Source of the DNA: an uncultured Opitutia bacterium
Lineage (GTDB): Bacteria; Verrucomicrobiota; Verrucomicrobiia; Opitutales; Opitutaceae
Direction: 5' to 3'
Assembly: GCA_903902745.1 (NCBI GenBank)
Contig: CAIUWA010000052.1
Coordinates: forward strand, 1 to 64,000
DNA: 64,000 bases
Numbering within the stretch: the first letter of the stretch is position 1; every line of letters starts with the position of its first letter. A program made the position numbers and the translations under genes. Below the pieces are notes generated by a model, which saw only the letters and a list, made by a program, of their open reading frames with translations, searched no databases and was not told the DNA's origin. This document shows, one piece after another, positions 1 through 64,000 of this stretch.

Positions 1-339
1 AAGACGACCGAAGACGAACTCCGCACGGCCTTTGGCCAGTTCGGCAGCGTCACCGACGTTTACGTCGCCATGGACAAGATGACTGGCCGCCCCCGTGGCT
101 TTGCCTTCGTCACCATGGGCACGGCCGAAGAGGCCAAGGTAGCGGCTGAGAAGCTGAATGGCGTTGACCTCGGTGGTCGCGCTTTGACCGTCAATGAAGC
201 CCGTCCGAAGGAAGAGCGCCCAGGTGGCGGCTTCGGTGGTGGCGGCGGTGGCCGCGGCTTCGGCGGCGGCGGTGGCGGCCGCGATCGCGGCGGCTTCGGC
301 GGTGGCGGTGGCCGCGACCGCGGCGAGCGCCGTTATTGA
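1..339 (+). CDS. Glycine-rich RRM RNA-binding protein (5' end outside window)
   Basis: C-terminal part of a small RNA-binding protein. The frame is open at base 1, so the start lies to the left. The fragment holds most of an RRM fold; RGFAFV (fragment residues 32-37) is the RNP1 motif that contacts RNA, and [12 protein letters not shown] is the last strand. The final 40 residues are Gly/Arg-rich (FGGGGG and DRGG runs), typical of glycine-rich RRM proteins that act as RNA chaperones, often in the cold. A DEAD-box helicase follows 164 bp downstream, a common functional partner. A paralog without the Gly-rich tail lies at 16794-17108. Confidence 0.9.
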
Positions 340-369
340 TCCGACTCGGTCCCATTAACCGAATTTTCG

Positions 370-405
370 AAGGACGGAGCTCCTCCGGGGCTCCGTCCTT
401 TTTCT
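370..405 (+). terminator. Rho-independent terminator after the RRM gene
   Basis: An 11-bp stem (AAGGACGGAGC pairing with GCTCCGTCCTT) with a 9-base loop is followed by a T-rich run, 30 bases after the RRM stop codon. Confidence 0.85.
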
Positions 406-422
406 TTTCCGCTGCCGGCGAC

Positions 423-452
423 GGTGGTGGAGCGCGTTGATCGTAACGCGTC
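423..452. repeat. Solitary half of a palindromic repeat
   Basis: GTGGAGCGCGTTGATCGTAA resembles one arm of the elements at 23138-23236 and 33900-33990. The partner arm is missing here. It lies just upstream of the helicase start. Confidence 0.45.
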
Positions 453-503
453 CGGGTGGCTTGCGTTCAAGCCGCCCCACCTCGATCGCCTGATTTTTCA
501 TTT

Positions 504-1736
504 ATGTCTTTCAAAGCTCTCAATCTTTCCGATCCCGTGCTCCGCGGCGTGCAAGCCGCCGGCTACACGGATCCCACGCCCATCCAGCTGCGCGCGATTC
601 CCGCCGTGCTGACCGGGCGCGACCTCATTGCCTCCGCCCAGACCGGCACCGGCAAGACCGCGGCGTTCGCGCTGCCCATCCTCACGCGCCTCGGCGCCCA
701 TGGCCGCGCCCGCGTGCTCGTGCTCGAGCCCACGCGCGAACTCGCCGCCCAGGTCGAGACCGCCTTCCGCGATTTCGCCCGCTTCACCGACCTCCGCACC
801 GTCGCCGTCTTTGGCGGCGTCGGCTATGGCGTCCAGCGCACCGAACTCCGGCGCGGAGTCGATATCATCGTCGCCACTCCCGGCCGCCTGATGGACTATA
901 TTCAGGACGGGTCGATTAACCTCCGCGACATCACCATCCTCGTGCTCGACGAGGTCGATCGCATGCTCGACATGGGCTTCCTGCCCGTCGTGAAGGACAT
1001 CATTGGCCGCTGCCCGCGCGAGCGTCAGACGCTGTTTTTCTCCGCCACCGTGCCGCCCGAGATCGCGGCCGTGGCCTCGTTCGCGCTCCGCGACCCGACC
1101 CGGGTCGAGGTGGGTGTGAGCCGCTCCGTGACCGAGTCCGTCACGCACGCGCTCTATCCTGTGGCCCACGACCAGAAATTCGACCTGCTGCTCGCGCTGC
1201 TCGGGAAGATCGATTACGACAGCGTCCTCGTGTTTTCCCGCACGAAGCACGGCGCGGACAAGATCGCCCGCCGGCTCAAGGCCGCCAACCATTCCGTCGC
1301 CGTCCTGCACGCGAACCGCTCGCAGAACCAGCGCATCGAGGCGCTCGCCGGCTTCAAGAGCGGGAAATACGAGGTGATGGTGGCCACCGACATTGCCGCC
1401 CGCGGCATCGACGTGGCCGGTGTCTCGCACGTCATCAACTACGATGTCCCGGAAAAACCCGAGGACTATGTCCATCGCATCGGCCGCACCGGCCGGGCGC
1501 AGGCCGTGGGCGATGCGTACACGCTCGTGACGCCGGAGAATGCCGGCGACATCCGCGACATCCAGCGCTTCATCGGTCAGAAAATTCCCGAGCTCCGGCT
1601 CGAGGGTTTTCCGTACCAGCCCTTCGTGGCTCGTCCGGCCCAGCCCGCGCAGCAGCGTGGCGGTGGCGGCCAGCGTCCGCGCCAGGGCCAGGGCGGCGGC
1701 TGGAGCCGCTTCGGTGCCGGCCGCGGCCGGCGCTGA
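504..1736 (+). CDS. DEAD-box ATP-dependent RNA helicase, RhlE-like
   Basis: ATP-driven RNA unwinding enzyme of 410 residues. All core motifs are in order: Q motif GYTDPTPIQ (20-28), Walker A AQTGTGKT (45-52), PTREL (76-80), motif II DEVD (149-152), SAT (180-182), ARGID and HRIGRTGR in the second RecA domain. The C-terminus is a Gly/Arg-rich basic tail of about 45 residues, usual for RNA binding. Motif II reads DEVD rather than DEAD, which keeps the two acidic residues that coordinate Mg. The ATG at 504 was chosen because the family starts with MSFxxLxL; an upstream in-frame start at 456 would add 16 unconserved residues. It probably works with the RRM protein upstream in ribosome assembly or RNA decay. 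Confidence 0.93.
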   Translation: MSFKALNLSDPVLRGVQAAGYTDPTPIQLRAIPAVLTGRDLIASAQTGTGKTAAFALPILTRLGAHGRARVLVLEPTRELAAQVETAFRDFARFTDLRTVAVFGGVGYGVQRTELRRGVDIIVATPGRLMDYIQDGSINLRDITILVLDEVDRMLDMGFLPVVKDIIGRCPRERQTLFFSATVPPEIAAVASFALRDPTRVEVGVSRSVTESVTHALYPVAHDQKFDLLLALLGKIDYDSVLVFSRTKHGADKIARRLKAANHSVAVLHANRSQNQRIEALAGFKSGKYEVMVATDIAARGIDVAGVSHVINYDVPEKPEDYVHRIGRTGRAQAVGDAYTLVTPENAGDIRDIQRFIGQKIPELRLEGFPYQPFVARPAQPAQQRGGGGQRPRQGQGGGWSRFGAGRGRR

Positions 1737-1740
1737 GTCG

Positions 1741-1793
1741 AGGGGACATGAGACATATGGGTCATACTAGACCTATATGTCATATAACCTATC
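1741..1793. repeat. AT-rich palindromic repeat (CATATAGGTC family)
   Basis: Short units such as GACATATGGGTC and GACCTATATGTC face each other in the gap between the helicase and the glycosylase genes. The same style of element, built on CCTATAGGACC and CCATGGGTC, recurs at 7056-7106. Confidence 0.5.
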
Positions 1794-1844
1794 GCCGCCC
1801 CAGGGGGCTTGCGCGTCCGCGCTGAAAACGCCCAGCATCACCGC

Positions 1845-2453
1845 ATGGGCGCTACTTCCACCAGAATCGTCGAGAAACACCTCGCTGCGCTACGTGCGTG
1901 CGACCGCTGCCCGCGGATGCATAAGCCGGTGGTCGTCGGCCGGCCGGTAGCGAGCCGGGTGCTGCTGGTCGGGCAGGCGCCGGGCGACAAGGAGCCCAAG
2001 CTCGGCCGGCCCTTTGCGTGGACGGCGGGCAAGACGCTGTTCAAATGGTTTCACGCCGCGCTGGGCTGGTCTGAGGACGAGGTGCGCAACCGGATCTATT
2101 TCGCGGCGGTGTGCCGCTGTTTTCCCGGCAAGCGGCCCGAGGGTGGCGATCGCGTGCCGGCGCCGGATGAAATTGCGAACTGCTCAACCTGGATGGAGCG
2201 CGAGTTCGCGTTGCTGAAGCCGTCGCTGGTGCTGCCGGTCGGCAAGCTCGCCATTTCGCAGTTCATGCCGCCGGCGCCGCTCAACGATGTCATCGGCCGG
2301 GAATTCGCCATCTCCTATCGCGGATACGCCGTTGATTGCATCCCGCTGCCGCATCCATCGGGCGCGTCACCCTGGCACCGGATGGAGCCGGGAAAAACGC
2401 TGCTTAACCGCGCACTGCAGCTCGTCGCGAAACACGAGGCGCTCCGACGGTAG
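1845..2453 (+). CDS. Uracil-DNA glycosylase superfamily protein (family 4-like, Fe-S)
   Basis: Predicted DNA repair enzyme of 202 residues that removes uracil or related bases. Motif 1 is GQAPG (43-47) and motif 2 is HPSGASPWH (170-178). Four cysteines (C19, C22, C90 and C113) are spaced as in family 4 enzymes, which bind a 4Fe-4S cluster. Family 4 usually has GEAPG, so the Gln in motif 1 and the unusual motif 2 suggest a divergent subgroup whose base preference cannot be read from sequence. The ATG at 1845 is preferred over a TTG at 1809. It stands alone between two repeat elements. Confidence 0.8.
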   Translation: MGATSTRIVEKHLAALRACDRCPRMHKPVVVGRPVASRVLLVGQAPGDKEPKLGRPFAWTAGKTLFKWFHAALGWSEDEVRNRIYFAAVCRCFPGKRPEGGDRVPAPDEIANCSTWMEREFALLKPSLVLPVGKLAISQFMPPAPLNDVIGREFAISYRGYAVDCIPLPHPSGASPWHRMEPGKTLLNRALQLVAKHEALRR

Positions 2454-2526
2454 GGCCGATTGTCCTTAACCTGTCGCGTTTGACTCCGACTGCGTCCAAC
2501 CGGCGCGTTAGGGATAACGCGCCCTA
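2451..2526. repeat. Palindromic repeat between convergent genes (TTGACTCCGAC family)
   Basis: Begins at the stop codon of the glycosylase gene and ends at the 3' end of the dehydrogenase gene. Ends GTAGGG and CCCTAC are inverted, with GGCGCGTT and AACGCGCC forming an inner stem. Related copies lie at 5850-5895 and 11976-12053, each also after the last codon of a plus-strand gene facing a minus-strand gene. Confidence 0.7.
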
Positions 2527-2528
2527 CC

Positions 2529-3506
2529 TCAATTCACTTTATTCCACACCGGCTGGCCTTGCACGGCGGCGCGGGCGATCGAGGCGGAGGTGGTGCGCAT
2601 CTCGACCATGCCCTCCGGGCTGCAGAAGGCGGCATGGCAAGTGACGATCAGATTAGGCGTCGCCGCCTCCTCGGCAGTGCGCAACGGCTCATTCTCGACG
2701 ACGTCGAGCCCCGCGCCCGCCAGCCGGCCCGCGCGCAGCGCGGCGAACACCGGGGCCTTTTGCACGATGTCTCCGCGCGCGGTGTTAACCAGATAGGCCG
2801 ACGGCTTCATGAGCGCGATCTCGCGCTCCCCGATGAAGCCGCGGGTTTCGGCCGTGAGGGGACAATGGATCGAAACCACATCCGAGGTGCGGAGCAGCTC
2901 GTCGAGCGAAGCCACCCGCTCGATACCGACGGCCTTGTGGGTGCCGGTGGTGGCGTAAGGATCGAAGAACACGACGCGGAAACCAAAGGCCTTCGCTCGT
3001 AGGGCCGTGGCCATGCCGATCCGGCCGAGACCCACCAAGCCGAACTGCAGCGTGCGCAGCCGGCGCATCTTGGCGGCGACCTGGATCTTCCAGCCGAGTT
3101 GCTTGGCCTCGGTATCGAGAGGAAAAAGCTGCCGGCAAAGCGCAAGGGTGAGGGCGAGCGCATGATCCGCCACTTCCTCAGTGCCATAGTCGGGCACGTT
3201 GCACACGGGGATCCCGCGCTTGGCTGCCGCCGCGGTGTCGACGGTGTCGAACCCCACGCCATTGCGGATGATGGCGCGGCATTTCTGAAGCCGGCTGACC
3301 ACGCCCGCATCCACCTTGGGCCCGTGCCAGAGGATGATCGCATCCGCCGTCAGCACCTCGTCCGGGAAGGGGGCATTTAGGCCGATCTGCACGGTTTTGA
3401 CGTCGGCGACCCCGGCGAGAACCTGTTTTTCCAGCAGGGCCTCGGGATCGCTGAACTTGAATTCGACGGGGCAGACGATGGCGACAAGGGGGAGGGAGGA
3501 ATTCAT
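2529..3506 (-). CDS. D-isomer-specific 2-hydroxyacid dehydrogenase (CtBP-like)
   Basis: NAD-dependent oxidoreductase of 325 residues that interconverts a 2-hydroxyacid and a 2-oxoacid. The Rossmann motif GLVGLGRIG is at 156-164, the substrate Arg in NTARG (R244), the acidic partner in ENEP (about 271-273) and the catalytic His at 291 in CHAAFCSPEG. The HAAFCSPEG ending and overall layout match the C-terminal-binding-protein group. Substrate is unknown. The ATG at 3506 (MNSSLPLV) fits the family start; a GTG at 3587 would add 27 residues of no recognisable type. Convergent with the glycosylase gene. Confidence 0.88.
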   Translation of the reverse strand: MNSSLPLVAIVCPVEFKFSDPEALLEKQVLAGVADVKTVQIGLNAPFPDEVLTADAIILWHGPKVDAGVVSRLQKCRAIIRNGVGFDTVDTAAAAKRGIPVCNVPDYGTEEVADHALALTLALCRQLFPLDTEAKQLGWKIQVAAKMRRLRTLQFGLVGLGRIGMATALRAKAFGFRVVFFDPYATTGTHKAVGIERVASLDELLRTSDVVSIHCPLTAETRGFIGEREIALMKPSAYLVNTARGDIVQKAPVFAALRAGRLAGAGLDVVENEPLRTAEEAATPNLIVTCHAAFCSPEGMVEMRTTSASIARAAVQGQPVWNKVN

Positions 3507-3641
3507 GGGGGAAGGTCCGATAAAAAACTGCGGCCGGAGCAGGCGCAAGACTGACGCGCGGCGTGGCTCCGCGCCGGAAGGGATCACTCCGTGGGGGTTC
3601 CGTGGAAAAAATCCGTGTTCAACCGGCCGATTTGTGGTTCA

Positions 3642-4166
3642 ATGATCCTCATGTACCTCGCCCGCCCGTTTCTCCTCCTCGTGCTCTTGGCCGCCCCGGT
3701 TGCACTCCACGCCCAACGGGAAAAGCTGCCGCCGGAGGATCTTGCGTTCGTCGAGAAGCAGTGGCCGCAGGCCAAAAAAACCAGCACGGGCCTGCGTTAT
3801 ATCATGCTGAAGGAAGGCGAGGGCGACCTGGCCAAGCCCGGGGACCTGATCAGCGTGCTGTATCGCGGGTCCCTTCTGGACGGAAAAGTTTTCGACGAGG
3901 CCCAGGATCCGGCGCAGACATTCAACTTCCGGCTGGGTCGTGCGATGGTGATCCAAGGCTGGGACCAAGGACTGCAGCTGATGAAAAAGGGAGGAAAAAT
4001 GCTGCTCATCGTTCCTTCCGAACTCGGCTACGGTTCGCGCGGCAATGGGCCGGAGATTCCGCGCAACGCCACGCTGGTCTTCGAGATTGACCTGGTCGAG
4101 CTCAAGCGGGAGGCGCCGCCGGCGCCCGTGGCCCCGCCCGTCCCCGCCGACAAGAAAAAGAAGTAG
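3642..4166 (+). CDS. FKBP-type peptidyl-prolyl isomerase, secreted
   Basis: Speeds cis-trans isomerisation of prolyl bonds during folding outside the cytoplasm. A signal peptide (MILMYLARPFLLLVLLAAP, cleavage near ALHAQ) precedes the FKBP domain at about 50-155, which contains VLYRGSLLDGKVFDEA, VIQGWDQGLQLMKKG and PSELGYG. A Pro/Ala segment and a Lys-rich end (DKKKK) close the 174-residue protein. ATG 3642 or 3651 could both serve as start. A second membrane-anchored FKBP is at 44431-44982 and a cyclophilin at 45138-46307. Confidence 0.9.
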   Translation: MILMYLARPFLLLVLLAAPVALHAQREKLPPEDLAFVEKQWPQAKKTSTGLRYIMLKEGEGDLAKPGDLISVLYRGSLLDGKVFDEAQDPAQTFNFRLGRAMVIQGWDQGLQLMKKGGKMLLIVPSELGYGSRGNGPEIPRNATLVFEIDLVELKREAPPAPVAPPVPADKKKK

Positions 4167-4190
4167 GCCGGCCAGAGGTCCGGCGCCCGC

Positions 4191-4448
4191 TTATTTCCCA
4201 GCCGCGCCGGTGTAGCCGTAGCGCGTGCGGAATTCCTCCCCGGCCTGGGCGAGCGCGGCCTCGGGCGCCAGACCCGTGGCTTTCAGCTCGGCGCTGCGCT
4301 TTTCCACCCAGCGCTGCTTGAAGGTGGCCTCGACACTGGCGGCGATATCCGGGTTTTCCTTCGGCTTGGAGCTCTTCCGGGAGAAGAGACAGCCGGAGAA
4401 CACGATGGCAGTGAACAAGGTGAGACAGATCAACGGGAGGCGTTTCAT
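4191..4448 (-). CDS. Small lipoprotein of unknown function
   Basis: An 85-residue protein with a type II signal peptide: MKRLPLICLTLFTAIVFSGC, lipobox FSGC with the lipidated Cys at 20. The rest is a charged, probably helical stretch (FKQRWVEKRSAELKATGLAPEAALAQAGEEFRTRY). I do not recognise a family. It is convergent with the FKBP gene with only 24 bases between stops. Confidence 0.7.
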   Translation of the reverse strand: MKRLPLICLTLFTAIVFSGCLFSRKSSKPKENPDIAASVEATFKQRWVEKRSAELKATGLAPEAALAQAGEEFRTRYGYTGAAGK

Positions 4449-4542
4449 GGTCAGGTTTAGGAAATGTTAAGATGGAGAAATGTGACCGCGAGCGAATCTT
4501 TTTGGTTTCGTGCGGGCGGTGAAGTTGCTTTACTGGACGGGT

Positions 4543-5814
4543 ATGAGCGACGAGTCACCTCCGCTGCGGATCAAGCCCCGCTTGAAATCCGAGAATTCAC
4601 CCGACGCTCCTGCGGCCGATGGAACTCCTGCGCCGGCGGCGCCTGAGAGTGCCGCTGCTCCGAAAATAACCCTTCGTCCCAAGCAGGCCGGTTCCCCCCC
4701 GCCTCCGCCGCCCTCTCCGGCAGAGCCGGCGGTCCCGGCGGTCCCGGCTAGCGCCTCGGCGCCGCCCGCGGCTGAACGCCCGCGGCTGAAGCCGCGGCTC
4801 TCGGCCGAGGCACCTGCGGCCGCCGCGGCGGCGCCGGCTGAGCCGACTCCCCCTTCATCGCCCGCCGAGCCGGCGGCCGATTCCTCCGCGCCCGCTGCTG
4901 GGGGGGGAGCTTCCGAAGCCCCCAAGTTCAAACTCAAGGCCAAGAGCGCTGAAGCGGCGCCGCTGACTCTGCCGGTGGTGGCAGCGGTCGCGCCTCCGCC
5001 GGAAGCACCAGCGGCAGTTCCGACGGATGCTCCCCCCGCGCCGGAGGCTGAGCCTCCTGCCCCCCCGCCGGCACCGGAAGCCGGTGAAGCGCCGGCGGCA
5101 GCGCCGCCGCCGCCGGTGCCCAAGCTTAAAATTGCGATTGCGCCCCGTCCAGCAACCGAGGTCCCGGCGGCCGCCGGTGATCCGGGGGTGAGGCCCCCGC
5201 CGATCCCGCGGGCGAAACGCAAATCCTCGAAAAAGTTCTTGATGCTGGTGGGAGGGTCGTTGGCCGCCGTGCTTCTGCTCGGGGGCGTCTATTTCGTCTG
5301 GCTCAAACCCGAGCCCCCGCCGCCTCCGCTGGTGGTCAGGCCCAAACCCCCCGTCGTGCCGCCGGTCGTCGCGGGCACGCCGGCTTCGATGGCCGGCAAG
5401 ATGGTCGACAAGGCGCAAACCACGGCGGCCAAAGCCGCCGCCGCGATCGACGACAGTGACGGCCTGCTCGAGAAGCGCACGCCTGGACCCGCGCCGATCA
5501 AGGCCGCTGTTCCGCCGCCGGAAAAGATGGCCACCACCACCGCGCCCATTGCCCCCGGCATCTCCGCGACTAATACGAATGTCATGGTGGCCCCGGAAGC
5601 CAGCCCGGCCTTCCGCGTCTGGGCGTCCAATGCCAGGATCGTCAGCGTCGCCCCGGGCCGGATTCCCCCCCGGGCGGTCATCAACAGCCGCGCGGTCGAT
5701 GCGGGCCAGATCATTGACGATGCCCTCGGCGTCTATTTCGACAGCGTCGATGCCGACAAGAAGACGATTATTTTCCGCGACAAGTCCGGCGCGAAAGTCT
5801 CGATCAAGTACTAG
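4543..5814 (+). CDS. Pro/Ala-rich single-pass membrane protein with GspB-like C-terminus
   Basis: A 423-residue protein. Residues 1-230 are a cytoplasmic, disordered Pro/Ala/Glu-rich stretch with recurring basic motifs LKPRL, KLKAKSAE and LKIAIAPRP. A transmembrane helix (FLMLVGGSLAAVLLLGGVYF, about 232-254) follows, then a periplasmic linker and a compact domain at about 350-423 (VWASNARIVSVAPGRIPPR, AVINSRAVDAGQIIDDALGV, IIFRDKSGAKVSIKY). That ending resembles the C-terminal domain of type II secretion protein GspB. No other secretion genes are nearby, so the role is unknown. The ATG at 4543 is preferred to a GTG at 4510. Confidence 0.6.
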   Translation: MSDESPPLRIKPRLKSENSPDAPAADGTPAPAAPESAAAPKITLRPKQAGSPPPPPPSPAEPAVPAVPASASAPPAAERPRLKPRLSAEAPAAAAAAPAEPTPPSSPAEPAADSSAPAAGGGASEAPKFKLKAKSAEAAPLTLPVVAAVAPPPEAPAAVPTDAPPAPEAEPPAPPPAPEAGEAPAAAPPPPVPKLKIAIAPRPATEVPAAAGDPGVRPPPIPRAKRKSSKKFLMLVGGSLAAVLLLGGVYFVWLKPEPPPPPLVVRPKPPVVPPVVAGTPASMAGKMVDKAQTTAAKAAAAIDDSDGLLEKRTPGPAPIKAAVPPPEKMATTTAPIAPGISATNTNVMVAPEASPAFRVWASNARIVSVAPGRIPPRAVINSRAVDAGQIIDDALGVYFDSVDADKKTIIFRDKSGAKVSIKY

Positions 5815-5849
5815 GCCCGTCCAGCCCGCGTCTCAGGGTTTGCGGGTAA

Positions 5850-5895
5850 GGTACGTTGACTCCGACCCTTTGAGGGCTACGCGCCCCGCGGTGCA
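5850..5895. repeat. Degenerate copy of the TTGACTCCGAC repeat
   Basis: Contains GTTGACTCCGACCCTTTGAG and CTACGCGCC, similar to 2451-2526 and 11976-12053. It fills the gap between a plus-strand gene and the convergent dus gene. Confidence 0.5.
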
Positions 5896-7008
5896 TCACC
5901 ACACCTCGACCGGCCCCTTGGGCACGGGAATGGCGTCGCGTTCCGCGGCGTCCCTTTCCCCTTCCGGCCGCATGAAGGTGGCCATCATCGGCGCGGGCTG
6001 GAATTTGGGCAGCAGGTTTCCCTGCTCGTCACAGAATTGCGCGCGCCACGCGACATACTCCGCGACGGCCGCCTCAAAATCCGCCCGCGAAGTGATGGTG
6101 ATCATGCGTTGCTTGAAGGGCTTGGCCGGGCCGAAACGCTTCGCGTACCAAGGCGCGACCTTGCGAAACAGCTTTGCGCCCTGCGCCTCGCCGTAGAATT
6201 CGCAATGGCGCTCGAAGTGTCGCCGCAGGACGCGCACGCGCTCGGCGAAATCCGGCTCGGGCCCAAGTTCGCCGGTGCGGAGGTATTGCTCGGTGCGCCG
6301 GAAAATCCACGGGTCATAGAACGCTCCGCGCCCGATGCTCACGCCGGCGCAGCCGGTCTCGTCCCGCATGTGCTTCGCCGCCTCCGGCGTGGTGATGTCG
6401 CCGTTGCCGATGACCGGGATGGATTTCACCGCCGCGACCACCGCGCGGATGCCGGCCAGGTTGACCGTGCCGGAAAATCCCTGGGCGCGGGTGCGGCCAT
6501 GCACGAAGATCGCGGCCACGCCGACGTCCTCCAGCACGCGCGCGAGATCGGGCGCGGTGAGATTGTCGTCGTCCCAGCCGAGGCGCATCTTGGCGGTGAC
6601 GGGGATTTTCACGGCCGCGATCATGCCACGCACGAGGCGCGCGGTCTTGTCGAGCTCCGTCATCATCGCCGAGCCGCCGCCAATGTTCACGACCTTGCGC
6701 ACGGGGCAGCCCATGTTGATGTCGACGGCCTGCACGCCGAGTTCCTGGCACACCACGGCGGCATCGCGCATTTCCTCCGGCACGCTGCCGAACAGCTGGA
6801 TGGCGAGCGGCCGGTCCTCCGGCGACGTGGCGACGAGCTGGAGCGCGATGCGGTTGCGCTCAAGCAGGGAGCGGGCGTTGACGAGGTCCGTGGTGGCCCA
6901 GCCCAGGCCGCCGAGTTCGCGCACGGTGAGCCTCATGGGCAGATTGGTGTAGCCCGCCAGCGGCGAGAGAAAAAGATTCGAAGAAAGCTCGTGCGGCCCG
7001 ATGCGCAT
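5896..7008 (-). CDS. dus: tRNA-dihydrouridine synthase
   Basis: FMN-dependent enzyme of 370 residues that reduces uridine to dihydrouridine in tRNA loops. The barrel begins FLSPLAGYTNLPMRLTVRE; the active-site motif DINMGCPVRKV carries the catalytic Cys101. Flavin-contacting segments KMRLGWDD, FVHGRTRAQGF, VIGNGDI and GVSIGRGAF are all present. Subfamily (DusA, B or C) is not clear; the motifs are closest to DusB. The ATG at 7008 was chosen because MRIGPHEL leads straight into the barrel. It stands alone as a transcription unit. Confidence 0.93.
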   Translation of the reverse strand: MRIGPHELSSNLFLSPLAGYTNLPMRLTVRELGGLGWATTDLVNARSLLERNRIALQLVATSPEDRPLAIQLFGSVPEEMRDAAVVCQELGVQAVDINMGCPVRKVVNIGGGSAMMTELDKTARLVRGMIAAVKIPVTAKMRLGWDDDNLTAPDLARVLEDVGVAAIFVHGRTRAQGFSGTVNLAGIRAVVAAVKSIPVIGNGDITTPEAAKHMRDETGCAGVSIGRGAFYDPWIFRRTEQYLRTGELGPEPDFAERVRVLRRHFERHCEFYGEAQGAKLFRKVAPWYAKRFGPAKPFKQRMITITSRADFEAAVAEYVAWRAQFCDEQGNLLPKFQPAPMMATFMRPEGERDAAERDAIPVPKGPVEVW

Positions 7009-7055
7009 GGCCGGGAGACAAAGGGTGTTTGCGGAGCACCGCAACTCCGGGGGAC

Positions 7056-7106
7056 CTCAGGTCCATGGGTCTTATAGGTCCCATGGGTCCTATAGGACCT
7101 ATGAAA
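7056..7106. repeat. CATGGGTC / CCTATAGGACC palindromic repeat
   Basis: Alternating GGTCCATGGGTC, TATAGGTCCCATGGGTCC and TATAGGACCTATG units in the gap between two minus-strand genes. It is the same type as 1741-1793, with self-complementary pieces CCATGG and CCTATAGG. Confidence 0.65.
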
Positions 7107-7118
7107 TCACAGCCGAGA

Positions 7119-8276
7119 TCACGTCAACGCCGCCACCGCGAGCTTCATCCGCCGCAGAGCTTCGGCCAAGGTCGCGCGGGTGCAGCCGAAGTTGAGGCGG
7201 ACATGGCGGCCCTTCGGCGAGCCGAAGAAGGCGCCATCGCTCAGGCCCACGCCGTGTTTTTCAAAATGCGCCACCGGGTCGGGCAGGTTCAGCGCGGCCA
7301 CGTTGAGCCAGGCCAGGTAGGTGGCCTCGATGGGTGCCTCGACCTTTACGCCGGGCAATTCACAAGCGGTGAAATCGAGCAGGAAATCGCGGTTGCCCCG
7401 CAGGGTGGCGAGCAGTTCCTGCCGCCACGGCTCGCAGTCGCGGTAGGCGGACTCGCAGGCGGCGAAGCCAAGGGTGGTGGTCTCGGCGACGATGCCCGCC
7501 GTCGCGCGCACGAACTGCGCGCGGCGCACGGGATCCGGGATGATGGCGATCGAGACGCCGAGGCCCGGCACGTTGTAGGTTTTGCTCGGCGCCATCAGCG
7601 TGACCGTCCGGGCCGCGATCTCGGGCGAGATCGTGGCCGTGGGAATATGGGGCAGCGACGGATCAAGGATCAGGTCGCAGTGAATCTCGTCCGAGCAGAG
7701 CGTGAGGTTGTGCCGCACGCAGAAATCGGCGAGGCGGGTGAGCTCATCGCGGCGCCAGACTCGGGCGAGGGGATTGTGCGGATTGCACAGGAAAAACAAT
7801 TTTGTCTGCGGGGTGACGGTGCGTTCGAGAGCCTCCCAGTCGATGGCCCAGGCACCCTGCTGCAGTTGCCAGGGTGATTGGAGGGAGATCCGCCCGCTGT
7901 GCTTGGGCGCGCTCATGAAAGGAGGATAGACCGGCGTCAGCGTCAGAACCTCGTCGCGGTACTGGGCGAAGGCTTGGGCGGTGACATTAAGGCCGACGAC
8001 CAGGCCGGGCAACCAGACCAGCCACGACGCCTCAATCTTCCAGCCATAGCGCTGCTCCATGGCCTGAACCACCGCATCGACCGTTGATTTTACCGGCCGG
8101 GCATAGCCGAAGATGCCGTGGTCCACGCGCCGGTGCAGCGCCTCGATCAAGGCGGGTGGTGAACGAAAATCCATGTCGGCGACCCACATGGGCAGCACAT
8201 CGCGCCCGGCGTATTTCTGCCATTTTTGGGAATCGGTGTCCCGGCGGTCGGGGGGCGTGGCGAAATCGAAAGTCAT
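7119..8276 (-). CDS. PLP-dependent C-S lyase of the PatB/MalY family
   Basis: A 385-residue fold-type I aminotransferase-like enzyme that splits the C-S bond of cystathionine or cysteine conjugates. Marks of the group are the start VLPMWVADMDFRSPPAL, GYARP, the substrate pocket CNPHNPLARVW (164-174), SDEIHCDL (PLP ring Asp196) and the Schiff-base Lys232 in MAPSKTYNVPGL. It could supply homocysteine for methionine synthesis, but it is not next to the metX-metW genes at 33991-35783. The ATG at 8276 fits the family start. Confidence 0.9.
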   Translation of the reverse strand: MTFDFATPPDRRDTDSQKWQKYAGRDVLPMWVADMDFRSPPALIEALHRRVDHGIFGYARPVKSTVDAVVQAMEQRYGWKIEASWLVWLPGLVVGLNVTAQAFAQYRDEVLTLTPVYPPFMSAPKHSGRISLQSPWQLQQGAWAIDWEALERTVTPQTKLFFLCNPHNPLARVWRRDELTRLADFCVRHNLTLCSDEIHCDLILDPSLPHIPTATISPEIAARTVTLMAPSKTYNVPGLGVSIAIIPDPVRRAQFVRATAGIVAETTTLGFAACESAYRDCEPWRQELLATLRGNRDFLLDFTACELPGVKVEAPIEATYLAWLNVAALNLPDPVAHFEKHGVGLSDGAFFGSPKGRHVRLNFGCTRATLAEALRRMKLAVAALT

Positions 8277-8609
8277 GGAAACGAGCACCGACCCAACCAC
8301 GGATTGTACGGAGGAGCACGGATTTTCTGTGTGTTATGGCCGGAGGTCGCGGGCACTGCTGGCCGGGGTGATGGGTGATGGTCCACGCCAAAGAGGGAAA
8401 ATCCTTCCCAGGTGGGACGGCGCAGGCTGGGACGTTTTATCCCGGCTGGCCTCGTTGTAGAAAACTAACTCGCGGGCCCGGCGGCACTTGACGACGGCGT
8501 GTCGCCGGGCATCGCGCCTGCAATGTGAGCAGCCTCAATCAACCCACGCGCACCGACGTTCCGCCATCGCGGATCGGGAGTGAGCAAACCTTAAAACCAT
8601 ATCATCACC
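8277..8609. other. 333-bp intergenic region upstream of hsp20
   Basis: Lies between divergent genes, so it should hold two promoters. Bases 8296-8336 carry a fragment of an ACCACGGATT..GAGCACGGATTTT repeat. I see no convincing coding sequence, RNA gene or CIRCE element in the rest. The 30 bases before the hsp20 ATG are A-rich without a Shine-Dalgarno sequence. Confidence 0.5.
8296..8336. repeat. ACCACGGATT-type repeat fragment
   Basis: AACCACGGATTGTACGGAGG followed by AGCACGGATTTTCTGTG. A related fragment (TTAACCACAGATGG with AACACAGATTTTTGTG) is at 35797-35835. Each has the form accac-ggat-n-cac-ggattt. Confidence 0.5.
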
Positions 8610-9035
8610 ATGAGACTCGTTCGATATACCTATCCGAATTACCGCAGCTTTGCTCCCGTTTTGGGAGGCTTGGACCGCGCGATCGATTCATTCCTTGCCG
8701 ACTTTGAACCCAACGCCGTGCGGGCCATCCCGCTGAGCGTGCACGAGGACAAGGACAACCTTCAGGTCAGTGCCGAGCTTCCCGGGGTCACTCGCGAGGA
8801 CGTCAATATTGAGCTGGGCGACGACGTCCTCAGCCTTAGCGCCACCCGGAAAGTGGCCGGCGCGACGACTGAAGCCGGGACGGCCGCAGAGCAGACCGTC
8901 ACCTACGCCCGCAGCTTCAGCCTGCCCTACGCGGTGCAGGCGGACAAGGTGTCCGCCGAACTGAAGGACGGCGTGCTGCGCCTGACGCTGCCGAAAGCCG
9001 AAGCCTTGAAGCCGCGCAAGATTGCGGTCAACTGA
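8610..9035 (+). CDS. Hsp20-family small heat shock protein
   Basis: ATP-independent holdase of 141 residues that keeps unfolded proteins soluble. After a short N-terminal arm, the alpha-crystallin domain spans about 40-132 (IPLSVHEDKDNLQVSAELPG, VNIELGDDVLSLSATR, ARSFSLPYAVQADKVSAELK, GVLRLTLPKAE). It ends RKIAVN, whose IAV matches the I-x-I/V motif used in oligomer assembly. It is a single-gene unit with its own terminator. Confidence 0.95.
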   Translation: MRLVRYTYPNYRSFAPVLGGLDRAIDSFLADFEPNAVRAIPLSVHEDKDNLQVSAELPGVTREDVNIELGDDVLSLSATRKVAGATTEAGTAAEQTVTYARSFSLPYAVQADKVSAELKDGVLRLTLPKAEALKPRKIAVN

Positions 9036-9065
9036 CCGGAATAGTTTCAGGCCAAGAATCGACAA

Positions 9066-9096
9066 AGGCCGGATGCCGCAGGGTATCCGGTCTTTT
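9066..9096 (+). terminator. Rho-independent terminator after hsp20
   Basis: GGCCGGAT pairs with ATCCGGTC across a 10-base loop and is followed by TTTT, 30 bases after the hsp20 stop. Confidence 0.8.
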
Positions 9097-9135
9097 GCTT
9101 TTGCGGTGCTTCGGGTGGGGATCAACCTTCTTGGT

Positions 9136-9558
9136 ATGACTGCATCCGATCCCCGGCCCGTGCTGCTGTTTGATGGCGAGTGCGGGCTATGTCACCGCGT
9201 GGTGCGCCTGCTGCTGCGGCTTGACCAGCGCGGGGTAGTGCGGTTTGCCCCGCTCCAGGGTCCGGCGGGGCAGGCCTGCTTGCGGGCACACGGGCTGCCG
9301 ATGGAAGATTTCAGCACTCTGGTATTTGTCCCGGACTGGCCGGGCGACGCGGAGAAGCTTCTCTTGCGCACCGATGGAGTCATGGCCGCGCTGCGAGTCG
9401 TGGGTCGCCCGGGACTGGCGGCGTTATTGGCGGTGGTGCCGCGCGGACTGCGTGACGCGGGCTATAAATTCGTGGCGCGGGTGCGGCACCGGATTTTCGG
9501 CCCATGGCAGGCGCGCCCGTTGCCGCGGCTGGAATGGGCGGCTAGGTTCATGGATTGA
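9136..9558 (+). CDS. DCC-family thiol-disulfide oxidoreductase-like protein (DUF393)
   Basis: A 140-residue protein with the DCC signature: FDGECGLCHRVV carries DGxCxxC (C16, C19) in a thioredoxin-like fold, followed by the usual VRFAPLQGPAGQ and the LLLRTDGVMAALRVVGRPG stretch with the DG-A pattern. The family is predicted to be redox active; the substrate is unknown. The ATG at 9136 lies just before the fold begins. It is convergent with terC with a gap of only 12 bases. Confidence 0.88.
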   Translation: MTASDPRPVLLFDGECGLCHRVVRLLLRLDQRGVVRFAPLQGPAGQACLRAHGLPMEDFSTLVFVPDWPGDAEKLLLRTDGVMAALRVVGRPGLAALLAVVPRGLRDAGYKFVARVRHRIFGPWQARPLPRLEWAARFMD

Positions 9559-9570
9559 ACCTAGCCGGAC

Positions 9571-10533
9571 TCAACCGGCCTTTGGCGGCTCCTTGATCAG
9601 GACCGACATCAGCACGGCGGTGGCGAGCACGCCGCCGATGACCCCGAGGGAAGTGGTGGTGGAGATTGCCACCCAGTGGGCCACGAGCATCTTCATGCCG
9701 ATGAAGACCAGGATGACGGCAAGCCCGACCTTCAGGAAGCGAAAGAGCTGCATGACGCCGCTGAGCGCGAAATAGAGCGAGCGCAGGCCAAGGATGGCGA
9801 AGATGTTCGAGGTGAGAGCGACAAAGCTGTTGGCGGTGATCGCCAGCACGGCGGGCAGCGAGTCGAGGGCGAAGACCAGGTCCGTCGTCTCGATCACGAT
9901 GAGGACGATGAACAGCGGCGTGGCGACCCGGGAGCCGTTATGGTGCGTGAAGAATTTCCCCTCCTCAAAGTTCGGCCCGACGGGAAAATAGCGGCGGAAG
10001 AGCCGGACGGCGAAGTTGTGCTCCGGGTCGATCTCGCTGTCCGCTTTCTGCGGCAGTGCCATTTTCACGCCGGTGAAAACCAGAAACGCGCCGAAGAGGT
10101 ACAGAATCCAGTGGAAGCGCGCGATGACGCTCACGCCGACGAGGATGAACACGCCGCGCATGAGCACGGCGCCGATGATGCCCCAGAAGAGCACGCGGTG
10201 CTGGTAGCGGGGCGCGACCTTGAAGTAGGCAAAAACCAGGATGAAAACGAAGACGTTGTCTACGCTCAGGCACACCTCAATGAGGTAGGCGGCGAGGAAC
10301 TGCTGGCCGGCCTCGGCCCCGCGCCACCACCAGAGCGCGGTATTGAAGGCGAGGGCGAGACTGACCCAGACCACGCACCAGGCGAGCGCCTCGCGCATTT
10401 TCATCTCGTGCGCCTCGCGCTGGAAGACCCCGAGGTCGAGCGCCAGCATCGCGATGATGAAGGCAAAAAACGCGCCCCACGCCCAGGGCGGCATGGCCTC
10501 GACGAATGCGAATGGAAGAAACAATGGCAGCAT
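9571..10533 (-). CDS. TerC-family integral membrane protein
   Basis: Polytopic inner-membrane protein of 320 residues with about nine helices. The two conserved acidic membrane motifs are present: EVCLSVDNVFVFI near residue 90 and IETTDLVFALDSLPAV near 225. TerC relatives are linked to tellurite resistance and, in better studied cases (Alx, MeeF/MeeY), to manganese export, including loading of exported metalloproteins. The ATG at 10533 was chosen; the next in-frame Met is 12 codons on. Divergent from mscS with about 155 bp between. Confidence 0.9.
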   Translation of the reverse strand: MLPLFLPFAFVEAMPPWAWGAFFAFIIAMLALDLGVFQREAHEMKMREALAWCVVWVSLALAFNTALWWWRGAEAGQQFLAAYLIEVCLSVDNVFVFILVFAYFKVAPRYQHRVLFWGIIGAVLMRGVFILVGVSVIARFHWILYLFGAFLVFTGVKMALPQKADSEIDPEHNFAVRLFRRYFPVGPNFEEGKFFTHHNGSRVATPLFIVLIVIETTDLVFALDSLPAVLAITANSFVALTSNIFAILGLRSLYFALSGVMQLFRFLKVGLAVILVFIGMKMLVAHWVAISTTTSLGVIGGVLATAVLMSVLIKEPPKAG

Positions 10534-10688
10534 CGGCCGGCGAGCATGGCGGGATGGGCGAGCGGCGGGCAAGCGGGGAGTGCGGGGCTGGAATCGTCCG
10601 ACCGGTTTCCAGCAAGCAAACAGTCTGGTGCAGCCCGGGAGTGAGGTTTTGACAACGCCGCCCGGGACGGTTGATTTTCCGGCCATCC

Positions 10689-11978
10689 ATGAAGCGCTTT
10701 TTCCTCCTGATCCTCACCGCCGGCACACTCGCGTGGGCGGCATCCGCCGGCGCGGCCGAGCCAGCCGCCCCGCCGCCGCCCCCGGCGAGTGATGCCCAGG
10801 CCGCCAGCGTCAACGCGGCCGCCGCGGTGGCCAGTGGTCACGCCTCGGTCCGCACGCCGGATTTCCTCGAACACCTGGTGGACATCGTGCTGGAAATTTT
10901 CAACGTCCGGAGCAGTGGCGAGAACACCACGACCCACTACGTCATCAGCGCCCTGTTGCTGGCCTGCGCCTTCCTGCTGCGCCGGGTGGTGACGGGCATC
11001 ATTTTCCACCAGCTCAAGAAACTGGCCGCGAAGACGGAGACCACGCTGGACGACAAACTCTTCCCCGCGCTGGAGGATCCGGTGGCCACCTTCGTGATGG
11101 TCACGGGCATCTTTGCCGCACTGAAGGTGCTCAAGCTTTCGGAAACCACCGACCTCTATCTCGGCTACGGCTCCACGGTCGCGTTTTCCCTGGTGATATT
11201 CTGGGGCCTATTGCGCGCCTTCAATGCGATCCTCGACCATGCCCAGGAAGTCGCGCTCGAAAGGCAGATGGGCGTCGCAGCGTTCATGCCGTGGATCAAG
11301 AAGACCCTGGTGGCCATCTTCGTGGTTCTGGGCGTGCTGCTGACCGCGCAGAGCGTGGGAATCGACGTGAAGACCTTCCTGGCCGGCCTCGGCATCGGCG
11401 GCCTCGCCTTCGCCCTTGCGGCACAGGACACCATCGCGAACCTCTTCGGCTCCATCGTCGTCGCCATCGACCAGCCCTTCAAGATTGGCGAGACGGTGAA
11501 GATCGGCGCCTCCGAGGGCATCGTCGAGGACATCGGCCTCCGCTCCACCAAGCTGCGCACGCCGGCCAAGAACCTGATCATCGTCCCGAACAAGACCGTG
11601 GCGGCCGAGGCGATCATCAACAACTCCCGCTTCATCCAGCGGCGCGTGGAGCAGGTGCTCGGGCTGACGTACGACGCCACCGCCGACCAGATCGAGGCGA
11701 TCGTCGAGGAATTCCGCCAGATCATCCTGCGGGAGGCGGAGGTCGATCCGGCTTCCGTGATCGTCTATTTCCGGGATTACAGCGCCTCGTCGCTGGATAT
11801 CTCGTTGGTCTACCTGACGAAGAGTCCGGACAACCTGAAGCACCTGCAGCTTCGCCAGCGGATCAACCTCAGCATCATGCGCGCGGTGGCCGCGCGCGGG
11901 CTGTCCTTCGCCTATCCGACCCAGACGATGCACCTGGACGGCCCGGTGGTGAAGCAGATCGCGGAGAAGCTGACGTAG
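10689..11978 (+). CDS. Mechanosensitive ion channel, MscS family
   Basis: Pressure-release channel of 429 residues. A signal peptide (MKRFFLLILTAGTLAWAASAGAAE) and Pro-rich linker precede four hydrophobic segments. The pore helix is FLAGLGIGGLAFALAAQDTIANLFGSI (about 236-262), with the Gly/Ala packing pattern of MscS. The beta domain follows (FKIGETVKIGASEGIVEDIGLRSTKLRT), then the C-terminal alpha/beta part. It is longer than E. coli MscS (286 residues), more like YnaI-type proteins. ATG 10689 gives a good signal peptide. Confidence 0.92.
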   Translation: MKRFFLLILTAGTLAWAASAGAAEPAAPPPPPASDAQAASVNAAAAVASGHASVRTPDFLEHLVDIVLEIFNVRSSGENTTTHYVISALLLACAFLLRRVVTGIIFHQLKKLAAKTETTLDDKLFPALEDPVATFVMVTGIFAALKVLKLSETTDLYLGYGSTVAFSLVIFWGLLRAFNAILDHAQEVALERQMGVAAFMPWIKKTLVAIFVVLGVLLTAQSVGIDVKTFLAGLGIGGLAFALAAQDTIANLFGSIVVAIDQPFKIGETVKIGASEGIVEDIGLRSTKLRTPAKNLIIVPNKTVAAEAIINNSRFIQRRVEQVLGLTYDATADQIEAIVEEFRQIILREAEVDPASVIVYFRDYSASSLDISLVYLTKSPDNLKHLQLRQRINLSIMRAVAARGLSFAYPTQTMHLDGPVVKQIAEKLT

Positions 11979-12053
11979 GGCGGATTTTCCCCAGTCCTCC
12001 GTGCTTGGCTCCGACAGTCCAAGCGACGCGTTAAGGCAATACGCCCAGCCGCG
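11976..12053. repeat. Palindromic repeat of the TTGACTCCGAC family
   Basis: Starts at the mscS stop codon. GTAGGGCGGATT, TTGGCTCCGAC and GACGCGTTAAGGCAATACGCCC align with 2451-2526. Confidence 0.6.
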
Positions 12054-12076
12054 CAGGTCCCCAGCAGCGAGGGAGG

Positions 12077-12105
12077 CACCGGCGTCGCAAGGCCGGGGCT
12101 TTTTC
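12077..12105 (+). terminator. Probable terminator after mscS
   Basis: CCGGC (12079-12083) pairs with GCCGG (12092-12096) over an 8-base loop, followed by GGCTTTTT. The stem is short. Confidence 0.5.
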
Positions 12106-12260
12106 AAGTTTCGTGAGAAAGTGTCTCCGTCCTGACGTAGCGGCCGTGGTGACATGGCCGGGATGAACGACGCTCCCAACCCGCTCTTCACGTCAACGAC
12201 CACACCCGATCACTCCCGATCCGAATTCCAAACCACCAATTCCCCGCCCCATCGGGGCGC

Positions 12261-13394
12261 CTAATCCAGCGTCTGCCGGTACCGGGTTACGCCGATGGTC
12301 ATGGCCACGGCGAGGAAGAGCAGCAGCGGCCAGATCTCGGGCGCGATTTCGGCGAGGCCGTTGCCCTTCAGCAGAATCCCGCGCACGATTCGGAGGAAAT
12401 GGGTGTTGGGCAGGCACGAGCCGATGGCCTGCGCCCAGGGTGGCATCCCGCGGAACGGAAACATGAAGCCCGAAAGCAGGATTGACGGGAGGAAAAAGAA
12501 AAACGCCATCTGCACCGCCTGCAGCTGGTTTTTCGCGAGGGTCGAGAAGGTTATCCCCACGGCCAGATTGGCGGCGATGAAGAGCAGGGCCATGGCGTAG
12601 AGCAGCAGGAGACTGCCGACCATGGGTACATGGAAAATGAAATGCGCGGCGAGCAGGATCAATGACACCTGGATGTAGCCGACCGCGATGTAGGGCAGGA
12701 TCTTGCCCACCATCACCTCAAACGGGCGCACGGGAGTGGCGAGGAGGTTTTCCATCGTGCCGCGCTCGCGTTCCCGCGTGATGGCCAGGCCGGTGATGAT
12801 GACCATGGTCATCGTGAGCACCACGCCCATCAACCCGGGCACGACATTGTACTGGGTGATGTTCTCCGGGTTGTAATGCGCGTGGATGAGGAAATCCACC
12901 GGTCCGGCCTTGGCGTGGAGCCGTGCGAGCGGGCCGGGCAGGTCGCGGTTGAAGATGCTGCCCGCGAGGGCGTTCACCGCCGCCAGCGCGGGGCCGGTGG
13001 CGGCGGGGTCCGTGGCGTCGGCCTCGATCAGGACGGAGGGACGTTCACCGCGGAGCAGCTGCCGCGAGAAATCGGCGGGAATATTGACGACAAACTGCAC
13101 GTCGCCGACCTGCAGGAGCCGCTGTGCCTCGGCCTCGGAGTTGGTTTCCCGGACGAGGGCGAAATAGTCGCTGGTGCGCAGCGCCTGGATGAACGTGCGC
13201 GCAAACGGCCCCTGGTCGGCGGCGAGCACGGCGGTGGGCAGGTGCCGCGGGTCGGAATTGATCGCGAATCCGAACATCATCAGCTGCATGAGCGGGATGC
13301 CGACCATCATGCCGAAGGTCACGCGGTCGCGCTTCATCTGGATGAATTCCTTCAGCACCATGGCCCAGAGACGATGGAAGGTGAAACGTCTCAT
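12261..13394 (-). CDS. ABC-2 type transporter permease
   Basis: Membrane subunit (377 residues) of an ABC exporter. An N-terminal helix after MVLKEFIQMKRDRVTFGMM is followed by a large external domain (about 45-180) and five helices near the C-terminus, including VPGLMGVVLTMTMVIITGLA and the conserved EREHGTMENLL-like loop, here ERERGTMENLLATPVRPFEVM. This is the YhhJ/YbhS/YbhR layout. Its start overlaps the ATPase stop by 4 bases (ATGA), so translation is coupled. Last gene of the operon 15274-12261. Confidence 0.9.
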   Translation of the reverse strand: MRRFTFHRLWAMVLKEFIQMKRDRVTFGMMVGIPLMQLMMFGFAINSDPRHLPTAVLAADQGPFARTFIQALRTSDYFALVRETNSEAEAQRLLQVGDVQFVVNIPADFSRQLLRGERPSVLIEADATDPAATGPALAAVNALAGSIFNRDLPGPLARLHAKAGPVDFLIHAHYNPENITQYNVVPGLMGVVLTMTMVIITGLAITRERERGTMENLLATPVRPFEVMVGKILPYIAVGYIQVSLILLAAHFIFHVPMVGSLLLLYAMALLFIAANLAVGITFSTLAKNQLQAVQMAFFFFLPSILLSGFMFPFRGMPPWAQAIGSCLPNTHFLRIVRGILLKGNGLAEIAPEIWPLLLFLAVAMTIGVTRYRQTLD

Positions 13395-14317
13395 GCGAAA
13401 TTATCCTTTGCCCCGTCCATCAGGCTGATGAACACATCCTCGAGTCCGGACCGGATGCGCGTCCACTCATGGTTCGGGGTGCGCACGGCGGCGATGGCGG
13501 TCTCGAGGCGCGCGGGATCGCGCCCGCTGACATGGAGGGTGTTGCCGAAGGCGACGACCTGCTCGACTCCGTCGCGGCCGCGCAGCGCCGCGGCGAGGTC
13601 GCGCAGGGCGGGGCCGGTGACGGTCCAGGTGGTGAGCTTCACGCTCTGGAGCACTTCCGTGAGGGTGCCGCGCGTGAGGAGATTGCCATAGGCGAGGTAG
13701 GCGAGGCGGTGGCAGCGCTCGGCCTCATCCATGTAGTGCGTGGTGATGAGAACCGTGAGGCCATCGGCGGCGAGCTGGTGGATCTCATCCCAGAATTCGC
13801 GGCGGGCCTTCGGGTCGACGCCGGCGGTGGGCTCATCGAGCAGGAGCAGCTGGGGCGAGTGGATAAGGCAGGCGGCGAGGGCGAGCCGTTGCTTCCAGCC
13901 GCCGGAGAGCTGGCCGGCGAGCTGGGCGCTCCGGTTTTGCAGGCCGAGGCGGACCAGACTGCGCTCCACCGCCGCGGCGCGGTCGGGCACATCGTAGATG
14001 CGCGCGATGAAATCCAGGTTCTCGCGGATGCTCAGGTCCTCATAATAGCTGAACTTCTGCGTCATGTAGCCGACATGGCATTTGATCTCCGCCTGCTGGG
14101 TGCGCACATCGTAGCCGAGGCACGTCCCGCTGCCGCCATCAGGCGTGAGCAGGCCGCAGAGCATGCGGATGAAGGTGGTCTTGCCGCTGCCGTTGGGCCC
14201 GAGAAAGCCGTAGATCTCACCGCGCCGGACCTGGAGGTCGATGGCGTTAACCACGGTCTTGGGGCCGAAACGCTTGGTGATCCCGGTGACGTCGATGGCG
14301 AAATCCGTCGCGCTCAT
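13391..14317 (-). CDS. ABC transporter ATP-binding protein
   Basis: Nucleotide-binding subunit of 308 residues. Walker A is GPNGSGKTT (about 39-47), the signature LSGGWKQRLALA, Walker B LLLLDEPTAGVDPKARREFW, and the switch His is in ITTHYMDEAERC. This is the drug/lipid export (DRA/CcmA-like) group that pairs with ABC-2 permeases. The signature has Trp in LSGGWKQR, common in this group. It lies 6 bases after the adaptor gene and overlaps the permease gene by 4. Confidence 0.93.
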   Translation of the reverse strand: MSATDFAIDVTGITKRFGPKTVVNAIDLQVRRGEIYGFLGPNGSGKTTFIRMLCGLLTPDGGSGTCLGYDVRTQQAEIKCHVGYMTQKFSYYEDLSIRENLDFIARIYDVPDRAAAVERSLVRLGLQNRSAQLAGQLSGGWKQRLALAACLIHSPQLLLLDEPTAGVDPKARREFWDEIHQLAADGLTVLITTHYMDEAERCHRLAYLAYGNLLTRGTLTEVLQSVKLTTWTVTGPALRDLAAALRGRDGVEQVVAFGNTLHVSGRDPARLETAIAAVRTPNHEWTRIRSGLEDVFISLMDGAKDNFA

Positions 14318-14323
14318 GCGGGA

Positions 14324-15274
14324 TTATTTCGCCAGCGTCACGTCCACCGGCTGGCCCGGATGCAGGTCGCGGGCGGCCCCCGCGCTGAACACGGCCTCGA
14401 TCATGAAGACGAGTTTGGCGCGATTGTCGCGGTTGTAGAGGATGGGCGGAGTGTACTCGGCCCGGGGCGAGAGATAGCTGACGTGCGCCTCGAGCGGTTC
14501 GCTGTGACCGGTGAGGGCGACGCGCACGCGATCCCCGGCCTTGAGTGCGGCAAAATCGGACTCGGGCACGAAGAAGCGCACCTTGAGATTCTCCGGCGGC
14601 AGCAGCGCGACGACGGGATTTCCGGCCGCGACGAATTCGCCCTCGCGATAGAGGGTGTCGAAGACCAGCCCGGCGCAGGGCGCGGCCTGGGTCTTCTGCT
14701 GGACATTCCAGTCGGCGCGCTCCCGGGCGGCGGTCGCGGCGCTCACGTCCGCCGCGGCGGACGCGATGGCGTCGGGCCGGCCGCCGAGCCGGGCGGTGTC
14801 GAGCTGGGCCGAGATTTCGTCGACGGCATGGACGTTTTGCTCATGCGCCAGGCGGGCGCGGTCGTAGTCGCTGGCCGCGATGGTGTGGCTCTTGAACAGA
14901 TTTTCCTGCCGGGCGAACTCCAGTTGGGAAAGCTCGGTGGCGGCGCGGGCCTGCTCGAGGCGCGCGGCGAGGGTGGCGAGCTCGCTCGGGCGCGAACCCT
15001 TTTTCAAGTCCTCGAGCCGGGCCGCAGCCGATCGCTGCTGGTCGGCGGCCTGGCGCTGCGCGGCGAGTTCGGCGGCGCGCTCAAGGGTGAACAGGGCCGA
15101 GCCGGCCTCGACCCGCGCCCCCTTGGCCACCGCCAGGGTTTCCAGCCGGCCGGCGAGCGGTGAGCCCACATAGACAAACTCGCCCTCCAGATAACCCTGA
15201 TAGCCCGGCGGGACCCGCGGGGCGCAGCCGGCCAGCAGCATGAGCGCGGGGGCAAGGAGGGCGGAAAGGCGCAT
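14324..15274 (-). CDS. HlyD-family membrane fusion protein (lipoprotein)
   Basis: Periplasmic adaptor of 316 residues for the ABC exporter encoded next to it. The lipobox LLAGC anchors Cys17. A half lipoyl domain (GEFVYVGSPLAGRLETLAVAKGARVEAGSALFTLE) leads into a long coiled coil (about 60-185) and back into the second half (APCAGLVFDTLYREGEFVAAGNPVVAL) and a beta-barrel. The architecture matches YhiI/YbhG. No TolC-type channel gene is visible in the window, so an outer-membrane partner would be encoded elsewhere. First gene of the three-gene operon. Confidence 0.9.
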   Translation of the reverse strand: MRLSALLAPALMLLAGCAPRVPPGYQGYLEGEFVYVGSPLAGRLETLAVAKGARVEAGSALFTLERAAELAAQRQAADQQRSAAARLEDLKKGSRPSELATLAARLEQARAATELSQLEFARQENLFKSHTIAASDYDRARLAHEQNVHAVDEISAQLDTARLGGRPDAIASAAADVSAATAARERADWNVQQKTQAAPCAGLVFDTLYREGEFVAAGNPVVALLPPENLKVRFFVPESDFAALKAGDRVRVALTGHSEPLEAHVSYLSPRAEYTPPILYNRDNRAKLVFMIEAVFSAGAARDLHPGQPVDVTLAK

Positions 15275-15357
15275 GACATTTTCTGCCAGCAGGGCGAGAA
15301 CCGTCCAAGAACGAAAACGTAACGGAGGGCGACCGGCCTGGCATTGCCAACGGCGAA

Positions 15358-16761
15358 ATGAAGTGCCTCTCTGCCCTCATGCCCGCGCAGGTCCATGTCA
15401 AAACCCAGATTGCCGCCCTGATCGCCCGCAAGGACATCCCGGCCCTCAAGAAATATCTCGAGCCCTGGCTCGCGATGGACATTGCGCCGCTGCTGGCTGA
15501 GTTGTCGGTGGAGGAACTGGCCACGCTCTTCCGCGCCGGCTCGCGGGACCTGGATGCCGCCATCTTCACCTATCTGCCCCTCGAGGCGCAGAAAAAGCTG
15601 CTCAAGGTGCTCACGCCGGAGCAGATGGCCTCGTTGCTCAACGCCCTGCCGCCCGACGACCGCACGGCGTTTCTCAACGAGCAACCGCTCGACGTGGCGA
15701 TGCAACTGCTCTCCATGCTCAGCGCCGACGAGCGGCAGGTCGCCCAGTCACTCCTGGCCTACCCGGAGCACAGCGTCGGGCGCATGATGACGCTCGATTT
15801 CGTGGCCGTGCACCCCGAGTGGACGGTGCGCCAGGCGCTCGATTTCATCCGCGAGCACGGCTACGACCGCGAAACGCTCAACATGGTCTATGTCGTGGAC
15901 GACGGCGGCCACCTCATCGATGACGTGCGGGTCCGTCGATTCCTGCTGGCGCCGCTGGATTCGCCGGTGCGGTCGCTGATGGACGGGAACTTCACCACGC
16001 TGAAGGCGACCGACGACCGCGAGCACGCGCTCGAGCTTTTTCGGAAATTCGACCGGGTGGCGCTGCCGGTGACGGATGAGATGAGCAAGCTCATCGGCAT
16101 TGTGACCGTGGACGACATTCTCGACGTGGCTGAGGAAGAGGCCACCGAGGACATCCAGAAGCTCGGCGGTAGCGAGGCCCTCGACGAGCCCTACACGACC
16201 ATCGCGCTCTCGCGCATGGTGAAGAAGCGCGCGAGCTGGCTGGTGGTGCTTTTCCTCGGCGAGATGCTCACGGCCACGGCGATGAGTTATTTCGAGGACG
16301 AAATCGCCAAGGCGGTGGTGCTGGCCCTGTTTGTCCCGCTGGTCATCAGTTCCGGTGGCAACGCCGGTTCGCAGGCGGCGACGCTGGTGATCCGCGCGCT
16401 GGCCCTCGGTGAGTTCAAGCTGCGCGACTGGTGGCGGATCATGCGGCGCGAACTGGCGGCCGGTCTGGCGCTGGGTGCGATCCTCGGCGTGATCGGCTTT
16501 CTGCGCATCGCCATCTGGTCAATGTTTTCCCCCATCTACGGCGAGCATTGGCTGCTCGTGGCGGCCACGGTCGGGGTTTCGCTGGTGGGCATTGTGCTGT
16601 GGGGTTCGCTCATGGGGTCGATGCTGCCCCTGCTCCTGAAGCGCGCGGGTTTGGATCCGGCGACATCGAGCGCACCATTTGTGGCGACGCTGGTGGACGT
16701 TACCGGCCTGATCATTTATTTCTCCGTCGCCTTCGCCATTATGCGCGGGACGCTCCTGTAG
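15358..16761 (+). CDS. mgtE: Magnesium transporter MgtE
   Basis: Mg2+ channel of 467 residues with all three parts: an N-domain of helical repeats (about 10-135, ALLAELSVEELATLFRAG, LLNALPPDDRTAFLNEQP), two CBS domains that sense Mg (about 140-265, SVGRMMTLDFVAV and VTDEMSKLIGIVTVDDI), and a five-helix membrane domain carrying the SSGGNAGSQAATLVIRALA signature of the pore. Start could be ATG 15358 or 15379. No Mg-sensing riboswitch is evident in the 83 bases before the start. Confidence 0.95.
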   Translation: MKCLSALMPAQVHVKTQIAALIARKDIPALKKYLEPWLAMDIAPLLAELSVEELATLFRAGSRDLDAAIFTYLPLEAQKKLLKVLTPEQMASLLNALPPDDRTAFLNEQPLDVAMQLLSMLSADERQVAQSLLAYPEHSVGRMMTLDFVAVHPEWTVRQALDFIREHGYDRETLNMVYVVDDGGHLIDDVRVRRFLLAPLDSPVRSLMDGNFTTLKATDDREHALELFRKFDRVALPVTDEMSKLIGIVTVDDILDVAEEEATEDIQKLGGSEALDEPYTTIALSRMVKKRASWLVVLFLGEMLTATAMSYFEDEIAKAVVLALFVPLVISSGGNAGSQAATLVIRALALGEFKLRDWWRIMRRELAAGLALGAILGVIGFLRIAIWSMFSPIYGEHWLLVAATVGVSLVGIVLWGSLMGSMLPLLLKRAGLDPATSSAPFVATLVDVTGLIIYFSVAFAIMRGTLL

Positions 16762-16793
16762 CGGGTCCGCGCCCTACCGGAAAATTTGCCGGC

Positions 16794-17108
16794 TCAATAC
16801 CGCTCGCGGGAACCCCCGCGTTTTTCACCCCGGTCGCCAAAATCGCGGGCCGGACGCTCCGCCGGTGGGCGGGCCTCGCTCACCGTCAGGTTGCGACCGT
16901 CGAGCGCATGGCCGTGCAGTTTTTCGATGGCGGCCTTCGCCTCCTCCGGCGTGGCCATCGTGACGAAGGCAAAGCCGCGTGAACGCCCGGTGAGCTTGTC
17001 GAACACCAGGTCGATGGCGGCTACGCTGCCGGCCTGGGCAAAAAGCCCTTGCAGGTCGAGGGCCGTGGAGGAGAAGGGCAGGTTGCCCACGTAAAGTTTG
17101 GTGTTCAT
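16794..17108 (-). CDS. RRM-domain RNA-binding protein
   Basis: A 104-residue protein that is almost entirely one RRM: RNP2 is LYVGNL (4-9) and RNP1 is RGFAFV (about 43-48). The tail is a short Arg/Gly-rich basic stretch (RPPAERPARDFGDRGEKRGG). The ATG at 17108 (MNTKLYVGN) is the family-typical start; the frame runs on upstream to 17162. It is a paralog of the protein cut by the left edge ([12 protein letters not shown] against [12 protein letters not shown]), both probably RNA chaperones. Confidence 0.92.
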   Translation of the reverse strand: MNTKLYVGNLPFSSTALDLQGLFAQAGSVAAIDLVFDKLTGRSRGFAFVTMATPEEAKAAIEKLHGHALDGRNLTVSEARPPAERPARDFGDRGEKRGGSRERY

Positions 17109-17323
17109 TTGGCGGGGCGGAGCCCCCGGATTGCTTGGGTGGTCGACGAATGGCCGGGCCATCCGCAGACCGGTCCTTCACCTGGGAAGTGAGCCGGCCC
17201 AAGCATGGGGAGCAGCGTTGAATCACCTTCCGACGTGGCAAGGTTATTTCCGGCGTGGAGAGGGGCCGCAAGATAAGGCGTCACTTGACCGGCTGATGCG
17301 GCGTCATACGGTGTCGGACCCCC

Positions 17324-18019
17324 ATGCGTGCACGCGCTTTTTCCTCCCGATACCTTGGTTTTCTCGGCTTGTTGTTGACGACCGTCGCGTCAGCCGCGGC
17401 CTTGGAGATGTCGTCGCCCTTCCTGCCGGCCTCCGGTCCGCCGTCCAACACGGTGATCACGACGGGTGCGCCGATTGAGCTGCACGGCTACATGATGACG
17501 CCCGAGGGGGAGAAGTTCAGCATTTACGATCCGGCAAAAAAATCCGCCACCTGGGTGAAGGTGAACGAAAAGGGCTACCCGTTTGTGGTGCGCTCGTATA
17601 AGGTGGAGAATTCGACCGACCAGATCACGGTCGATTACCAGGGCAGCACGCTCACGCTGGCCCTGAAACAGTCCAAGATTGCCCCGGCGACCCAGGCCCC
17701 GGGACCGGCCCAGGCCTTTGGCGGCCGGGTGGGCGGTGGTTTTGCGGCCGGCGGCCCTGGTCGTGGCGGGCCGCCCCAGACGGCGGCCGTTCCCGTGGTC
17801 CCGACGGCCGAGGAAGCGACGCGCCTCCAGGCGGCCGCGATTGATTTTCAGCAGCGCCAAGCGCAGCGCCAGCAAACCGCGGCGGCGTTCCAAGCCGCGC
17901 AGGGGGTGCAGCCAGTCGCACCCGCGGCGCAGGCCGGTCAGCGCGGCCCCCGCGCCCAGCAGCAGAATGGACAGCAACAGAACAATGGCGCGACCCGCCG
18001 GGCGCAGCGCGGCCAGTAG
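17324..18019 (+). CDS. Secreted protein of unknown family, copy 1 of a tandem pair
   Basis: A 231-residue protein with a signal peptide (about 1-28). Residues 29-118 form a compact beta-rich domain: SSPFLPASG, ELHGYMMTPEGEKFSIYDP, ATWVKVNEKGYPFVVRSYKV, QITVDYQGSTLTLALKQSKI. The rest is low complexity, Gly-rich then Gln/Ala-rich (QQRQAQRQQTAAAFQAAQG) ending in a basic, Gln/Asn-rich tail. No family recognised; the W-V-x-x-G-x-xF-V pattern followed by strand-turn-strand looks like small periplasmic domains of secretion-linked proteins, but this is a guess. A paralog follows 85 bases downstream. Confidence 0.7.
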   Translation: MRARAFSSRYLGFLGLLLTTVASAAALEMSSPFLPASGPPSNTVITTGAPIELHGYMMTPEGEKFSIYDPAKKSATWVKVNEKGYPFVVRSYKVENSTDQITVDYQGSTLTLALKQSKIAPATQAPGPAQAFGGRVGGGFAAGGPGRGGPPQTAAVPVVPTAEEATRLQAAAIDFQQRQAQRQQTAAAFQAAQGVQPVAPAAQAGQRGPRAQQQNGQQQNNGATRRAQRGQ

Positions 18020-18104
18020 CAGCCGGAACCAGGGAAGGAGCCGGGTGGTCCAGCCTGCATTGACCTTTGACCTGCGGGGGTCGAATCCTATTTTGTTTTT
18101 GCTC

Positions 18105-18716
18105 ATGCGCGTGTGCGTTTTCCAGTCCCGACTGCTTGGTGGCATCGGCCTGCTGCTGGCCACCGCTGTGCTCGCCCGGGCGGAGGTCGGTGCCGCGCTC
18201 TCTTCGCCTTTTCTCCCGGCGGGTGGTGCGCCGGTAGCGGCGGTCACGACCAATGGCTCCATTGAGTATCATGGTTACATGGCCACGCCCACCGGCGAAC
18301 GGTTCAGCATTTACAACACGACCAAGAAAACCGCGACCTGGGTGGGCCTGAACGAGCGGGGCAATCCTTTTGTGGTTCGATCCCATCATCTGGTGGGCAG
18401 TGGCGCGGATCAGATCACGGTGGAATACCAGGGCAGCTCCCTGGTGCTGGCGCTCAAGGAGGCCAGGATCTTGGCCGTGGCCGCCGCGCCCGTCCTTGGC
18501 GTACCTCCGGGGATGGCTCCCGTCACCGCTCCGGCGGTGGCGGGGAATCCACCCAATCTGCCGGCGGGAGCGAGTCTCGATGAATGGGCCGCGGAGGTGC
18601 AGCGTCGCCGTGTGCTCCGGCAGCAGCCCACGCCACCGGCGGGCACTCCTGCCGCGCCTGCTCCCGCCACGCCCGCGCCATCCCAGGGGGCAAGCCCGCC
18701 GGCTGCGACGCGTTGA
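18105..18716 (+). CDS. Secreted protein of unknown family, copy 2 of a tandem pair
   Basis: A 203-residue protein with a signal peptide (about 1-26). Its domain at 30-122 aligns closely with the upstream gene: SSPFLPAGG, EYHGYMATPTGERFSIYNT, ATWVGLNERGNPFVVRSHH, QITVEYQGSSLVLALKEARI. The C-terminal third is Pro/Ala-rich and unlike copy 1, although both are disordered. The pair arose by tandem duplication. The ATG at 18105 gives the signal peptide; the frame is open further upstream. Probably co-transcribed with copy 1. Confidence 0.68.
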   Translation: MRVCVFQSRLLGGIGLLLATAVLARAEVGAALSSPFLPAGGAPVAAVTTNGSIEYHGYMATPTGERFSIYNTTKKTATWVGLNERGNPFVVRSHHLVGSGADQITVEYQGSSLVLALKEARILAVAAAPVLGVPPGMAPVTAPAVAGNPPNLPAGASLDEWAAEVQRRRVLRQQPTPPAGTPAAPAPATPAPSQGASPPAATR

Positions 18717-18846
18717 TGCGGCGTGATCGGACGGTGGAGCGCGTGGCCGTCGGCGCGTCTCACCCCATGGGGCTGCCGGCCGCGCTGCCCTCGGGCAAAA
18801 ATTATTTTGTGCCTGGGCCCTGCGTGGGATTAGCGTGCGGCCCCCA

Positions 18847-20772
18847 ATGTCGTCCGCCTCCATGTCCGACTCCGCCAGCGCGGCCCCCAGCAATTGGGCG
18901 CTGATCCGGCGGCTGTTCGGGCTGGCGTGGCGCTACCGCGTACATTGCCTGCAGGTGCTCGGCATCCAGCTCGTGCTGCTCACGATGGGCATCGTCGGCC
19001 TCAGTTTCACCGGGCTCGGCATTGATTACATCCGGCACAAGGTCCAGGGCGTCCCGCTGGCGGGTCAGGGGCCCTTGAATGCCGCCCGGGACACGGCCGT
19101 TCCGACGATGCCAGTCAGCAAATTCCATCTCGTGCTTCCCGACGACTGGCCGCCCCTGCAGGTGCTCGGCATGCTGGCCGGCCTCATTCTCGCGCTGGCG
19201 CTCTGCCGGGCGGTGCTGAACTACGTTTACGCCGTCTCCGTCAACCGCCTGGTGCAGCAGAAGCTCGTCGTCGACCTGCGCGGCGAGGCCTACGAAAAAC
19301 TCCAGCGGCTGAGCTTCCGCTTCTTCGACGCCAACACCACCGGCTCCATCATCACGCGGGTCACGAGCGATGTGCAGTCCGTGCGGATGTTTGTCGACCA
19401 GGTGATGATCCAGAGCGTGATCATGGCCATCTCGCTGACGGTCTATGTCATTTACATGGCGAGCCTGAGTCCCGGGCTGACGCTGGCCTGCCTCGCCACC
19501 ACGCCGTTGCTCTGGCTGCTGTCCGCGTGGTTTTCCCGGAAGGTGCAGCCGGAAATGGTGCACAACCGCACGCTCGTGGAGAAAATGGTGCAGATCCTCG
19601 CCGAGAGCGTCCAGGGCATCGCGGTGACCAAGGGTTTCGGCCGCGAGGCGGAAAACCGCGCGCAATTCGACGCGGCGAACACCGCGGTGCTCACGCAGCA
19701 GCACGGCATCTTCTGGCGCATGAGCCTGTTCTCGCCGGCGGTCGGTTTTCTCACGCGCATCAACATGATGGTGCTGATTGGCTACGGCGGCTGGCTCGTG
19801 GTGCACGGCCGGCTGCCGCTCGGTGCGGGCCTCGTCGTGTTCGCAGGACTCCTCGAGCAGTTTTCCGGGCAGGTCAACAACGTCGCCACCATCGTCAACT
19901 CGGTGCAGCAGTCGCTCATCGGCGCGCGCCGGGTGTTCGAGATCCTCGACGCCCCGATCGAGGTGAAGAGCGCACCCGATGCCGTGCGCCGCCCGCGGCT
20001 CGAAGGTGCGGTGCGGTTCGATCACGTCTCGTTTGCGTACGATGGCGCCGAGGCGGTCGTGCGCGACGTCAACCTCGACGTGAAGCCCGGCCAGTGCGTG
20101 GCCATCCTTGGTGCGACGGGCGCGGGGAAAAGCGTGCTGATGAGCCTGATCCCGCGCTTCTTCGACCCGACGGCCGGTCGCCTGCTCCTCGATGGCATCG
20201 ACGCGCGCCAGCTTCACCTCGACGACCTGCGGCGCAGCATCGGCCTCGTCTTCCAGGAGAGCTTTCTCTTCTCCAACACGGTGGCCGCCAACATCGCGTT
20301 CGGCCACCCGGAAGCCACGCCGGCACAGATCGAGAAGGCGGCGCGAATCGCCGCGGCGCACGACTTCATCCTGAAACTGCCCAAGGGCTACGAGACCGTG
20401 CTGGGCGAGAGCGGCAACACCCTCTCCGGCGGCCAGAGCCAGCGCGTGGCCATCGCGCGCTCCGTGCTGCTCGAGCCGGCCATCCTCCTGCTCGACGACC
20501 CGACGGCGGCGATCGACAGCGAGACAGAGCACGAGATTTTCGAGGCGCTCGACCGCGCCATCGCGGGCCGCACGACCTTCATCGTGGCGCACCGGCTGAG
20601 CACGCTGCGCCGCGCGGACTTCATCATCGTGCTGGAGGCCGGCCGCATCGTGCAGCAGGGCACCCACGAGCAGCTGATGAAGGTGCCCGGCCCCTATCTG
20701 CACGTGGCCGGCCTGCAACTCGTGGACGGCCGCGAATTGCAGCAGTTGAAACTGAAGGAGGGCTCCGCATGA
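18847..20772 (+). CDS. ABC exporter half-transporter, degenerate-site subunit
   Basis: A 641-residue half-transporter with an MsbA-like six-helix membrane domain (about 20-345) and an ATPase domain (about 375-615). Walker A is GATGAGKS, the signature LSGGQSQR, and the switch His is in VAHRLST. Walker B reads LLLDDPTAAID: the catalytic Glu is Asp. That is the mark of the degenerate ATP site in heterodimeric exporters such as TM287/288 and TmrAB. The next gene overlaps by 4 bases and supplies the partner. A large external insertion (about 75-110) precedes the second helix. Start ATG 18847 or 18862. Confidence 0.9.
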   Translation: MSSASMSDSASAAPSNWALIRRLFGLAWRYRVHCLQVLGIQLVLLTMGIVGLSFTGLGIDYIRHKVQGVPLAGQGPLNAARDTAVPTMPVSKFHLVLPDDWPPLQVLGMLAGLILALALCRAVLNYVYAVSVNRLVQQKLVVDLRGEAYEKLQRLSFRFFDANTTGSIITRVTSDVQSVRMFVDQVMIQSVIMAISLTVYVIYMASLSPGLTLACLATTPLLWLLSAWFSRKVQPEMVHNRTLVEKMVQILAESVQGIAVTKGFGREAENRAQFDAANTAVLTQQHGIFWRMSLFSPAVGFLTRINMMVLIGYGGWLVVHGRLPLGAGLVVFAGLLEQFSGQVNNVATIVNSVQQSLIGARRVFEILDAPIEVKSAPDAVRRPRLEGAVRFDHVSFAYDGAEAVVRDVNLDVKPGQCVAILGATGAGKSVLMSLIPRFFDPTAGRLLLDGIDARQLHLDDLRRSIGLVFQESFLFSNTVAANIAFGHPEATPAQIEKAARIAAAHDFILKLPKGYETVLGESGNTLSGGQSQRVAIARSVLLEPAILLLDDPTAAIDSETEHEIFEALDRAIAGRTTFIVAHRLSTLRRADFIIVLEAGRIVQQGTHEQLMKVPGPYLHVAGLQLVDGRELQQLKLKEGSA

Positions 20773-22700
20773 GCGCCCCCGGAGTTATCCGCGACCTCGG
20801 CCTCGTCCGCCGTCCGCGCGACGACGACGAGGACGAGGAGCAGTTCAAGCCGCTGGAATGGGGCCTGATCCGCCGGCTCTTCACCTATGCTGCGCCCGAC
20901 CGGCGCAAACTCACGGTGCTCTGCATCATTTCCGTGATCCGTTCGGCGCAGTTGCCGGCGTTTGCCTGGATCATGGCGCTCATCATCAAGGGGCCCATCT
21001 CGCGGGGGGACCTGACCGGCGTCGCCTGGGGTGTCGCCGGGTATGCGCTGCTCGCCATCACCACGGACGGGTTGTTTCATTTCCGGCAGCGCTATGCGCT
21101 CGAGGTGGGCGAGACGGTCGTCAACGGCCTGCGTGCGGATATCTTCGCCCGGACGCAGCGGCAGCCGATGAGTTTCTTCCACCGCGTGAAGATCGGCCGC
21201 ATCATCGGCCGGGTGACGAGCGACGTGGAGGCGGTGCGTCTCGGCATCCAGGACGTGCTGTTCGTGAGTGTCATTCAGTTTGGCTCGATGGTTTTCACCG
21301 CGGCGGTCATGGCCTGGTGCGACTGGCAGTTGTTCCTCGTGGTGGTCGCGATGGCGCCGGTGCTCTGGATGATCAACCGGCACTTCCGGGTGAAGCTCAG
21401 CTATTATTCACGCGCGGCCTCGGAAAGCTTCAGCCGCGTCACGGCGACCCTGGCGGAATCCGTCAACGGCATCCGCGTGACCCAGGGTTTTGTGCGGCAG
21501 GACACCAACGCCGGCCTGTTCCGCAGCCTGCTCGCGGACCACTCGCGCTACAGCATCAACCTCGCGCGCACCTCCGCGATCCTCACGCCGCTGCTCGAGC
21601 TCAACAGCCAGTTTTTCGTGGCGATCCTGCTGATGTTCGGCGGCTGGCGGGTCTTCCACCACAGCATGGCGGTGGGCGACCTGATCACCTTCTTCCTGCT
21701 CGCGAACCAGTTCTTCGCCCCCATCGCGATCATCGGCAACCAGTACAACCAGGCGCTTATCGCCATGGCCGGGGCGGAGCGCGTCTTCCGCCTCATCGAC
21801 ACCAAGCCCGACTGGGAGGATGCGCCCGGAGCCGAACCCCTCGCGGATCCGCGAGGGAAGTCACAAGTAGCAAGTGACAAGGATCAAGATGGCCGGGCCG
21901 GAGGCTCGGATCCTTGTGACTTGAAACTTGATCCTTGTTACTTGCCGCCGGCGGCCGCCGGCGTGCAGGTGGAATTCCGCGGGGTTTCCTTCGGCTATGC
22001 CCCCGACCGCCTTGTGCTGCACGACGTGAACTTCACGGCGGAACCCGGTCAGAACATCGCGCTGGTCGGGCACACCGGCAGCGGCAAGAGCTCGATCATC
22101 AACCTCGTCGCGAAGTTTTATCTGCCGACCGCGGGCGAGCTGCTGATCGACGGGCGCGAGGTGCGCACCCTCACGAGCCAGTCGCTGCACCGGCAGATGG
22201 GCATGGTGCAGCAGCAGAATTTCCTCTTCAGCGGCACCGTCCTCGACAACATCCGCCTGAGCAAACCGGAAGCGGTTGAGGACGAGGTGCGGGCCGCCGC
22301 CGGGCGGCTCGACTGCCTGGATCTTCTCGAGGCGCTGCCGGCGGGACTGCACACGGAGGTGGGCGAACACGGCGCCAACCTCTCCGTCGGCCAGCGCCAG
22401 CTGGTCTGCTTCACGCGGGCGATGCTGGCCGACCCGCGGCTCGTCATCCTCGACGAGGCGACGAGCTCGATCGATGCACTCACGGAGGCGCGGCTGCAAA
22501 AGGCGCTGGTCAGCCTGCTGCGCGGGCGCACGAGCTTCATCGTGGCGCACCGGCTGAGCACGATCCGTCACGCCGATCTGGTGCTGGTGCTCGACCAGGG
22601 TCGCATCATCGAGCGCGGCACGCATCCTCAACTGCTGGACCGCGGCGGCCATTATGCGGCGCTCTACCGGCAATTCGTGCAAGTTGACGAACGGGCCTGA
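20769..22700 (+). CDS. ABC exporter half-transporter, catalytic-site subunit
   Basis: Partner of the preceding half-transporter, 643 residues. An acidic N-terminal segment (DDDEDEEQ) precedes six helices (about 35-330). The ATPase domain has Walker A GHTGSGKS, signature LSVGQRQL, Walker B LVILDEATSSID with the catalytic Glu, and VAHRLST. Pairing with the upstream subunit gives one full site (this Walker B with its LSGGQ) and one weak site (its DD with this LSVGQ). Residues 364-393, between the membrane and ATPase domains, are encoded by a palindromic repeat and look inserted. The start overlaps the upstream stop. Substrate unknown. Confidence 0.9.
   Translation: MSAPGVIRDLGLVRRPRDDDEDEEQFKPLEWGLIRRLFTYAAPDRRKLTVLCIISVIRSAQLPAFAWIMALIIKGPISRGDLTGVAWGVAGYALLAITTDGLFHFRQRYALEVGETVVNGLRADIFARTQRQPMSFFHRVKIGRIIGRVTSDVEAVRLGIQDVLFVSVIQFGSMVFTAAVMAWCDWQLFLVVVAMAPVLWMINRHFRVKLSYYSRAASESFSRVTATLAESVNGIRVTQGFVRQDTNAGLFRSLLADHSRYSINLARTSAILTPLLELNSQFFVAILLMFGGWRVFHHSMAVGDLITFFLLANQFFAPIAIIGNQYNQALIAMAGAERVFRLIDTKPDWEDAPGAEPLADPRGKSQVASDKDQDGRAGGSDPCDLKLDPCYLPPAAAGVQVEFRGVSFGYAPDRLVLHDVNFTAEPGQNIALVGHTGSGKSSIINLVAKFYLPTAGELLIDGREVRTLTSQSLHRQMGMVQQQNFLFSGTVLDNIRLSKPEAVEDEVRAAAGRLDCLDLLEALPAGLHTEVGEHGANLSVGQRQLVCFTRAMLADPRLVILDEATSSIDALTEARLQKALVSLLRGRTSFIVAHRLSTIRHADLVLVLDQGRIIERGTHPQLLDRGGHYAALYRQFVQVDERA
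21859..21945. repeat. Palindromic repeat inserted in frame inside the ABC exporter gene
   Basis: CAAGTGACAAGGATCAAG (21872-21889) is mirrored by CTTGATCCTTGTTACTTG (21928-21945), one mismatch in 18. A second inner pair is AAGTCACAAG with CTTGTGACTT. It is translated without a stop, adding roughly 29 residues (SQVASDKDQ...SDPCDLKLDPCYL) with codon use unlike the surrounding gene. Confidence 0.85.
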
Positions 22701-22806
22701 ACGGCGGCCCCCGAAAAAAAGTGAAGATTTTCCTCGGAAAACAGCCATTTCTCCCTCTAAAAGGACATTGCTTTCAGAGGAAAGCGTCCTACAACCCACA
22801 ATCACT

Positions 22807-23073
22807 ATGGCTAAATCAGCTCGTAAACCAAACGCTGCGTTCATGAAACCGGTCACGCCCGATGCCGCTCTGTCGGCTGTCGTTGGCTCGGCCCCCCTCC
22901 CCCGCACGGAGCTCACCAAGAAGCTCTGGGCTTACATCAAGAAGAATGGCCTCCAGGACAAGAAGGTCCGGACCCAGATCAATGCCGACGACAAGCTCAA
23001 GATCGTCTTCGGTGGCAAGGGCAAGGTCAGCATGTTCGAGATGACCAAGCTCGTCTCGGGTCACGTCAAGTAA
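22807..23073 (+). CDS. SWIB/MDM2-domain protein
   Basis: An 88-residue protein that is nearly all SWIB domain: LPRTELTKKLWAYIKKNGLQ, the conserved KVRTQINADDKLKIVFGGKG and a final FEMTKLVSGHVK. In eukaryotes the domain occurs in chromatin-remodelling subunits; in Chlamydiae it is fused to topoisomerase I or stands alone, and stand-alone forms are found in Verrucomicrobia and Planctomycetes. The bacterial role is not well established; DNA or chromatin association is plausible. The N-terminus is basic. The ATG at 22807 has no Shine-Dalgarno sequence. Confidence 0.92.
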   Translation: MAKSARKPNAAFMKPVTPDAALSAVVGSAPLPRTELTKKLWAYIKKNGLQDKKVRTQINADDKLKIVFGGKGKVSMFEMTKLVSGHVK

Positions 23074-23094
23074 GACGGGACGGATTTATTTTCC

Positions 23095-23129
23095 AACCGC
23101 CGCCGGCCTCGCGCCAGCGGCGGTTTTTT
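23095..23129 (+). terminator. Rho-independent terminator after the SWIB gene
   Basis: CCGCCGC (23097-23103) pairs with GCGGCGG (23117-23123), followed by six T. Confidence 0.85.
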
Positions 23130-23137
23130 GTGCCCGG

Positions 23138-23236
23138 TGGGTTGGAGCGCGTTGACCCCAACGCGCTGGAAACCCGGTCGGAGATCAAGCGTTGGCGGAG
23201 CCAACAACGCGTTGGGGTCAACGCGTTCCACCTTCG
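23138..23236. repeat. Long palindromic repeat (GTTGACCCCAACGCG family)
   Basis: Inverted ends: GAGCGCGTTGACCCCAACGC at the left and AACGCGTTGGGGTCAACGCG at the right, with a spacer of about 45 bases. A close copy at 33900-33990 shares both arms and parts of the spacer (GGAGATCA/TGATCTCC, GAGCCAA). Confidence 0.9.
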
Positions 23237-23242
23237 GCGACC

Positions 23243-24724
23243 TCAGCCCTCCAGCGCCGCGGCGATCTGCTGGCAGGAGGTCTTGATGATCTGCAGGCGC
23301 GCGTGGCGCTTGTTGTTGGAAGGCACCAGATGCCACGGGGCGGACGGGCCGCCGGTCAGCGCCAGCATGTCGCCCACCGCGGCTTCATAGGCGCGCCATT
23401 GGCGGCGGTTGCGCCAGTCCTCCGCGTTGATCTTGTGGTTCTTGTAATGGGTGTCCTCGCGGTCGCGAAAGCGCCGGAGCTGCTCGTCCTTGCTGATGTG
23501 CAGCCAGAACTTGAGCACGATGATGCCGTGCTCGGTGAGCTGGGACTCAAAGTCGCTGATCTCGGCAAACGCGCGGCGCCATTCGTCCTCGCGGCAGAAG
23601 CCCTCGATGCGCTCGACGAGCAGCCGGCCGTACCACGAGCGGTCGTAGATTGTCACCATGCCGGCGCGCGGCACGTGCCGCCAGAAGCGCCACAGGTAAT
23701 GGTGCAGCTTTTCCTCGTCGGTGGGCTTCGCCACGGGAATCACGCGGTAGTCGCGCGCGTCGATGGCGTCGGTGAGGCGGCGGATGGCGCCGCCCTTGCC
23801 GGCGGCGTCCCAGCCCTCGAAGACCCACACGATGGAACGCCGGCGCTCGGCCGCGGCGCGGACGAGATGGTTGAGCCGGCCGAGCCACTTGTCGCGCTTC
23901 TCCTCGTAGACCTCGCCCGACAGCTGCTGGGTGAGCGGGAGGGCCTGCAGGCGGCGCAGGCCGGCGGGCCGCAGCGGGACGACGCGGCGCGGCTTAACGG
24001 GCGCCGGGATTTTTTGGTGCGCGAGGGCATGGGCGCGGAAGCGCTTGAGCAGATATTCCCCGACCGCGAGATTGCGGACGCGGGGATCGGCGGCGTTGAT
24101 GACGTGCCATGGCGCCCCGGGCCGGCTGGTGGCGCGCCGCAGGCGCTCAGTGAGCCGGGCCAGCCGGTCGTGATCCCGGTGGCTTTTCCAGTCCTCCGGC
24201 GAGACACGCCATGCGGTGCGCGGGTCGTCCTCGAGTTCGCGCAGGCGCGCGCGCTGGGCGTCCTTGGAAAGCTGGAGCCAGCATTTCACGATGAGCGCGC
24301 CATCGGCGGCGAGGAGCCGCTCGAAGTGCGCGATGCGGCGCAGCCCGCGGTCAAAATCGGCCAGCTCGCGCGGACTGCGGGGATCCTCGCGCAGGGCCTC
24401 CGTGTACCAGGAGCCGGCGTAGATGCCCATGCGGCCGCGGGGCGGCAGGGAGCGCCAGTAACGCCACATCGCGGGGCGCTCGCGCTCCTCGTCGGTGGGC
24501 TCGTGAAACGAAAACGTCTCGACCCCGCGCGGGTCGAGCCAGGCGTTGAGGATGTTGACGACCTCGCCCTTGCCCGAGGCGTCCTCGCCGGCGATGACGA
24601 GCAGCACCGGGAACGGCGCGGCCTTGAGCCCGACCTGCATCTGCACCAGCGCGGTGCGCAGCTCAGGCACGCGGGCCTCATACTCCTTCTTCGGTAGCCG
24701 CCGCTCCTCGGGGGTTTTCGCCAT
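23243..24724 (-). CDS. Two-domain polyphosphate kinase 2 (polyphosphate:AMP phosphotransferase type)
   Basis: A 493-residue protein of two fused PPK2 domains. Each has a Walker A loop and lid: GEDASGKGE (46-54) in the first and GWDAAGKGG (about 304-312) in the second, followed by DRSWYGRLLVERIEGF. Fused PPK2 proteins of this length (class II, Pap) transfer phosphate from polyphosphate to AMP, giving ADP; single-domain class I enzymes act on NDPs. In the first domain the equivalent of DRSWY reads GSWYTEAL, consistent with the usual weaker N-terminal domain. The ATG at 24724 was preferred; the frame runs to 24784. Confidence 0.88.
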   Translation of the reverse strand: MAKTPEERRLPKKEYEARVPELRTALVQMQVGLKAAPFPVLLVIAGEDASGKGEVVNILNAWLDPRGVETFSFHEPTDEERERPAMWRYWRSLPPRGRMGIYAGSWYTEALREDPRSPRELADFDRGLRRIAHFERLLAADGALIVKCWLQLSKDAQRARLRELEDDPRTAWRVSPEDWKSHRDHDRLARLTERLRRATSRPGAPWHVINAADPRVRNLAVGEYLLKRFRAHALAHQKIPAPVKPRRVVPLRPAGLRRLQALPLTQQLSGEVYEEKRDKWLGRLNHLVRAAAERRRSIVWVFEGWDAAGKGGAIRRLTDAIDARDYRVIPVAKPTDEEKLHHYLWRFWRHVPRAGMVTIYDRSWYGRLLVERIEGFCREDEWRRAFAEISDFESQLTEHGIIVLKFWLHISKDEQLRRFRDREDTHYKNHKINAEDWRNRRQWRAYEAAVGDMLALTGGPSAPWHLVPSNNKRHARLQIIKTSCQQIAAALEG

Positions 24725-24860
24725 GCGCGAGAAGAAGTGGCGGGCGGTGCGCAGCTTGTCGAGCCGCGGAGTGTTACAAAGCACGCGCCGGAATCATCCC
24801 GGCTCGGAGACCGAAGGCGGGGCGGGCATAAAGCGCCCCGCGATGATGGCCAGAAAAGGG

Positions 24861-26096
24861 TCAGGGGCCACCGCCGGGAATGGCAGGTCGCACACCTGCT
24901 GCGGGAAGTGGACGGGGTTGGAGGTTTTGCAGCCAGGAGCCACCGTATTGCTTGTAAGCTTCAAACCCGCTTTCACCAAGTCCGGGGGTGAGCTTCGTTC
25001 TGACCTCATCCACAAGGGCGGCGAGCTGCTGGGTGCGGTCGTCTTGGGTGAGCGCACGGTTGGTTTGGATGGTGCGCGCGCGCTGTTGGATGTCCTGCTG
25101 CAGCGCATAGATCTCATTGGTCGTCTCCGGCGGCAGTTGCAGCCGGGCGACAAGCTGGCTGGTCTGGCGGAAGTTGTAATCGTTGGCGCGTTGGTATTCC
25201 GCATAGCGGGCGTCGCCGAAGGCGGCCTTGATATCGTCGTTGAGCTGCTTTTGCGCGTCGCTGCGCGCCTTCATTTCGTCCTGGGACAGGGGTCCGCCAT
25301 ATTGCGTGCCGATCCGGTCGTTGAACGCCTGCTGAAGCTGGAAGAGCGTGCGAAACTCCTGCTCGGTGGCATCGAAGGCGGTCAGGCTGTAGCGGAGCTG
25401 GTTCGCCGTATTGCTGGTGCGGAGATCGTAGTCCTCAAGTTCCTGCGGGGTGAGGGTCGCGGCGATTTCCGCGTGCATGGCTTTGTCTAGTGCAGCGAGC
25501 TTGTCCCGGTCCGCCGGGGACGCGGTGCCCCCGGGACCTTGGTTGGCGTAGATGTCGCTGCGCCGCTGGCCGTAGTCATCGCGAATGGCCGCGAGTTGCG
25601 CGATCTTGTCGGCGGGGAGGTTGGGCAGCTGCCGTTGCAGGGTGGCCGCACTGCCGTTCTCGGGATCGGGCCCGAGCAGATCGGTCAACGCTTTCTGTTC
25701 CTCCTTGGCGATCGCGCGCATCGCCGCCTGGGCCTGCGGGTCGGGGGCCACGGTCTTCCAGAATGGGATTTCGCCGCGGGCGGTATCAAACGCCTTGCGC
25801 CGGGCGGCGAAGCCTTCGCGGATCTGCGCGGCGAGGATCGCGCGGATCATCGCCGGCGGAAATCCCTCGGCGATTAAACGGTCGCGTTGCACGGTCAGGT
25901 CCTCCGAGTGGAGGGCGGTCCAGGTTTCAGCGGTGGGCGAGCCGGCAGCCGCCGTCGCGGCAGCTCCAGTGGCGCCAGTTGCGGCGGTGCGGGAGGAGAT
26001 GACGGGAGAAGGATTCGACACGCCCAGCACAAGGCACGCGACGAGGGCGGCATTCGCGATGAGCGAGGCGCCGAGGAGCAGACTCGATACTTTCAT
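24861..26096 (-). CDS. Secreted helical protein, tandem array copy 4 of 4 (last gene)
   Basis: A 411-residue protein of unknown family. An N-terminal membrane anchor or signal (MKVSSLLLGASLIANAALVA) is followed by a low-complexity Ala/Thr linker and a charged, largely helical body. Landmarks shared with its three neighbours: EGFPPAMIRAILAAQ (about 76-90), LPADKIAQLAAIRDDY, LTPQELEDYDLRTSNTANQL, TEQEFRTLF, and the ending YKQYGGSWLQNLQPRP. Transcribed last in a compact four-gene unit, 12 bases after its neighbour. The LTPxELxDYxLR motif loosely recalls LTxxQ motifs of Spy/CpxP chaperones, but the match is weak. Confidence 0.72.
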   Translation of the reverse strand: MKVSSLLLGASLIANAALVACLVLGVSNPSPVISSRTAATGATGAAATAAAGSPTAETWTALHSEDLTVQRDRLIAEGFPPAMIRAILAAQIREGFAARRKAFDTARGEIPFWKTVAPDPQAQAAMRAIAKEEQKALTDLLGPDPENGSAATLQRQLPNLPADKIAQLAAIRDDYGQRRSDIYANQGPGGTASPADRDKLAALDKAMHAEIAATLTPQELEDYDLRTSNTANQLRYSLTAFDATEQEFRTLFQLQQAFNDRIGTQYGGPLSQDEMKARSDAQKQLNDDIKAAFGDARYAEYQRANDYNFRQTSQLVARLQLPPETTNEIYALQQDIQQRARTIQTNRALTQDDRTQQLAALVDEVRTKLTPGLGESGFEAYKQYGGSWLQNLQPRPLPAAGVRPAIPGGGP

Positions 26097-26108
26097 GGAG
26101 GGCAGGGG

Positions 26109-27446
26109 TTAGGGCCCGGGGCGGGGCGCGGTTATGGGAACCCGGCGATAGGAAGGCCCGCCAGTGAATGTGATCATGGCCGGGCTTCCGTTCACCGTCG
26201 TCCCGATCGAGGACGTCATGGAGGTGTTGCTGAAAGTAATGGCGCTGCCCCGTTCGACATTGGTCAGCCAGCTATCCTGGATCTTCGTGTAGGTCGGGCC
26301 GGCAGTCGGACCGAGCAGCGCCAGGGTCTGGGCCCGCGTGTTCTGGGCGAGGGTTTGCAGGGCGAGGTGCTTCTGGTCGGGCGTGAGTGTGGGATCGTCG
26401 AAGATGCGGTTGGACTCCTCCGCCACGGTGTCGCGCAGATTGTACGCCCGGATAGCCGTGGCCGCCGGGATGTTTTCCTGCTGCGCAATCCGCGAGAGCT
26501 GCTGGAAATCGCGATTCGTCTCGCGCTGGTAATCGGCGTAACGGGCGTCGCCCAGCGACATTTTCAGATCGGCGTTGAGCTGTTGCAGGGCCGCCTGGCG
26601 GGTTTCCGGGTCGGCGCTGCGAAGGTCGCCGGTCGGGGCCACCGCGGCGCCGTACTTCTGCTGGGCCTGGAAGACGGCCCGGAACTCAGCCTCGCTCGAG
26701 TCGAAGCCACCGAGGTAGCGGCCCAGCAGACTGACGAGCGGTGAGGAGCGCAGCTCGTAATCGGCGAGTTCTTCCGGCGTCAGTATGGCGGCGAGGTCGG
26801 CATGCTTCTCGCTCGCGAGCAACACGAGCTTCTCGCGGTCTTCCGGGAGCGTGACGCCATTCATCCCGGCGCGAACGGCGGAGCTCATGTCGCCATAGTC
26901 ATCCTCGATGCGCTGGAGCTGGTCGATTTTCTGGCGAGACAGGTTGCCGAACTGCCGGCGCTGGGCCGCCGAGACGTCGTCAGTGGCGAACGCCGGGTCG
27001 CTGAACAAATCGCGCATGAGCTTCGAGCGCTCGCGTTGCAGCCGGGTATATTCGGCATAATTCTTCGAGTCGCTGGAGATGAAACCCGACTGTTTCCAAT
27101 AGGGCGTATTGGGGTCGGGCTCGAGGAGCGCGCGCATCCGCGTGTCGTAGCGGGCGTTGAGCTCGGCGCTGACGATTGCGCGGATGAGCGAGACCGGAAA
27201 GCCCGCGGCGCGCAGGCGGGCGACGAGCGTAGCGAGGTCGTCGGTCTTCAAGGCGGACCAGAGTTGGCCCCGGGTCGTGGACTGCGCCGCCGGGCTGGCG
27301 GCCGGAGCGGCGGCGGTCTGCCCGTCGGAGTGAAAATGCCGCGCGAAAAAATCCTGGAAGGCCGGCGGAGTCAGCGAAGGTCGAAGAGCGAACGCGGCGA
27401 GAAAGCCGTTGGCGGCCAGCGACACGGCAATGAGCGGGATTTTCAT
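26109..27446 (-). CDS. Secreted helical protein, tandem array copy 3 of 4
   Basis: A 445-residue paralog of its neighbours. Signal or anchor MKIPLIAVSLAANGFLAAFA; shared landmarks AAGFPVSLIRAIVSAEL, YWKQSGF, LSRQKIDQLQRIEDDYGDM, LTPEELADYELRSSPLVSLL, SEAEFRAVFQAQ, GDARYADYQRETNRDFQQL. The C-terminus differs: after SWLTNVERG it has a Thr/Ser-rich stretch (AITFSNTSMTSSIGTTVNG and AMITFTGGPSYRR) instead of the usual YK-GG-WL ending. Gap to the next gene is 12 bases and from the previous gene 10 bases. Function unknown. Confidence 0.72.
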   Translation of the reverse strand: MKIPLIAVSLAANGFLAAFALRPSLTPPAFQDFFARHFHSDGQTAAAPAASPAAQSTTRGQLWSALKTDDLATLVARLRAAGFPVSLIRAIVSAELNARYDTRMRALLEPDPNTPYWKQSGFISSDSKNYAEYTRLQRERSKLMRDLFSDPAFATDDVSAAQRRQFGNLSRQKIDQLQRIEDDYGDMSSAVRAGMNGVTLPEDREKLVLLASEKHADLAAILTPEELADYELRSSPLVSLLGRYLGGFDSSEAEFRAVFQAQQKYGAAVAPTGDLRSADPETRQAALQQLNADLKMSLGDARYADYQRETNRDFQQLSRIAQQENIPAATAIRAYNLRDTVAEESNRIFDDPTLTPDQKHLALQTLAQNTRAQTLALLGPTAGPTYTKIQDSWLTNVERGSAITFSNTSMTSSIGTTVNGSPAMITFTGGPSYRRVPITAPRPGP

Positions 27447-27456
27447 GAAGAGGTAT

Positions 27457-28713
27457 TTATTTGGAGGCCGGTGCCTTGGGCCGCGGCGTGAGCTGGTTCA
27501 GCCATTGGCCGCCGTTCTGTTTGTAGCCTTCGAGGCCGCGGGCACCGAGGGTGGCGGTGATCTTGGTGGCGGCTTCCTGCGCGAGGGCGACGAGCTGGGC
27601 GGTGCGGGCATCGGCCGAGAGCTTGCGGTCGGCACGCACGGCAGCGACGCGCTGCTGGACGTCCTGCTGCACCGAGGCCACTTGCGCGGCGGCGGAAAGC
27701 GGAAGATCGAGGCGGGCCACGAGGGCGTTGAGCTGCTGGTACTGGGGCTGGGAGGCCTGCTGGTAGTCGGCGTAACGCTCAGGACCCAGCAGGGCCTTGA
27801 TCTGCTCTCGCATTTGTTCCTCGGCGGCGCGTTGGTCGTCTGACTGTCCCATCAAGGCCAGCGCAAAGGGCATCCCCGAGAATTTTTCGTCCACGGCTTG
27901 GTAGAGAGGGAACAGCGCGCGGTACTCGGCCTCGGTGGCATTGAAGCCGGTGAGCGCCTGCCGGAGCCGTTCCGAGGCAGGGCTGTTGCGCAGGTCGTAC
28001 TCGAGCAGTTCGTCCGGCGTGAGCAGTTTGGCGATGGAGGCATGCATCTCTTTTTCCATGAGCGTGGCCTTGTCCATCGCGGCGACTTTTTCATCGTCCG
28101 ACAAAGGCGGACCACCACCGGACTGGCCGTTGAGCCGGGAAAATTGCTCCATGGAGTCCCGCTGGATGGACGTGAGCTGGGCCACTTTCTCGGCGGGAAG
28201 ATTGCCGTATCGCGCGATCCGGTCGGCGCGGGCGGCATCGCTGTCTCCCAGCGCGGAATCATCGGTGCCGAGAAGCTGCTTCATTGTGTCACTTCGCTCG
28301 CGGTCGAGCTGGGCGAGCGCGGCGGCAGTCTGGGCGTCGGCCGCGGTTCTCGGGCGGTTTTTCCAGTAGGGCCCGGAAATCTCGTCATACGACAGCGCCT
28401 GCCGGCGCAATTCGAAGCGCTGGTTGATGAGGGCGCGCAGGATGTTGGGTGGAAAACCAGCGGCGCGCAGCCGGGCAACGGTGGGGCCGAGATCGTCGGT
28501 GCCAAGCTTGGCCCCCGGTTTGGTGGAGCCCGAAAGGCTGGTTGTGGTGGCAGTGGCAGACTCCGCAGCCCGGGTGGAAGAGGCGGTGGCAAAGTTTTCC
28601 ACGGCCGAACCGAGGGAGGCCGGCGGCGAATCCGCAGGGCTCAGGACGAGTGCGGCGAGCAACGCGACATTGGCCGCGAGTGAACCGGCGAGCATGACGG
28701 AGGAAAGCTTCAT
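27457..28713 (-). CDS. Secreted helical protein, tandem array copy 2 of 4
   Basis: A 418-residue paralog. Signal or anchor MKLSSVMLAGSLAANVALLA; linker rich in Ser/Thr/Ala; shared landmarks AAGFPPNILRALINQRFELR, YWKNR, LPAEKVAQLTSIQRD, LTPDELLEYDLRNSPASERL, TEAEYRALF, GPERYADYQQASQPQYQQL and the ending YKQNGGQWLNQLTPRP. The start overlaps the stop of the upstream copy (ATGA), so the two are translationally coupled. Function unknown. Confidence 0.72.
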   Translation of the reverse strand: MKLSSVMLAGSLAANVALLAALVLSPADSPPASLGSAVENFATASSTRAAESATATTTSLSGSTKPGAKLGTDDLGPTVARLRAAGFPPNILRALINQRFELRRQALSYDEISGPYWKNRPRTAADAQTAAALAQLDRERSDTMKQLLGTDDSALGDSDAARADRIARYGNLPAEKVAQLTSIQRDSMEQFSRLNGQSGGGPPLSDDEKVAAMDKATLMEKEMHASIAKLLTPDELLEYDLRNSPASERLRQALTGFNATEAEYRALFPLYQAVDEKFSGMPFALALMGQSDDQRAAEEQMREQIKALLGPERYADYQQASQPQYQQLNALVARLDLPLSAAAQVASVQQDVQQRVAAVRADRKLSADARTAQLVALAQEAATKITATLGARGLEGYKQNGGQWLNQLTPRPKAPASK

Positions 28714-29981
28714 GGCGTGGGTGCAGGCCGGGCCACTGGCGGTGTGGCCGGGCGAAGCCGGGCAGCGCGCTGTTCAAGACTGGTGAGCCAGCCGCCATTG
28801 CCCGCCTTGTAGGTCGCGAGCCCGCTTTCGCCGAGCGTGCCGGTAAGCGTGGCTGTGGCTTCCTGGGCGAGCGCTGCAAGCTGGACCCCGCGCTGACCAG
28901 CCGTGAGCGATTTGTCGGCGATGATCGCGGTCATGCGGCTGGTCGTGTCCCGTTGGACGCCCACGATCTGCGCCGTGGCCGTGGCGGGCAGGGCGAGGCT
29001 CGTGACCAGTTGGTCCGTTTGCAGGTACGCGGGATCGGTCATGAGCTGGTAATCTGCAAAACGCTCGGGGGAGAGCACGGACTTGAGTTGTTCGGTGACC
29101 GTGCCCAGCGAATTACGGCGCTCGCGTCGCTCATCCACGGTGAGAAATGCGATCCGGCCGTCGCCGTACTGGGCATCGAAATCCTGCTGCACCTTGAAGA
29201 TGGTGCGGAATTCGTCCTCGGTGGGATTGAACGCGTTGAGCTGGTCGTGAAGCCGGTTGGCTATGGCGCTCGTGCGCAGGTTGTACTCGAAGAGTTCATT
29301 GGGACTTAAAAGCTTCTCCAGGTCCGCGCGTTTTTGCTCCTCGAGGAAAGCGAGCTTCTCGCGGTCCTCCGGGAGGATGATGTTCCGGCCTTGAGCGCGG
29401 ATGTCGGCCATGAGGTCGGAATAATCCGAGTTGAGCCGGCTGAGTTGCGCGATGCGGTCGGGATCGAGGTTGCCATACCGCCGCTGGGTCCAGGCCCGGT
29501 CGTAATCCGACTGGGCGGTGTCAGGGCCGAGCAACTTATAAAGCAGATCCTGTTCGTCGCTGTTCAACCGCCGGCGCATTGCGGTGATTTTCTGGTCGGC
29601 GAGCGACGTTTCGCCCGGCTGGCCCTGCCACCACGGCTTGGCAGCCACCGCGTCCGCGATGGTCTTGTGGCGGTCGGCGAATCGTTCCGCGACGAGCGCG
29701 GTCATGATCGTGCGCACAAGCTTCGGTGGATAACCCTCGGCGCGAAGCCGGGCGACGACGTCGGATAATTCGCCCGTGGTGAGCTGGGACCATGACTCGG
29801 GACTGCGGCCCGCGGCGGATCCGGAGCTCGAGGTGCCGGAAGCAGCCGGATTGGTACCCGTGGACGCCGGATGAGACGTCGGGGAAAGCCACGCCCGGAC
29901 AGTAGGCCGTTGCACGAAGGCGAAGACCAGCGTGGCATTGACCGCCAGCGAGCCGGCAAGCAGCAGTGGGGAAATTTTCAC
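28710..29981 (-). CDS. Secreted helical protein, tandem array copy 1 of 4 (first gene)
   Basis: A 423-residue paralog, first in the transcription unit. The GTG at 29981 gives MKISPLLLAGSLAVNATLV, which matches the starts of the other three copies; a TTG four codons upstream is less likely. Shared landmarks: RAEGYPPKLVRTIMTALVAE, WWQGQ, LDPDRIAQLSRLNSDYSDL, LSPNELFEYNLRTSAIANRL, TEDEFRTIFKVQQDFD, SPERFADYQLMTDPAYLQT and the ending YKAGNGGWLTSLEQR. Overlaps the next gene by 4 bases. Function unknown; cell-envelope location is inferred from the anchor. Confidence 0.72.
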   Translation of the reverse strand: MKISPLLLAGSLAVNATLVFAFVQRPTVRAWLSPTSHPASTGTNPAASGTSSSGSAAGRSPESWSQLTTGELSDVVARLRAEGYPPKLVRTIMTALVAERFADRHKTIADAVAAKPWWQGQPGETSLADQKITAMRRRLNSDEQDLLYKLLGPDTAQSDYDRAWTQRRYGNLDPDRIAQLSRLNSDYSDLMADIRAQGRNIILPEDREKLAFLEEQKRADLEKLLSPNELFEYNLRTSAIANRLHDQLNAFNPTEDEFRTIFKVQQDFDAQYGDGRIAFLTVDERRERRNSLGTVTEQLKSVLSPERFADYQLMTDPAYLQTDQLVTSLALPATATAQIVGVQRDTTSRMTAIIADKSLTAGQRGVQLAALAQEATATLTGTLGESGLATYKAGNGGWLTSLEQRAARLRPATPPVARPAPTP

Positions 29982-30139
29982 GCGGGGCAGCAAAAGAAAC
30001 TAACGCGGAGCGGAACGTTCTCTTAGATCAGGATCAGGGATTTCTCGGACGGGGTGGCGAGTCAGCCAATGGGGGAATGACGGAAATCGCTCGGGGCAGG
30101 GTCTTTGACGCCACTGACGTGGCAAAGTTGCCGATATTT

Positions 30140-30941
30140 TCACGCTTTTTGCGCGGGGTGGGAGAAACGGCCGGTGCGGAGAAAAGTCCGGGTTTGGGCG
30201 ATCGTGTCGCCGCGCCATTGCAGCCAGGTGTGGGAATGCGGCAGAACGAGGAAATCACTCATGCCCCTCCAGCTGCGCACTGGCCACGGAAACTTTCCCG
30301 TCATTGGGGCCGCCCATCCACGCCGAGAAAAGCGGGTTGAAGGGGCGGTTGCCGGCAATGATACCGAGGCGTCCCGTGCTGGTCCAGGGACCGAGCAAAC
30401 GGGGCAGGGAATCTGGACCGGTGCCCAGACGCCGGCCATTCACGCTGGTGATCCAGCGGAAGGGCGGAAAATCGATGAGCCGGTCGACGACTTCGCTGCC
30501 AGCATTGGGCGGCGCAAGCATGACGATCCGGCCGAGGCGGCCGGAGTAATTGGGGGTTGGGAATTGGTAGTTGGTGGTGGTGGCGGTCTGATCGCGCAGC
30601 CAGAGTCGCAGCAGGATACCGCCCATTGAATGCGTGACGAAGTGCAGCTGGGTTGCGGTGTCGGCGTCGTTTTCGTGCAGCACGCGGGGCAGCCATTGGT
30701 CGGCGAGCTGTTCGAGCGGCATCGTGCGCGAAGGATAGGAGAGGTTGACGACCTCATACCCATCGCGCCGGAGTGCGATCTCGAAGCGTTTCATGGCCCA
30801 GCTGCCCAGGCCGAGCCCATGCAACAGGACGACGGTCTCACCGGCCGGTTTGGCCGTCGGATCCGTGACCGGAGTGAAGCCGGCGCGGAGGGTGGGGCTC
30901 ATGGCCAGGATTAAAATGAAAGACCGTCGGAAGCGCGACAC
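30140..30941 (-). pseudogene. Alpha/beta-hydrolase (lipase/PGAP1-like), frameshifted near the 3' end
   Basis: A GTG at 30941 opens a signal peptide (SRFRRSFILILAMSPTLRAG), then VVLLHGLGLGSWAM (oxyanion region) and the nucleophile elbow THSMGG. The frame stops at 30255 right after VSVASAQLEGHE. In the next frame the expected ending continues: MSDFLVLPHSHTWLQWRGD, IAQTRTFLRTGRF, carrying the likely catalytic His in LPHSHTW. Removing one C from CCCC at 30264-30267 restores LEGMSDFLVLPHSHTW. So either the gene is recently inactivated or the read has a one-base error. A simple repeat inside it (30547-30580) is translated as TNYQFPTPNYSG. Confidence 0.82.
30547..30580. repeat. Simple repeat (AATTGGGAGTTGGG type) inside the lipase gene
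   Basis: TAATTGGGGGTTGGGAATTG followed by GTAGTTGG. The same unit occurs in frame at 50289-50322 and 51991-52027 in both LysM genes, giving similar peptides (YQFPTPNY, SQLPTPNS). Confidence 0.7.
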
Positions 30942-31144
30942 TCCGATGCGATAGGACCGAAGGGTGGGGGTTGCGGCAAAGTGCCCGGTCCTGCGGTTCA
31001 ATCTGTCATTGGGCCCGAAGCGGATGCGCCTGATGCGCACAAGGCTTGCCCGCCACCGGCGGGTCCACGCCCTGTTGGGGGTACCCTATTTATGATCAGG
31101 TTTGCGCCGGCACTTCGGCCGGCTGAACCTGTCGCAGTTTTCCC

Positions 31145-32119
31145 ATGAAACGCCTGGCCTTGCTCTTCTTTGTCCTTGGGCTCCCGTGCGCCGCGCTCCG
31201 CGCGGCCGAGGCGCCGCCAGTGTCCGCCGCCGCGCCGGCGGCGCCGCAGATGTCACCGGAGGAACAGGGCGTGCAGGCCCTCGTTGACCGGCAGCAGGCG
31301 CTGCTGGCTGCGGCGGCCAAGGGCGGCGAGAACTTCGACATGGAGAATTTCCGCACGCAGATGCAGGACCTCGCCACCGACTATGATCATTTCCTGAAAA
31401 AAAATCCCGACTACGCGCCGGCCTACGCCGCCTATGGCGTGATGCTGGGCAAGGTGGGCATGCGGCGGCAATCCGCGATGATCCTGCTGAAGGCGGATGA
31501 ACTTTTCGTCCACGATGATGGCAAGGAGGGCGCGCGCACGCCGGCCTTCGTCCGTACGTGGGCCCTGGTGAAAAACCAGATCGGGAACTACGTGGCCGAG
31601 GAGGGGAAGCCGCTGGAGGCGGTGAACTACTTTCTCGCGGCCATCGACCTCACGCCCAACGAGCCGCTCTACCACTATCAGCTCGGGACGCTGCTGACCG
31701 AAGCCCGCGATGATTTTCTGCAAAGCGGGCATTGGACACGTCCTGCGCTCGACCAGGCGATGCAGGGCGCTTTCCGTCGCGCCACCGAGCTCGCCCCCGG
31801 CCGGATCGAGCTCGCTTACCGCTACGCCGAAACCTTCGTCGACCTGGAGGTGCCTGACTGGGAGGGGGCGCTGAAGGCCTGGGCCGCGCTGGAGGAAAAG
31901 GCCACGACGGACTTCGACCGGCAGGCCATGCGCCTGCAGGCGGCCAACATCCTGATCAAGCAGCGGAAGTTCGACCAGGCGCGGGTGCTGCTCGAATCGG
32001 TCAAGGTGGAGCCGTTGCAAAAGGAGAAGCTGAAGCTCGTGGCGGTCCTGGACGCGCCGGCGCCCGCCGCACCACCTGCCACGCCGAACCCGGAACCGGC
32101 GGCCTCGCCCGCAAAATAG
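31145..32119 (+). CDS. Secreted tetratricopeptide-repeat-like protein
   Basis: A 324-residue protein. Signal peptide MKRLALLFFVLGLPCAALRA with cleavage near AEA, a short Pro/Ala linker, then helical repeats: FLKKNPDYAPAYAAYGVMLG, AVNYFLAAIDLTPNEPLYHY, AFRRATELAPGRIELAYRYA and FDRQAMRLQAANILIKQRKF, each with the TPR spacing of small and aromatic residues. The C-terminus is a Pro/Ala tail. Likely a periplasmic scaffold in protein interactions. A 203-bp gap separates it from the frameshifted lipase, which is divergent. Confidence 0.8.
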   Translation: MKRLALLFFVLGLPCAALRAAEAPPVSAAAPAAPQMSPEEQGVQALVDRQQALLAAAAKGGENFDMENFRTQMQDLATDYDHFLKKNPDYAPAYAAYGVMLGKVGMRRQSAMILLKADELFVHDDGKEGARTPAFVRTWALVKNQIGNYVAEEGKPLEAVNYFLAAIDLTPNEPLYHYQLGTLLTEARDDFLQSGHWTRPALDQAMQGAFRRATELAPGRIELAYRYAETFVDLEVPDWEGALKAWAALEEKATTDFDRQAMRLQAANILIKQRKFDQARVLLESVKVEPLQKEKLKLVAVLDAPAPAAPPATPNPEPAASPAK

Positions 32120-32177
32120 CCGGCACCGCCGGTTTTTGATTTCGCCTCGCGCACGGCTGTGCTCAGCTTGGCGGCGC

Positions 32178-33008
32178 ATGTCCTGGTTTAACCGTCTCGA
32201 ACGCCGTCTCGAGCCCTTTGCGATCCCGCATATCACGCTCTATATCGTGATCGGGCAGGTTTTCGTCTACCTGTCGTTCGTGCTCCATCTGCTGGAGCCG
32301 CTCCGGATCATCTTTGTGCCGGAATTTGTGCTGCACGGGGAGGTCTGGCGCCTGTTCACCTTTATTTTCATCCCCCTGGCCGGCTACCGCAGCTCGCTCG
32401 ATATCACGCTCTTCGCGTTCGTGATGTACTTCCTCTACTTCACGGGGAACACACTGGAGGGTTACTGGGGGGCCGTGCGCTACAACCTGTTCCTTCTCTC
32501 GGGCTGGCTGCTGACGATCGCGCTGGCCTTCGTGACCCCCGGGGTGCCGGGGAGCAACATCTTCATCGGCGGCTCCATCTTCCTCGCCTTCGCCTACCTG
32601 CACCCGGATTTCGTGATCTACCTTTTTTTCATCCTGCCGGTGAAAGTCCGGTGGATCGCCATTCTCACGTGGCTGGGGTATGTTTGGACCTTCTTCACCG
32701 GCGATCTGGCCGACCGCCTGACGATCGTGGCGGCGGTGGGCAATTTCCTGATATTCCTCGGCCGCGACCTGTGGCTCGACGCCAAAGCCGGCCGGCGGCG
32801 CATGCAGACCCAGGCTCGGCGGATCACGACCGACGAGGCCGATGAACCGCCCCGGCACCGCTGCCATGTGTGCGGCCGGAACAGCAATGACGAGCCGCGC
32901 CTCGATTTCCGCTACTGCTCGAAATGCGCCGGCGACCAATGTTATTGCCCGGATCACATCGGCAACCACGCGCACGTGCTGACGACCGATGAGCCGGCGA
33001 AAACCTGA
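32178..33008 (+). CDS. Rhomboid-like membrane protein with C-terminal zinc-binding domain
   Basis: A 276-residue inner-membrane protein with about six helices: HITLYIVIGQVFVYLSFVL, then WRLFTFIFIPLAGY (the rhomboid-type WR-FT motif), FLYFTGNTLEGYWG, YNLFLLSGWLLTIALAFV and further helices. The catalytic GxSG of active rhomboid proteases is not seen; NIFIGGSIFLAFAYLHPD lies where it would be, so activity is doubtful. The last 50 residues are cytoplasmic with metal-binding Cys/His pairs (CHVCG, YCSKCAGDQCYCPDH). The stop lies 20 bases inside the next gene, implying coupled translation with prmB. Confidence 0.75.
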   Translation: MSWFNRLERRLEPFAIPHITLYIVIGQVFVYLSFVLHLLEPLRIIFVPEFVLHGEVWRLFTFIFIPLAGYRSSLDITLFAFVMYFLYFTGNTLEGYWGAVRYNLFLLSGWLLTIALAFVTPGVPGSNIFIGGSIFLAFAYLHPDFVIYLFFILPVKVRWIAILTWLGYVWTFFTGDLADRLTIVAAVGNFLIFLGRDLWLDAKAGRRRMQTQARRITTDEADEPPRHRCHVCGRNSNDEPRLDFRYCSKCAGDQCYCPDHIGNHAHVLTTDEPAKT

Positions 33009-33912
33009 CCCGCTGGCAGGTGCGGCGGCCCTCGACACCCTCGGGGCCTGGCTCGATTTCGCCGTGCGTCTGTACGCCCGGGAAAAAGTCGCGCTTGGGC
33101 AGGTGGCGTCGAGCGCCCACGATGAGGCGCTGTATCTGCTGCTCCGGACGCTGGACTGGCCACTCGACAGCCGCGCGGGCGTCCTGAAAAAGCCGCTGAC
33201 CGCCGCACAAAAGGCGGACTTGCGCGAGGTGCTGGCGCGGCGGGTGTTTGAGCGGGTGCCGGCGGCCTATCTCACGCGGGAGGCCTGGCTGGGCGGGCTG
33301 AAATTTTATGTCGATGAGCGCGTGATCATCCCGCGCAGTTATTTCGTGGAGATCATCCCTCAGCAGCTCGACGGCTGGCTAAGGGCGCCGGGGAAAGTGA
33401 AGCGGGTGGCCGACGTCTGCACCGGCTCGGGCTGCCTCGCGATCCTGCTCGCGCGGCATTTTCCGCGGGCGAAGGTCGACGCCATCGATCTTTCCACCAC
33501 AGCGCTGGAGGTCGCGAAGATCAATGTGACGGCGCACCAGCTCACGCGCCGGGTGACGCTGCACCGCAGCGACGTTTTCGACGGTGTGCCCGCCGTGAAA
33601 TATGACGTGATCCTGAGCAATCCGCCGTACGAGCCGAGCGCCCTGGTCGATGCGCAGACGCCGGAGTTCAAGGCCGAGCCGCGCCTGGCGCACGATGGCG
33701 GAAGGGATGGCTTGAAAATCATCCGCCGGCTGCTCGACCAGGCGCGCGATCGGCTAACGCCGGACGGCATCGTAGTAATCGAAGTCGGTGGCCTGCGGGC
33801 GGCGATGGACCGCGAATTCGCAACACTGGAGCCGCACTGGCTGCACACCGAGGATGGCGCCGACTGCGTGTGCGTGATCCACGCGGCGCGGTTGCGAGGT
33901 GGAGCGTGTTGA
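32989..33912 (+). CDS. Protein-(glutamine-N5) methyltransferase, PrmB-like
   Basis: SAM-dependent enzyme of 307 residues that methylates a glutamine side chain; PrmB acts on ribosomal protein L3, HemK/PrmC on release factors. SAM motif I is VADVCTGSGCLAIL, and the catalytic NPPYEP motif is typical of the family. The N-terminal helical domain with YLTREAWLGGLKFYVDERVIIPRSYFVE matches PrmB better than PrmC. It overlaps the rhomboid-like gene by 20 bases. Its last codons (GGAC) and stop lie within the palindromic repeat at 33900-33990, so the native C-terminus may have been altered. Confidence 0.9.
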   Translation: MSRRKPDPLAGAAALDTLGAWLDFAVRLYAREKVALGQVASSAHDEALYLLLRTLDWPLDSRAGVLKKPLTAAQKADLREVLARRVFERVPAAYLTREAWLGGLKFYVDERVIIPRSYFVEIIPQQLDGWLRAPGKVKRVADVCTGSGCLAILLARHFPRAKVDAIDLSTTALEVAKINVTAHQLTRRVTLHRSDVFDGVPAVKYDVILSNPPYEPSALVDAQTPEFKAEPRLAHDGGRDGLKIIRRLLDQARDRLTPDGIVVIEVGGLRAAMDREFATLEPHWLHTEDGADCVCVIHAARLRGGAC

Positions 33913-33990
33913 CCCCAACGCGCTGAGGATCATTGCCCATCCCTGATCTCCGACTGAGCCAAACAACGCGTTGGGGTCAACGCGTTCCAC
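33900..33990. repeat. Long palindromic repeat between prmB and metW (GTTGACCCCAACGCG family)
   Basis: Left arm GTGGAGCGTGTTGACCCCAA, right arm TTGGGGTCAACGCGTTCCAC. It fits exactly between two convergent stop codons and contributes the prmB stop itself. Second copy of 23138-23236. Confidence 0.9.
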
Positions 33991-34596
33991 CTACTTCGCC
34001 AGATCGTAGAGCGCGTAGCCGGCGAAGAAGTTGGGCCGGGTGTGGCAGGGGGATTTCCAATCGCCGCCCAGATGGGCGCGGCGCGTGATGGTGATGCCCT
34101 TGGTCGCGCAGAAATGCTCGAAGTCGGCGATGGAGACGGGGTTGGTGGGCCGGCTCTCGAACCAGTCGGTGGTGTAGACGGCGTTGCGCGCCTTGCGGCC
34201 GCGCAGCAGGGCGTCGACGCGGTTCTTCCAGAAAGCGTGGTTCACGAACCCCACGGTGACGGACCGGCCCACGCGCAGCGCCTCGAGGATGACCTCAGCG
34301 GGATCGTTGAGCTCGTGCACGGTGCGCGAACAGATGACGCGGTCGAAGTGCTTTTCCGCGAAGGTCCGCATGAAGGTCACCATGTCGCCCTGGTAGGCGC
34401 TGACGCCGCGGCGCACGCACGCGGAAATCTTCGCGAAGTCGAGATCCACGCCCGTGGCGGCGACCTGCTTGGTTTGCACGAGGTAATCGAGCAGCACGCC
34501 GCGGCCGCAGCCGAGGTCGAGCACGCGCGTACCCGGCTCCACCCATTCCCCGATGATGCGCATGTCGACCGTGCGCTTTTCGATGAGTTTGGTCAT
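33991..34596 (-). CDS. metW: Methionine biosynthesis protein MetW
   Basis: A 201-residue SAM-methyltransferase-like protein. VLDLGCGRGVLLDYL is the SAM-binding motif; the family blocks DLDFAKISACVRRGVSAYQGD, DRVICSRTVHEL, VGFVNHAFWKNR and the ending FFAGYALYDL are all present. MetW pairs with MetX and is needed for homoserine acetylation or its stability in several bacteria. The ATG at 34596 lies 8 bases after the metX stop, so the genes form one operon. Confidence 0.93.
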   Translation of the reverse strand: MTKLIEKRTVDMRIIGEWVEPGTRVLDLGCGRGVLLDYLVQTKQVAATGVDLDFAKISACVRRGVSAYQGDMVTFMRTFAEKHFDRVICSRTVHELNDPAEVILEALRVGRSVTVGFVNHAFWKNRVDALLRGRKARNAVYTTDWFESRPTNPVSIADFEHFCATKGITITRRAHLGGDWKSPCHTRPNFFAGYALYDLAK

Positions 34597-34604
34597 GACG
34601 GCGG

Positions 34605-35783
34605 TCAGATCGCGAAATCGAAGACGTACGGCTGGTCGCGCTCGAGGAAGCCGCGCACGAGGTCGTAGAGTTGCGGCGACTCGAGCAGGAAGGAATCGTG
34701 GCCGAGGTCCATGGAGAGCTCGGCGTAGCTGGCGCGCTTGCCGGCGCGCAGCAGCGCGAGCGTCACGGCGCGGTTTTGCTCGCAGGGGAAGAGCCAGTCG
34801 CTGGTGAAGCCGACGACGAGCGTCTCGGCCTCCACCGCCGCGAAAGCCTGCTCGAGCGATCCGTGCGCCGCGGCGAGGTCGAAATGGTCGAGGGCGCGCG
34901 TGATGTAGAGATACGAGTTGGCGTCGAACCGGTTGATGAAGCTCTCGCCCTGGTGGCGGAGGTAGCTCTCGACCTCGAACTGCATGTCGAAGGTGTAGGC
35001 GGTGCGGTCGGCCGTTTCCTTTTTCCGCCGGCCGAACTTCCGGTCCATGCTCGCATCGGAGAGATAGGTGATGTGGGCCATCATGCGCGCGATGGCGAGG
35101 CCGACGCGCGGCCCGCCGTCCCGGGGATAATCGCCGTGGTTCCACGCCGGATCCTGCATGATCGCCTGGCGGCCGACCTCGTTGAAGGCGATGGCCTGCG
35201 CGCTCTCGCGGGCGGTCGTGGCCATGGCGAGCATGCGCCGGGTGAACTGGGGAAACTCGATGCCCCATTGCAGCACCATCATGCCGCCCATCGAGCCGCC
35301 GATGGTGGCGTAGAGCGAGACGACCCCGAGGTGGTCGAGCAGCAGTTTCTGCGAGCGCACCATGTCGCGGATGGTCACGAATGGGAACGCCACGCCGTAG
35401 GGCCGGCCGGTCTCGGGGTTCGTCGAGGACGGCCCGGTGGAACCGACGCAGCCGCCCAGGACGTTGGCGCAGACGACAAAAAACCGCCGGGTGTCCACGG
35501 CCTTGCCGGGACCGATGATGTTGTTCCACCAGCCCGGCTTGCGGTCGCCGGGGTGCAGCCCCGCACAATGGTGGTCGCCGCTGAGCGCGTGGCAGATGAG
35601 GACGGTGTTGTCGCGCGTGGCGTTGAGCTGGCCGTACGTTTCGTAGCGCAGCGTGAAGCCCGGGAGCGTCTGCCCGCTGTCGAACGTGAACGGCGCGCGA
35701 TGGTGGAAGTCGTGCGGCTCGACGAGCCCGACCTCACCGGATTCGGCGGACGGCGGGCTGACGGTGGATTCCGCGGGCTTCAT
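34605..35783 (-). CDS. metX: Homoserine O-acetyltransferase
   Basis: Transfers an acyl group to homoserine, the first committed step of methionine synthesis. An alpha/beta-hydrolase of 392 residues with the nucleophile Ser164 in GGSMGG, the oxyanion region CHALSGDHHCAG, and the other triad residues in GFTSDWLFP (Asp) and DLGHDSFL (His). NVLGGCVGSTGPSSTNP is the conserved family block. Some MetX-like enzymes use succinyl-CoA instead; the sequence alone does not exclude that. Start ATG 35783; the frame extends upstream into repeat DNA. Confidence 0.94.
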   Translation of the reverse strand: MKPAESTVSPPSAESGEVGLVEPHDFHHRAPFTFDSGQTLPGFTLRYETYGQLNATRDNTVLICHALSGDHHCAGLHPGDRKPGWWNNIIGPGKAVDTRRFFVVCANVLGGCVGSTGPSSTNPETGRPYGVAFPFVTIRDMVRSQKLLLDHLGVVSLYATIGGSMGGMMVLQWGIEFPQFTRRMLAMATTARESAQAIAFNEVGRQAIMQDPAWNHGDYPRDGGPRVGLAIARMMAHITYLSDASMDRKFGRRKKETADRTAYTFDMQFEVESYLRHQGESFINRFDANSYLYITRALDHFDLAAAHGSLEQAFAAVEAETLVVGFTSDWLFPCEQNRAVTLALLRAGKRASYAELSMDLGHDSFLLESPQLYDLVRGFLERDQPYVFDFAI

Positions 35784-35796
35784 GGGAAGGGGGGTG

Positions 35797-35835
35797 TTAA
35801 CCACAGATGGAGCCGAATGAACACAGATTTTTGTG
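35797..35835. repeat. ACCACAGATGG-type repeat fragment upstream of metX
   Basis: TTAACCACAGATGG and GAACACAGATTTTTGTG; related to 8296-8336. Confidence 0.5.
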
Positions 35836-35852
35836 TCATGGGGGCGGGCCGG

Positions 35853-35918
35853 TGTAGGGGCGTTCCTTGTGGACGCCCGGGTTTGCATCCGGAGGGCGTC
35901 CGCGAGGAACGCCCCTAC
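35853..35918. repeat. Palindromic repeat (GTAGGGGCGTTCC arms)
   Basis: GTAGGGGCGTTCCTTGTGGA facing GAGGAACGCCCCTAC, with an inner GGACGCCC/GGGCGTCC pair. It sits between metX and the yebC gene, both on the minus strand, 7 bases from the yebC stop. Confidence 0.85.
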
Positions 35919-35924
35919 GCCGGC

Positions 35925-36677
35925 TCATCCGTGCGCCGCCGCGCTAATGGCCTCGTCCATTTCCTCGTTGGAGAAGACGTGCTGCACGTCGTCCAGCTCG
36001 TCGAGGATGTCATGTAGCTTCAGGAGCATCTTCGCGACCTCCACGTCGGTCACGGGGACGGTGTTCACGGGAATGTAGGCGATCTCGGCGCTGGCGGGCT
36101 TGAGTCCCTTTTGCTCGAGCGCATGGGCGACCTTGTCGAAGGCGTGGATATTGCAGCGCACCTCAAAACCATCCACTGAGGCGATGACATCTTCGGCGCC
36201 GGCCTCGAGCGCGAGTTCCAGGAGCGCGTCCTCGGCCATCTGGCCCCGGGCGATCAGGAACTGCCCCGCATGGAGAAACTGGAACGCCACGGCGCCGGAG
36301 CTGGCGAGGTTGCCACCATGGCGGGAAAAGGCGGAGCGCACGTCCTGGGCCGCGCGCTGCTTGTTGTCGGTGGTGACCTTGACGACAAAAGCCACGCCGC
36401 CGGGGCCGTAGCCCTCGTAGGAGATTTCCTCGTAAACTACGCCGGGCAGTTCGCCGGTGCCCTTCTTGATGGCGCGGTCGACATTTTCGACGGGCATGTT
36501 GGCGTCGCGCGCCTTGAGCAGGAGCGTGCGGAGGCGGGCGTTGCCATCGGGATCACCGCCGCCGGTCTTGGCGGCCAGCGTGATGTCACGCGAGAGGCGG
36601 GAGAAAACCTTGCCCTTGCGCGAGTCGGTGACGGCCTTCGCGCGTTTGACTTTGGACCACTTGTTATGGCCGGCCAT
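35925..36677 (-). CDS. YebC/PmpR-family protein
   Basis: A 250-residue member of the YebC family. It starts MAGHNKWSKVKRAKAVTDSR with KGKVFSRLSRDITLAAK, the invariant N-terminal block, followed by NARLRTLLLKARDANMP and YEGYGPGGVAFVV. Members were described as transcription regulators; recent work also assigns some to relief of ribosome stalling at proline runs, which would suit this proteome with its many Pro-rich proteins. It is downstream of yidC on the same strand, with a repeat-filled 175-bp gap. Confidence 0.95.
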   Translation of the reverse strand: MAGHNKWSKVKRAKAVTDSRKGKVFSRLSRDITLAAKTGGGDPDGNARLRTLLLKARDANMPVENVDRAIKKGTGELPGVVYEEISYEGYGPGGVAFVVKVTTDNKQRAAQDVRSAFSRHGGNLASSGAVAFQFLHAGQFLIARGQMAEDALLELALEAGAEDVIASVDGFEVRCNIHAFDKVAHALEQKGLKPASAEIAYIPVNTVPVTDVEVAKMLLKLHDILDELDDVQHVFSNEEMDEAISAAAHG

Positions 36678-36852
36678 GATCGGGGGACGGGTTGACGGGG
36701 GACGGTAGACAGGATGACGGGGGGACCGGGCGACAGGGGACAGGTTGACGGGAGACGCGAGACGGGCGGGGAACGGAGGAAGGAGAGGGCTATTCCGAAA
36801 CGGATCAAATCTGCTTTCTGTCTCCAGTCCTCCGTCTCCTGTCTCCCGTCCC
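36678..36852. repeat. GACGGGAGAC / CCGTCTCCTGTC low-complexity repeat region
   Basis: About 175 bases between yidC and yebC. The left part repeats GACGGGGGAC-like units (GACGGGGGACGGTAGACAGG, GACAGGTTGACGGGAGAC); the right part carries their complement (CTCCGTCTCCTGTCTCCCGT). The two halves can pair into a long imperfect hairpin. Fragments of the same unit occur at 46204-46285 and 48735-48760. Confidence 0.7.
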
Positions 36853-38667
36853 CTACTTCTTCCGCGGCGGCGTCACGTTCTTCAGGGGCTTGCCGCCGGG
36901 GCCGGCGGTGACCGCGACGGTCTCATCGTCCTTCATGCGGTTGATGAAGAGTTGCTGGACGATCATGAAGAGGCCGTTGACGGTGGAGTAGAGCGAAAGG
37001 GCGCAGGAATAAGTATAGCATACGGCCATGAAGATGAGCGGCATGAACTTCATGATCTTCGCCTGCGTGTTGTCGACGGTCGCCGGCTGCGGCACAACGC
37101 GCATTTGGACTAGCATCGTGGCACCGAGCAGCAGGGGCAGAATGTTGAGGGGAAAGCCATAGATCGTCAGCACGGTGTCGGGCGCGGAAAGATCCTTGGC
37201 CCAGAGGAATTCCGCGAAGCGGAGCTCGGAGGCGCTCTGCAGCATCGTGAAGAACCCGAAGAAAAACGGGAGCGGGATCAGCATGGGCAGGCAGCCGCCC
37301 ATGGGGTTCACCTTGTGAACCTTGTAGAGCTCCATCATGGCGGACTGCATCTTCTGCGGGTTGTCCTTGTACTTCTCGCGGATGGCCTGGATCTCCGGCT
37401 GAAATTTCTGCATGCGCTTCATCGACTTCGACGCCTTGAGCGTGAGCGGCAGGGTCACGACCTTCAGGGTCAGCGTGGTGAGGATGATGGCGAGGCCCCA
37501 GTTGGGCACGTAGGAGTGGATCCACGTCATCAGTGTCAGCAGGAGCCGGCTGAAAAACCGCCAGAGGCCGAACTGCATGACGCCGTCCTCATCGGCCTTG
37601 AAGACATCGGTGTTGGCGAGGCGGCGGTACTCCTTCGGGCCCACGTAGAGGTTGCCCGCGATTTTGGCCTCGGCCTGCGGTGCGATGGCCGGCAGATCGA
37701 AGCGCGCGGCACCCGTGATGCCGACCGCCGGCACGACCATATCGGGGAAAGGCGGCAGTTCCACCCGGCGCGTCACCAGGCCCGCCGCCGGCTGGTCGGG
37801 GGTGAAGATGCTCGTGAAAAACTGGCTGTTCACCGACGTCCACAGGAAAGGCCCGGCGGTTTCCAAGCTGGGGATCGGGCCGTGGGCGCCGATGCCGAGA
37901 AAGCCGCCAGCCTCGAGCGAGCTGCGCTTGGTGAAATCGATACTCCCGTTCGCATTGCGGCCGGTGGCGAGATACGCCCCGAAATCCTTCACCGTGAGCG
38001 GCTCGGTCGTGCCCAAGCTGAGCAAGGCGTGGGGCAGGGCGGCGGCCTGCGCGGTGAGATTGCGGAAGGTCGTCTCGTGGCGGAGCTGGTAGGGATCGGT
38101 GGTGCCGACCTTGCTCGACGAAAGCACATACCGGCGCGTGACCTCGATGCGGTTCTCGAAGACCGCGCGATAGACCACCTCGGTGGCGGAGCTGGACACA
38201 AGCTGATAGCGCGTGCCGCGGTCGAGGCCGGGGAAATCGACAAAGGCGAGCACTGGGTCGGCGTGGAGCCGGTTGAAAACATAGGGCTCGCCGGGTTTGT
38301 CCTTCGTCACGGAGTAGACGTAGTGCACGCCGGGCTGGTTCTTTTTGGCGGGGTCCCGCACGACCAGGGCCACATCGCGGATGGCGCCGCCGAAGTCGGA
38401 GAAGCGCACCTCGATGAAATCATTGGCGAGCGTGGTGATCCCGGCATCCGCGCCTTCCTTCACGACGGCGGCAAACGCGGCATCGGACGGCGACGTGGGC
38501 ACCGAGACCGGCTGGGTGGCCCGGTTTGGCGTGAGCGGGCTGGCGCCGGCGGGCTTGATCAGTTCCGGGGCGGGCTGGGCCGGCGGGGTGCCCTTGGGGA
38601 CAAGGTAAAGGCTGACGAAGGCCGCGAGGAGCAGCAGCACTCCGATGGTGGTATTTTTTTTGTCCAT
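36853..38667 (-). CDS. yidC: Membrane protein insertase YidC
   Basis: Inserts and folds inner-membrane proteins, alone or with SecYEG. The 604-residue protein has the Gram-negative layout: an N-terminal helix (TTIGVLLLLAAFVSLYLVP), a large periplasmic beta domain (about 60-380) and a five-helix core that starts near WGLAIILTTLTLKVVTLPLT. The cytoplasmic hairpin has MKRMQKFQPEIQAIREKYKD and NPQKMQSAMMELYKVHKVNP, with MGGCLPMLIPLPFFFGFF following. It sits directly after yidD in the conserved rpmH-rnpA-yidD-yidC cluster. Confidence 0.96.
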   Translation of the reverse strand: MDKKNTTIGVLLLLAAFVSLYLVPKGTPPAQPAPELIKPAGASPLTPNRATQPVSVPTSPSDAAFAAVVKEGADAGITTLANDFIEVRFSDFGGAIRDVALVVRDPAKKNQPGVHYVYSVTKDKPGEPYVFNRLHADPVLAFVDFPGLDRGTRYQLVSSSATEVVYRAVFENRIEVTRRYVLSSSKVGTTDPYQLRHETTFRNLTAQAAALPHALLSLGTTEPLTVKDFGAYLATGRNANGSIDFTKRSSLEAGGFLGIGAHGPIPSLETAGPFLWTSVNSQFFTSIFTPDQPAAGLVTRRVELPPFPDMVVPAVGITGAARFDLPAIAPQAEAKIAGNLYVGPKEYRRLANTDVFKADEDGVMQFGLWRFFSRLLLTLMTWIHSYVPNWGLAIILTTLTLKVVTLPLTLKASKSMKRMQKFQPEIQAIREKYKDNPQKMQSAMMELYKVHKVNPMGGCLPMLIPLPFFFGFFTMLQSASELRFAEFLWAKDLSAPDTVLTIYGFPLNILPLLLGATMLVQMRVVPQPATVDNTQAKIMKFMPLIFMAVCYTYSCALSLYSTVNGLFMIVQQLFINRMKDDETVAVTAGPGGKPLKNVTPPRKK

Positions 38668-38720
38668 GCGGGAAAAGGAAGAAGTAAGCAGGAAGTATTA
38701 AGAAAACGGTGCGCCGGGAA

Positions 38721-39071
38721 TCAGACGGTGACCCGCGTGCAGGCCGGCCGCGCTCCCGACACCGGCGGAACCGGATCGATTCCGCCGCGGTGCAGCGGGG
38801 TGCATTTCGCCAGCCGGCACAGGGCGAGCCATGAGCCGCCGAGTGCACCGTGCGTGCGCACCGCCTCGGCGGCATAGTGCGAGCAGGTCGGGGAAAAACG
38901 GCAGCCGCAAGCCGCACCGAACAGTGCGGGCGGCAGCGGCGAAACCACGCGCTGGTAGAAACGGATGAGTCCGAGCAGCAGGCAAACAGCTACACTGTAG
39001 CGGCGGTCTATGACCGCCGATTGCTCCGCCGCGACAACAGCGGGAGGCAGGCTGGATGAAACTTCAGACAT
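38721..39071 (-). CDS. yidD: Membrane protein insertion efficiency factor YidD
   Basis: Small amphipathic protein that aids YidC-dependent insertion. The conserved core is [31 protein letters not shown] and [19 protein letters not shown], with the usual cysteines. Length is 116 residues from ATG 39071, longer than usual, because the first 35 or so residues ([20 protein letters not shown] and DRRYSVAV) precede the core and include a translated palindromic repeat (38996-39019). The start overlaps the end of rnpA, as in other genomes. A later non-ATG start cannot be excluded. Confidence 0.88.
38996..39019. repeat. Palindromic repeat inside the yidD 5' end (CGGCGGTCTATGACCGCCG)
   Basis: TGTAG plus the 19-base palindrome CGGCGGTCTATGACCGCCG. 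All 24 bases recur at 41158-41181. On the yidD strand it is read as AVIDRRYS. Confidence 0.9.
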
Positions 39072-39426
39072 TGGGCGGAGGCGTGATCTTGCGGCAGGCG
39101 GTGATGAACTTCTGCTCCACCTCGGCATAATCGAGGCGGTTCACCGCCGCACGGGCGACCAGCAGCAGGTCGCAATCGACGGGCACGAGATTCTGGTGGT
39201 GGCGAAACATCGCGCGCAAGCGGCGTTTTGCGCGGTTGCGTTCCACGGCGGCGCCGACCGAGGCGATCGAGGCCACGACTCCAACGCGTGCGGGTGCGGT
39301 CGGGGCCGGTGCCGGACGTCGGAACCACCACAGGGTGAAGGCGCCGCATTCGACACGTCGACCCTCCTCGCGCACGGCGCGGAAGTCGGCCTGACGTCGC
39401 AAGTGCTGCTCCGGGCGGAAGCGCAT
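39064..39426 (-). CDS. rnpA: Ribonuclease P protein component
   Basis: Protein subunit of RNase P, which trims the 5' ends of pre-tRNAs. The 120-residue protein has the family marks: an N-terminal [19 protein letters not shown], the central strands, and the signature [17 protein letters not shown] (RNR motif with basic helix) that binds RNA. The ATG at 39426 ([12 protein letters not shown]) fits the family start. It lies 29 bases after rpmH and overlaps yidD by 8 bases. Confidence 0.94.
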
Positions 39427-39455
39427 GGGGCGGAGCCCGGCGGGGGCGGACGGAA

Positions 39456-39593
39456 TCAGACGACCGTCAGCCGCTTGCGGCCCTTGAGGCGGCGGGACTT
39501 GATGACCTTGCGGCCGCCCCGGGTGGCCATACGGGCGCGATAACCAATCTTGCGGGCGCGTTTCTTGCGGTGCGGGCGGAATGTGGGTTGCAT
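39456..39593 (-). CDS. rpmH: 50S ribosomal protein L34
   Basis: A 45-residue basic ribosomal protein. It starts [20 protein letters not shown] and ends with [14 protein letters not shown]; the block [12 protein letters not shown] is the L34 signature (usual form GFRARMATKNGRKVL). First gene of the conserved rpmH-rnpA-yidD-yidC run. In many bacteria dnaA and the origin lie just upstream of rpmH; here the next gene is a Y-family polymerase and no dnaA is visible. Confidence 0.95.
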
Positions 39594-39693
39594 GACGTTT
39601 AAAGGAAAAGAGGGTCAAAGGTTCCCGACGGGCCGGAGAGTGTCAAGGGCGGGCTTTGGCTGGTGGCAGAAGGCTCCAAGCCCCGGAATTTTT

Positions 39694-39803
39694 CAGCCAC
39701 AAGGAGGCGCAAAATGACACGAAAAAAATCCAGGGGCCTGGGAGCCGAACCTTCAATCCATTCCGAGGCTTTTTATCGTGTCATTTTGTGCCTTTTTGTG
39801 GCC
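39694..39803. repeat. Inverted repeat (GCCACAAGGAGGCGCAAAATGACACG arms)
   Basis: GCGCAAAATGACACGAAAAA at the left faces TATCGTGTCATTTTGTGCC at the right; the outer parts CAGCCACAAGG and TTTTTGTGGCC also pair. It fills the gap between the polymerase gene and rpmH, both minus strand. Confidence 0.85.
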
Positions 39804-39826
39804 AAAAGGATCGGAAATCCCGCGGA

Positions 39827-41110
39827 TCAACCCGGGCGGTCGGGGTTCACTTCCGGGCGCAGCCGGCGCCGGCGAGCGGCGTCGATTTCCTCCAGCTCGG
39901 GCTCGGGGATCCGGGTGAAGGCGATGCGCATCGGGGCGCTCCGGGAGGCGCCGTGGGCGCCCCCGAAGTAGACTGTGTTCTTGCCGAAGGTCTGGTTGAG
40001 CGTGTCCACGGCGGAATGCAGGCGGGTGCGGACCGTTTCCTTTTCCTCCTCGAACAGGTCGCCGGTGTGGCCGGCGCCCTCGAGCAGGTGGCTGAGGACG
40101 ATGCCGATCTGGAGCGGTGCGCGCCGCCGCAGGTCGCGCGGCCGGCCGGCCCAGAGTTCGTTCAGGACATGCGTGAAGTGCAGCGTGTCCTGGGTCTCGT
40201 TGAAACGGCGGTCGCCGCTCCAGCGCGTATCGTCGCGATAGCGGACGGAAAGATGCAGGCCGCCGGCGTAATGCCCGGAGTGGCGCAGGCGCATGGCGGC
40301 CTTTTGCAGCAGGCGGTGGAGCACGGCGAGCGCGGCCTCGTCGTTCCGCAGTTGCGGCGGCAGCACATGGCCGTGGCCGATCGTGTTGTGCTGCGCCTGC
40401 TCGCGCTCCTGTGGCTCTCCGCGCATCCAGCCGTGGAAACGCGCGCCTTCGACGCTGCCCCAGATCGCGCGCAGCCGGTCGCGGCTGGCGGCGTAGAGCT
40501 TTTCCACGGTGTCGATGCCGGCGCGGCGCAGGCGCTGCTCCATGTTTTCGCCGATGCCGCAGAAGTCGCGGAGGCCGAGGTGCAGCAGCTTTTCCGGGAG
40601 ATCGGTGTCGTCGAGCAGCACGAGGCCGTCGGGCTTCTGCATGTCGGACGCGACCTTCGCGATGAACCAGTTGGGGCCGATGCCAATGGAGCTGCGCAGG
40701 CACGGGCCGACCTCGCGGAGGATTTTCGCCCGGAGTTTTTTCGCCAAGGCGAGGGCGTTGTCCGGCCGGGCGAAATCACCGCTGAGTTCGCACTCCAGTT
40801 CGTCGATCGACTGGATTTTTTTCACCGGCACCACCGACTCGACGATGTCCTTCAGCCGGCGGTGATAGTTGATGTAGACCTCGGGCCGCGCCTCGACGAT
40901 GACGAGGCCGGGGCACTGGCGGCGGGCCTCGGCGACGCGGGCGTTGCGGGTCAGGCCGAGGGCCTTGGCCTCGATGCTGACGGCGATGCAGCCGGTGGTC
41001 TCGGCCATGACCGGCACGATGCCGACCGGCCTCCCGCGCAATTCCGGCCGCTCCTGCTGTTCCACGGAGGCGAAGAAGGAATTGAAATCAATGGCGAGCG
41101 CGCGCAGCAC
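39827..41110 (-). CDS. Y-family DNA polymerase (UmuC/DinB-like)
   Basis: Predicted translesion polymerase of 427 residues. The N-terminal catalytic motif is DFNSFFASVEQQ (Asp8 replaces the usual DxDxFF pair partly, reading IDFNSFF), the second is QSIDELECEL with the metal-binding D and E. SSIGIGPNWFIAKVASDMQKPDG and the helix-hairpin-helix FCGIGENMEQRLRRAGIDTV follow. The C-terminal half (about 245-400) is the little-finger region. The group is usually called DNA polymerase IV-like; a specific dinB or umuC name is not safe. It starts with GTG at 41110. Confidence 0.85.
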   Translation of the reverse strand: MLRALAIDFNSFFASVEQQERPELRGRPVGIVPVMAETTGCIAVSIEAKALGLTRNARVAEARRQCPGLVIVEARPEVYINYHRRLKDIVESVVPVKKIQSIDELECELSGDFARPDNALALAKKLRAKILREVGPCLRSSIGIGPNWFIAKVASDMQKPDGLVLLDDTDLPEKLLHLGLRDFCGIGENMEQRLRRAGIDTVEKLYAASRDRLRAIWGSVEGARFHGWMRGEPQEREQAQHNTIGHGHVLPPQLRNDEAALAVLHRLLQKAAMRLRHSGHYAGGLHLSVRYRDDTRWSGDRRFNETQDTLHFTHVLNELWAGRPRDLRRRAPLQIGIVLSHLLEGAGHTGDLFEEEKETVRTRLHSAVDTLNQTFGKNTVYFGGAHGASRSAPMRIAFTRIPEPELEEIDAARRRRLRPEVNPDRPG

Positions 41111-41157
41111 GGGCCCAGTTTCCGCTCTCGCGCGGGGCTGTCAAACTACAGCCAAAT

Positions 41158-41181
41158 TGTAGCGGCGGTCTATGACCGCCG
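41158..41181. repeat. Second copy of the CGGCGGTCTATGACCGCCG palindrome
   Basis: Identical over 24 bases to 38996-39019. Here it lies in the gap between the polymerase start and the lpxR-like stop. A further CGGCGCTCATCGAGTGCCGC pairs nearby (41190-41210). Confidence 0.9.
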
Positions 41182-41227
41182 GGTTCGACTGCGGCGCTCA
41201 TCGAGTGCCGCTACCGCAAGCGAAGCT

Positions 41228-42268
41228 TCAGAATGCGCAGCTGAGCGAGACGGAGCCGAACTTGTTCCAGTTCTCCTGCTGGGTCTTGAATTCCTTCGTG
41301 CGGCCGACCTGGGTGAAGGTGAACTGCCACCGGCCGGCGATGACGCCGAAACCGAAGCTCAGGTCGGCGACAAACGGCTCCTTGCCCACGTGGCGGCTGG
41401 CCCGAAAGGTGTTGCCGTCGAGGAAAATGTCCCGCGCCACGGCGCGCCCGTCGCCCGCGCCGAAGACAAACACGCTCCAGTTCTTGTGCGGCGAGACCCG
41501 CGGGTCGAGGTCATCGATCGGCGTGCTGCCGGCGCCGCCGGGACGGATGAGCTGCACCCCGAAGTCGCTGGGCAGGTTCAGGCCGAGGCGGAGGGTCGCG
41601 CCAGTGTTGGCGTAGGTCTGCACATTGCCGACGCTGGCGCCGAGGTGTGGCACGAGGTCGACGCCGAGGACGTTGGCCAGTGCGCGGGCGTAGAGCCGCC
41701 ACTTGCGCTCGTAGACGATGTTCACTCCCACCTCGTCCTTGATCTGGTATTCCCAGCCATTCGGCCGGGCGTTGGCGGTCCAACGGTGGACGGCGCGCTG
41801 CACGTCGCCCGCGTACGAATGGGGGCCGACCATCCCGGCTTGGAATGAAAGGGTGTCGAGGACCGACTCCGTCTTGCTGAGGAAGGAAAGCTCCACGTAC
41901 GACCAGCCCGCATAGGGACGGTCAGTGGGATCGGGCACGAAGACGTCGCGGTTCTGCGGCGTATACATGTTTTGCCCGAAGGCGAAGCCGAGGTCCTTCT
42001 GGGCGCCGGGCCGGTTCACAAAGGGTAGGGCGTCGACGAACGTCTTGCGCCAGCCGTCCGGCGCCCAGGAGACGAGATCGCGGCTCAGCCAGGAAAACTT
42101 CGCCCCGTTGGTGTAATGGCGGTCGGTGCCGCCGAATAAATCGTTCTCGAAGTAGAACGTGAAAATGGGCGCGGCCTGGGCATGCGTTACCGGGACGTCT
42201 TCGGCCCCTGTCCGGGGTAGCCAGGAGCAAAGCACGAGCGGGAGGAGGAGCTTGGTGAAGCGGGACAT
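41228..42268 (-). CDS. LpxR-family outer-membrane lipid A deacylase (DUF2219)
   Basis: A 346-residue outer-membrane barrel. After a signal peptide (MSRFTKLLLPLVLCSWLPRTGA), it has the family motif YFENDLFGGTDRHYTNGAKFSW (active-site N and D, TNG) and DRPYAGWSY. LpxR in Salmonella removes the 3'-acyloxyacyl group of lipid A. The final residue is Phe (SLSCAF), as usual for outer-membrane barrels. The ATG at 42268 was chosen over a GTG at 42274. Presence implies an LPS-bearing outer membrane, though substrate here is inferred. Confidence 0.88.
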   Translation of the reverse strand: MSRFTKLLLPLVLCSWLPRTGAEDVPVTHAQAAPIFTFYFENDLFGGTDRHYTNGAKFSWLSRDLVSWAPDGWRKTFVDALPFVNRPGAQKDLGFAFGQNMYTPQNRDVFVPDPTDRPYAGWSYVELSFLSKTESVLDTLSFQAGMVGPHSYAGDVQRAVHRWTANARPNGWEYQIKDEVGVNIVYERKWRLYARALANVLGVDLVPHLGASVGNVQTYANTGATLRLGLNLPSDFGVQLIRPGGAGSTPIDDLDPRVSPHKNWSVFVFGAGDGRAVARDIFLDGNTFRASRHVGKEPFVADLSFGFGVIAGRWQFTFTQVGRTKEFKTQQENWNKFGSVSLSCAF

Positions 42269-42388
42269 AGGCACGATAGTATGGCGCGGGGGGAAGTGGT
42301 TCCCGGTGAAGTGGCTGCGTTGGTCCGAAGTGGCAGCGGATGCCGATCGCGGTTATGGCCCAACCGAGGGCGGGGCGCCGGAAGCTTT

Positions 42389-42426
42389 GATCTCAAATCT
42401 CAAATTTCAGATCTGGGATTTCAGAG
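42389..42426. repeat. TCAAATCTCAAATTTCAGATC simple palindromic repeat, copy 1
   Basis: GATCTCAAATCTCAAATTTC then AGATCTGGGATTTCAGA, overlapping the 3' end of the four-helix-bundle gene. Copies at 42638-42670 and 42953-42989. Confidence 0.75.
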
Positions 42427-42948
42427 CTGGGCCGGGCGATTTTTCGGATGGAGCGGATGATCCGATGGCAAATGCTGCGCCAGGGTCTGCCGGAACTGGA
42501 TGGCGCCCGTGGAGCGCGTCTTCCGGGTCTCGTAGTTTTTTCGAGACTGGTCGTTGAGATGGCGTGGACCGGCGATATCGGAATTCTGCAGCGAATCAGC
42601 CCAGGCCCGAAGCTGGCGTGAGCAGGATTCGGCGAGCGATTTGAGATCTGAAATTTCAGATTTGAAATCAGCCAGCCAGGGGCGGCGTCCGGCGAGAATC
42701 AGCATCGATCGGGCTTCGCCAGCGGAACCGCGGGCAATATAGAGGAAGGCCAGCAGTTCATTGGTCGTCCCGCGTTCAAAACCCTCGGCGATGTTGTTGG
42801 AGACGGAAAGGGCGGCGCGTCCGAGCTGGTCGCGAAAGCTGGGCCGCAGGCGCGGCGGAGCACGGTCGATAAAATCATCGGTGAGATCATAGAGCTTGGC
42901 GGCGGACTGCCAGGCCGGGAGATCCTCAAAGCGCTGATAGGTGGGCAT
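42421..42948 (-). CDS. Four helix bundle protein (23S rRNA intervening-sequence family)
   Basis: A 175-residue member of the IVS/S23 family. The signature is seen: FEDLPAWQSAAKLYDLTDDF, QLGRAALSVSNNIAEGFERG and NELLAFLYIARGSAGEARSM. Such proteins were first found encoded in 23S rRNA insertions, but many stand alone as here; their function is unknown. The normal bundle is about 115-120 residues. Here the stretch ADFKSEISDLKSLAES is encoded by an AT-rich repeat (42638-42670), and about 55 extra residues follow. Repeats of the same kind flank the gene on both sides. Confidence 0.85.
   Translation of the reverse strand: MPTYQRFEDLPAWQSAAKLYDLTDDFIDRAPPRLRPSFRDQLGRAALSVSNNIAEGFERGTTNELLAFLYIARGSAGEARSMLILAGRRPWLADFKSEISDLKSLAESCSRQLRAWADSLQNSDIAGPRHLNDQSRKNYETRKTRSTGAIQFRQTLAQHLPSDHPLHPKNRPAQL
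42638..42670. repeat. TTTGAAATCTGAAATTTCAGATC repeat, copy 2 (inside the gene)
   Basis: GATTTGAGATCTGAAATTTC then AGATTTGAAATC, translated in frame as FKSEISDLKS. Confidence 0.8.
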
Positions 42949-42952
42949 GGTT

Positions 42953-42989
42953 GGGAATTTGAAATCTAAAATGTGAAATTTGAGATATC
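42953..42989. repeat. TTTGAAATCTAAAATGTGAAATTTGAGAT repeat, copy 3
   Basis: GGGAATTTGAAATCTAAAAT then GTGAAATTTGAGATATC, directly upstream of the four-helix-bundle start codon. Confidence 0.75.
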
Positions 42990-43096
42990 GGGCATTTGTG
43001 GGGCGTGCCTTTCCCTATAAACGCCGGTCTGGTCCCCAATCTTTCCGCAAAAGCGCCATCGACTCCGCGGGCGGTGTGGTGCTGTTTTCAAGGCCG

Positions 43097-43531
43097 ATGC
43101 GCATCGCGGTCCTCGCCGACACCCACGACCGCTATCCGCCGTCGCTGCCGGAGCGGTTGCGCGGCGCGGATGAGATCTGGCACCTCGGCGATGTGTGCGA
43201 TCCGGCCACACTGGCGGAGTTCGAGCAGCTGGGTCCACCGATGCAAGTGGTGCGCGGAAACTGTGACGGCCATCTGGACTGGCCCCTGGCGCTGGAGCTG
43301 GAGCGCGACGGAGTGAAATTTTATCTCACGCATATCCCGCCGAGTTGCGCTCCTGCCGGCGTGCAGGTCGTCCTGCACGGCCACACGCACGTGCCGCGCG
43401 ACGAAGTGGTGGATGGCGTGCGCTGGCTCAACCCGGGTTGCATCACCCGGCCGCGTGCCGGGTCCGCGGGTTTTGCGTGGCTTACCGTCGAGCGGGGAAG
43501 ATTGACGGGCTGGGAGCCCGTGCGAATCTGA
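43097..43531 (+). CDS. YfcE/MJ0936-type metallophosphoesterase
   Basis: Small phosphodiesterase of 144 residues with the two-metal calcineurin fold: VLADTHDR (metal Asp and His), HLGDVCD, VRGNCDG (catalytic Asn), LTHIPP, HGHTHVPRDEV and NPGCITRPR. Family members split bis-pNPP in vitro; natural substrates are mostly unknown. It is short but complete. The ATG at 43097 leads straight into the first strand. It precedes the YgjP-type gene by 10 bases and is likely co-transcribed with it. Confidence 0.9.
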   Translation: MRIAVLADTHDRYPPSLPERLRGADEIWHLGDVCDPATLAEFEQLGPPMQVVRGNCDGHLDWPLALELERDGVKFYLTHIPPSCAPAGVQVVLHGHTHVPRDEVVDGVRWLNPGCITRPRAGSAGFAWLTVERGRLTGWEPVRI

Positions 43532-43541
43532 CCGCCGGATC

Positions 43542-44342
43542 ATGAGTGCCGAACAGCAACAGGATTTGTTTTCCCTCTTTTCGCCCGCTTCCGGCGTGCA
43601 CCCTTCGACGGGCTCAGGGCAGGCAAGGCTGGTTGATGTCAGATCCGGTGGCATCGTGTTCGAGCGCAGCCGGCGCGCGCGCAACTATCGGCTGACCCTG
43701 CGCCGGGATGGGACGGCGGTCGCCACCATCCCCGTGCGCGGATCGGTGCGCGAGGCCGAGCGCTTTGTCGCGCAGCATGAGGAATGGCTGGAACGCGCCC
43801 GCGCGCGGGCACGGGGGAAGCCCCGTGTCGCTGAAGTGTGGACGCCCGGCACGAACTTGCTCTGGCGCGGAGAAATGACGGAAATCCGCGTGGCAACTCC
43901 CCCCGTGGACGCGACGGGTGCGCCGCCGGCCGCGCCGGCGAGGCCGGCGGTCTGCCTCGGGGCCGATGTGTTCCGGGTGCCGGCGTTCGAAAAGGACCTG
44001 CGGCCCGCCCTGGAGGCGCATTTCGCGCGGCGCGCGAGGATCGAGTTGCCCGCCCGAACGTGGGAACTGGCCGCGGTGTCAGGCGTGGAGGTGAAGCACG
44101 TGACGGTGCGCAACCAGCGCTCACGCTGGGGTTCGTGCTCGGCGACCGGCACGGTCTCGCTCAACTGGCGGCTGGTGCAGACGCCCGATTTTGTGCGCGA
44201 CTACATCATTCACCACGAGCTGATGCATCTCCGCGAAATGAACCACTCGGCGCGCTTCTGGGCACGCGTGGAGGAAGTCTGCCCCGGCTGGCGCGACGCC
44301 GAACACTGGCTCAAGCGCAACGGCAGCCTGCTGGGACTGTGA
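43542..44342 (+). CDS. YgjP-like metallohydrolase (DUF45/WLM-type)
   Basis: A 266-residue zinc-metalloprotease-like protein. The C-terminal domain has VRNQRSRWGSCSATGTVSLN, the HExxH motif HHELMHLREMNHS and FWARVEEVCPGWRDAEHWL. E. coli YgjP is in this group, with a reported nucleotide phosphatase activity, so the reaction here is uncertain. Near the N-terminus, GVHPSTGSGQARL is encoded by a CCTTCGACGGGCTCAGGGCA repeat fragment (43601-43624) that appears inserted in frame. Probably one operon with the phosphoesterase upstream. Confidence 0.87.
   Translation: MSAEQQQDLFSLFSPASGVHPSTGSGQARLVDVRSGGIVFERSRRARNYRLTLRRDGTAVATIPVRGSVREAERFVAQHEEWLERARARARGKPRVAEVWTPGTNLLWRGEMTEIRVATPPVDATGAPPAAPARPAVCLGADVFRVPAFEKDLRPALEAHFARRARIELPARTWELAAVSGVEVKHVTVRNQRSRWGSCSATGTVSLNWRLVQTPDFVRDYIIHHELMHLREMNHSARFWARVEEVCPGWRDAEHWLKRNGSLLGL
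43601..43624. repeat. CCTTCGACGGGCTCAGGGCA repeat fragment inside a gene
   Basis: Resembles the CCTTCGACAAGCTCAGG-type repeat known from many environmental bacterial genomes. Translated as PSTGSGQA. Confidence 0.6.
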
Positions 44343-44357
44343 CTTGATTTGTTTTCA

Positions 44358-44421
44358 CAGGAGGAAACGGAGTGGAGCCCAAACTTTCCCTTCCGTTCTC
44401 CGTTCCCTCTTTTGCCTCCGG
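44358..44421. repeat. AACGGAG repeat pair between convergent genes
   Basis: GGAGGAAACGGAGTGGAGCC faces CCGTTCTCCGTTCCCTC and TTTTGCCTCC. It lies between the YgjP-type gene and the FKBP gene. Confidence 0.55.
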
Positions 44422-44430
44422 TAAAATATT

Positions 44431-44982
44431 TCAGCGGAAATCGATCAGCTCGACCTCGAAGACCAGCGTGGCGCGGGGCGGGATGCCGGGCGGTCGGCCG
44501 CTCACGCCGTAGGCCAGCCAGTAGGGAATGATGAGCGTCCGCTTCTCACCTTTTTTCATGGAAAGAAAGGCCTCGTCCCAACCCTTGATGACGTTGCCGA
44601 TGCCAACGCGGAATTTCAGGGGCTGGCCGCGCGTATAGGAGCTGTCGAACGGGGTGCCATCGAGCAGCCGGCCGTCATAGTTGGCGATCACCTCCTCGCC
44701 CACCGTCGGCGTGGCGGTGCCGGTGCCGGGGGCGCGTTCGACGTAGCGGAGGCCGGAGACCAGCTTGTGCGCTGTGCCGTATTTTTGGCCGATGATTTCC
44801 GCATCCGCCGTGCTGAGCTGCGGCAGGCCCTGGTCTTCCAACGCCTCGCGCATGGCGCTGTTGATCGGCCGGCCGGGATTTTTACGCGCGAGCCAGCCCG
44901 AGCGCACGACCAGGGCGATCGTCAGCAGCATGGTGCCGAGGAGGAGGAGATAAAAAAAACTGCGCAACTGGGCTTTGGCCAT
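44431..44982 (-). CDS. FKBP-type peptidyl-prolyl isomerase, membrane-anchored
   Basis: A 183-residue protein: an N-terminal helix (SFFYLLLLGTMLLTIALVV, about 8-26) with no clear cleavage site, a linker, and one FKBP domain at about 95-183 with VIANYDGRLLDGTPFDSSY, VIKGWDEAFLSMKKGEKRTL and IPPRATLVFEVELIDF. It should face the periplasm, tethered to the inner membrane. In the same orientation as the cyclophilin gene upstream, with a palindromic repeat between them. Confidence 0.9.
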   Translation of the reverse strand: MAKAQLRSFFYLLLLGTMLLTIALVVRSGWLARKNPGRPINSAMREALEDQGLPQLSTADAEIIGQKYGTAHKLVSGLRYVERAPGTGTATPTVGEEVIANYDGRLLDGTPFDSSYTRGQPLKFRVGIGNVIKGWDEAFLSMKKGEKRTLIIPYWLAYGVSGRPPGIPPRATLVFEVELIDFR

Positions 44983-45044
44983 GGTGACGACGAAGTGATG
45001 GCAAAGGTGGGGAAAGGCAATCCTCCGGCTGGTCTCTGAATGGA

Positions 45045-45121
45045 GGTGGGGCGAACCGTCCCGGTGAGCCGTTCAACTCATGGTCCATCGTCACGGCTCG
45101 GCGGGGACGCCTCGCCCTACC
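45045..45121. repeat. Palindromic repeat (GGTGGGGCGAACCGTCCC arms)
   Basis: GTGGGGCGAACCGTCCCGGT then GAGCCG faces CGGCTCGGCGGGGACGCCTC then GCCCTACC. It lies between the FKBP and cyclophilin genes. Confidence 0.75.
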
Positions 45122-45137
45122 ACAACAAGCGGCACTC

Positions 45138-46307
45138 CTACTTCGGCTCCAGCTTGAGGATCAATCCGTCGAGCACGGCGTCGATTCGGTATTTGATCTT
45201 CAGGCCGCGGGAGAGGGTTTGGCGGGGCGGAAGTGATTCCGCCATTTTGGCCGTGTAGGCGTCGGCCTTGGTTTTCAGCGCGGTGAGAAAGGCCTGCTCC
45301 GCCGCGTCCAGGTCGCCGCCGGCGGGATTGAATGCGGGCCGCAGCGGCTCCGCGATCCACAGCACCCATTTGTCGAGGTCGGCAAAGTAGAGTGCCACGG
45401 CCCCATCGTCGACGATGCCGAGCTTCTGGGCATAACGCTGCGCCACCATGGTCGGCGTGGAGATGGCGTCGCCCGGCCCCAGCTTGGTGAGCACACGAGC
45501 ATAGATTTTGAGCCCGGTGGCGCGCTCGAAATTGGCCAGCTTGTAATTGAAGGCGTTTGCGCGCGCCGAGTCGTCCGGCAGGAGCTTGTCCGGATCATCG
45601 AAGGGCGCGGTGGGACCAGGCAGGGCCGGCCCGGAATAAGCGGGTGTCTTGGCCAGGAGCGCCGCGAAGGCGGTCTCATCGGCGCGGAACGCCTGCGCCT
45701 CGGTGCCGAGGCGCAGGATTTTCACGCTCATTTTGTCGTCCTCCCTGATGCGCGGCAGCACCTCGAGTCCGCGCACGACGCGGCCGAAGACACTGTGGAG
45801 GTAGTTGAGCCGGTTGACTTCGCTCAGGGTGAAAAAAAACTGCGATCCATTGGTGTCGGGGCCGGCGTTGGCCATGGCGAGGACACCCGGGGCATCAAGG
45901 TGCAGGCCGCGCCCGAACTCGTCGGGAAATCGGTAGCCGGGCCCGCCGTCGCCGGTGCCGAGCGGATCGCCGCCCTGCACCACGAAGCCGGGTGCGACGC
46001 GGTGGAAGGTCAGACCGTCATAGAACGGCTTGCGCGGCGCAGGTCCGAGCGTGCCCTCGGCGAGGCCGGTGAAATTCGCGACCGTGAGCGGCGCCTGCCG
46101 GAAATACAATTCGCAGGTGACGGTCCCGCGCGGCGTGGTGATCTCCGCGTATAGCCCGTCCGGCAGCGCGGGCTCGGCGGCGCTGGCTGCCGCTGCACTG
46201 AGGACGGTGGAGAAGGGGAGCCAGAGGACGGACGCCAGCAGCCAGAGGACGGAGGACGGAAGGCGGCCGGAAGACGGAAAAGGGAGGGGCGAAGGGGAAG
46301 AACTCAT
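45138..46307 (-). CDS. Cyclophilin-type peptidyl-prolyl isomerase, secreted
   Basis: A 389-residue protein. A hydrophobic leader (about 10-48) is followed by a cyclophilin domain at about 55-205: FYDGLTFHRVAPGFVVQGGD, GPGYRFPDEF, GVLAMANAGPDTNGSQFFFT and HSVFGRVVRGLEVL include the catalytic Arg (FHR), the Gln-rich pocket and QFF. The remaining 185 residues have no family I recognise. The leader is encoded by a simple repeat (46204-46285: SVLWLLASVLWLPFS). The ATG at 46307 was chosen; the frame runs to 46334. Confidence 0.87.
   Translation of the reverse strand: MSSSPSPLPFPSSGRLPSSVLWLLASVLWLPFSTVLSAAAASAAEPALPDGLYAEITTPRGTVTCELYFRQAPLTVANFTGLAEGTLGPAPRKPFYDGLTFHRVAPGFVVQGGDPLGTGDGGPGYRFPDEFGRGLHLDAPGVLAMANAGPDTNGSQFFFTLSEVNRLNYLHSVFGRVVRGLEVLPRIREDDKMSVKILRLGTEAQAFRADETAFAALLAKTPAYSGPALPGPTAPFDDPDKLLPDDSARANAFNYKLANFERATGLKIYARVLTKLGPGDAISTPTMVAQRYAQKLGIVDDGAVALYFADLDKWVLWIAEPLRPAFNPAGGDLDAAEQAFLTALKTKADAYTAKMAESLPPRQTLSRGLKIKYRIDAVLDGLILKLEPK
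46204..46285. repeat. GGACGGAGGACGG low-complexity repeat encoding a signal peptide
   Basis: AGCCAGAGGACGGACG, AGCCAGAGGACGGAGGACGG and GGCCGGAAGACGG are near-copies in tandem. On the coding strand they give the hydrophobic core of the cyclophilin leader. Confidence 0.7.
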
Positions 46308-46397
46308 GGCTTTGATGCGATACTCATGAATCACAGGAGGATCGCCCGGCGTCCGCTGCGAACTCGGGGTTGGAAATCCGGCCGGCCGCGCCAGGGC

Positions 46398-46727
46398 TTA
46401 CTTCAGGAAGGAGCAGATGTATTCGCACAGGCCGGTCTTCACCTCGATGGTGAAGCCGTTTTTGCCGGGCACGTCGAAGGAGGTGCCCGCGGCGTAATCC
46501 TTGGCCGCCGTGCTGCCGTCGAGCGTCACCCGGCAGGCGCCGGCGACGATCTCCATGCGCTCGGGCGCATCGGTGCCGAAATGGTACGAGCCGGGATAGA
46601 TGAGTCCGAGCGTCTTTTTGACCTCGCCGGGCAGGAGCACCGTGTGACTGACGACCTTGCCGTCGAAATAGACATTGGCCTTGGTGAGCACGGTGACGCC
46701 GGCGAACTGGGAGGGAAGGGTGGGCAT
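46398..46727 (-). CDS. ppnP: Pyrimidine/purine nucleoside phosphorylase (DUF1255)
   Basis: A 109-residue cupin that cleaves nucleosides with phosphate. The family pattern is clear: ANVYFDGKVVSHTVLL, KTLGLIYPGSYHFGTDAPER, MEIVAGACRVTLDG, FDVPGKNGFTIEV and the ending CEYICSF. E. coli PpnP acts on several nucleosides. The ATG at 46727 was preferred; the frame continues to 46763. Neighbours are not nucleotide genes, so it looks like a lone unit. Confidence 0.92.
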   Translation of the reverse strand: MPTLPSQFAGVTVLTKANVYFDGKVVSHTVLLPGEVKKTLGLIYPGSYHFGTDAPERMEIVAGACRVTLDGSTAAKDYAAGTSFDVPGKNGFTIEVKTGLCEYICSFLK

Positions 46728-46811
46728 GGGAAAATTGATGAGGAGTGGCCGTGATCGAGGCAAGTGCGGGTGCAGTCACATTCGATTTCGTGGATGGGTA
46801 GGGAAAACAAA

Positions 46812-46924
46812 TTTCGCGCAGAGGCGCAAAGCGGGAACAGGAAAGGGTGGAAAAAATTTGGCGGCGGTAGCCGTGACTCCTATTTCCATGAACTTCCTCT
46901 GCGACCCGGCGCCTCTGCGTGAAA
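46812..46924. repeat. Inverted repeat (TTTCGCGCAGAGGCGC arms)
   Basis: TTTCGCGCAGAGGCGCAAAG at the left pairs with GCGCCTCTGCGTGAAA at the right, about 80 bases apart. Part of the same broad type as 51729-51811 and 58013-58062. Confidence 0.8.
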
Positions 46925-46933
46925 TCCTTCCGG

Positions 46934-47707
46934 TTATTTCTTCGCCGCTTTGACCGCCGCAGCAGTGGCGCGGAGGGCGGCGTTCACCGAGCCGCCGTCG
47001 GAGCCGAGGGCGACAAAGGTATAGCCGAGCTCTCGCGCCATCGTGAGCTGCGCGGGGTCGAGCAGCAGGATGCCGGCGGCCTTGCCCGCGCGCTTGGCGG
47101 CGGCGGCGATGCGCTTGATCGCGTCGAGATACATCGGGTGATTATACTGGCCGGTGATGCCGAGGTTGGCGGTGAGGTCGAGGGGGCCGGCGAAGATCAC
47201 GTCGGCGCCGTCGACGGCGGCAATCGCGTCGGCCTGGTCCAGGCCTTGGGCGGTTTCAATCTGCACGGCGTGGACGAGCCATTCGTGGGCGTGGGCGAAA
47301 TAGTTTTCGAAGTCGGCGCCGAAGGCGGCGGCGCGGTTGAGCTTGGCAACGCCGCGCATGCCGCGCGGCGGATAGCGCAGGGAGGCGACGGCGGCCTGGG
47401 CCTCGGCGGCGGTGCTGATGTAGGGGACCATCACGCCGTGGGCGCCGGCGTCGAGCACGCGCTTGTAGCGCGCCGGCTCGTTGGCGGCGATGCGCACGAG
47501 GCCGGCGGCCGGGGTGGCGGCGATGGCTTGGAGTTGATGGAGGACGGTGGTGTCGCTGCCGGGGCCGTGCTCGTGGTCGAGCAGCACCCAGTCGAAGCCG
47601 GCGAGCCCGGCCATCTCGGCGGTAAGGGACGAGCCGAGGTTGAGCCACGTGCCGGCGAGCCATTCGCCGGCGAGCACGCGGTTCCGGAAGTCAGCGGACA
47701 TTTTCAT
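46934..47707 (-). CDS. HpcH/HpaI-family aldolase
   Basis: Class II aldolase of 257 residues of the phosphoenolpyruvate/pyruvate barrel superfamily. FDWVLLDHEHGP holds the catalytic His, VMVPYI the phosphate loop side, QIETAQGL the metal Glu and VIFAGPLDLTANLG the metal Asp. Relatives split 2-keto-3-deoxy or 4-hydroxy-2-oxo acids to pyruvate plus an aldehyde (HpaI, GarL). The gene upstream encodes a GarR-like reductase, which suggests a GarL-type step giving tartronate semialdehyde; this is inference. Confidence 0.9.
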   Translation of the reverse strand: MKMSADFRNRVLAGEWLAGTWLNLGSSLTAEMAGLAGFDWVLLDHEHGPGSDTTVLHQLQAIAATPAAGLVRIAANEPARYKRVLDAGAHGVMVPYISTAAEAQAAVASLRYPPRGMRGVAKLNRAAAFGADFENYFAHAHEWLVHAVQIETAQGLDQADAIAAVDGADVIFAGPLDLTANLGITGQYNHPMYLDAIKRIAAAAKRAGKAAGILLLDPAQLTMARELGYTFVALGSDGGSVNAALRATAAAVKAAKK

Positions 47708-47729
47708 AGGGAAATCGGCAGACGGATTT

Positions 47730-47850
47730 TTTTGGCCGCAAAAAAGCGCAAAGGGATTCGGGCTGAGGCGGGAGTCTCCATTGCGCCTATGGGCGCGCGG
47801 GAACGGGGAGTCGAAGCCTTGGAATTTCTGTGACTTTTTGCGGCTAATAA
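47730..47850. repeat. Inverted repeat (GGCCGCAAAAAAGCGCAAAG arms)
   Basis: TTGGCCGCAAAAAAGCGCAA at the left faces CTTTTTGCGGCTAAT at the right. Lies between the aldolase and the reductase genes. Confidence 0.7.
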
Positions 47851-47855
47851 GAAAT

Positions 47856-48722
47856 TCAGAGTGAGATATAAAGCCGGTACAGGGCCTGGGTGCCGCAGTC
47901 TTCCCAGCCGCGGGCGGCGACGAGGTCGTACATTTTCTTGGCGCAGGCGAGGCCGGGGAGGTCGAGCTTGAGCTCGGCGGCGCACTCGAGGGCGAGGCGC
48001 AGGTCCTTGAGGATGTGCTTCACGTAGAAGCCGGGCGCGTAGTTGTCGGCGAGCGCGCGGGGCGCGAGGTTGGTCATGGCCCAGCCGCCGGCGGCGCCGC
48101 CACTGATGCTCGCGTGGACGGCAGTGGGATCGAGCCCGGCCTTCTTCGCGTAGGCGAGGGCCTCGCACCAGGCGAGCATGCCGACGGCGACGCCGATCTG
48201 GTTGGCGAGCTTGCAATGCTGGCCGGCGCCGGCCGCGCCGTGGCGGGCGATGTTCTTGCCCATCAGTTCAAAGAGCGGCTTGGCCTTGGCGAACGCGGCC
48301 TCGTCGCCGCCGACCATGATAACGAGCCGGGCTTCCTTCGCGCCGAGGTCGCCGCCGGAGACGGGGGCATCGAGTGAAGTCAGCCCGCGCTTGGCGGCGG
48401 CCTCGGCAATGCGCTGGGCGAGGAGCGGGCTCGACGTGGTCATGTCGATGAGCACCGCGCCGGGCTTGGCCTTCGCGATCACGCCGCCGGGGGCGAGGTA
48501 GGTTTGTTCGACGTCGGCGGGGAAGCCGACGATCGTGATGACAAAGTCAGCCTCGGCGGCCGCGCTGCCGGCGGAGTCGTGCCAGCGGGCGCCAGCGTCG
48601 ATGAGGGCCTGGGCCTTTTCCTTGGTGCGGTTGTAGACGTGCAGCGAGTGGCCGGCCTTCAGGAGGTGGCCGGCCATGCTGCGGCCCATGACGCCGGTGC
48701 CGATGAATGCGATGGAGGACAT
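47856..48722 (-). CDS. NAD(P)-dependent beta-hydroxyacid dehydrogenase (GarR/MmsB-like)
   Basis: A 288-residue oxidoreductase. Rossmann motif IAFIGTGVMGRSMAGHLLKAG (4-24), the substrate motif DAPVSGGDLGAKEARL, and the catalytic Lys in CKLANQIGVAVGM. The group covers tartronate semialdehyde reductase and 3-hydroxyisobutyrate dehydrogenase; the adjacent aldolase favours the former. The ATG at 48722 lies 2 bases after the stop of the upstream P-loop gene, so expression may be coupled. Confidence 0.9.
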   Translation of the reverse strand: MSSIAFIGTGVMGRSMAGHLLKAGHSLHVYNRTKEKAQALIDAGARWHDSAGSAAAEADFVITIVGFPADVEQTYLAPGGVIAKAKPGAVLIDMTTSSPLLAQRIAEAAAKRGLTSLDAPVSGGDLGAKEARLVIMVGGDEAAFAKAKPLFELMGKNIARHGAAGAGQHCKLANQIGVAVGMLAWCEALAYAKKAGLDPTAVHASISGGAAGGWAMTNLAPRALADNYAPGFYVKHILKDLRLALECAAELKLDLPGLACAKKMYDLVAARGWEDCGTQALYRLYISL

Positions 48723-48724
48723 GA

Positions 48725-49393
48725 TTAGGAAGAGGGGGACGTTGACGGGAGACGGGAGACGGAGCCAAAACGGCTGCGAGGGGCGGGGCGAATCAAATTT
48801 CTGGCGAGAGTTGCTGCGGATAGGCGGCAACAAAATTTTTTCATTTGGGATGATGGGGAGACCGTTCCGGATAAAATCAGGTCAGCCTCTTCTGCATATG
48901 CCTCGATGGTTCGCCAATTTTTAGAAAGATTTTGGTCGAGGATATCAGGGGCTTCCGATTCCGAAACGGATCTTCGGGAAATTCGTTCAGCAATTACGCC
49001 ATGCGGAGTCTGCATGAAAATTTTATACACGTGTGCGCCGGGCTCTGGGATTCGGTAAGCGTGGCAACCTGGGATTACATAGCCATAGGTAGATGGACTC
49101 ATTCGTCTTCCCCCGCATTCAAGGCCGCCTTGGCTCACGCGCTTTCCTCCCTTCTGCCAGTCGGGCTGTGGGGCAAAACAGGAACGTCCTTGGCGAAGAT
49201 GATCGAGATGAAGGCCCAGCAAAGTCCAGTCGATGCACGCCGGAGTAGCCACCCAGTCCAGAAACGCCATGCCGGTGGAGACTTCCTTGATGTAGCGATC
49301 AAGCGGGACATGGGTGAATCCCTGCTCCCTCTCTAGTCTATCAGCGAAGGAGGATTTTCCCGCTCTAGGTAAGCCTGAAATCAACACCAGCAT
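48725..49393 (-). CDS. P-loop nucleotide kinase-like protein
   Basis: A 222-residue predicted ATP-binding protein. It begins MLVLISGLPRAGKSSFADRL: Walker A GLPRAGKSS at about 7-15. Further conserved-looking blocks are VPLDRYIKEV, HLDHLRQGRS and VIAERISRRS, in the style of small adenylyl- or uridine-kinase-like proteins; no closer family recognised. The last residues (GSVSRLPSTSPSS) are encoded by a GACGGGAGAC repeat, so the original C-terminus is probably lost. The DNA is visibly richer in A and T than its neighbours, as expected of transferred DNA. Confidence 0.65.
   Translation of the reverse strand: MLVLISGLPRAGKSSFADRLEREQGFTHVPLDRYIKEVSTGMAFLDWVATPACIDWTLLGLHLDHLRQGRSCFAPQPDWQKGGKRVSQGGLECGGRRMSPSTYGYVIPGCHAYRIPEPGAHVYKIFMQTPHGVIAERISRRSVSESEAPDILDQNLSKNWRTIEAYAEEADLILSGTVSPSSQMKKFCCRLSAATLARNLIRPAPRSRFGSVSRLPSTSPSS
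48735..48760. repeat. GACGGGAGAC repeat fragment
   Basis: GTTGACGGGAGACGGGAGAC then GGAGCC; same unit as 36678-36852. It supplies the last codons of the P-loop gene. Confidence 0.65.
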
Positions 49394-49394
49394 G

Positions 49395-49500
49395 ATAAGA
49401 TTAACCTGACCCCTTAAGCCTCCCGGGCAAACCCACGACCTCAGATCCTGACTCAAGGAGTCACGGTGCCCGGCGAGTCAACAGTTAAGGCCTGAGGTCG
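49395..49500. repeat. Composite inverted repeats in an AT-richer gap
   Basis: ACGACCTCAG (49435-) faces CTGAGGTCGT at its right edge; GACTCAAGGAGTC is a smaller hairpin between them; TTAACCTGACCCCTTAAG lies at the left edge. Boundaries are approximate. Confidence 0.5.
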
Positions 49501-49520
49501 TCGGCTTGGCTGCTGAACAT

Positions 49521-50039
49521 TTACAGATGACTCGCATCGCGCAGCGACGTCGGGTCTGGCGATTTGTTCGACGCTTCTGCCATGACGGCCTCAAACAGGG
49601 CGCCGAGCGTTGCGCACTCAGCCATGCCACCGTGAGCCTCTCGATAGACATGATCCGTTTGCGCCTTCAAAATGAGCTCAACATCGTCTGGAAACATCGC
49701 TACGACTCCCTTTTCCAAAGGCGGAGGTTCGATAGCATTCCAATCGAACCCGCGAAAGAGTTTCCGAATGCGACCGGCTTCTTCTCCCTGTTTCTTCACC
49801 AGCGGTTTCTCTCCGTCAGGCGTGAAAGTGTGGATCTCGACAATCAGCCCATCGTTATGGTCTGCAAAATCAAAGCGACGGGCGATCGGTCTCCCAAATG
49901 CCTGCATGGCTTCGATCAGGTAGCTTTCCCGCACAAACTCAGGAATCGCAGTATACGCGCTAGGCAACTGGCGGTAACCACCCTGTGAAGCGCATCCGTT
50001 AAGAAAAGCGAACGCCAAAACTATCAACGCGCTTTTCAT
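49521..50039 (-). CDS. Orphan lipoprotein
   Basis: A 172-residue predicted lipoprotein: MKSALIVLAFAFLNGC with lipobox LNGC. The body (YLIEAMQAFGRPIARRFDFA, LIVEIHTFTPDGEKPLVKKQ, FPDDVELILKAQTD) matches no family I know. It ends SNKSPDPTSLRDASHL, a style of tail often contributed by flanking repeat DNA. The gene sits in a patch with lower GC than the rest of the window, with repeats on its 3' side. Confidence 0.65.
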   Translation of the reverse strand: MKSALIVLAFAFLNGCASQGGYRQLPSAYTAIPEFVRESYLIEAMQAFGRPIARRFDFADHNDGLIVEIHTFTPDGEKPLVKKQGEEAGRIRKLFRGFDWNAIEPPPLEKGVVAMFPDDVELILKAQTDHVYREAHGGMAECATLGALFEAVMAEASNKSPDPTSLRDASHL

Positions 50040-50118
50040 TTTTCCATCGAACAGTATTGATAAGCCGCACTTGGTTCGGAGCATTGCCAGTCGGAGAGCG
50101 GCGCAGCCGCCTGGGGAA

Positions 50119-51642
50119 TCACGGGATCCGGATGACGCGGCCGATGACCAGGCTCTTTTCGTCGCGGAGGATGTCGCGGTTGGCGGCGAGGATGTCGTTC
50201 CAGCGGTCGGGGGTGCCGTAGTATTGGCGGGAAATTTTCGCGAGGGTGTCGCCGGCGGCGATGGTGTGGGTCCGCGCCACGACCGGCGCGGGGGAATTGG
50301 GAGTTGGGAGTTGGGAATTGGTGCTGGCCGCAGGCGTGGTGGCGGGGGGCGATGGGCGGGTAGGGGTAGGTTGCGCGACGGCGACGGGGCCGGTGAGGGA
50401 TAGCTTGGTCTTGAGCTGGGAATTTTCCGAGGCTAGTGCGGCGGCTTGCGCCTGGGTCTGGCGGAGTTGTTCGCGGAGGGAATTGGCCTGGGCGGCGATC
50501 GGGACGGCGCCTTTGGTGGCGGCGAGCTGGGCCTCGATGGTGGCTTTTTCCGCGGCGGCTTTTTCGCTCTCGGCTTTCAGCTGGTCGTTTTCGGCCTGAA
50601 CCACGGCGTAGCTGCGGAGGGCGGTGGCGAGGTTGGCCTCGGTGTCGGTGGGGGGAGCGCCATTGGCCGACGCCGGCGTGCCGCTCGTCGTGGCGGCGAG
50701 CAGGCGCTGGAGGCTGGCGCGTTCGCCCTCGAGGCTGGCGACCTTGGCGCGGAGCTGGCTCAGCTGGCTGACGAGATCGGAGGTGTCCGCCTCGGTGGCG
50801 GCGCGGGCGGCCCGGGCCCGGGCAGCGCTGGCCGCGCTGATTTCAAAGCGGGCGGCGGGTTCGGTCGCGCCGGTGTCGGCCGCGACAGCGAGGCCGGGGG
50901 AGATCGTCTGGGCGTTGCCGGCGGCCGAGGTGCGGGCGGCGGAGAGTGTCGCGATGCGCTCGTTGGCGGTGCCGAGCTGGGCGCGGAGGCTCTCGGACTC
51001 CTGCTGGGTGCGGGCGCGGGCCTCTTTTTGCGCGAGCAGCTCGGTGTTGAGCTGGGTGAGGGCGGCTTGGGCGGCCTTGTTCTGCGCGGTGACATCCTTC
51101 ACCTGCGTGGCGAGGGTGGAGTTTTCATCACGCACCTTGTCGACCTCGGTGTGGAGCTGGGTGTTCTCCTGCTCTAGCTGCGTGTAGGTGCGGAGCGCAG
51201 CGGCGAGCTTGTTCTCGGTGTCGCTGAGCTGGGTTTTCAGGTCGGAGAGCTGGTCGGAGTTTTCAGGGGTCGGAGCGCCGGGTGTTGAAGCTGCGCGATT
51301 TGCCCCCGGAGCTGCGAGGCGCTCGCGCTCGGCCTGCAGGCGGGCATAATCGCCGCGGAGCGCGGCGAGCTGGCGGGTGGTCTCGTTGAGTTCGGCGACG
51401 AGCTGGCGGGAGGCGGCCGGGATTTCGGGGCTCGTCTCGAGCAGGGCGCGGAGGGTGGTGCCCTGTTTTTGCGCGAGGACGAGTTCCTGCTGGAGGTGGC
51501 TGTTCTCCGCCTGCAGCCGGGAGTTGTCCGACGCGAGTGCCTCGGGATTGTCCGGCATCCGGCCGAAATGCACGAGGCTGCAGCCGCTGAATGCGAGCAG
51601 GGACAGCAGGGCAAAGCCGGAGCGGAAATGCGGGAGAGGCAT
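50119..51642 (-). CDS. LysM-domain coiled-coil lipoprotein
   Basis: A 507-residue protein. Lipobox AFSGC near residue 22 follows a signal peptide. Residues 35-430 are mostly heptad coiled coil rich in Ala, Gln, Glu and Leu (LQAENSHLQQELVLAQKQG, LEQENTQLHTEVDKVRDENS). A translated simple repeat (TNSQLPTPNSPAP) links to a C-terminal LysM domain (HTIAAGDTLAKISRQYYGTP and RDILRDEKSLVIGRVIRIP) expected to bind peptidoglycan. So it may bridge outer membrane and cell wall. Its last 150 residues are nearly the same as those of the next gene. ATG 51642 fits the signal peptide. Confidence 0.85.
   Translation of the reverse strand: MPLPHFRSGFALLSLLAFSGCSLVHFGRMPDNPEALASDNSRLQAENSHLQQELVLAQKQGTTLRALLETSPEIPAASRQLVAELNETTRQLAALRGDYARLQAERERLAAPGANRAASTPGAPTPENSDQLSDLKTQLSDTENKLAAALRTYTQLEQENTQLHTEVDKVRDENSTLATQVKDVTAQNKAAQAALTQLNTELLAQKEARARTQQESESLRAQLGTANERIATLSAARTSAAGNAQTISPGLAVAADTGATEPAARFEISAASAARARAARAATEADTSDLVSQLSQLRAKVASLEGERASLQRLLAATTSGTPASANGAPPTDTEANLATALRSYAVVQAENDQLKAESEKAAAEKATIEAQLAATKGAVPIAAQANSLREQLRQTQAQAAALASENSQLKTKLSLTGPVAVAQPTPTRPSPPATTPAASTNSQLPTPNSPAPVVARTHTIAAGDTLAKISRQYYGTPDRWNDILAANRDILRDEKSLVIGRVIRIP
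50289..50322. repeat. AATTGGGAGTTGGGAGTTGGG simple repeat, LysM gene 1
   Basis: GGGGAATTGGGAGTTGGGAG then TTGGGAATTGG, in frame inside the gene. Confidence 0.8.
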
Positions 51643-51728
51643 GGCCGCCAAGGCAGAACCAAAACCAGCCGAGTGGCAATCCTTCTGGGAAGCAGGCAAT
51701 ACCGTTTACGACCAATCCTTCAAACCGG

Positions 51729-51811
51729 TTTCACACAGAGGCACAGAGGACACAGAGAACCAAAAATCCCAGGATTGATCTTTCTCCGTGTCCTCTGTGC
51801 CTCTGTGTGAA
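51729..51811. repeat. Inverted repeat (CACAGAGGCACAGAGGACACAGAG arms)
   Basis: TTCACACAGAGGCACAGAGG then ACACAGAG faces CTCCGTGTCCTCTGTGCCTC then TGTGTGAA. Nearly perfect 28-base arms with a 26-base loop, between the two LysM genes. Such CACAGAG repeats are found in many unrelated environmental bacteria. Confidence 0.9.
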
Positions 51812-51826
51812 AATTGCCCTGTTGCC

Positions 51827-54800
51827 TTAGGGGATCCGCAGGGTGCGGCCGATCACGAGGTTTTTTTCGTCACGCATGACGTCGCGGTTGGCGGCGAGGA
51901 TCTCGGGCCAGCGGTCGGGGGTGCCGTAATACTGGCGGGAGATTTTCGTGAGGGTGTCGCCGGTGGCGATGGTGTGGAGCCGCACCGCAGGTGCGGGGGA
52001 ATTGGGAGTTGGGAGTTGGGAATTGGTGGGGACGGCGGTCGCCGTGGTGGCGGGTGGCGGGGGCGAGGGGCGAGTGGGTGCTGGTTGGGAGACCGCGCCC
52101 GGCCCGTTAAGGGATAGCTTGGTTTTCAGCTGGGCGTTTTCGCCGGCGAGGGCGGCGGCCTGGGCCTGGGTCTGGCGGAGTTGCTCGCGCAACGCGGCGG
52201 CTTGCGCGGCCGTCGATGATTCGGCGGTGGCGGTCGCCCGGTTGGCGGACGAATTGACGGACAGCGCGCCCTTGACCTCTGAGAGCTGGGCCGTGAGGGC
52301 GGCGTTTTGCGCGGCGAGTTTTTCGCTGCTGGCGCGGAGTTCTTCGGCCTCGGTTTGCGCGAGGCTGAAGCTGCGCAGGGCCATCGCGAGCTTGGCGTCG
52401 CCATCGGCGTCCACGACCGGCGCCGGCGGGGCGACGGGAGCCGGGGTGCCGGCGGCGGCGAGCTGTTGCTGGAGTGCGGAGACTTTCTCACGGAGAGCGG
52501 AAGCCTCGTCGGCGCTCTTGCCGACGGCGGCCTTGAGCTTCTCGTTTTCGGTTTGGACGAGCGTATAGGAACGCAGGGAGGACTCGAGCTTGGTGGCGGC
52601 TTCGTCGAGCTGACGCTTCGCGGCGGAGTCGTCGGCCTGCGCGGAGGCCAGGGCATTTTTTTCCGCGGTGAGCTTGGCGAGGGAACGTTCGAGCTCGGCT
52701 GCGCGGGCCTTGGCAGTGTCCGCCGCGGCTGTCGCTGCGGCTGCGGTGGCGGACACCTTGGCGAGGTTGGCCGATGCATCCGCCGTCGCTGCTGCAGTTT
52801 TGGCGGACACGTCCGCGGCAGCGGCGGCGCGGGTGGACAAAGCGGAGCGCTGCGCTTCGCTGTCGGCGAGCTGGCTCTTGAGATCGGCCAGCTGCTTCTG
52901 CAATTCACCCAGTTGCGCATTGGCGCGGGCCGCGGTGCCGGCTTGGGCGGCGCTCTGGCTGGAGGCGGCCTTGGCGGCGGCGAGCTGTTGGCTCAGATCC
53001 GCCGTCGCGGCAGCAGCTTTGGCTGACACGTCGGCCAGTTGCTTGGCCTGTGCATCCGCAGTCGCCGAGGCCTTGGCGGCAGCACCAGTGGCTGCGGCCG
53101 CCGATGCTTTAGCTGCTGCGAGGTCGGCCGCGAGCGCGGCAGTACGATTTCTTTCCGCAGCCAGATTGGCCTGGGCCTCGGCTGAAGCAGCGGCGGCCTT
53201 GGTGGCCAGGCTGGCTTCCGTGGCGAGGGACTTCGCAAGCATTTCCTTGACGGCGGCGGTTTCGGTCGAGAGGTCGCGCAAGGACGCGCCGCGCTGCGCG
53301 GCGAGGTCCTCGAGCTGTTGATTTTTCAGGGCCGACGCGGTGGCGGCGTCCTGGGCGGACTTGAGGTCGGCCTGGAGCCGGGCGAGCTGGGTGCCGCTGT
53401 CACCGGCCTTGGCTACGGCGGCGGCGCGAAGCGTGCTGAGTTCAGCGGTGGCGGCAGCCGCCGCCGCGCTCTTGGCGTTCAGGTCGGCGGACAAGGCGGC
53501 GCTGTCGGTGCGGGCTTTTTCAAGATCCTTGCGGACGGCGGCGAGTTCAGTCGCCTGGGTTGTGGCAGCAGTGGCCGCGGCGGCGAGCTTGTCCTGGGCC
53601 GCGGCGAGGTCGCGGCGGGCGGTGGTGAGATTGGCGGCGAGCTGGCGGGTTTCGTCGCTGGCGGCGGACTTGGCGGTGTCCTGGGCCTCCTTGAGCCGGG
53701 CCTGCAGTTGCGGAATCTGCTGCTGGAGGGCGTTGCGCTCGGTTTCCAGCGACTGCACCTGCGCGCGCAGCGTGGCGGTCTGGGTGGCGGTAGTCTTGGC
53801 GACAGCGAGCTGTTGGTTCAGGTCCGCCGTTGCGGCAGTAGCTTTGGCGGACATGTCAGCCAGTTGTTTGGCCTGGGCTTCCACCATCGCGGCCGCCGCT
53901 GCCGCCGCGGAAGTTTTGGCGGCCAGATTGGCGGACGCCTCCGCGGCCAGCCGGCTGTTTTCAGCGGTGAGCGTGGCAAGATCGGCGCGGGCTTTTTCCG
54001 TGGCCTGGCGCGCGGCGGCGAGTTCGGTGGCCTGGGTCGTGGAAGTGGTGGAGGCGGTGGCGAGCTTGTCCTGAGCTGCGGCGAGGTCGCGGCGGGCGGT
54101 GGTGAGATTGGCGGCGAGCTGGCGGGTTTCGTCGCTGGCGGCGGACTTCGTGGCGTCCTGCGCTTCCTTAAGCCGGGCCTGCAGTTGCGGAATCTGCTGC
54201 TGGAGGGCGTTGCGCTCGGTTTCCAGCGACTGCACCTGCGCGCGCAGCGTGGCGGCCTGGGTGGCGGCGGCATTCGCCGCTGCGGCCTTGGCGGTGAGAT
54301 CGGTGCGCTGGGCTTCGCTGGCGGTGAGGCGGCCCTGCAGTTCAGCCAGCCGGGTTTGAAGTTCGCCTAGCTGTGCGGCGGCGGTTTTCGCAACGGCGAG
54401 CTGCTGGTTCAGGTCCGCCAGTTGTTTGGCCTGGGCTTCCACCATCGCCGCCGCCGCCGCTGAGGAGGAAGTCGCGGCCGTTGCCGAAGCCTTGGCGGCC
54501 GCGTTGGCCGCTTGAATGGCCGACAAATCGGCGGACAGGCTCGTCACTTTCTGCTGCGACTCGGCGAGAGAGCGCTTCGTCGCATCGAGTTCGCTGCCGA
54601 GGGCGGCGGCCTTCGTCTGGGCTTCGCCGGTGGTCAGGGCGGCGGCTTCCGCCTTGGTCAGGCGAGCGGTGAGTGCATCCCTTTCGGCGTCGAGAGCAGC
54701 GACCCGGTCTGCGGCCTGGGCCTTGTCGACGGTGAGGGCGTTGCGAGCGGCTTCGAGGGTGCGGACTTGCGTGAGGAGATTGGCGAGCTGGCCGCTGGCG

Positions 54801-56377
54801 TCCTGGGCGGCGCCGGCCTTGGACTGGGCCTCTGCCTTCGCCGAGGCGATGGCGGCCGCATCGGCACTGCGCTGGGCTTCGCTGGCGGCGAGCTGGGTTT
54901 TGAGCGTGGCAAGCTGGGTGGCCTGGGCCGCCGCGTCAGCCGTGGCCTTGGCGAGTGCGGCCTCGGCCCGGGTGCGTTCACTCTCGGCGCGGGTGACGGC
55001 GGTGCGGAGCGTGGTGAGCTCGGCGGAGGCTCCCGCTGTCGCGGCAGCGGCTTTGGCGGATGTGTCCGCGGCGGCGTTGGCCTTGGCGGACAGGGCGGTG
55101 GCATCGGCGCGGGCCTTCTCGGCTTCCTTCCAGGCGGCGGCGAGTTCCGTCGCGAGTTGCTTCTTATCATTATTCGCGGTGGTCAGATCCTCCTGGGCCT
55201 TGGCGAGCTGGGTGGCAGCGGTGGCGGCTTGGCCGGAGGCGGCCTTGGCGGCGGCCAACTGCTGGGTGAGATCGGAAATCTGTTTCGCCTGGGCCTCGGC
55301 CTGGGCAGAAGCGTTGGTTGCCACGGAATTTTTCGCGGACAAATCGGCGGCCAGGCGGTTCTTTTCGGACGTTAACGCCGCGAGGTCGCGGCGGGCGGCA
55401 TCGAGATCGGCAGTGAGTTTTTGGGTGGCGCCGGCCTGCACCGTTGATGCGGTGGCGGCGGATTGGAGGCGGGCGGCCTCGGCGGTGAGCTGGGTGGCGC
55501 GGGCTTCGGCGCGGGTGAGGGCGGCCTGGGCGTCCGCCTGGGCGGCGAGGGCTTTTTCCCGATCGGCCCGGGCCGTGGCGGCGGCGTTGTTCGCGGCTTC
55601 GAGCGCGCGGCCCCGCTCGGCGGCGAGGTCCTCGAACTGCTGGTTCCTGGCCGCGGTGGTCGTGGCGGCGGCTTGCGCCTCCTTCAGCTGGGCCTGGAGC
55701 TGCGCCAGTTCGCTGGCGCGCGCGGCGCTGGCCTGCTGGGCGGCGGTCTCGCGCTCGGCCACGCTGGCGCGCAAGGCTGACACTTCGGCGGCGAGCTGCT
55801 GCTTGTCGTTGCGCAGGCTCGCGAGCTCCGCCTGCAGCTGGGCCGAGTTGTCGGCCTTGGCCGGTTGATCCGCCACGAGGACAGGCGCGGGGCCCGGGCC
55901 AGAAGTGGGTGACGGAGAAGTTTTTGAAGTCTCCGTCACGGGCGGGACCGTGGTGGTTCTCGAGGGAGAGTCGGTGCGCGTGACCAGAACCGGCTGAAGA
56001 CTGGTTGATGCGGCGGCGGCCTTGGAGACGACGCCGGCGCGCCGGGCCACGATGGTGGCACGGAGGACTTCAATCCGGCGCCGCCCATCGGCGAGCTGGG
56101 CGTCGGTCATGCGGTTGATCAGGGATTGGATGGCCGTGCCCTTGCTGCCATTTTCGGCGGCGAGCGTGAGCCAGGCAAAGCCCTCGGTCAGGTTGACGGG
56201 CACATTGCGACCCTCGGCATAGGCCAGACCCAGATTATACTGCGCGATGGCATTGCCGCGCTCGGCATTGTTGCGAAGGGAAGCGATCTCGGCCGGCTCG
56301 GTATCAGCCGCGATCAGCACGGAAGTGAGGCAGGCAAACGTCAGCAGCGCGAGGCGGACGGATTTCATGGCGGACAT
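51827..56377 (-). CDS. Giant coiled-coil protein with Sel1 repeat and C-terminal LysM domain
   Basis: About 1516 residues. A signal peptide (MKSVRLALLTFACLTSVLIA) is followed by a Sel1-type repeat (AERGNAIAQYNLGLAYAEGR, VNLTEGFAWLTLAAENGS), then some 1250 residues of Ala/Gln/Leu/Glu-rich coiled coil built of similar blocks, and a C-terminal LysM domain (HTIATGDTLTKISRQYYGTP and DEKNLVIGRTLRIP). A 205-bp stretch is present twice (53584-53788, 54061-54265). The end repeats that of the smaller LysM gene, so the two are tandem paralogs. A long periplasmic spacer tethered to peptidoglycan is the simplest reading. Start 56377 or 56368. Confidence 0.82.
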   Translation of the reverse strand: MSAMKSVRLALLTFACLTSVLIAADTEPAEIASLRNNAERGNAIAQYNLGLAYAEGRNVPVNLTEGFAWLTLAAENGSKGTAIQSLINRMTDAQLADGRRRIEVLRATIVARRAGVVSKAAAASTSLQPVLVTRTDSPSRTTTVPPVTETSKTSPSPTSGPGPAPVLVADQPAKADNSAQLQAELASLRNDKQQLAAEVSALRASVAERETAAQQASAARASELAQLQAQLKEAQAAATTTAARNQQFEDLAAERGRALEAANNAAATARADREKALAAQADAQAALTRAEARATQLTAEAARLQSAATASTVQAGATQKLTADLDAARRDLAALTSEKNRLAADLSAKNSVATNASAQAEAQAKQISDLTQQLAAAKAASGQAATAATQLAKAQEDLTTANNDKKQLATELAAAWKEAEKARADATALSAKANAAADTSAKAAAATAGASAELTTLRTAVTRAESERTRAEAALAKATADAAAQATQLATLKTQLAASEAQRSADAAAIASAKAEAQSKAGAAQDASGQLANLLTQVRTLEAARNALTVDKAQAADRVAALDAERDALTARLTKAEAAALTTGEAQTKAAALGSELDATKRSLAESQQKVTSLSADLSAIQAANAAAKASATAATSSSAAAAAMVEAQAKQLADLNQQLAVAKTAAAQLGELQTRLAELQGRLTASEAQRTDLTAKAAAANAAATQAATLRAQVQSLETERNALQQQIPQLQARLKEAQDATKSAASDETRQLAANLTTARRDLAAAQDKLATASTTSTTQATELAAARQATEKARADLATLTAENSRLAAEASANLAAKTSAAAAAAAMVEAQAKQLADMSAKATAATADLNQQLAVAKTTATQTATLRAQVQSLETERNALQQQIPQLQARLKEAQDTAKSAASDETRQLAANLTTARRDLAAAQDKLAAAATAATTQATELAAVRKDLEKARTDSAALSADLNAKSAAAAAATAELSTLRAAAVAKAGDSGTQLARLQADLKSAQDAATASALKNQQLEDLAAQRGASLRDLSTETAAVKEMLAKSLATEASLATKAAAASAEAQANLAAERNRTAALAADLAAAKASAAAATGAAAKASATADAQAKQLADVSAKAAAATADLSQQLAAAKAASSQSAAQAGTAARANAQLGELQKQLADLKSQLADSEAQRSALSTRAAAAADVSAKTAAATADASANLAKVSATAAAATAAADTAKARAAELERSLAKLTAEKNALASAQADDSAAKRQLDEAATKLESSLRSYTLVQTENEKLKAAVGKSADEASALREKVSALQQQLAAAGTPAPVAPPAPVVDADGDAKLAMALRSFSLAQTEAEELRASSEKLAAQNAALTAQLSEVKGALSVNSSANRATATAESSTAAQAAALREQLRQTQAQAAALAGENAQLKTKLSLNGPGAVSQPAPTRPSPPPPATTATAVPTNSQLPTPNSPAPAVRLHTIATGDTLTKISRQYYGTPDRWPEILAANRDVMRDEKNLVIGRTLRIP
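51991..52027. repeat. AATTGGGAGTTGGGAGTTGGG simple repeat, LysM gene 2
   Basis: GGGGAATTGGGAGTTGGGAG then TTGGGAATTGG, in frame (NSQLPTPNSPAP) at the same place in the protein as in the paralog. Confidence 0.8.
53584..53788. repeat. Internal direct repeat, copy 1
   Basis: About 205 bases nearly identical to 54061-54265, in the same frame (period 477 bases, 159 codons). Confidence 0.9.
54061..54265. repeat. Internal direct repeat, copy 2
   Basis: Matches 53584-53788 with a handful of differences; encodes LQARLKEAQDATKSAASDET and flanking coiled coil. Confidence 0.9.
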
Positions 56378-56455
56378 GGCTGTAACCTTAGTGCCTTCCG
56401 CGGCGGACTCAATCCGCGAAGTTGCGGGCTTGCGGAATGGCCGAAGGCGACGCCC

Positions 56456-57958
56456 CTAGGCGGATGACCATTTTTTTACCCGTTCCACGGCCCGATGCCA
56501 GTCGTGTCGGAGCTTTTTCATCGCCGCGGGCCGAGTCTGCGGGCGGAACGTGCGCCCGACGCTCCACAGGCGGGCGATCTCGTCGCGGTCCCGCCAGAAA
56601 CCGACGGCGAGGCCGGCGAGATAGGCGGCGCCCAGCGCGGTGGTTTCGCGGGTGTGCGGCCGCACGACCGGCACGCCGAGGAGGTCGCTCTGGAACTGCA
56701 TGAGCGGGGCGTTCACGGTGGCGCCGCCGTCGACGCGGAGTTCGCGCAGCTTGATTTTGGCGTCGGCCTCCATGGCCGCGAGCAGGTCGGCGCTCTGGTA
56801 GGCGATGCTTTCGAGCGCGGCTCGCGCGACATGCGCGGCGGTAGTGCCGCGCGTGAGCCCGAGGATGGCGCCGCGGGCGGAGGCGTCCCAGTGCGGCGCG
56901 CCGAGCCCGGTGAACGCCGGCACGAGATAGACGCCGCCGTTGTCCGGCGCGCGCGCGGCAAGCGCCTCGATGTCGGCGGACCGGGCGATCAGCCCGAGGC
57001 CGTCGCGGAGCCACTGCACGACGGCGCCGCCGATGAACACGCTGCCCTCGAGCGCGTACTCGAGGGGACCGCGGGCACCGAGGCGCCACGCGATGGTGGT
57101 GAGGAGCTGGTGTTTTGACGCGACGGGTTTCTCGCCGGTGTGCAGCAGCAGGAAGCAGCCGGTGCCATAGGTGTTCTTCGCCATGCCCGGGTGGAAGCAC
57201 GCCTGTCCGAAAAGCGCGGCCTGCTGGTCGCCGGCGACGCCGCTGATCGGCACGCCGCGCAGCGCGGGAATGGTTTCAACCTCGCCGTAGACCTCGCTGC
57301 TGGCGCGCACGGTGGGCAGCACCTCGTGCGGGATGCGCAGGGCGCGGAGCAAGTCGTCATCCCAGTCGCCGGTGCGGAGATTTAACAGGAGCGTGCGCGA
57401 GGCATTCGAAACGTCGGTGGCGTGCACGCGGCCGCCGGTGAGCTGCCAGAGGAGCCAGGTATCCACCGTTCCGAAGGCGAGTTCGCCGCGGCCGGCGCGG
57501 CGGCGCGCGCCGGGCACGCGGTCGAGTAGCCAGGCGAGTTTCGTGCCGGAGAAATACGGGTCGAGCAGCAGTCCGGTCCGTCGGCGGAACAAGGGCTCGA
57601 GATTTTTCGCCTTCAGTTTCGCACAAAGCTCCGTCGTGCGCCGGTCCTGCCAGACGATGGCCGGGGCCAGCGGCCGGCCGGTGGCGCGGTCCCAGAGCAG
57701 AGTGGTCTCGCGCTGGTTGGTGAGACCAAGGCAGGCGAGGTCGGCGCCGGTGAGGTTGGCCTCGGCGACCGCGGCGAGGGCGGTGCGCCGGGTGGTTTCC
57801 CAGAGATCTGCCGGGTCATGCTCGACCCAGCCGGGGCGGGGAAAATGCTGGGGAAACTCCTGCTGCGCCGTGGCCACGGCCCGGCCGCGGCGGTCGAACA
57901 CCATCGCGCGGGAGGAAGTCGTGCCCTGGTCGAGCGCGAGGACAAAGCGGCGGGGCAT
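56456..57958 (-). CDS. glpK: Glycerol kinase
   Basis: Phosphorylates glycerol to glycerol 3-phosphate with ATP. The 500-residue FGGY kinase has [16 protein letters not shown] at the N-terminus (ATP loop), GWVEHDP and [19 protein letters not shown] (glycerol Arg and Glu), [21 protein letters not shown] and [18 protein letters not shown]. The catalytic Asp is in GVAGDQ. The ATG at 57958 is the family-typical start; the frame runs on to 58267. No glycerol facilitator or dehydrogenase gene is adjacent. Confidence 0.96.
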
Positions 57959-58012
57959 GCCGGCACGGTGACAGCGGCCCGGCCCGCCGCCAAGCCCGCT
58001 CAGGATGATTTT

Positions 58013-58062
58013 GGATTTCGCGCAGGGGCGCGGAGGCGCAAAGCAAGGCAAAGACACCAAGG
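58013..58062. repeat. TTTCGCGCAGGGGCGCGGAGGCGCAAAG repeat fragment
   Basis: GGATTTCGCGCAGGGGCGCG then GAGGCGCAAAGCAAGGCAAAG; same type as the arms of 46812-46924, without a matching right arm. Confidence 0.55.
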
Positions 58063-58265
58063 AATCTAGGAAAGGAGATCGGGAAAAATTCCGCCGGCTT
58101 CTGCCCGGCGTCGCTGCACCTCTCTGGGACACCGGCGGGGAGGAACCAAACCCAATTTGTTCCCCCGAGCAGGTCGTCATTTCAATTTCACTCATTACAT
58201 GAAATTTCCCGGTGATGGGCTTGGAGGGTGGGGGCGGCTGAGAAAATGGCGCTAAGGGCTTGCAC

Positions 58266-58289
58266 AACTGGTAAGCTAGCTTACCAGTT
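58266..58289. promoter_or_regulatory. Perfect 24-base operator palindrome for the MarR repressor
   Basis: Half-site AACTGGTAAGCT is followed at once by its exact complement, ending 20 bases before the marR start codon. MarR dimers bind such 16-24-base palindromes. It lies where it would cover the promoter of the MarR-adaptor-RND operon, so self-repression relieved by a ligand is the likely mode. Confidence 0.85.
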
Positions 58290-58309
58290 TCCTCCCCCTG
58301 CCAATCCTC

Positions 58310-58777
58310 ATGAGTGTCAGCCTGCCTAATTTTGACCGCGGCCTCGGATTCGTCCTGAACGATGTGAGCCGCCTTTTGCGCCGGGAGTTTGAGCGGCGCG
58401 TGCGCGGCTTCGGGCTGACGCGCGCGCAGTGGATGCTGCTATTCTATGTGGCGCGCCAGCCGGGGGCCAGCCAGAGCGATCTGGCGGAAATCCTGCAGCA
58501 GGAGAAAATTACGGTCAGCCGGCAGGCCGCCCGGCTGGAAAAAAACGGCTGGCTGGAGCGGCTGGACCATGCCGCCGACGGGCGCGCCTACCGCCTGCAG
58601 CTCACGCCGAAGGCACGGGACATGGTGGTGCGGCTCTCACTGGTCGCGGACGAGTTGCGCGTCGATGCGCTGAGCGGCCTGCCGTCCGCGCGGCGCGAAG
58701 CCCTCATCAACGACCTGTTGAAGGTAAAATCCAACCTCCTGCGCATGCCGGTGGCCGGCCGCGGATCCATTTCATGA
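58310..58777 (+). CDS. MarR-family transcriptional regulator
   Basis: A 155-residue winged-helix repressor. The core is [40 protein letters not shown] (recognition helix), [20 protein letters not shown] with the wing [10 protein letters not shown], and C-terminal helices for dimerisation. It is the first gene of a three-gene operon with 4-base overlaps (ATGA) to both followers, and a perfect palindrome lies 20 bases upstream. It should repress the efflux pump until a drug or metabolite binds. Confidence 0.95.
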
Positions 58778-59928
58778 AAAGAATATTTTCCTCTCTCTCT
58801 GGCGCCCTCCTGGCCGCCCTGCTGGCGCTCGGGATCGCCGGCTGCTCCCGTTCATCGGGCGATGCCGCCGGCGCGGCGACACCGCCCGTGCCCGTGCAGG
58901 TAGCGATGGCCATGCAGCAGGACGTGCCGCGCCTGATCGACGCGATTGGAAATGTGCAGTCGCAGCGCAGCGTCGCGATCAAGTCGCAGGTCGACGGGAT
59001 CATCGCCCAGGTTCATTTCCACGAGGGCGACGAGGTGCAGGCCGGCGAGGTCCTGATCTCGCTCGACCGCCGGCCGTTTGAAAACGGCCTTAACATCGCG
59101 CGGGCCGACCTCGCGAACGCCCGCGCCGAAGCCAGCCAGGCCGCGAAGGATGCCGACCGTTACTCGCACCTCGACCAAACGGACGCGATTTCCAAGGAGC
59201 AGTTTGCGCAAATCTTGACCAAGGCGGAAACCTCCCGCGCGCTCGTGCAGGCGAAGGAGGCCGCCGTGGCCAACGCCGAGCTGCAACTGGGCTACACCCG
59301 GATCAGCGCGCCCATCGCGGGCCGCACCGGCCAGCTCATCCTTCATGAGGGCGCGCTGGTGAAGGCCAACGACGTGAGCCAGTCGATCCTGACCATCAAC
59401 CAGCTTGCGCCCATCGCCGTTGCCTACGCCGTGCCGGAGGATGCCCTCGGCGTGATCCGCGCGGCGATTGCGGAGCAGCGCGCGACCGTATCGGTGACGG
59501 AGCGCGTGTCGGGCGTCATCCGGACGGATGGGAAGCTCACGTTCGTGGACAACGCTGTCGATCTCACCACGGGCACGATCATCCTGAAGGCCGTGTTCGA
59601 CAACGCGGATCACGCGCTCTGGCCCGGGCAGTTCGTCCAGGTGCAGACCCAGACCGGGGTGGACCGGAATGCGATCGTCGTGCCCACTTCCGCCGTGCTG
59701 ACCGGTCAGAGCGGTTCGCAGATCTATATCGTGAAAACCGACCGCACCGTGGAGTTGCGGCCGGTCAAAATCCTCCGGACCGCCAATGACCTGTCGATTG
59801 TCACCCAGGGCGTGCAGGCCGGCGAGACGGTCGTGACCGACGGCCAGCTCCGCCTGGTGCCCGGTGCGAGCGTCGAGGCGAAGAATGTCAACGGCTCGGC
59901 CGTGGCCGCCGCCGGCGCGAAGCCATGA
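58774..59928 (+). CDS. RND efflux periplasmic adaptor (membrane fusion lipoprotein)
   Basis: A 384-residue MexA/MdtA-type adaptor. Lipobox IAGC (Cys24); barrel-sandwich strands VQSQRSVAIKSQVDGIIAQV and HFHEGDEVQAGEVLISLDRR; helical hairpin at about 100-160 with ISKEQFAQILTKAETSRALV; second lipoyl half LGYTRISAPIAGRTGQLILH; then the beta-barrel and membrane-proximal parts. Overlaps marR and the permease gene by 4 bases each. It links the inner-membrane pump to an outer-membrane channel, which is not encoded in the window. Confidence 0.94.
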   Translation: MKRIFSSLSGALLAALLALGIAGCSRSSGDAAGAATPPVPVQVAMAMQQDVPRLIDAIGNVQSQRSVAIKSQVDGIIAQVHFHEGDEVQAGEVLISLDRRPFENGLNIARADLANARAEASQAAKDADRYSHLDQTDAISKEQFAQILTKAETSRALVQAKEAAVANAELQLGYTRISAPIAGRTGQLILHEGALVKANDVSQSILTINQLAPIAVAYAVPEDALGVIRAAIAEQRATVSVTERVSGVIRTDGKLTFVDNAVDLTTGTIILKAVFDNADHALWPGQFVQVQTQTGVDRNAIVVPTSAVLTGQSGSQIYIVKTDRTVELRPVKILRTANDLSIVTQGVQAGETVVTDGQLRLVPGASVEAKNVNGSAVAAAGAKP

Positions 59929-62900
59929 ACCTGCCCGCCCTCTGCATCCGCCGGCCGGTCATGACGACGCTGCTGACCGCGGCGCTCTGCGTGTTCGGCG
60001 CGATGGCCTACAAATTTCTCCCGGTCAGCGACCTGCCGAACGTGGATTTTCCCACGCTGGTGGTGACGGCCGCGCTGCCGGGCGCCACGCCCGAGACCAT
60101 GGCCTCGGCGGTAGCCACGCCGCTGGAGCAGCAGTTTTCCACCATCGCGGGCATCGACTCGATGGTGTCGACCAGCTCGCTGGGCGTCACGACCGTCACG
60201 CTCCAGTTCACGCTGGAGCGCAGCATCGACGCCGCGGCGCAGGACGTGCAGTCGGCCATCGCCGCGGTGCAGCGCCGCCTGCCGCAGGACATGCCGGCGC
60301 CGCCGTCCTTCCGCAAAACCAACCCGGCGGACCAGCCGGTGATCTTCCTGGCCATGAGCTCGCCGACGCTGCCGCTTTCGGTGGTGGACGAGTATGCCGA
60401 GACGATCCTGGCCCAGCGCATTTCCACGGTGGACGGCGTGTCACAGGTGGCGGTTTACGGGGCGCAGAAGTACGCCCTGCGCGTGCAGCTCGATCCCCGG
60501 GCGCTGGCCAGCCGCGGCATCAGCCTCGACGAGGTCCGGACCGCGCTGGCGGCGCACAACGTCAATCTCCCGACCGGGGTGCTCGACGGCAACCAGCAGT
60601 CCATGACGGTGGTCGCGAGCGGCCAGCTGAACAACAGCGCGGAGTTCCGCCAGATCGTGGTGGCCTACCGCAACGGGGCGCCGGTGCGGTTGGGGGAGGT
60701 CGCCACGGTGCTCGACAGCGTGCAGGAAAACCGCGTGGCGTTCTGGTTCTACTCCGGGGGCAAGGGCGACCGGGCGGTCGGGCTCGCGGTGCAGCGCCAG
60801 CCGGGGACCAACACCGTGGACGTGGTCAACCGCGTGCGCGCGCTGCTGCCGGCCTTCCGCCAGCAACTGCCCGCCTCGGTGAAACTGGAGCTGCTGTTTG
60901 ACCGTTCCCAGACTATCCGCGACTCGGTCAACGACGTGCAGTTCACGCTCGTGCTGTCGGTCGCGCTGGTGGTGCTGGTGATCTTCCTCTTCCTGCGGAC
61001 GCTGACCGCGACGTTGATCCCGGCCGTGGCGATCCCGATGGCGCTGCTCGGCACGTTCATCGCGATGTATTTCTTCGGCTACACGCTGGACAACCTCTCG
61101 CTGCTCGCGCTCACGCTCTCGGTGGGCTTTGTCGTCGATGACGCGATCGTCATGCTCGAGAATATCGTGCGCTACATTGAAAAGGGCCTGCCGGTGCGCG
61201 AGGCGGCGTTCAAGGGGTCGGGCGAGATCGGCTTCACGATCCTGTCGATGACGCTGTCGCTGGTCGCGGTGTTCATTCCCGTGCTCTTCATGGGGGGGAT
61301 CCTCGGCCGGCTCCTGCATGAGTTCGCGGTGACGATCACCTCGGCCATCCTGGTGTCCGGGGTGGTCTCTCTGACCCTCACGCCGATGCTGTGCAGCCGC
61401 TATCTCAAGCCGCACCGCGCGGGCGCGGCGGGGTCGCACGGGAAATTCTACCAGGCCAGCGAGCGCGTGTTCAACGGCATGCTCGGGCTCTATGAGCGCA
61501 CGCTGCGGGCCGCGTTGCGGCACCGGCTGGCGACGGTGAGCGTGGCCGGGGTGATGGCCATCCTCACCGTGGTGCTGGCCGGGGTGCTGCCCACCGGGTT
61601 CATCCCGACCGACGACACCGGGCAGATCCTGTCCTTCACCGAGGGCGCACAGGACGTGTCCTTCGCCGAGATGGTGCGCCATCAGCAGGCCGGGGCCGCC
61701 ATCGTGGCGCAGAATCCCAACGTAGAGGCGTTTATGTCGGCCCTTGGCAGCGGCCCCTCCGCCACCACCAGCAACCAGGGCCGGTACTTCATGCGCCTCA
61801 AGCCGCGGAACCAGCGCCCGCCGGCGAGCGAGATTGTGCAGCAGCTGCGGCACGACCTCGCCGTGGTCCCGGGCCTGAAGGCCTATCCGCAGCTCCTCCC
61901 GCCGATTCGGCTCGGCGGCTCGCTCACCAAGGCGCTTTATCAATTCACCCTCTTTGGCAGCGACCTGACCGAACTTTACGGGGCCGCCCGCAACATGGAG
62001 CTGAAGATGCGCGCCCTCGAAGGCCTGCAGGATGTGAACTCGGACCTGCAAATTTCAAATCCGCAGCTGCGGGTCGTGATCAAGCGCGACCGCGCCGCGA
62101 CGCTCGGCATCACGCCGCAGCAGATCGAGGATGCGCTCTACAGCGCCTACGGCTCGCGGCAGGTGTCCACCATCTACACGCCCACCAACCAGTACTTCGT
62201 GATCATGGAGATGGCGCCGGAATTTCAAAAGACACCCGAGGCGCTCTCGCTCATTTACCTGCGGACCAAGGGCGGCAAGTCCGTGCCGCTCGACACGGTG
62301 GCCGAGCTGCGGCGCGAGGTCGGCCCGCTCACGGTCAACCATCTCGGCCAGGTGCCGGCGGTCACCATTTCCTTCAACACCCGCCCCGGTTATTCCCTCG
62401 GCGAGGCCTCGACGGTGATCACGGACCTCGCGCGCCGGGAACTGCCCGCGACCATCAGCTATGGTTTCCAGGGCTCGGCCCAGGCGTATGCCTCGTCACT
62501 CCAGGGCCTCGGCCTGCTGCTCATCATGGCGGTGCTCGTCATCTACATCGTGCTCGGCATCCTCTACGAGGATTTCATCCATCCGCTGACGATTCTGTCC
62601 GGTCTGCCCGCGGCGAGTTTCGGCGCGCTCTTCACGCTCTGGGCGTTCCGCCAGGAACTGAACGTGATGGGCTACGTCGGCGTCATCCTCCTGATCGGCA
62701 TCGTGAAGAAAAACGCGATCATGATGATCGACTTTGCGCTGGCGACGCGGGCGCAGGGCGAGACCTCGGCGGAAAAGGCGATCTTCCAGGCCTGTGTCGT
62801 GCGCTTCCGGCCGATCATGATGACGACCTTCGCGGCGCTCGCGAGCGCCCTGCCGATTGCGCTCGGCCTCGGAGCCGGGGCGGAGTCGCGCCGCCCGCTC

Positions 62901-63056
62901 GGACTCGCGGTGGTCGGCGGCCTGGTGGTATCGCAGCTGCTGACGCTCTACATCACCCCGGTGATCTACATCTACATGGACAAGTTCACCGCCGGGCTGC
63001 GGCGCAGCCGCGCGCAGGAGCTAATGGCCGGCCCGGCCGAAGTGCTGGCGAAGTGA
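59925..63056 (+). CDS. RND multidrug efflux permease (AcrB/MdtBC family)
   Basis: Proton-driven drug exporter of 1043 residues. The usual twelve helices and two large periplasmic loops are present. Helix 4 has VGFVVDDAIVMLENI with the two proton-relay Asp residues; GILGRLLHEFAVTITSAILV, and the second-half motifs GVILLIGIVKKNAIMMIDFA and RFRPIMMTTFAALASALPIA follow. The N-terminus (ICIRRPVMTTLL in form LCIRRPVMTTLL) and loop sequences are closest to MdtB/MdtC. A single permease is present rather than the MdtB-MdtC pair. Last gene of the MarR operon. Confidence 0.95.
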   Translation: MNLPALCIRRPVMTTLLTAALCVFGAMAYKFLPVSDLPNVDFPTLVVTAALPGATPETMASAVATPLEQQFSTIAGIDSMVSTSSLGVTTVTLQFTLERSIDAAAQDVQSAIAAVQRRLPQDMPAPPSFRKTNPADQPVIFLAMSSPTLPLSVVDEYAETILAQRISTVDGVSQVAVYGAQKYALRVQLDPRALASRGISLDEVRTALAAHNVNLPTGVLDGNQQSMTVVASGQLNNSAEFRQIVVAYRNGAPVRLGEVATVLDSVQENRVAFWFYSGGKGDRAVGLAVQRQPGTNTVDVVNRVRALLPAFRQQLPASVKLELLFDRSQTIRDSVNDVQFTLVLSVALVVLVIFLFLRTLTATLIPAVAIPMALLGTFIAMYFFGYTLDNLSLLALTLSVGFVVDDAIVMLENIVRYIEKGLPVREAAFKGSGEIGFTILSMTLSLVAVFIPVLFMGGILGRLLHEFAVTITSAILVSGVVSLTLTPMLCSRYLKPHRAGAAGSHGKFYQASERVFNGMLGLYERTLRAALRHRLATVSVAGVMAILTVVLAGVLPTGFIPTDDTGQILSFTEGAQDVSFAEMVRHQQAGAAIVAQNPNVEAFMSALGSGPSATTSNQGRYFMRLKPRNQRPPASEIVQQLRHDLAVVPGLKAYPQLLPPIRLGGSLTKALYQFTLFGSDLTELYGAARNMELKMRALEGLQDVNSDLQISNPQLRVVIKRDRAATLGITPQQIEDALYSAYGSRQVSTIYTPTNQYFVIMEMAPEFQKTPEALSLIYLRTKGGKSVPLDTVAELRREVGPLTVNHLGQVPAVTISFNTRPGYSLGEASTVITDLARRELPATISYGFQGSAQAYASSLQGLGLLLIMAVLVIYIVLGILYEDFIHPLTILSGLPAASFGALFTLWAFRQELNVMGYVGVILLIGIVKKNAIMMIDFALATRAQGETSAEKAIFQACVVRFRPIMMTTFAALASALPIALGLGAGAESRRPLGLAVVGGLVVSQLLTLYITPVIYIYMDKFTAGLRRSRAQELMAGPAEVLAK

Positions 63057-63071
63057 GGGGTGTAAGGGGTG

Positions 63072-63145
63072 GGGACGCGCGGCCCTGCGCGTCCGTTCCG
63101 ACGGACTGGGCGTCTAGTATGCCCGGACGGGCGGGTCGCCCGTCC
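63072..63145. repeat. Palindromic repeats (GGACGCGCGGCCCTGCGCGTCC and GGACGGGCGGGTCGCCCGTCC types)
   Basis: Three adjacent hairpins: arms GGACGCGC/GCGCGTCC at 63072-63093, TCCGT/ACGGA at 63092-63105 and GGACGGGCG/CGCCCGTCC at 63125-63145. They follow the RND operon and may act as its terminator or as a mRNA-stabilising REP. Confidence 0.75.
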
Positions 63146-63245
63146 CTACCATCGGCAATAGACCCACTACCGGGCACCCCGCCCCCCACTATTCGTGAAA
63201 CCTTGTGAATCCCGCTGTGTCATCTAGAGTGTTCCCAATACCGCC

Positions 63246-63824
63246 ATGAAAACCATTCTCTTGCTCGTTCTTGCCCTCGGCACGTTGGCACCGGCGCAGG
63301 CCCAGATTTTCCGCCCGGGTTCTTTCCGGGGTAACAGTCATGTTGTCTGGCACGGCGACAACCACGGTGGTTCCCGTTATCGCGGAGGTCCCTGGTGGGG
63401 TGTGGGCTTGTATGCGCCTGTGATTCTGGGGGCCTATGATTACCGGGCCCCGGCCTACTACTCTGATTACGGCTATTCCAATTACGGCTACGACTCCGGC
63501 TACTATGCCCAGCCCAGCTATCAGGCCTCCGGCACTTGGCTGGGTGCGCTGGCCGGTGCGATCATCGGCCGGAACAGCGGCAGCCTCGGCCACAATGCCT
63601 GGCGCGGTGCTGCCTATGGCGCGGGGCTCGGTTACATCCTGGGTACCGTAGCCGACGCCAACGGTCGTGCCCGCGAAGTCGCGGCCGCCCGCACCCTGAG
63701 CGTGCAAGCCGCACCGTCGGTCGCGGCGCCCGCCGCCCCGGCGCAGCCGGTCACGATCATCAATAATTACTATAACACCCCGGCCACGGCGATGAGCCCG
63801 GCGAACAGCCTGTTCGGACGCTGA
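63246..63824 (+). CDS. Secreted Tyr/Gly-rich protein with a glycine zipper
   Basis: A 192-residue protein. Signal peptide MKTILLLVLALGTLAPAQAQ; a Tyr/Gly-rich segment (DYRAPAYYSDYGYSNYGYDS); then a glycine zipper (WLGALAGAIIGRNSGSLGHN and AWRGAAYGAGLGYILGTVAD) of the type found in surface and membrane-inserting small proteins; an Ala/Pro linker; and an Asn/Tyr stretch (TIINNYYNTP). Likely in the outer membrane or periplasm; function unknown. A lipoprotein gene follows 62 bases on. Confidence 0.7.
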   Translation: MKTILLLVLALGTLAPAQAQIFRPGSFRGNSHVVWHGDNHGGSRYRGGPWWGVGLYAPVILGAYDYRAPAYYSDYGYSNYGYDSGYYAQPSYQASGTWLGALAGAIIGRNSGSLGHNAWRGAAYGAGLGYILGTVADANGRAREVAAARTLSVQAAPSVAAPAAPAQPVTIINNYYNTPATAMSPANSLFGR

Positions 63825-63886
63825 TCGCGCCCGACACCAAGCCGGCCGGCTGGCGCCTTTCTTCCGGCCCATTTTTCTTCCACACC

Positions 63887-64000
63887 ATGAAAACGTCCCT
63901 TCGGCTAATTTTCCTCTCCAGCGTCGCGACCGGCGCGGCCATGCTCGCCGGCTGTACCACCAGCTCGGGCGTGCAAAATCCCTCCGGCGTTCCCGTCACC
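63887..64000 (+). CDS. Lipoprotein, N-terminal part (cut by right edge)
   Basis: The first 38 codons: MKTSLRLIFLSSVATGAAML then AGCTTSSG. The lipobox LAGC puts the lipidated Cys at 23. Too little remains to name a family. Its position suggests co-transcription with the glycine-zipper gene. Confidence 0.7.
   Translation, partial: MKTSLRLIFLSSVATGAAMLAGCTTSSGVQNPSGVPVT

Follow-up and report, generated by a model that had tools for sequence, protein, structure and literature searches.

The window (the whole 64,000-nucleotide stretch analysed, from an uncultured Opitutia bacterium) carries on its minus strand, at positions 24861-29981, an array of four genes called here A to D (Table 1). Their coordinates confirm what an earlier note, made on the same DNA, had described: four consecutive genes of the residue counts given in Table 1, with junctions of -4 (A/B), +10 (B/C) and +12 bases (C/D). 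The proteins are mutually 33-42% identical, in keeping with the well diverged copies of that note (identity to A is 37% for B, 33% for C and 37% for D; with D as query it is 42% for B, 39% for A and 35% for C). The motifs said to be shared hold in part. Variants of GFPPxxIRAI, LTPxELxDYxLRxS and TExEFR, with small changes, are common to A-D, whereas just B and D keep the ending YKxxGGxWL unaltered (it reads YKAGNGGWL in A and YTKIQDSWL in C) and the start MKxSxLLL is exact only in D and, its GTG start aside, in A. Promoter and terminator scans gave counts near shuffled numbers, and PADLOC, which looks for anti-phage defence, returned zero matches among proteins A-D.

Table 1. Positions of the array genes, of the parts of the gene D protein and of the upstream hydrolase gene in the window
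Feature	Position	Strand	Description
Gene A	28710..29981	-	423 aa; GTG start; first gene of the array; anchor helix, linker and helical repeat domain
Gene B	27457..28713	-	418 aa; architecture as gene A; 4-base overlap with gene A
Gene C	26109..27446	-	445 aa; alpha type (alpha clade 100/99); longer C-terminal tail
Gene D	24861..26096	-	411 aa; beta type; structure predicted for its protein
Gene D anchor helix, residues 4-23	26028..26087	-	near-invariant S11 and N15
Gene D repeat R1, residues 56-148	25653..25931	-	R1-R2 89.1%, R1-R4 83.2%, R1-R3 36.4%
Gene D repeat R2, residues 149-243	25368..25652	-	contains LTPQELEDYDLRTS; LTXXQ 91-94%
Gene D repeat R3, residues 239-318	25143..25382	-	contains TEQEFR; R3-R4 92.5%, R2-R3 78.9%
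Gene D repeat R4, residues 306-395	24912..25181	-	LTXXQ 79-95%
Alpha/beta hydrolase (Abhydrolase_6), upstream of array	30255..31040	-	possible client or mere neighbour; frame seemingly broken near C-terminus

A profile built from A-D recovered relatives in other genomes, down to E 6.5e-138. It matched in 21 of 57 genomes, all 21 lying within the 37 genomes of the same family (own genome counted), and had no match in the 20 genomes from other families of the order; the likeness of the four genes is therefore not due to chance. In the own genome, A-D are the only full copies found by the profile search, accompanied on contig 16 by a single homologue that is both short and weak. The relatives found are nearly all from Verrucomicrobiota, chiefly Opitutaceae. 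Copy number per array varies, up to six consecutive genes, and most stretches outside Opitutaceae hold a single copy, which answers in the negative the earlier question whether copies always stand in tandem.

The structure predicted for the gene D protein is confident and all-helical (pLDDT 89.5, pTM 0.76), with an N-terminal anchor helix, which agrees with the note's view of helical, anchored proteins. In each of the four proteins the anchor helix is followed by an Ala/Ser/Thr/Pro-rich linker of low model confidence (disordered) and then by four diverged tandem helical hairpins of about 80 residues each, R1 to R4. When repeats were compared with each other as profiles, five of the six comparisons gave 79-95%, with controls at 3.4% or below. 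Near-invariant positions include S11 (51/58) and N15 (55/58) in the anchor, where SxxxN lies close to the start in 63 of the 67 array genes, and the polar residues S228 (60/60), E247 (59/60) and R297 (58/60) in R3 and near its junction with R2. Cys and His make up 0.15% and 0.62% of the domains, and neither is found among positions conserved at 75% or more.

The note had not recognised the family, and the curated libraries concur, since no Pfam or NCBIfam model matches A-D. The Pfam gathering score of PF07813 (LTXXQ) is not reached, A-D not even being listed at E<=1; the same model reaches E<=0.1 with 1 of 60 family members (best 0.008) and E<=1 with 3 of 55 isolated R2 units (best 3.9e-4). 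PF13801 (Metal_resist) matches 2 of these R2 units, at E 0.07 or weaker. In PDB sequence searches, the top match of the whole-family profile, a chain named H12 (E 0.019), and the first match of R2, ribosomal L7a/eL8 (E 0.0076, with Spy at 0.49-1.4), were all taken as chance. The open-licence literature yielded no paper joining LTXXQ with Spy and CpxP, Verrucomicrobia with LTXXQ, Spy with CnrX and ZraP, or Opitutaceae with periplasmic chaperone.

Distant homology to the LTXXQ (Spy/CpxP-type) hairpin is nevertheless well supported. In profile-profile comparison with LTXXQ proteins, R2 scored 91-94% and R4 79-95% in four subsets (10-15 sequences each), with reversed controls at 1.1% or below; R1 and R3 gave no direct match (0.5-6.3%). 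In the hhalign controls against LTXXQ, for which R1, R3 and R4 were permuted 30 times apiece, an outlier at 99.7% turned up. Among 240 fresh permutations two such scores occurred, spanning 2-5 columns, the other 238 staying at 1.0% or below, and these outliers were taken as numerical artefacts and set aside. The family profile also recovers, gapless and at R4, single-hairpin proteins, one of which passes the Pfam LTXXQ cut-off. Fold comparison was weaker. The best 50 rows for the single-repeat R2 model include six CnrX entries (Z 6.3-5.3) and four Spy entries (3o39 at Z 5.9, rmsd 3.5, 73 aligned; 6bie, 6owy and 6owx at Z 5.7-5.2), with unrelated chains tying or exceeding them, and helical hairpins can attain Z scores of this size by chance. 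With the whole model, the best VIA-align row was a dynein chain (Z 6.4), Spy and CnrX being absent among the best 50 rows; Foldseek gave no E below 1 (best for the whole model 2.5). The Spy/CpxP resemblance suggested earlier from a repeated LTP motif thus gains support from the R2 and R4 matches and from the modest fold alignment of the single repeat, although what is repeated is not one motif but four tandem hairpins.

In Spy and CnrX, the hairpin is known as one dimerising unit per chain, and LTXXQ relatives include metal sensors besides chaperones. The array proteins share with Spy/CpxP the helical hairpin unit with its LTPxE/LTxxQ-type turn. They differ in having four units per chain and an anchor tether, in being neutral to acidic and below the Pfam cut-off, and in being encoded in alternating pairs. 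The Spy literature describes a dimeric, ATP-independent cradle (PMC8144458, PMC3910116) whose concave face is basic. The domain pI of A-D is 5.3-6.6 (quartiles 5.1-6.3 over 92 rows), a value for each domain as a whole; set beside the basic face of Spy, it may count against a chaperone reading.

The kinship also extends to proteins that sense. CpxP acts on CpxA and CnrX on its anti-sigma partner, so that tethered hairpins might likewise sense a signal, misfolded protein for instance, and then influence a partner in the membrane. CnrX (Metal_resist) also carries a membrane anchor, and its hairpin fold aligns with R2 at the Z values above, which unrelated chains tie. Yet the array proteins have four units and no metal-ligand pattern, Cys and His being rare, which argues against a metal sensor; an SxxxN anchor was not seen by eye in the Metal_resist frames of relatives that were inspected. 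In favour of an envelope-stress sensor or regulator, histidine-kinase/response-regulator proteins of one cluster occur near 7 of 57 loci, and one of these proteins is a confirmed hybrid kinase, but no partner recurs at every locus. At five loci (L010, L013, L016, L018 and L077) the nearby kinase genes lie on the strand opposite to the array, and in the window no kinase gene was seen within 6 kb of it. Unlike for CnrX, no sigma/anti-sigma gene was seen in the covered part of the neighbour list for array loci, among neighbour clusters of at least 3 loci, or among the first 25 entries in the list of 103 Pfam families from 66 neighbours. Up to six consecutive copies would also be unusual for a sensor, and we consider this role unlikely.

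A purely structural role, in which tethered helical rods would hold envelope layers or scaffold proteins without folding clients, would fit a tethered multi-repeat chain, variable copy number and deep divergence among copies. It appears less likely still, as both the near-invariant S228, E247 and R297 and the relation to hairpins of chaperones and sensors hint at a role in binding.

A further reading likens the array proteins to the lipase-specific foldases (Lif, PF03280): they would be steric foldases for the secreted alpha/beta hydrolase encoded upstream. This was raised by row 40 of the whole-model VIA-align search, where the B. glumae lipase foldase 2es4_E aligns with model residues 52-395 (Z 4.6, rmsd 7.8, 213 aligned). 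The Lif literature describes a helical domain borne on an anchor and a linker (PMC13381987), an arrangement that the array proteins share, their linker being disordered and their domain all-helical. PF03280 has seven weak places in 34 relatives, two of which fall inside members of the array protein family, and R4 gave 38.6% over 33 columns against five Lif proteins; we keep Lif as a rival because this exceeds the controls (at most 0.6%). As the main answer it is weakened by the PF03280 gathering score, passed in 0 of 34 genomes, by the whole-family profile score (8.6% at best, from only five Lif sequences), by RxxFDY, the motif of Lif mini-domain 1, found in 0 of 67 array genes, and by the far higher LTXXQ scores. 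Hydrolases of one cluster lie near 5 of 57 loci, most loci having no such gene nearby. We regard the foldase as the least probable of these readings.

In many arrays of the family, two gene types, alpha and beta, alternate and are duplicated as pairs. A beta gene directly follows the alpha gene in 11 of 11 cases, and genes of the same position cluster across genomes, with 12 parity changes against 25.2 (sd 2.2) when shuffled (0 of 5000 shuffles). Much of the family expansion is therefore duplication of a two-gene unit; in the window, C and D form one such unit. This is missed by the note's proposal of old duplications kept for distinct roles. The alternating types are absent in 23 of the 67 array genes (about a third), A and B included, and one array consists of three genes that all have an alpha-like tail by eye; pairing is thus not obligatory. 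Together with the four-hairpin chain, alternation and pair duplication are the new features here, and the multiplication of matched pairs suggests two-part complexes.

We give a probability of about 0.5 to a membrane-tethered, ATP-independent periplasmic chaperone acting as a hetero-oligomer. The anchor would lie in the inner membrane with the repeat domain facing the periplasm, and alpha and beta would assemble together, the conserved SxxxN face possibly serving as a contact between their anchors. As Spy does, the complex would, independently of ATP, bind envelope proteins that are unfolded or freshly exported, and either let them fold or maintain their solubility; diverged pairs, where there are several, may serve different clients or stresses. 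A more specific version of this chaperone, which we propose tentatively, is a two-component one: alpha and beta, each with four covalently linked Spy-type hairpins on an SxxxN anchor, would build a tethered hetero-oligomeric cradle, of which pair duplication would give client-specific versions.

If this is true, the Spy/CnrX hairpin, known as a single dimerising unit, is also built into tethered chains of four units, which evolve by duplication of whole partner pairs. Because the two types alternate, their partnership can be put to a direct test, alpha-beta binding being expected to beat self-binding. The family stands outside all Pfam and NCBIfam models and is present in 21 of the 37 searched genomes of its bacterial family.

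The earlier note had placed a four-gene tandem array in the window, and genes A-D were indeed found there. They are joined by one 4-base overlap and then by gaps of 10 and 12 bases, and their products share 33-42% identity, aligned over their length. No meaningful Pfam or NCBIfam match was obtained for any of the four. When 60 aligned family members were scanned one by one, Pfam returned scattered weak matches, including one to LTXXQ (PF07813, the Spy/CpxP-type hairpin family) at E 0.008.

Coordinates of the array and of other features mentioned in the text
Feature	Sequence	Position	Strand
Gene A	window	29981-28710	minus
Gene B	window	28713-27457	minus
Gene C (alpha)	window	27446-26109	minus
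Gene D (beta)	window	26096-24861	minus
Alpha/beta hydrolase	window	30140-31040	minus
SWIB/MDM2 protein	window	22654-23073	plus
Short family relative	L013	1240-2154	
Short family relative	L016	2701-3873	

AlphaFold2, run with 60 aligned sequences, predicts an all-helical gene D protein (pLDDT 89.5, pTM 0.76). An anchor helix (residues 4-23), in which S11 (51/58) and N15 (55/58) are near-invariant and spaced one turn apart, is followed by a low-confidence linker and then by a regular pattern in which two long helices precede short ones. Profile comparison of the four tandem units, R1-R4, gave 95.2% for R2-R4, 92.5% for R3-R4, 89.1% for R1-R2, 83.2% for R1-R4, 78.9% for R2-R3 and 36.4% for R1-R3; reversed and column-permuted controls for these six comparisons stayed at or below 3.4%.

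Kinship to LTXXQ was assessed by profile-profile comparison with 15 segments taken from relatives, 11 of which exceed Pfam's cut-off. R2 (93.5%) and R4 (93.0%) matched these 15 segments; R1 (0.5%) and R3 (6.3%) showed no direct match to them. Values for R2 and R4 were 93.1% and 94.7% with the 11 segments above cut-off, 93.7% and 94.7% when locus L109 was removed from these, and 91.2% and 79.3% when it was removed from the 15. Reversed controls for R2 and R4 reached at most 1.1%, and permuted LTXXQ controls gave rare outliers, taken as numerical. The family profile also recovers short single-hairpin proteins, aligned at R4 gap-free over ~72 residues: one in the window's own genome (L075; 21 bits, under the LTXXQ cut-off of 24.3), one in L109 (above that cut-off) and one in L192 (other weak Pfam matches only). 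The strongest match to the profile, L193, has no Pfam match. Among the 50 structural matches listed for R2 folded alone (pLDDT 83.4), six are CnrX (Z 6.3-5.3) and four are Spy (Z 5.9-5.2). Two Salmonella VirG-like entries (Z 7.2 and 6.6) and KefC (6.5) rank above them and unrelated chains score level with them. Z values of this size are no proof by themselves for helical hairpins; they are consistent with the sequence profiles. Another multi-hairpin layout was seen in a same-genus genome (L113), where a 360-aa protein carries, by eye, three tandem LTXXQ-like repeats.

Copies were gathered from 80 stretches, five duplicates excluded, and adjacent genes on one strand were counted as an array when fewer than 500 bases separated them. 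Gene number is even in 19 of the 20 arrays of at least two genes not flagged near a stretch end (exception: L163, three genes) and in 8/9 arrays of three or more; flagged arrays L012 (2 genes), L014 (6) and L182 (2 partial genes) stand outside these counts. The careful tree holds 67 genes from 22 arrays, L012 and L014 included and L182 excluded. It resolves two clades of 11 genes each, alpha with support 100/99 and beta with 80/76 (99/97 for its nine genes outside L010 and L012), and each of the 11 alpha genes is directly followed by a beta gene: window C-D; L010 3-4; L012 1-2; L013 1-2 and 3-4; L014 1-2, 3-4 and 5-6; and 1-2 in L016, L018 and L083. Independently of alpha and beta, genes 1, 3, 5 and 2, 4, 6 of L086 split with 100/100 support on both sides, and independent alternation likewise occurs in L020 with L183, in L077, and in L076 with L084 and L165. 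Alternating pairs total 22, or 44/67 genes. Position parity changes 12 times on the tree, against 25.2 (sd 2.2) after shuffling within arrays (0/5000 as low); when the eight alpha-beta loci are removed, it changes 11 times against 16.2 (sd 1.6; 14/5000 as low). On the quick tree, the correlation between alpha and beta distances is 0.77 (0/5000 permutations as high). The C-terminal tail is longer in alpha genes: the strict pattern ERGx[AS]xx[FS] occurs in 7/11 alpha and 0/11 beta genes, with looser forms by eye in the remaining four alpha genes. All genes of L163 and L081 also bear alpha-like tails, by eye. Since 23 genes fall outside the pair pattern (window A and B, L010 1-2, L017, L025, L081, L163, L164, L166 and L167), the pair is a common duplication unit, not an obligatory one.

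A contig scan of 84,980 species, seeded with two short patterns, yielded 36 loci: 34 carry titles of Verrucomicrobiota groups, and the other two are labelled 'bacterium' and Gammaproteobacteria. The latter (L043) branches among Verrucomicrobia, and its contig is possibly misbinned. Matches were found in 21 of 57 relatives searched, all in the window's own family, presumably Opitutaceae (21/37 there). In an even draw of Verrucomicrobiota genomes at least 19/387 match, 18 of these in the window's family, a lower bound because at most four candidates were scored per genome.

The window array is flanked by a polyphosphate kinase gene (PPK2) downstream and an alpha/beta hydrolase gene upstream. Over 57 loci (L088 duplicates L020, and L075 has just a short homologue), PPK2 recurs 5 times, the hydrolase 5, an EamA-type transporter 6 and a kinase/regulator cluster 7; Pfam assignments of 66/116 listed neighbours agree, and Pedosphaera-like loci have neighbours from other families. 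No constant neighbour emerged over the 57 loci, and the array therefore looks self-contained. The window hydrolase has an apparent frameshift near its C-terminus, the end seen in intact L013, L016, L012 and L077 sitting in another frame, which may reflect a sequencing error or a decaying gene. Upstream of the hydrolase, on the opposite strand, L013 and L016 encode short, very divergent family relatives covering only profile positions ~176-408, with no Pfam match. At nine Pedosphaera-like loci (L024, L028, L030, L031, L032, L035, L036, L037 and L041) a single family gene lies 17-486 bases ahead of a convergent gene whose product (~306 aa, starting MxAKRILLIANPxxG) belongs to one conserved family. 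The window also encodes a small protein with a SWIB/MDM2 domain, which is unusual in bacteria beyond a few groups.

The computed plan is an anchor, a linker and four Spy-type hairpins, with duplication of the genes in pairs. We give about even odds (roughly 0.5) to the array proteins being tethered chaperones: the hairpin domain would lie in the periplasm, alpha may assemble with beta, and the proteins would bind clients. A role as sensor or regulator is unlikely, and a structural role somewhat more so. Lipase-specific foldase (Lif, PF03280) has the same plan (PMC13381987), but the Lif motif is absent and the Lif family cut-off is not reached; a Lif-like foldase is improbable, as is some further function. 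Spy forms a cradle as a dimer, and the concave face of that cradle is basic (PMC8144458 and PMC3910116). The array domains, in contrast, are neutral to acidic, and their binding chemistry would therefore differ from that of Spy.
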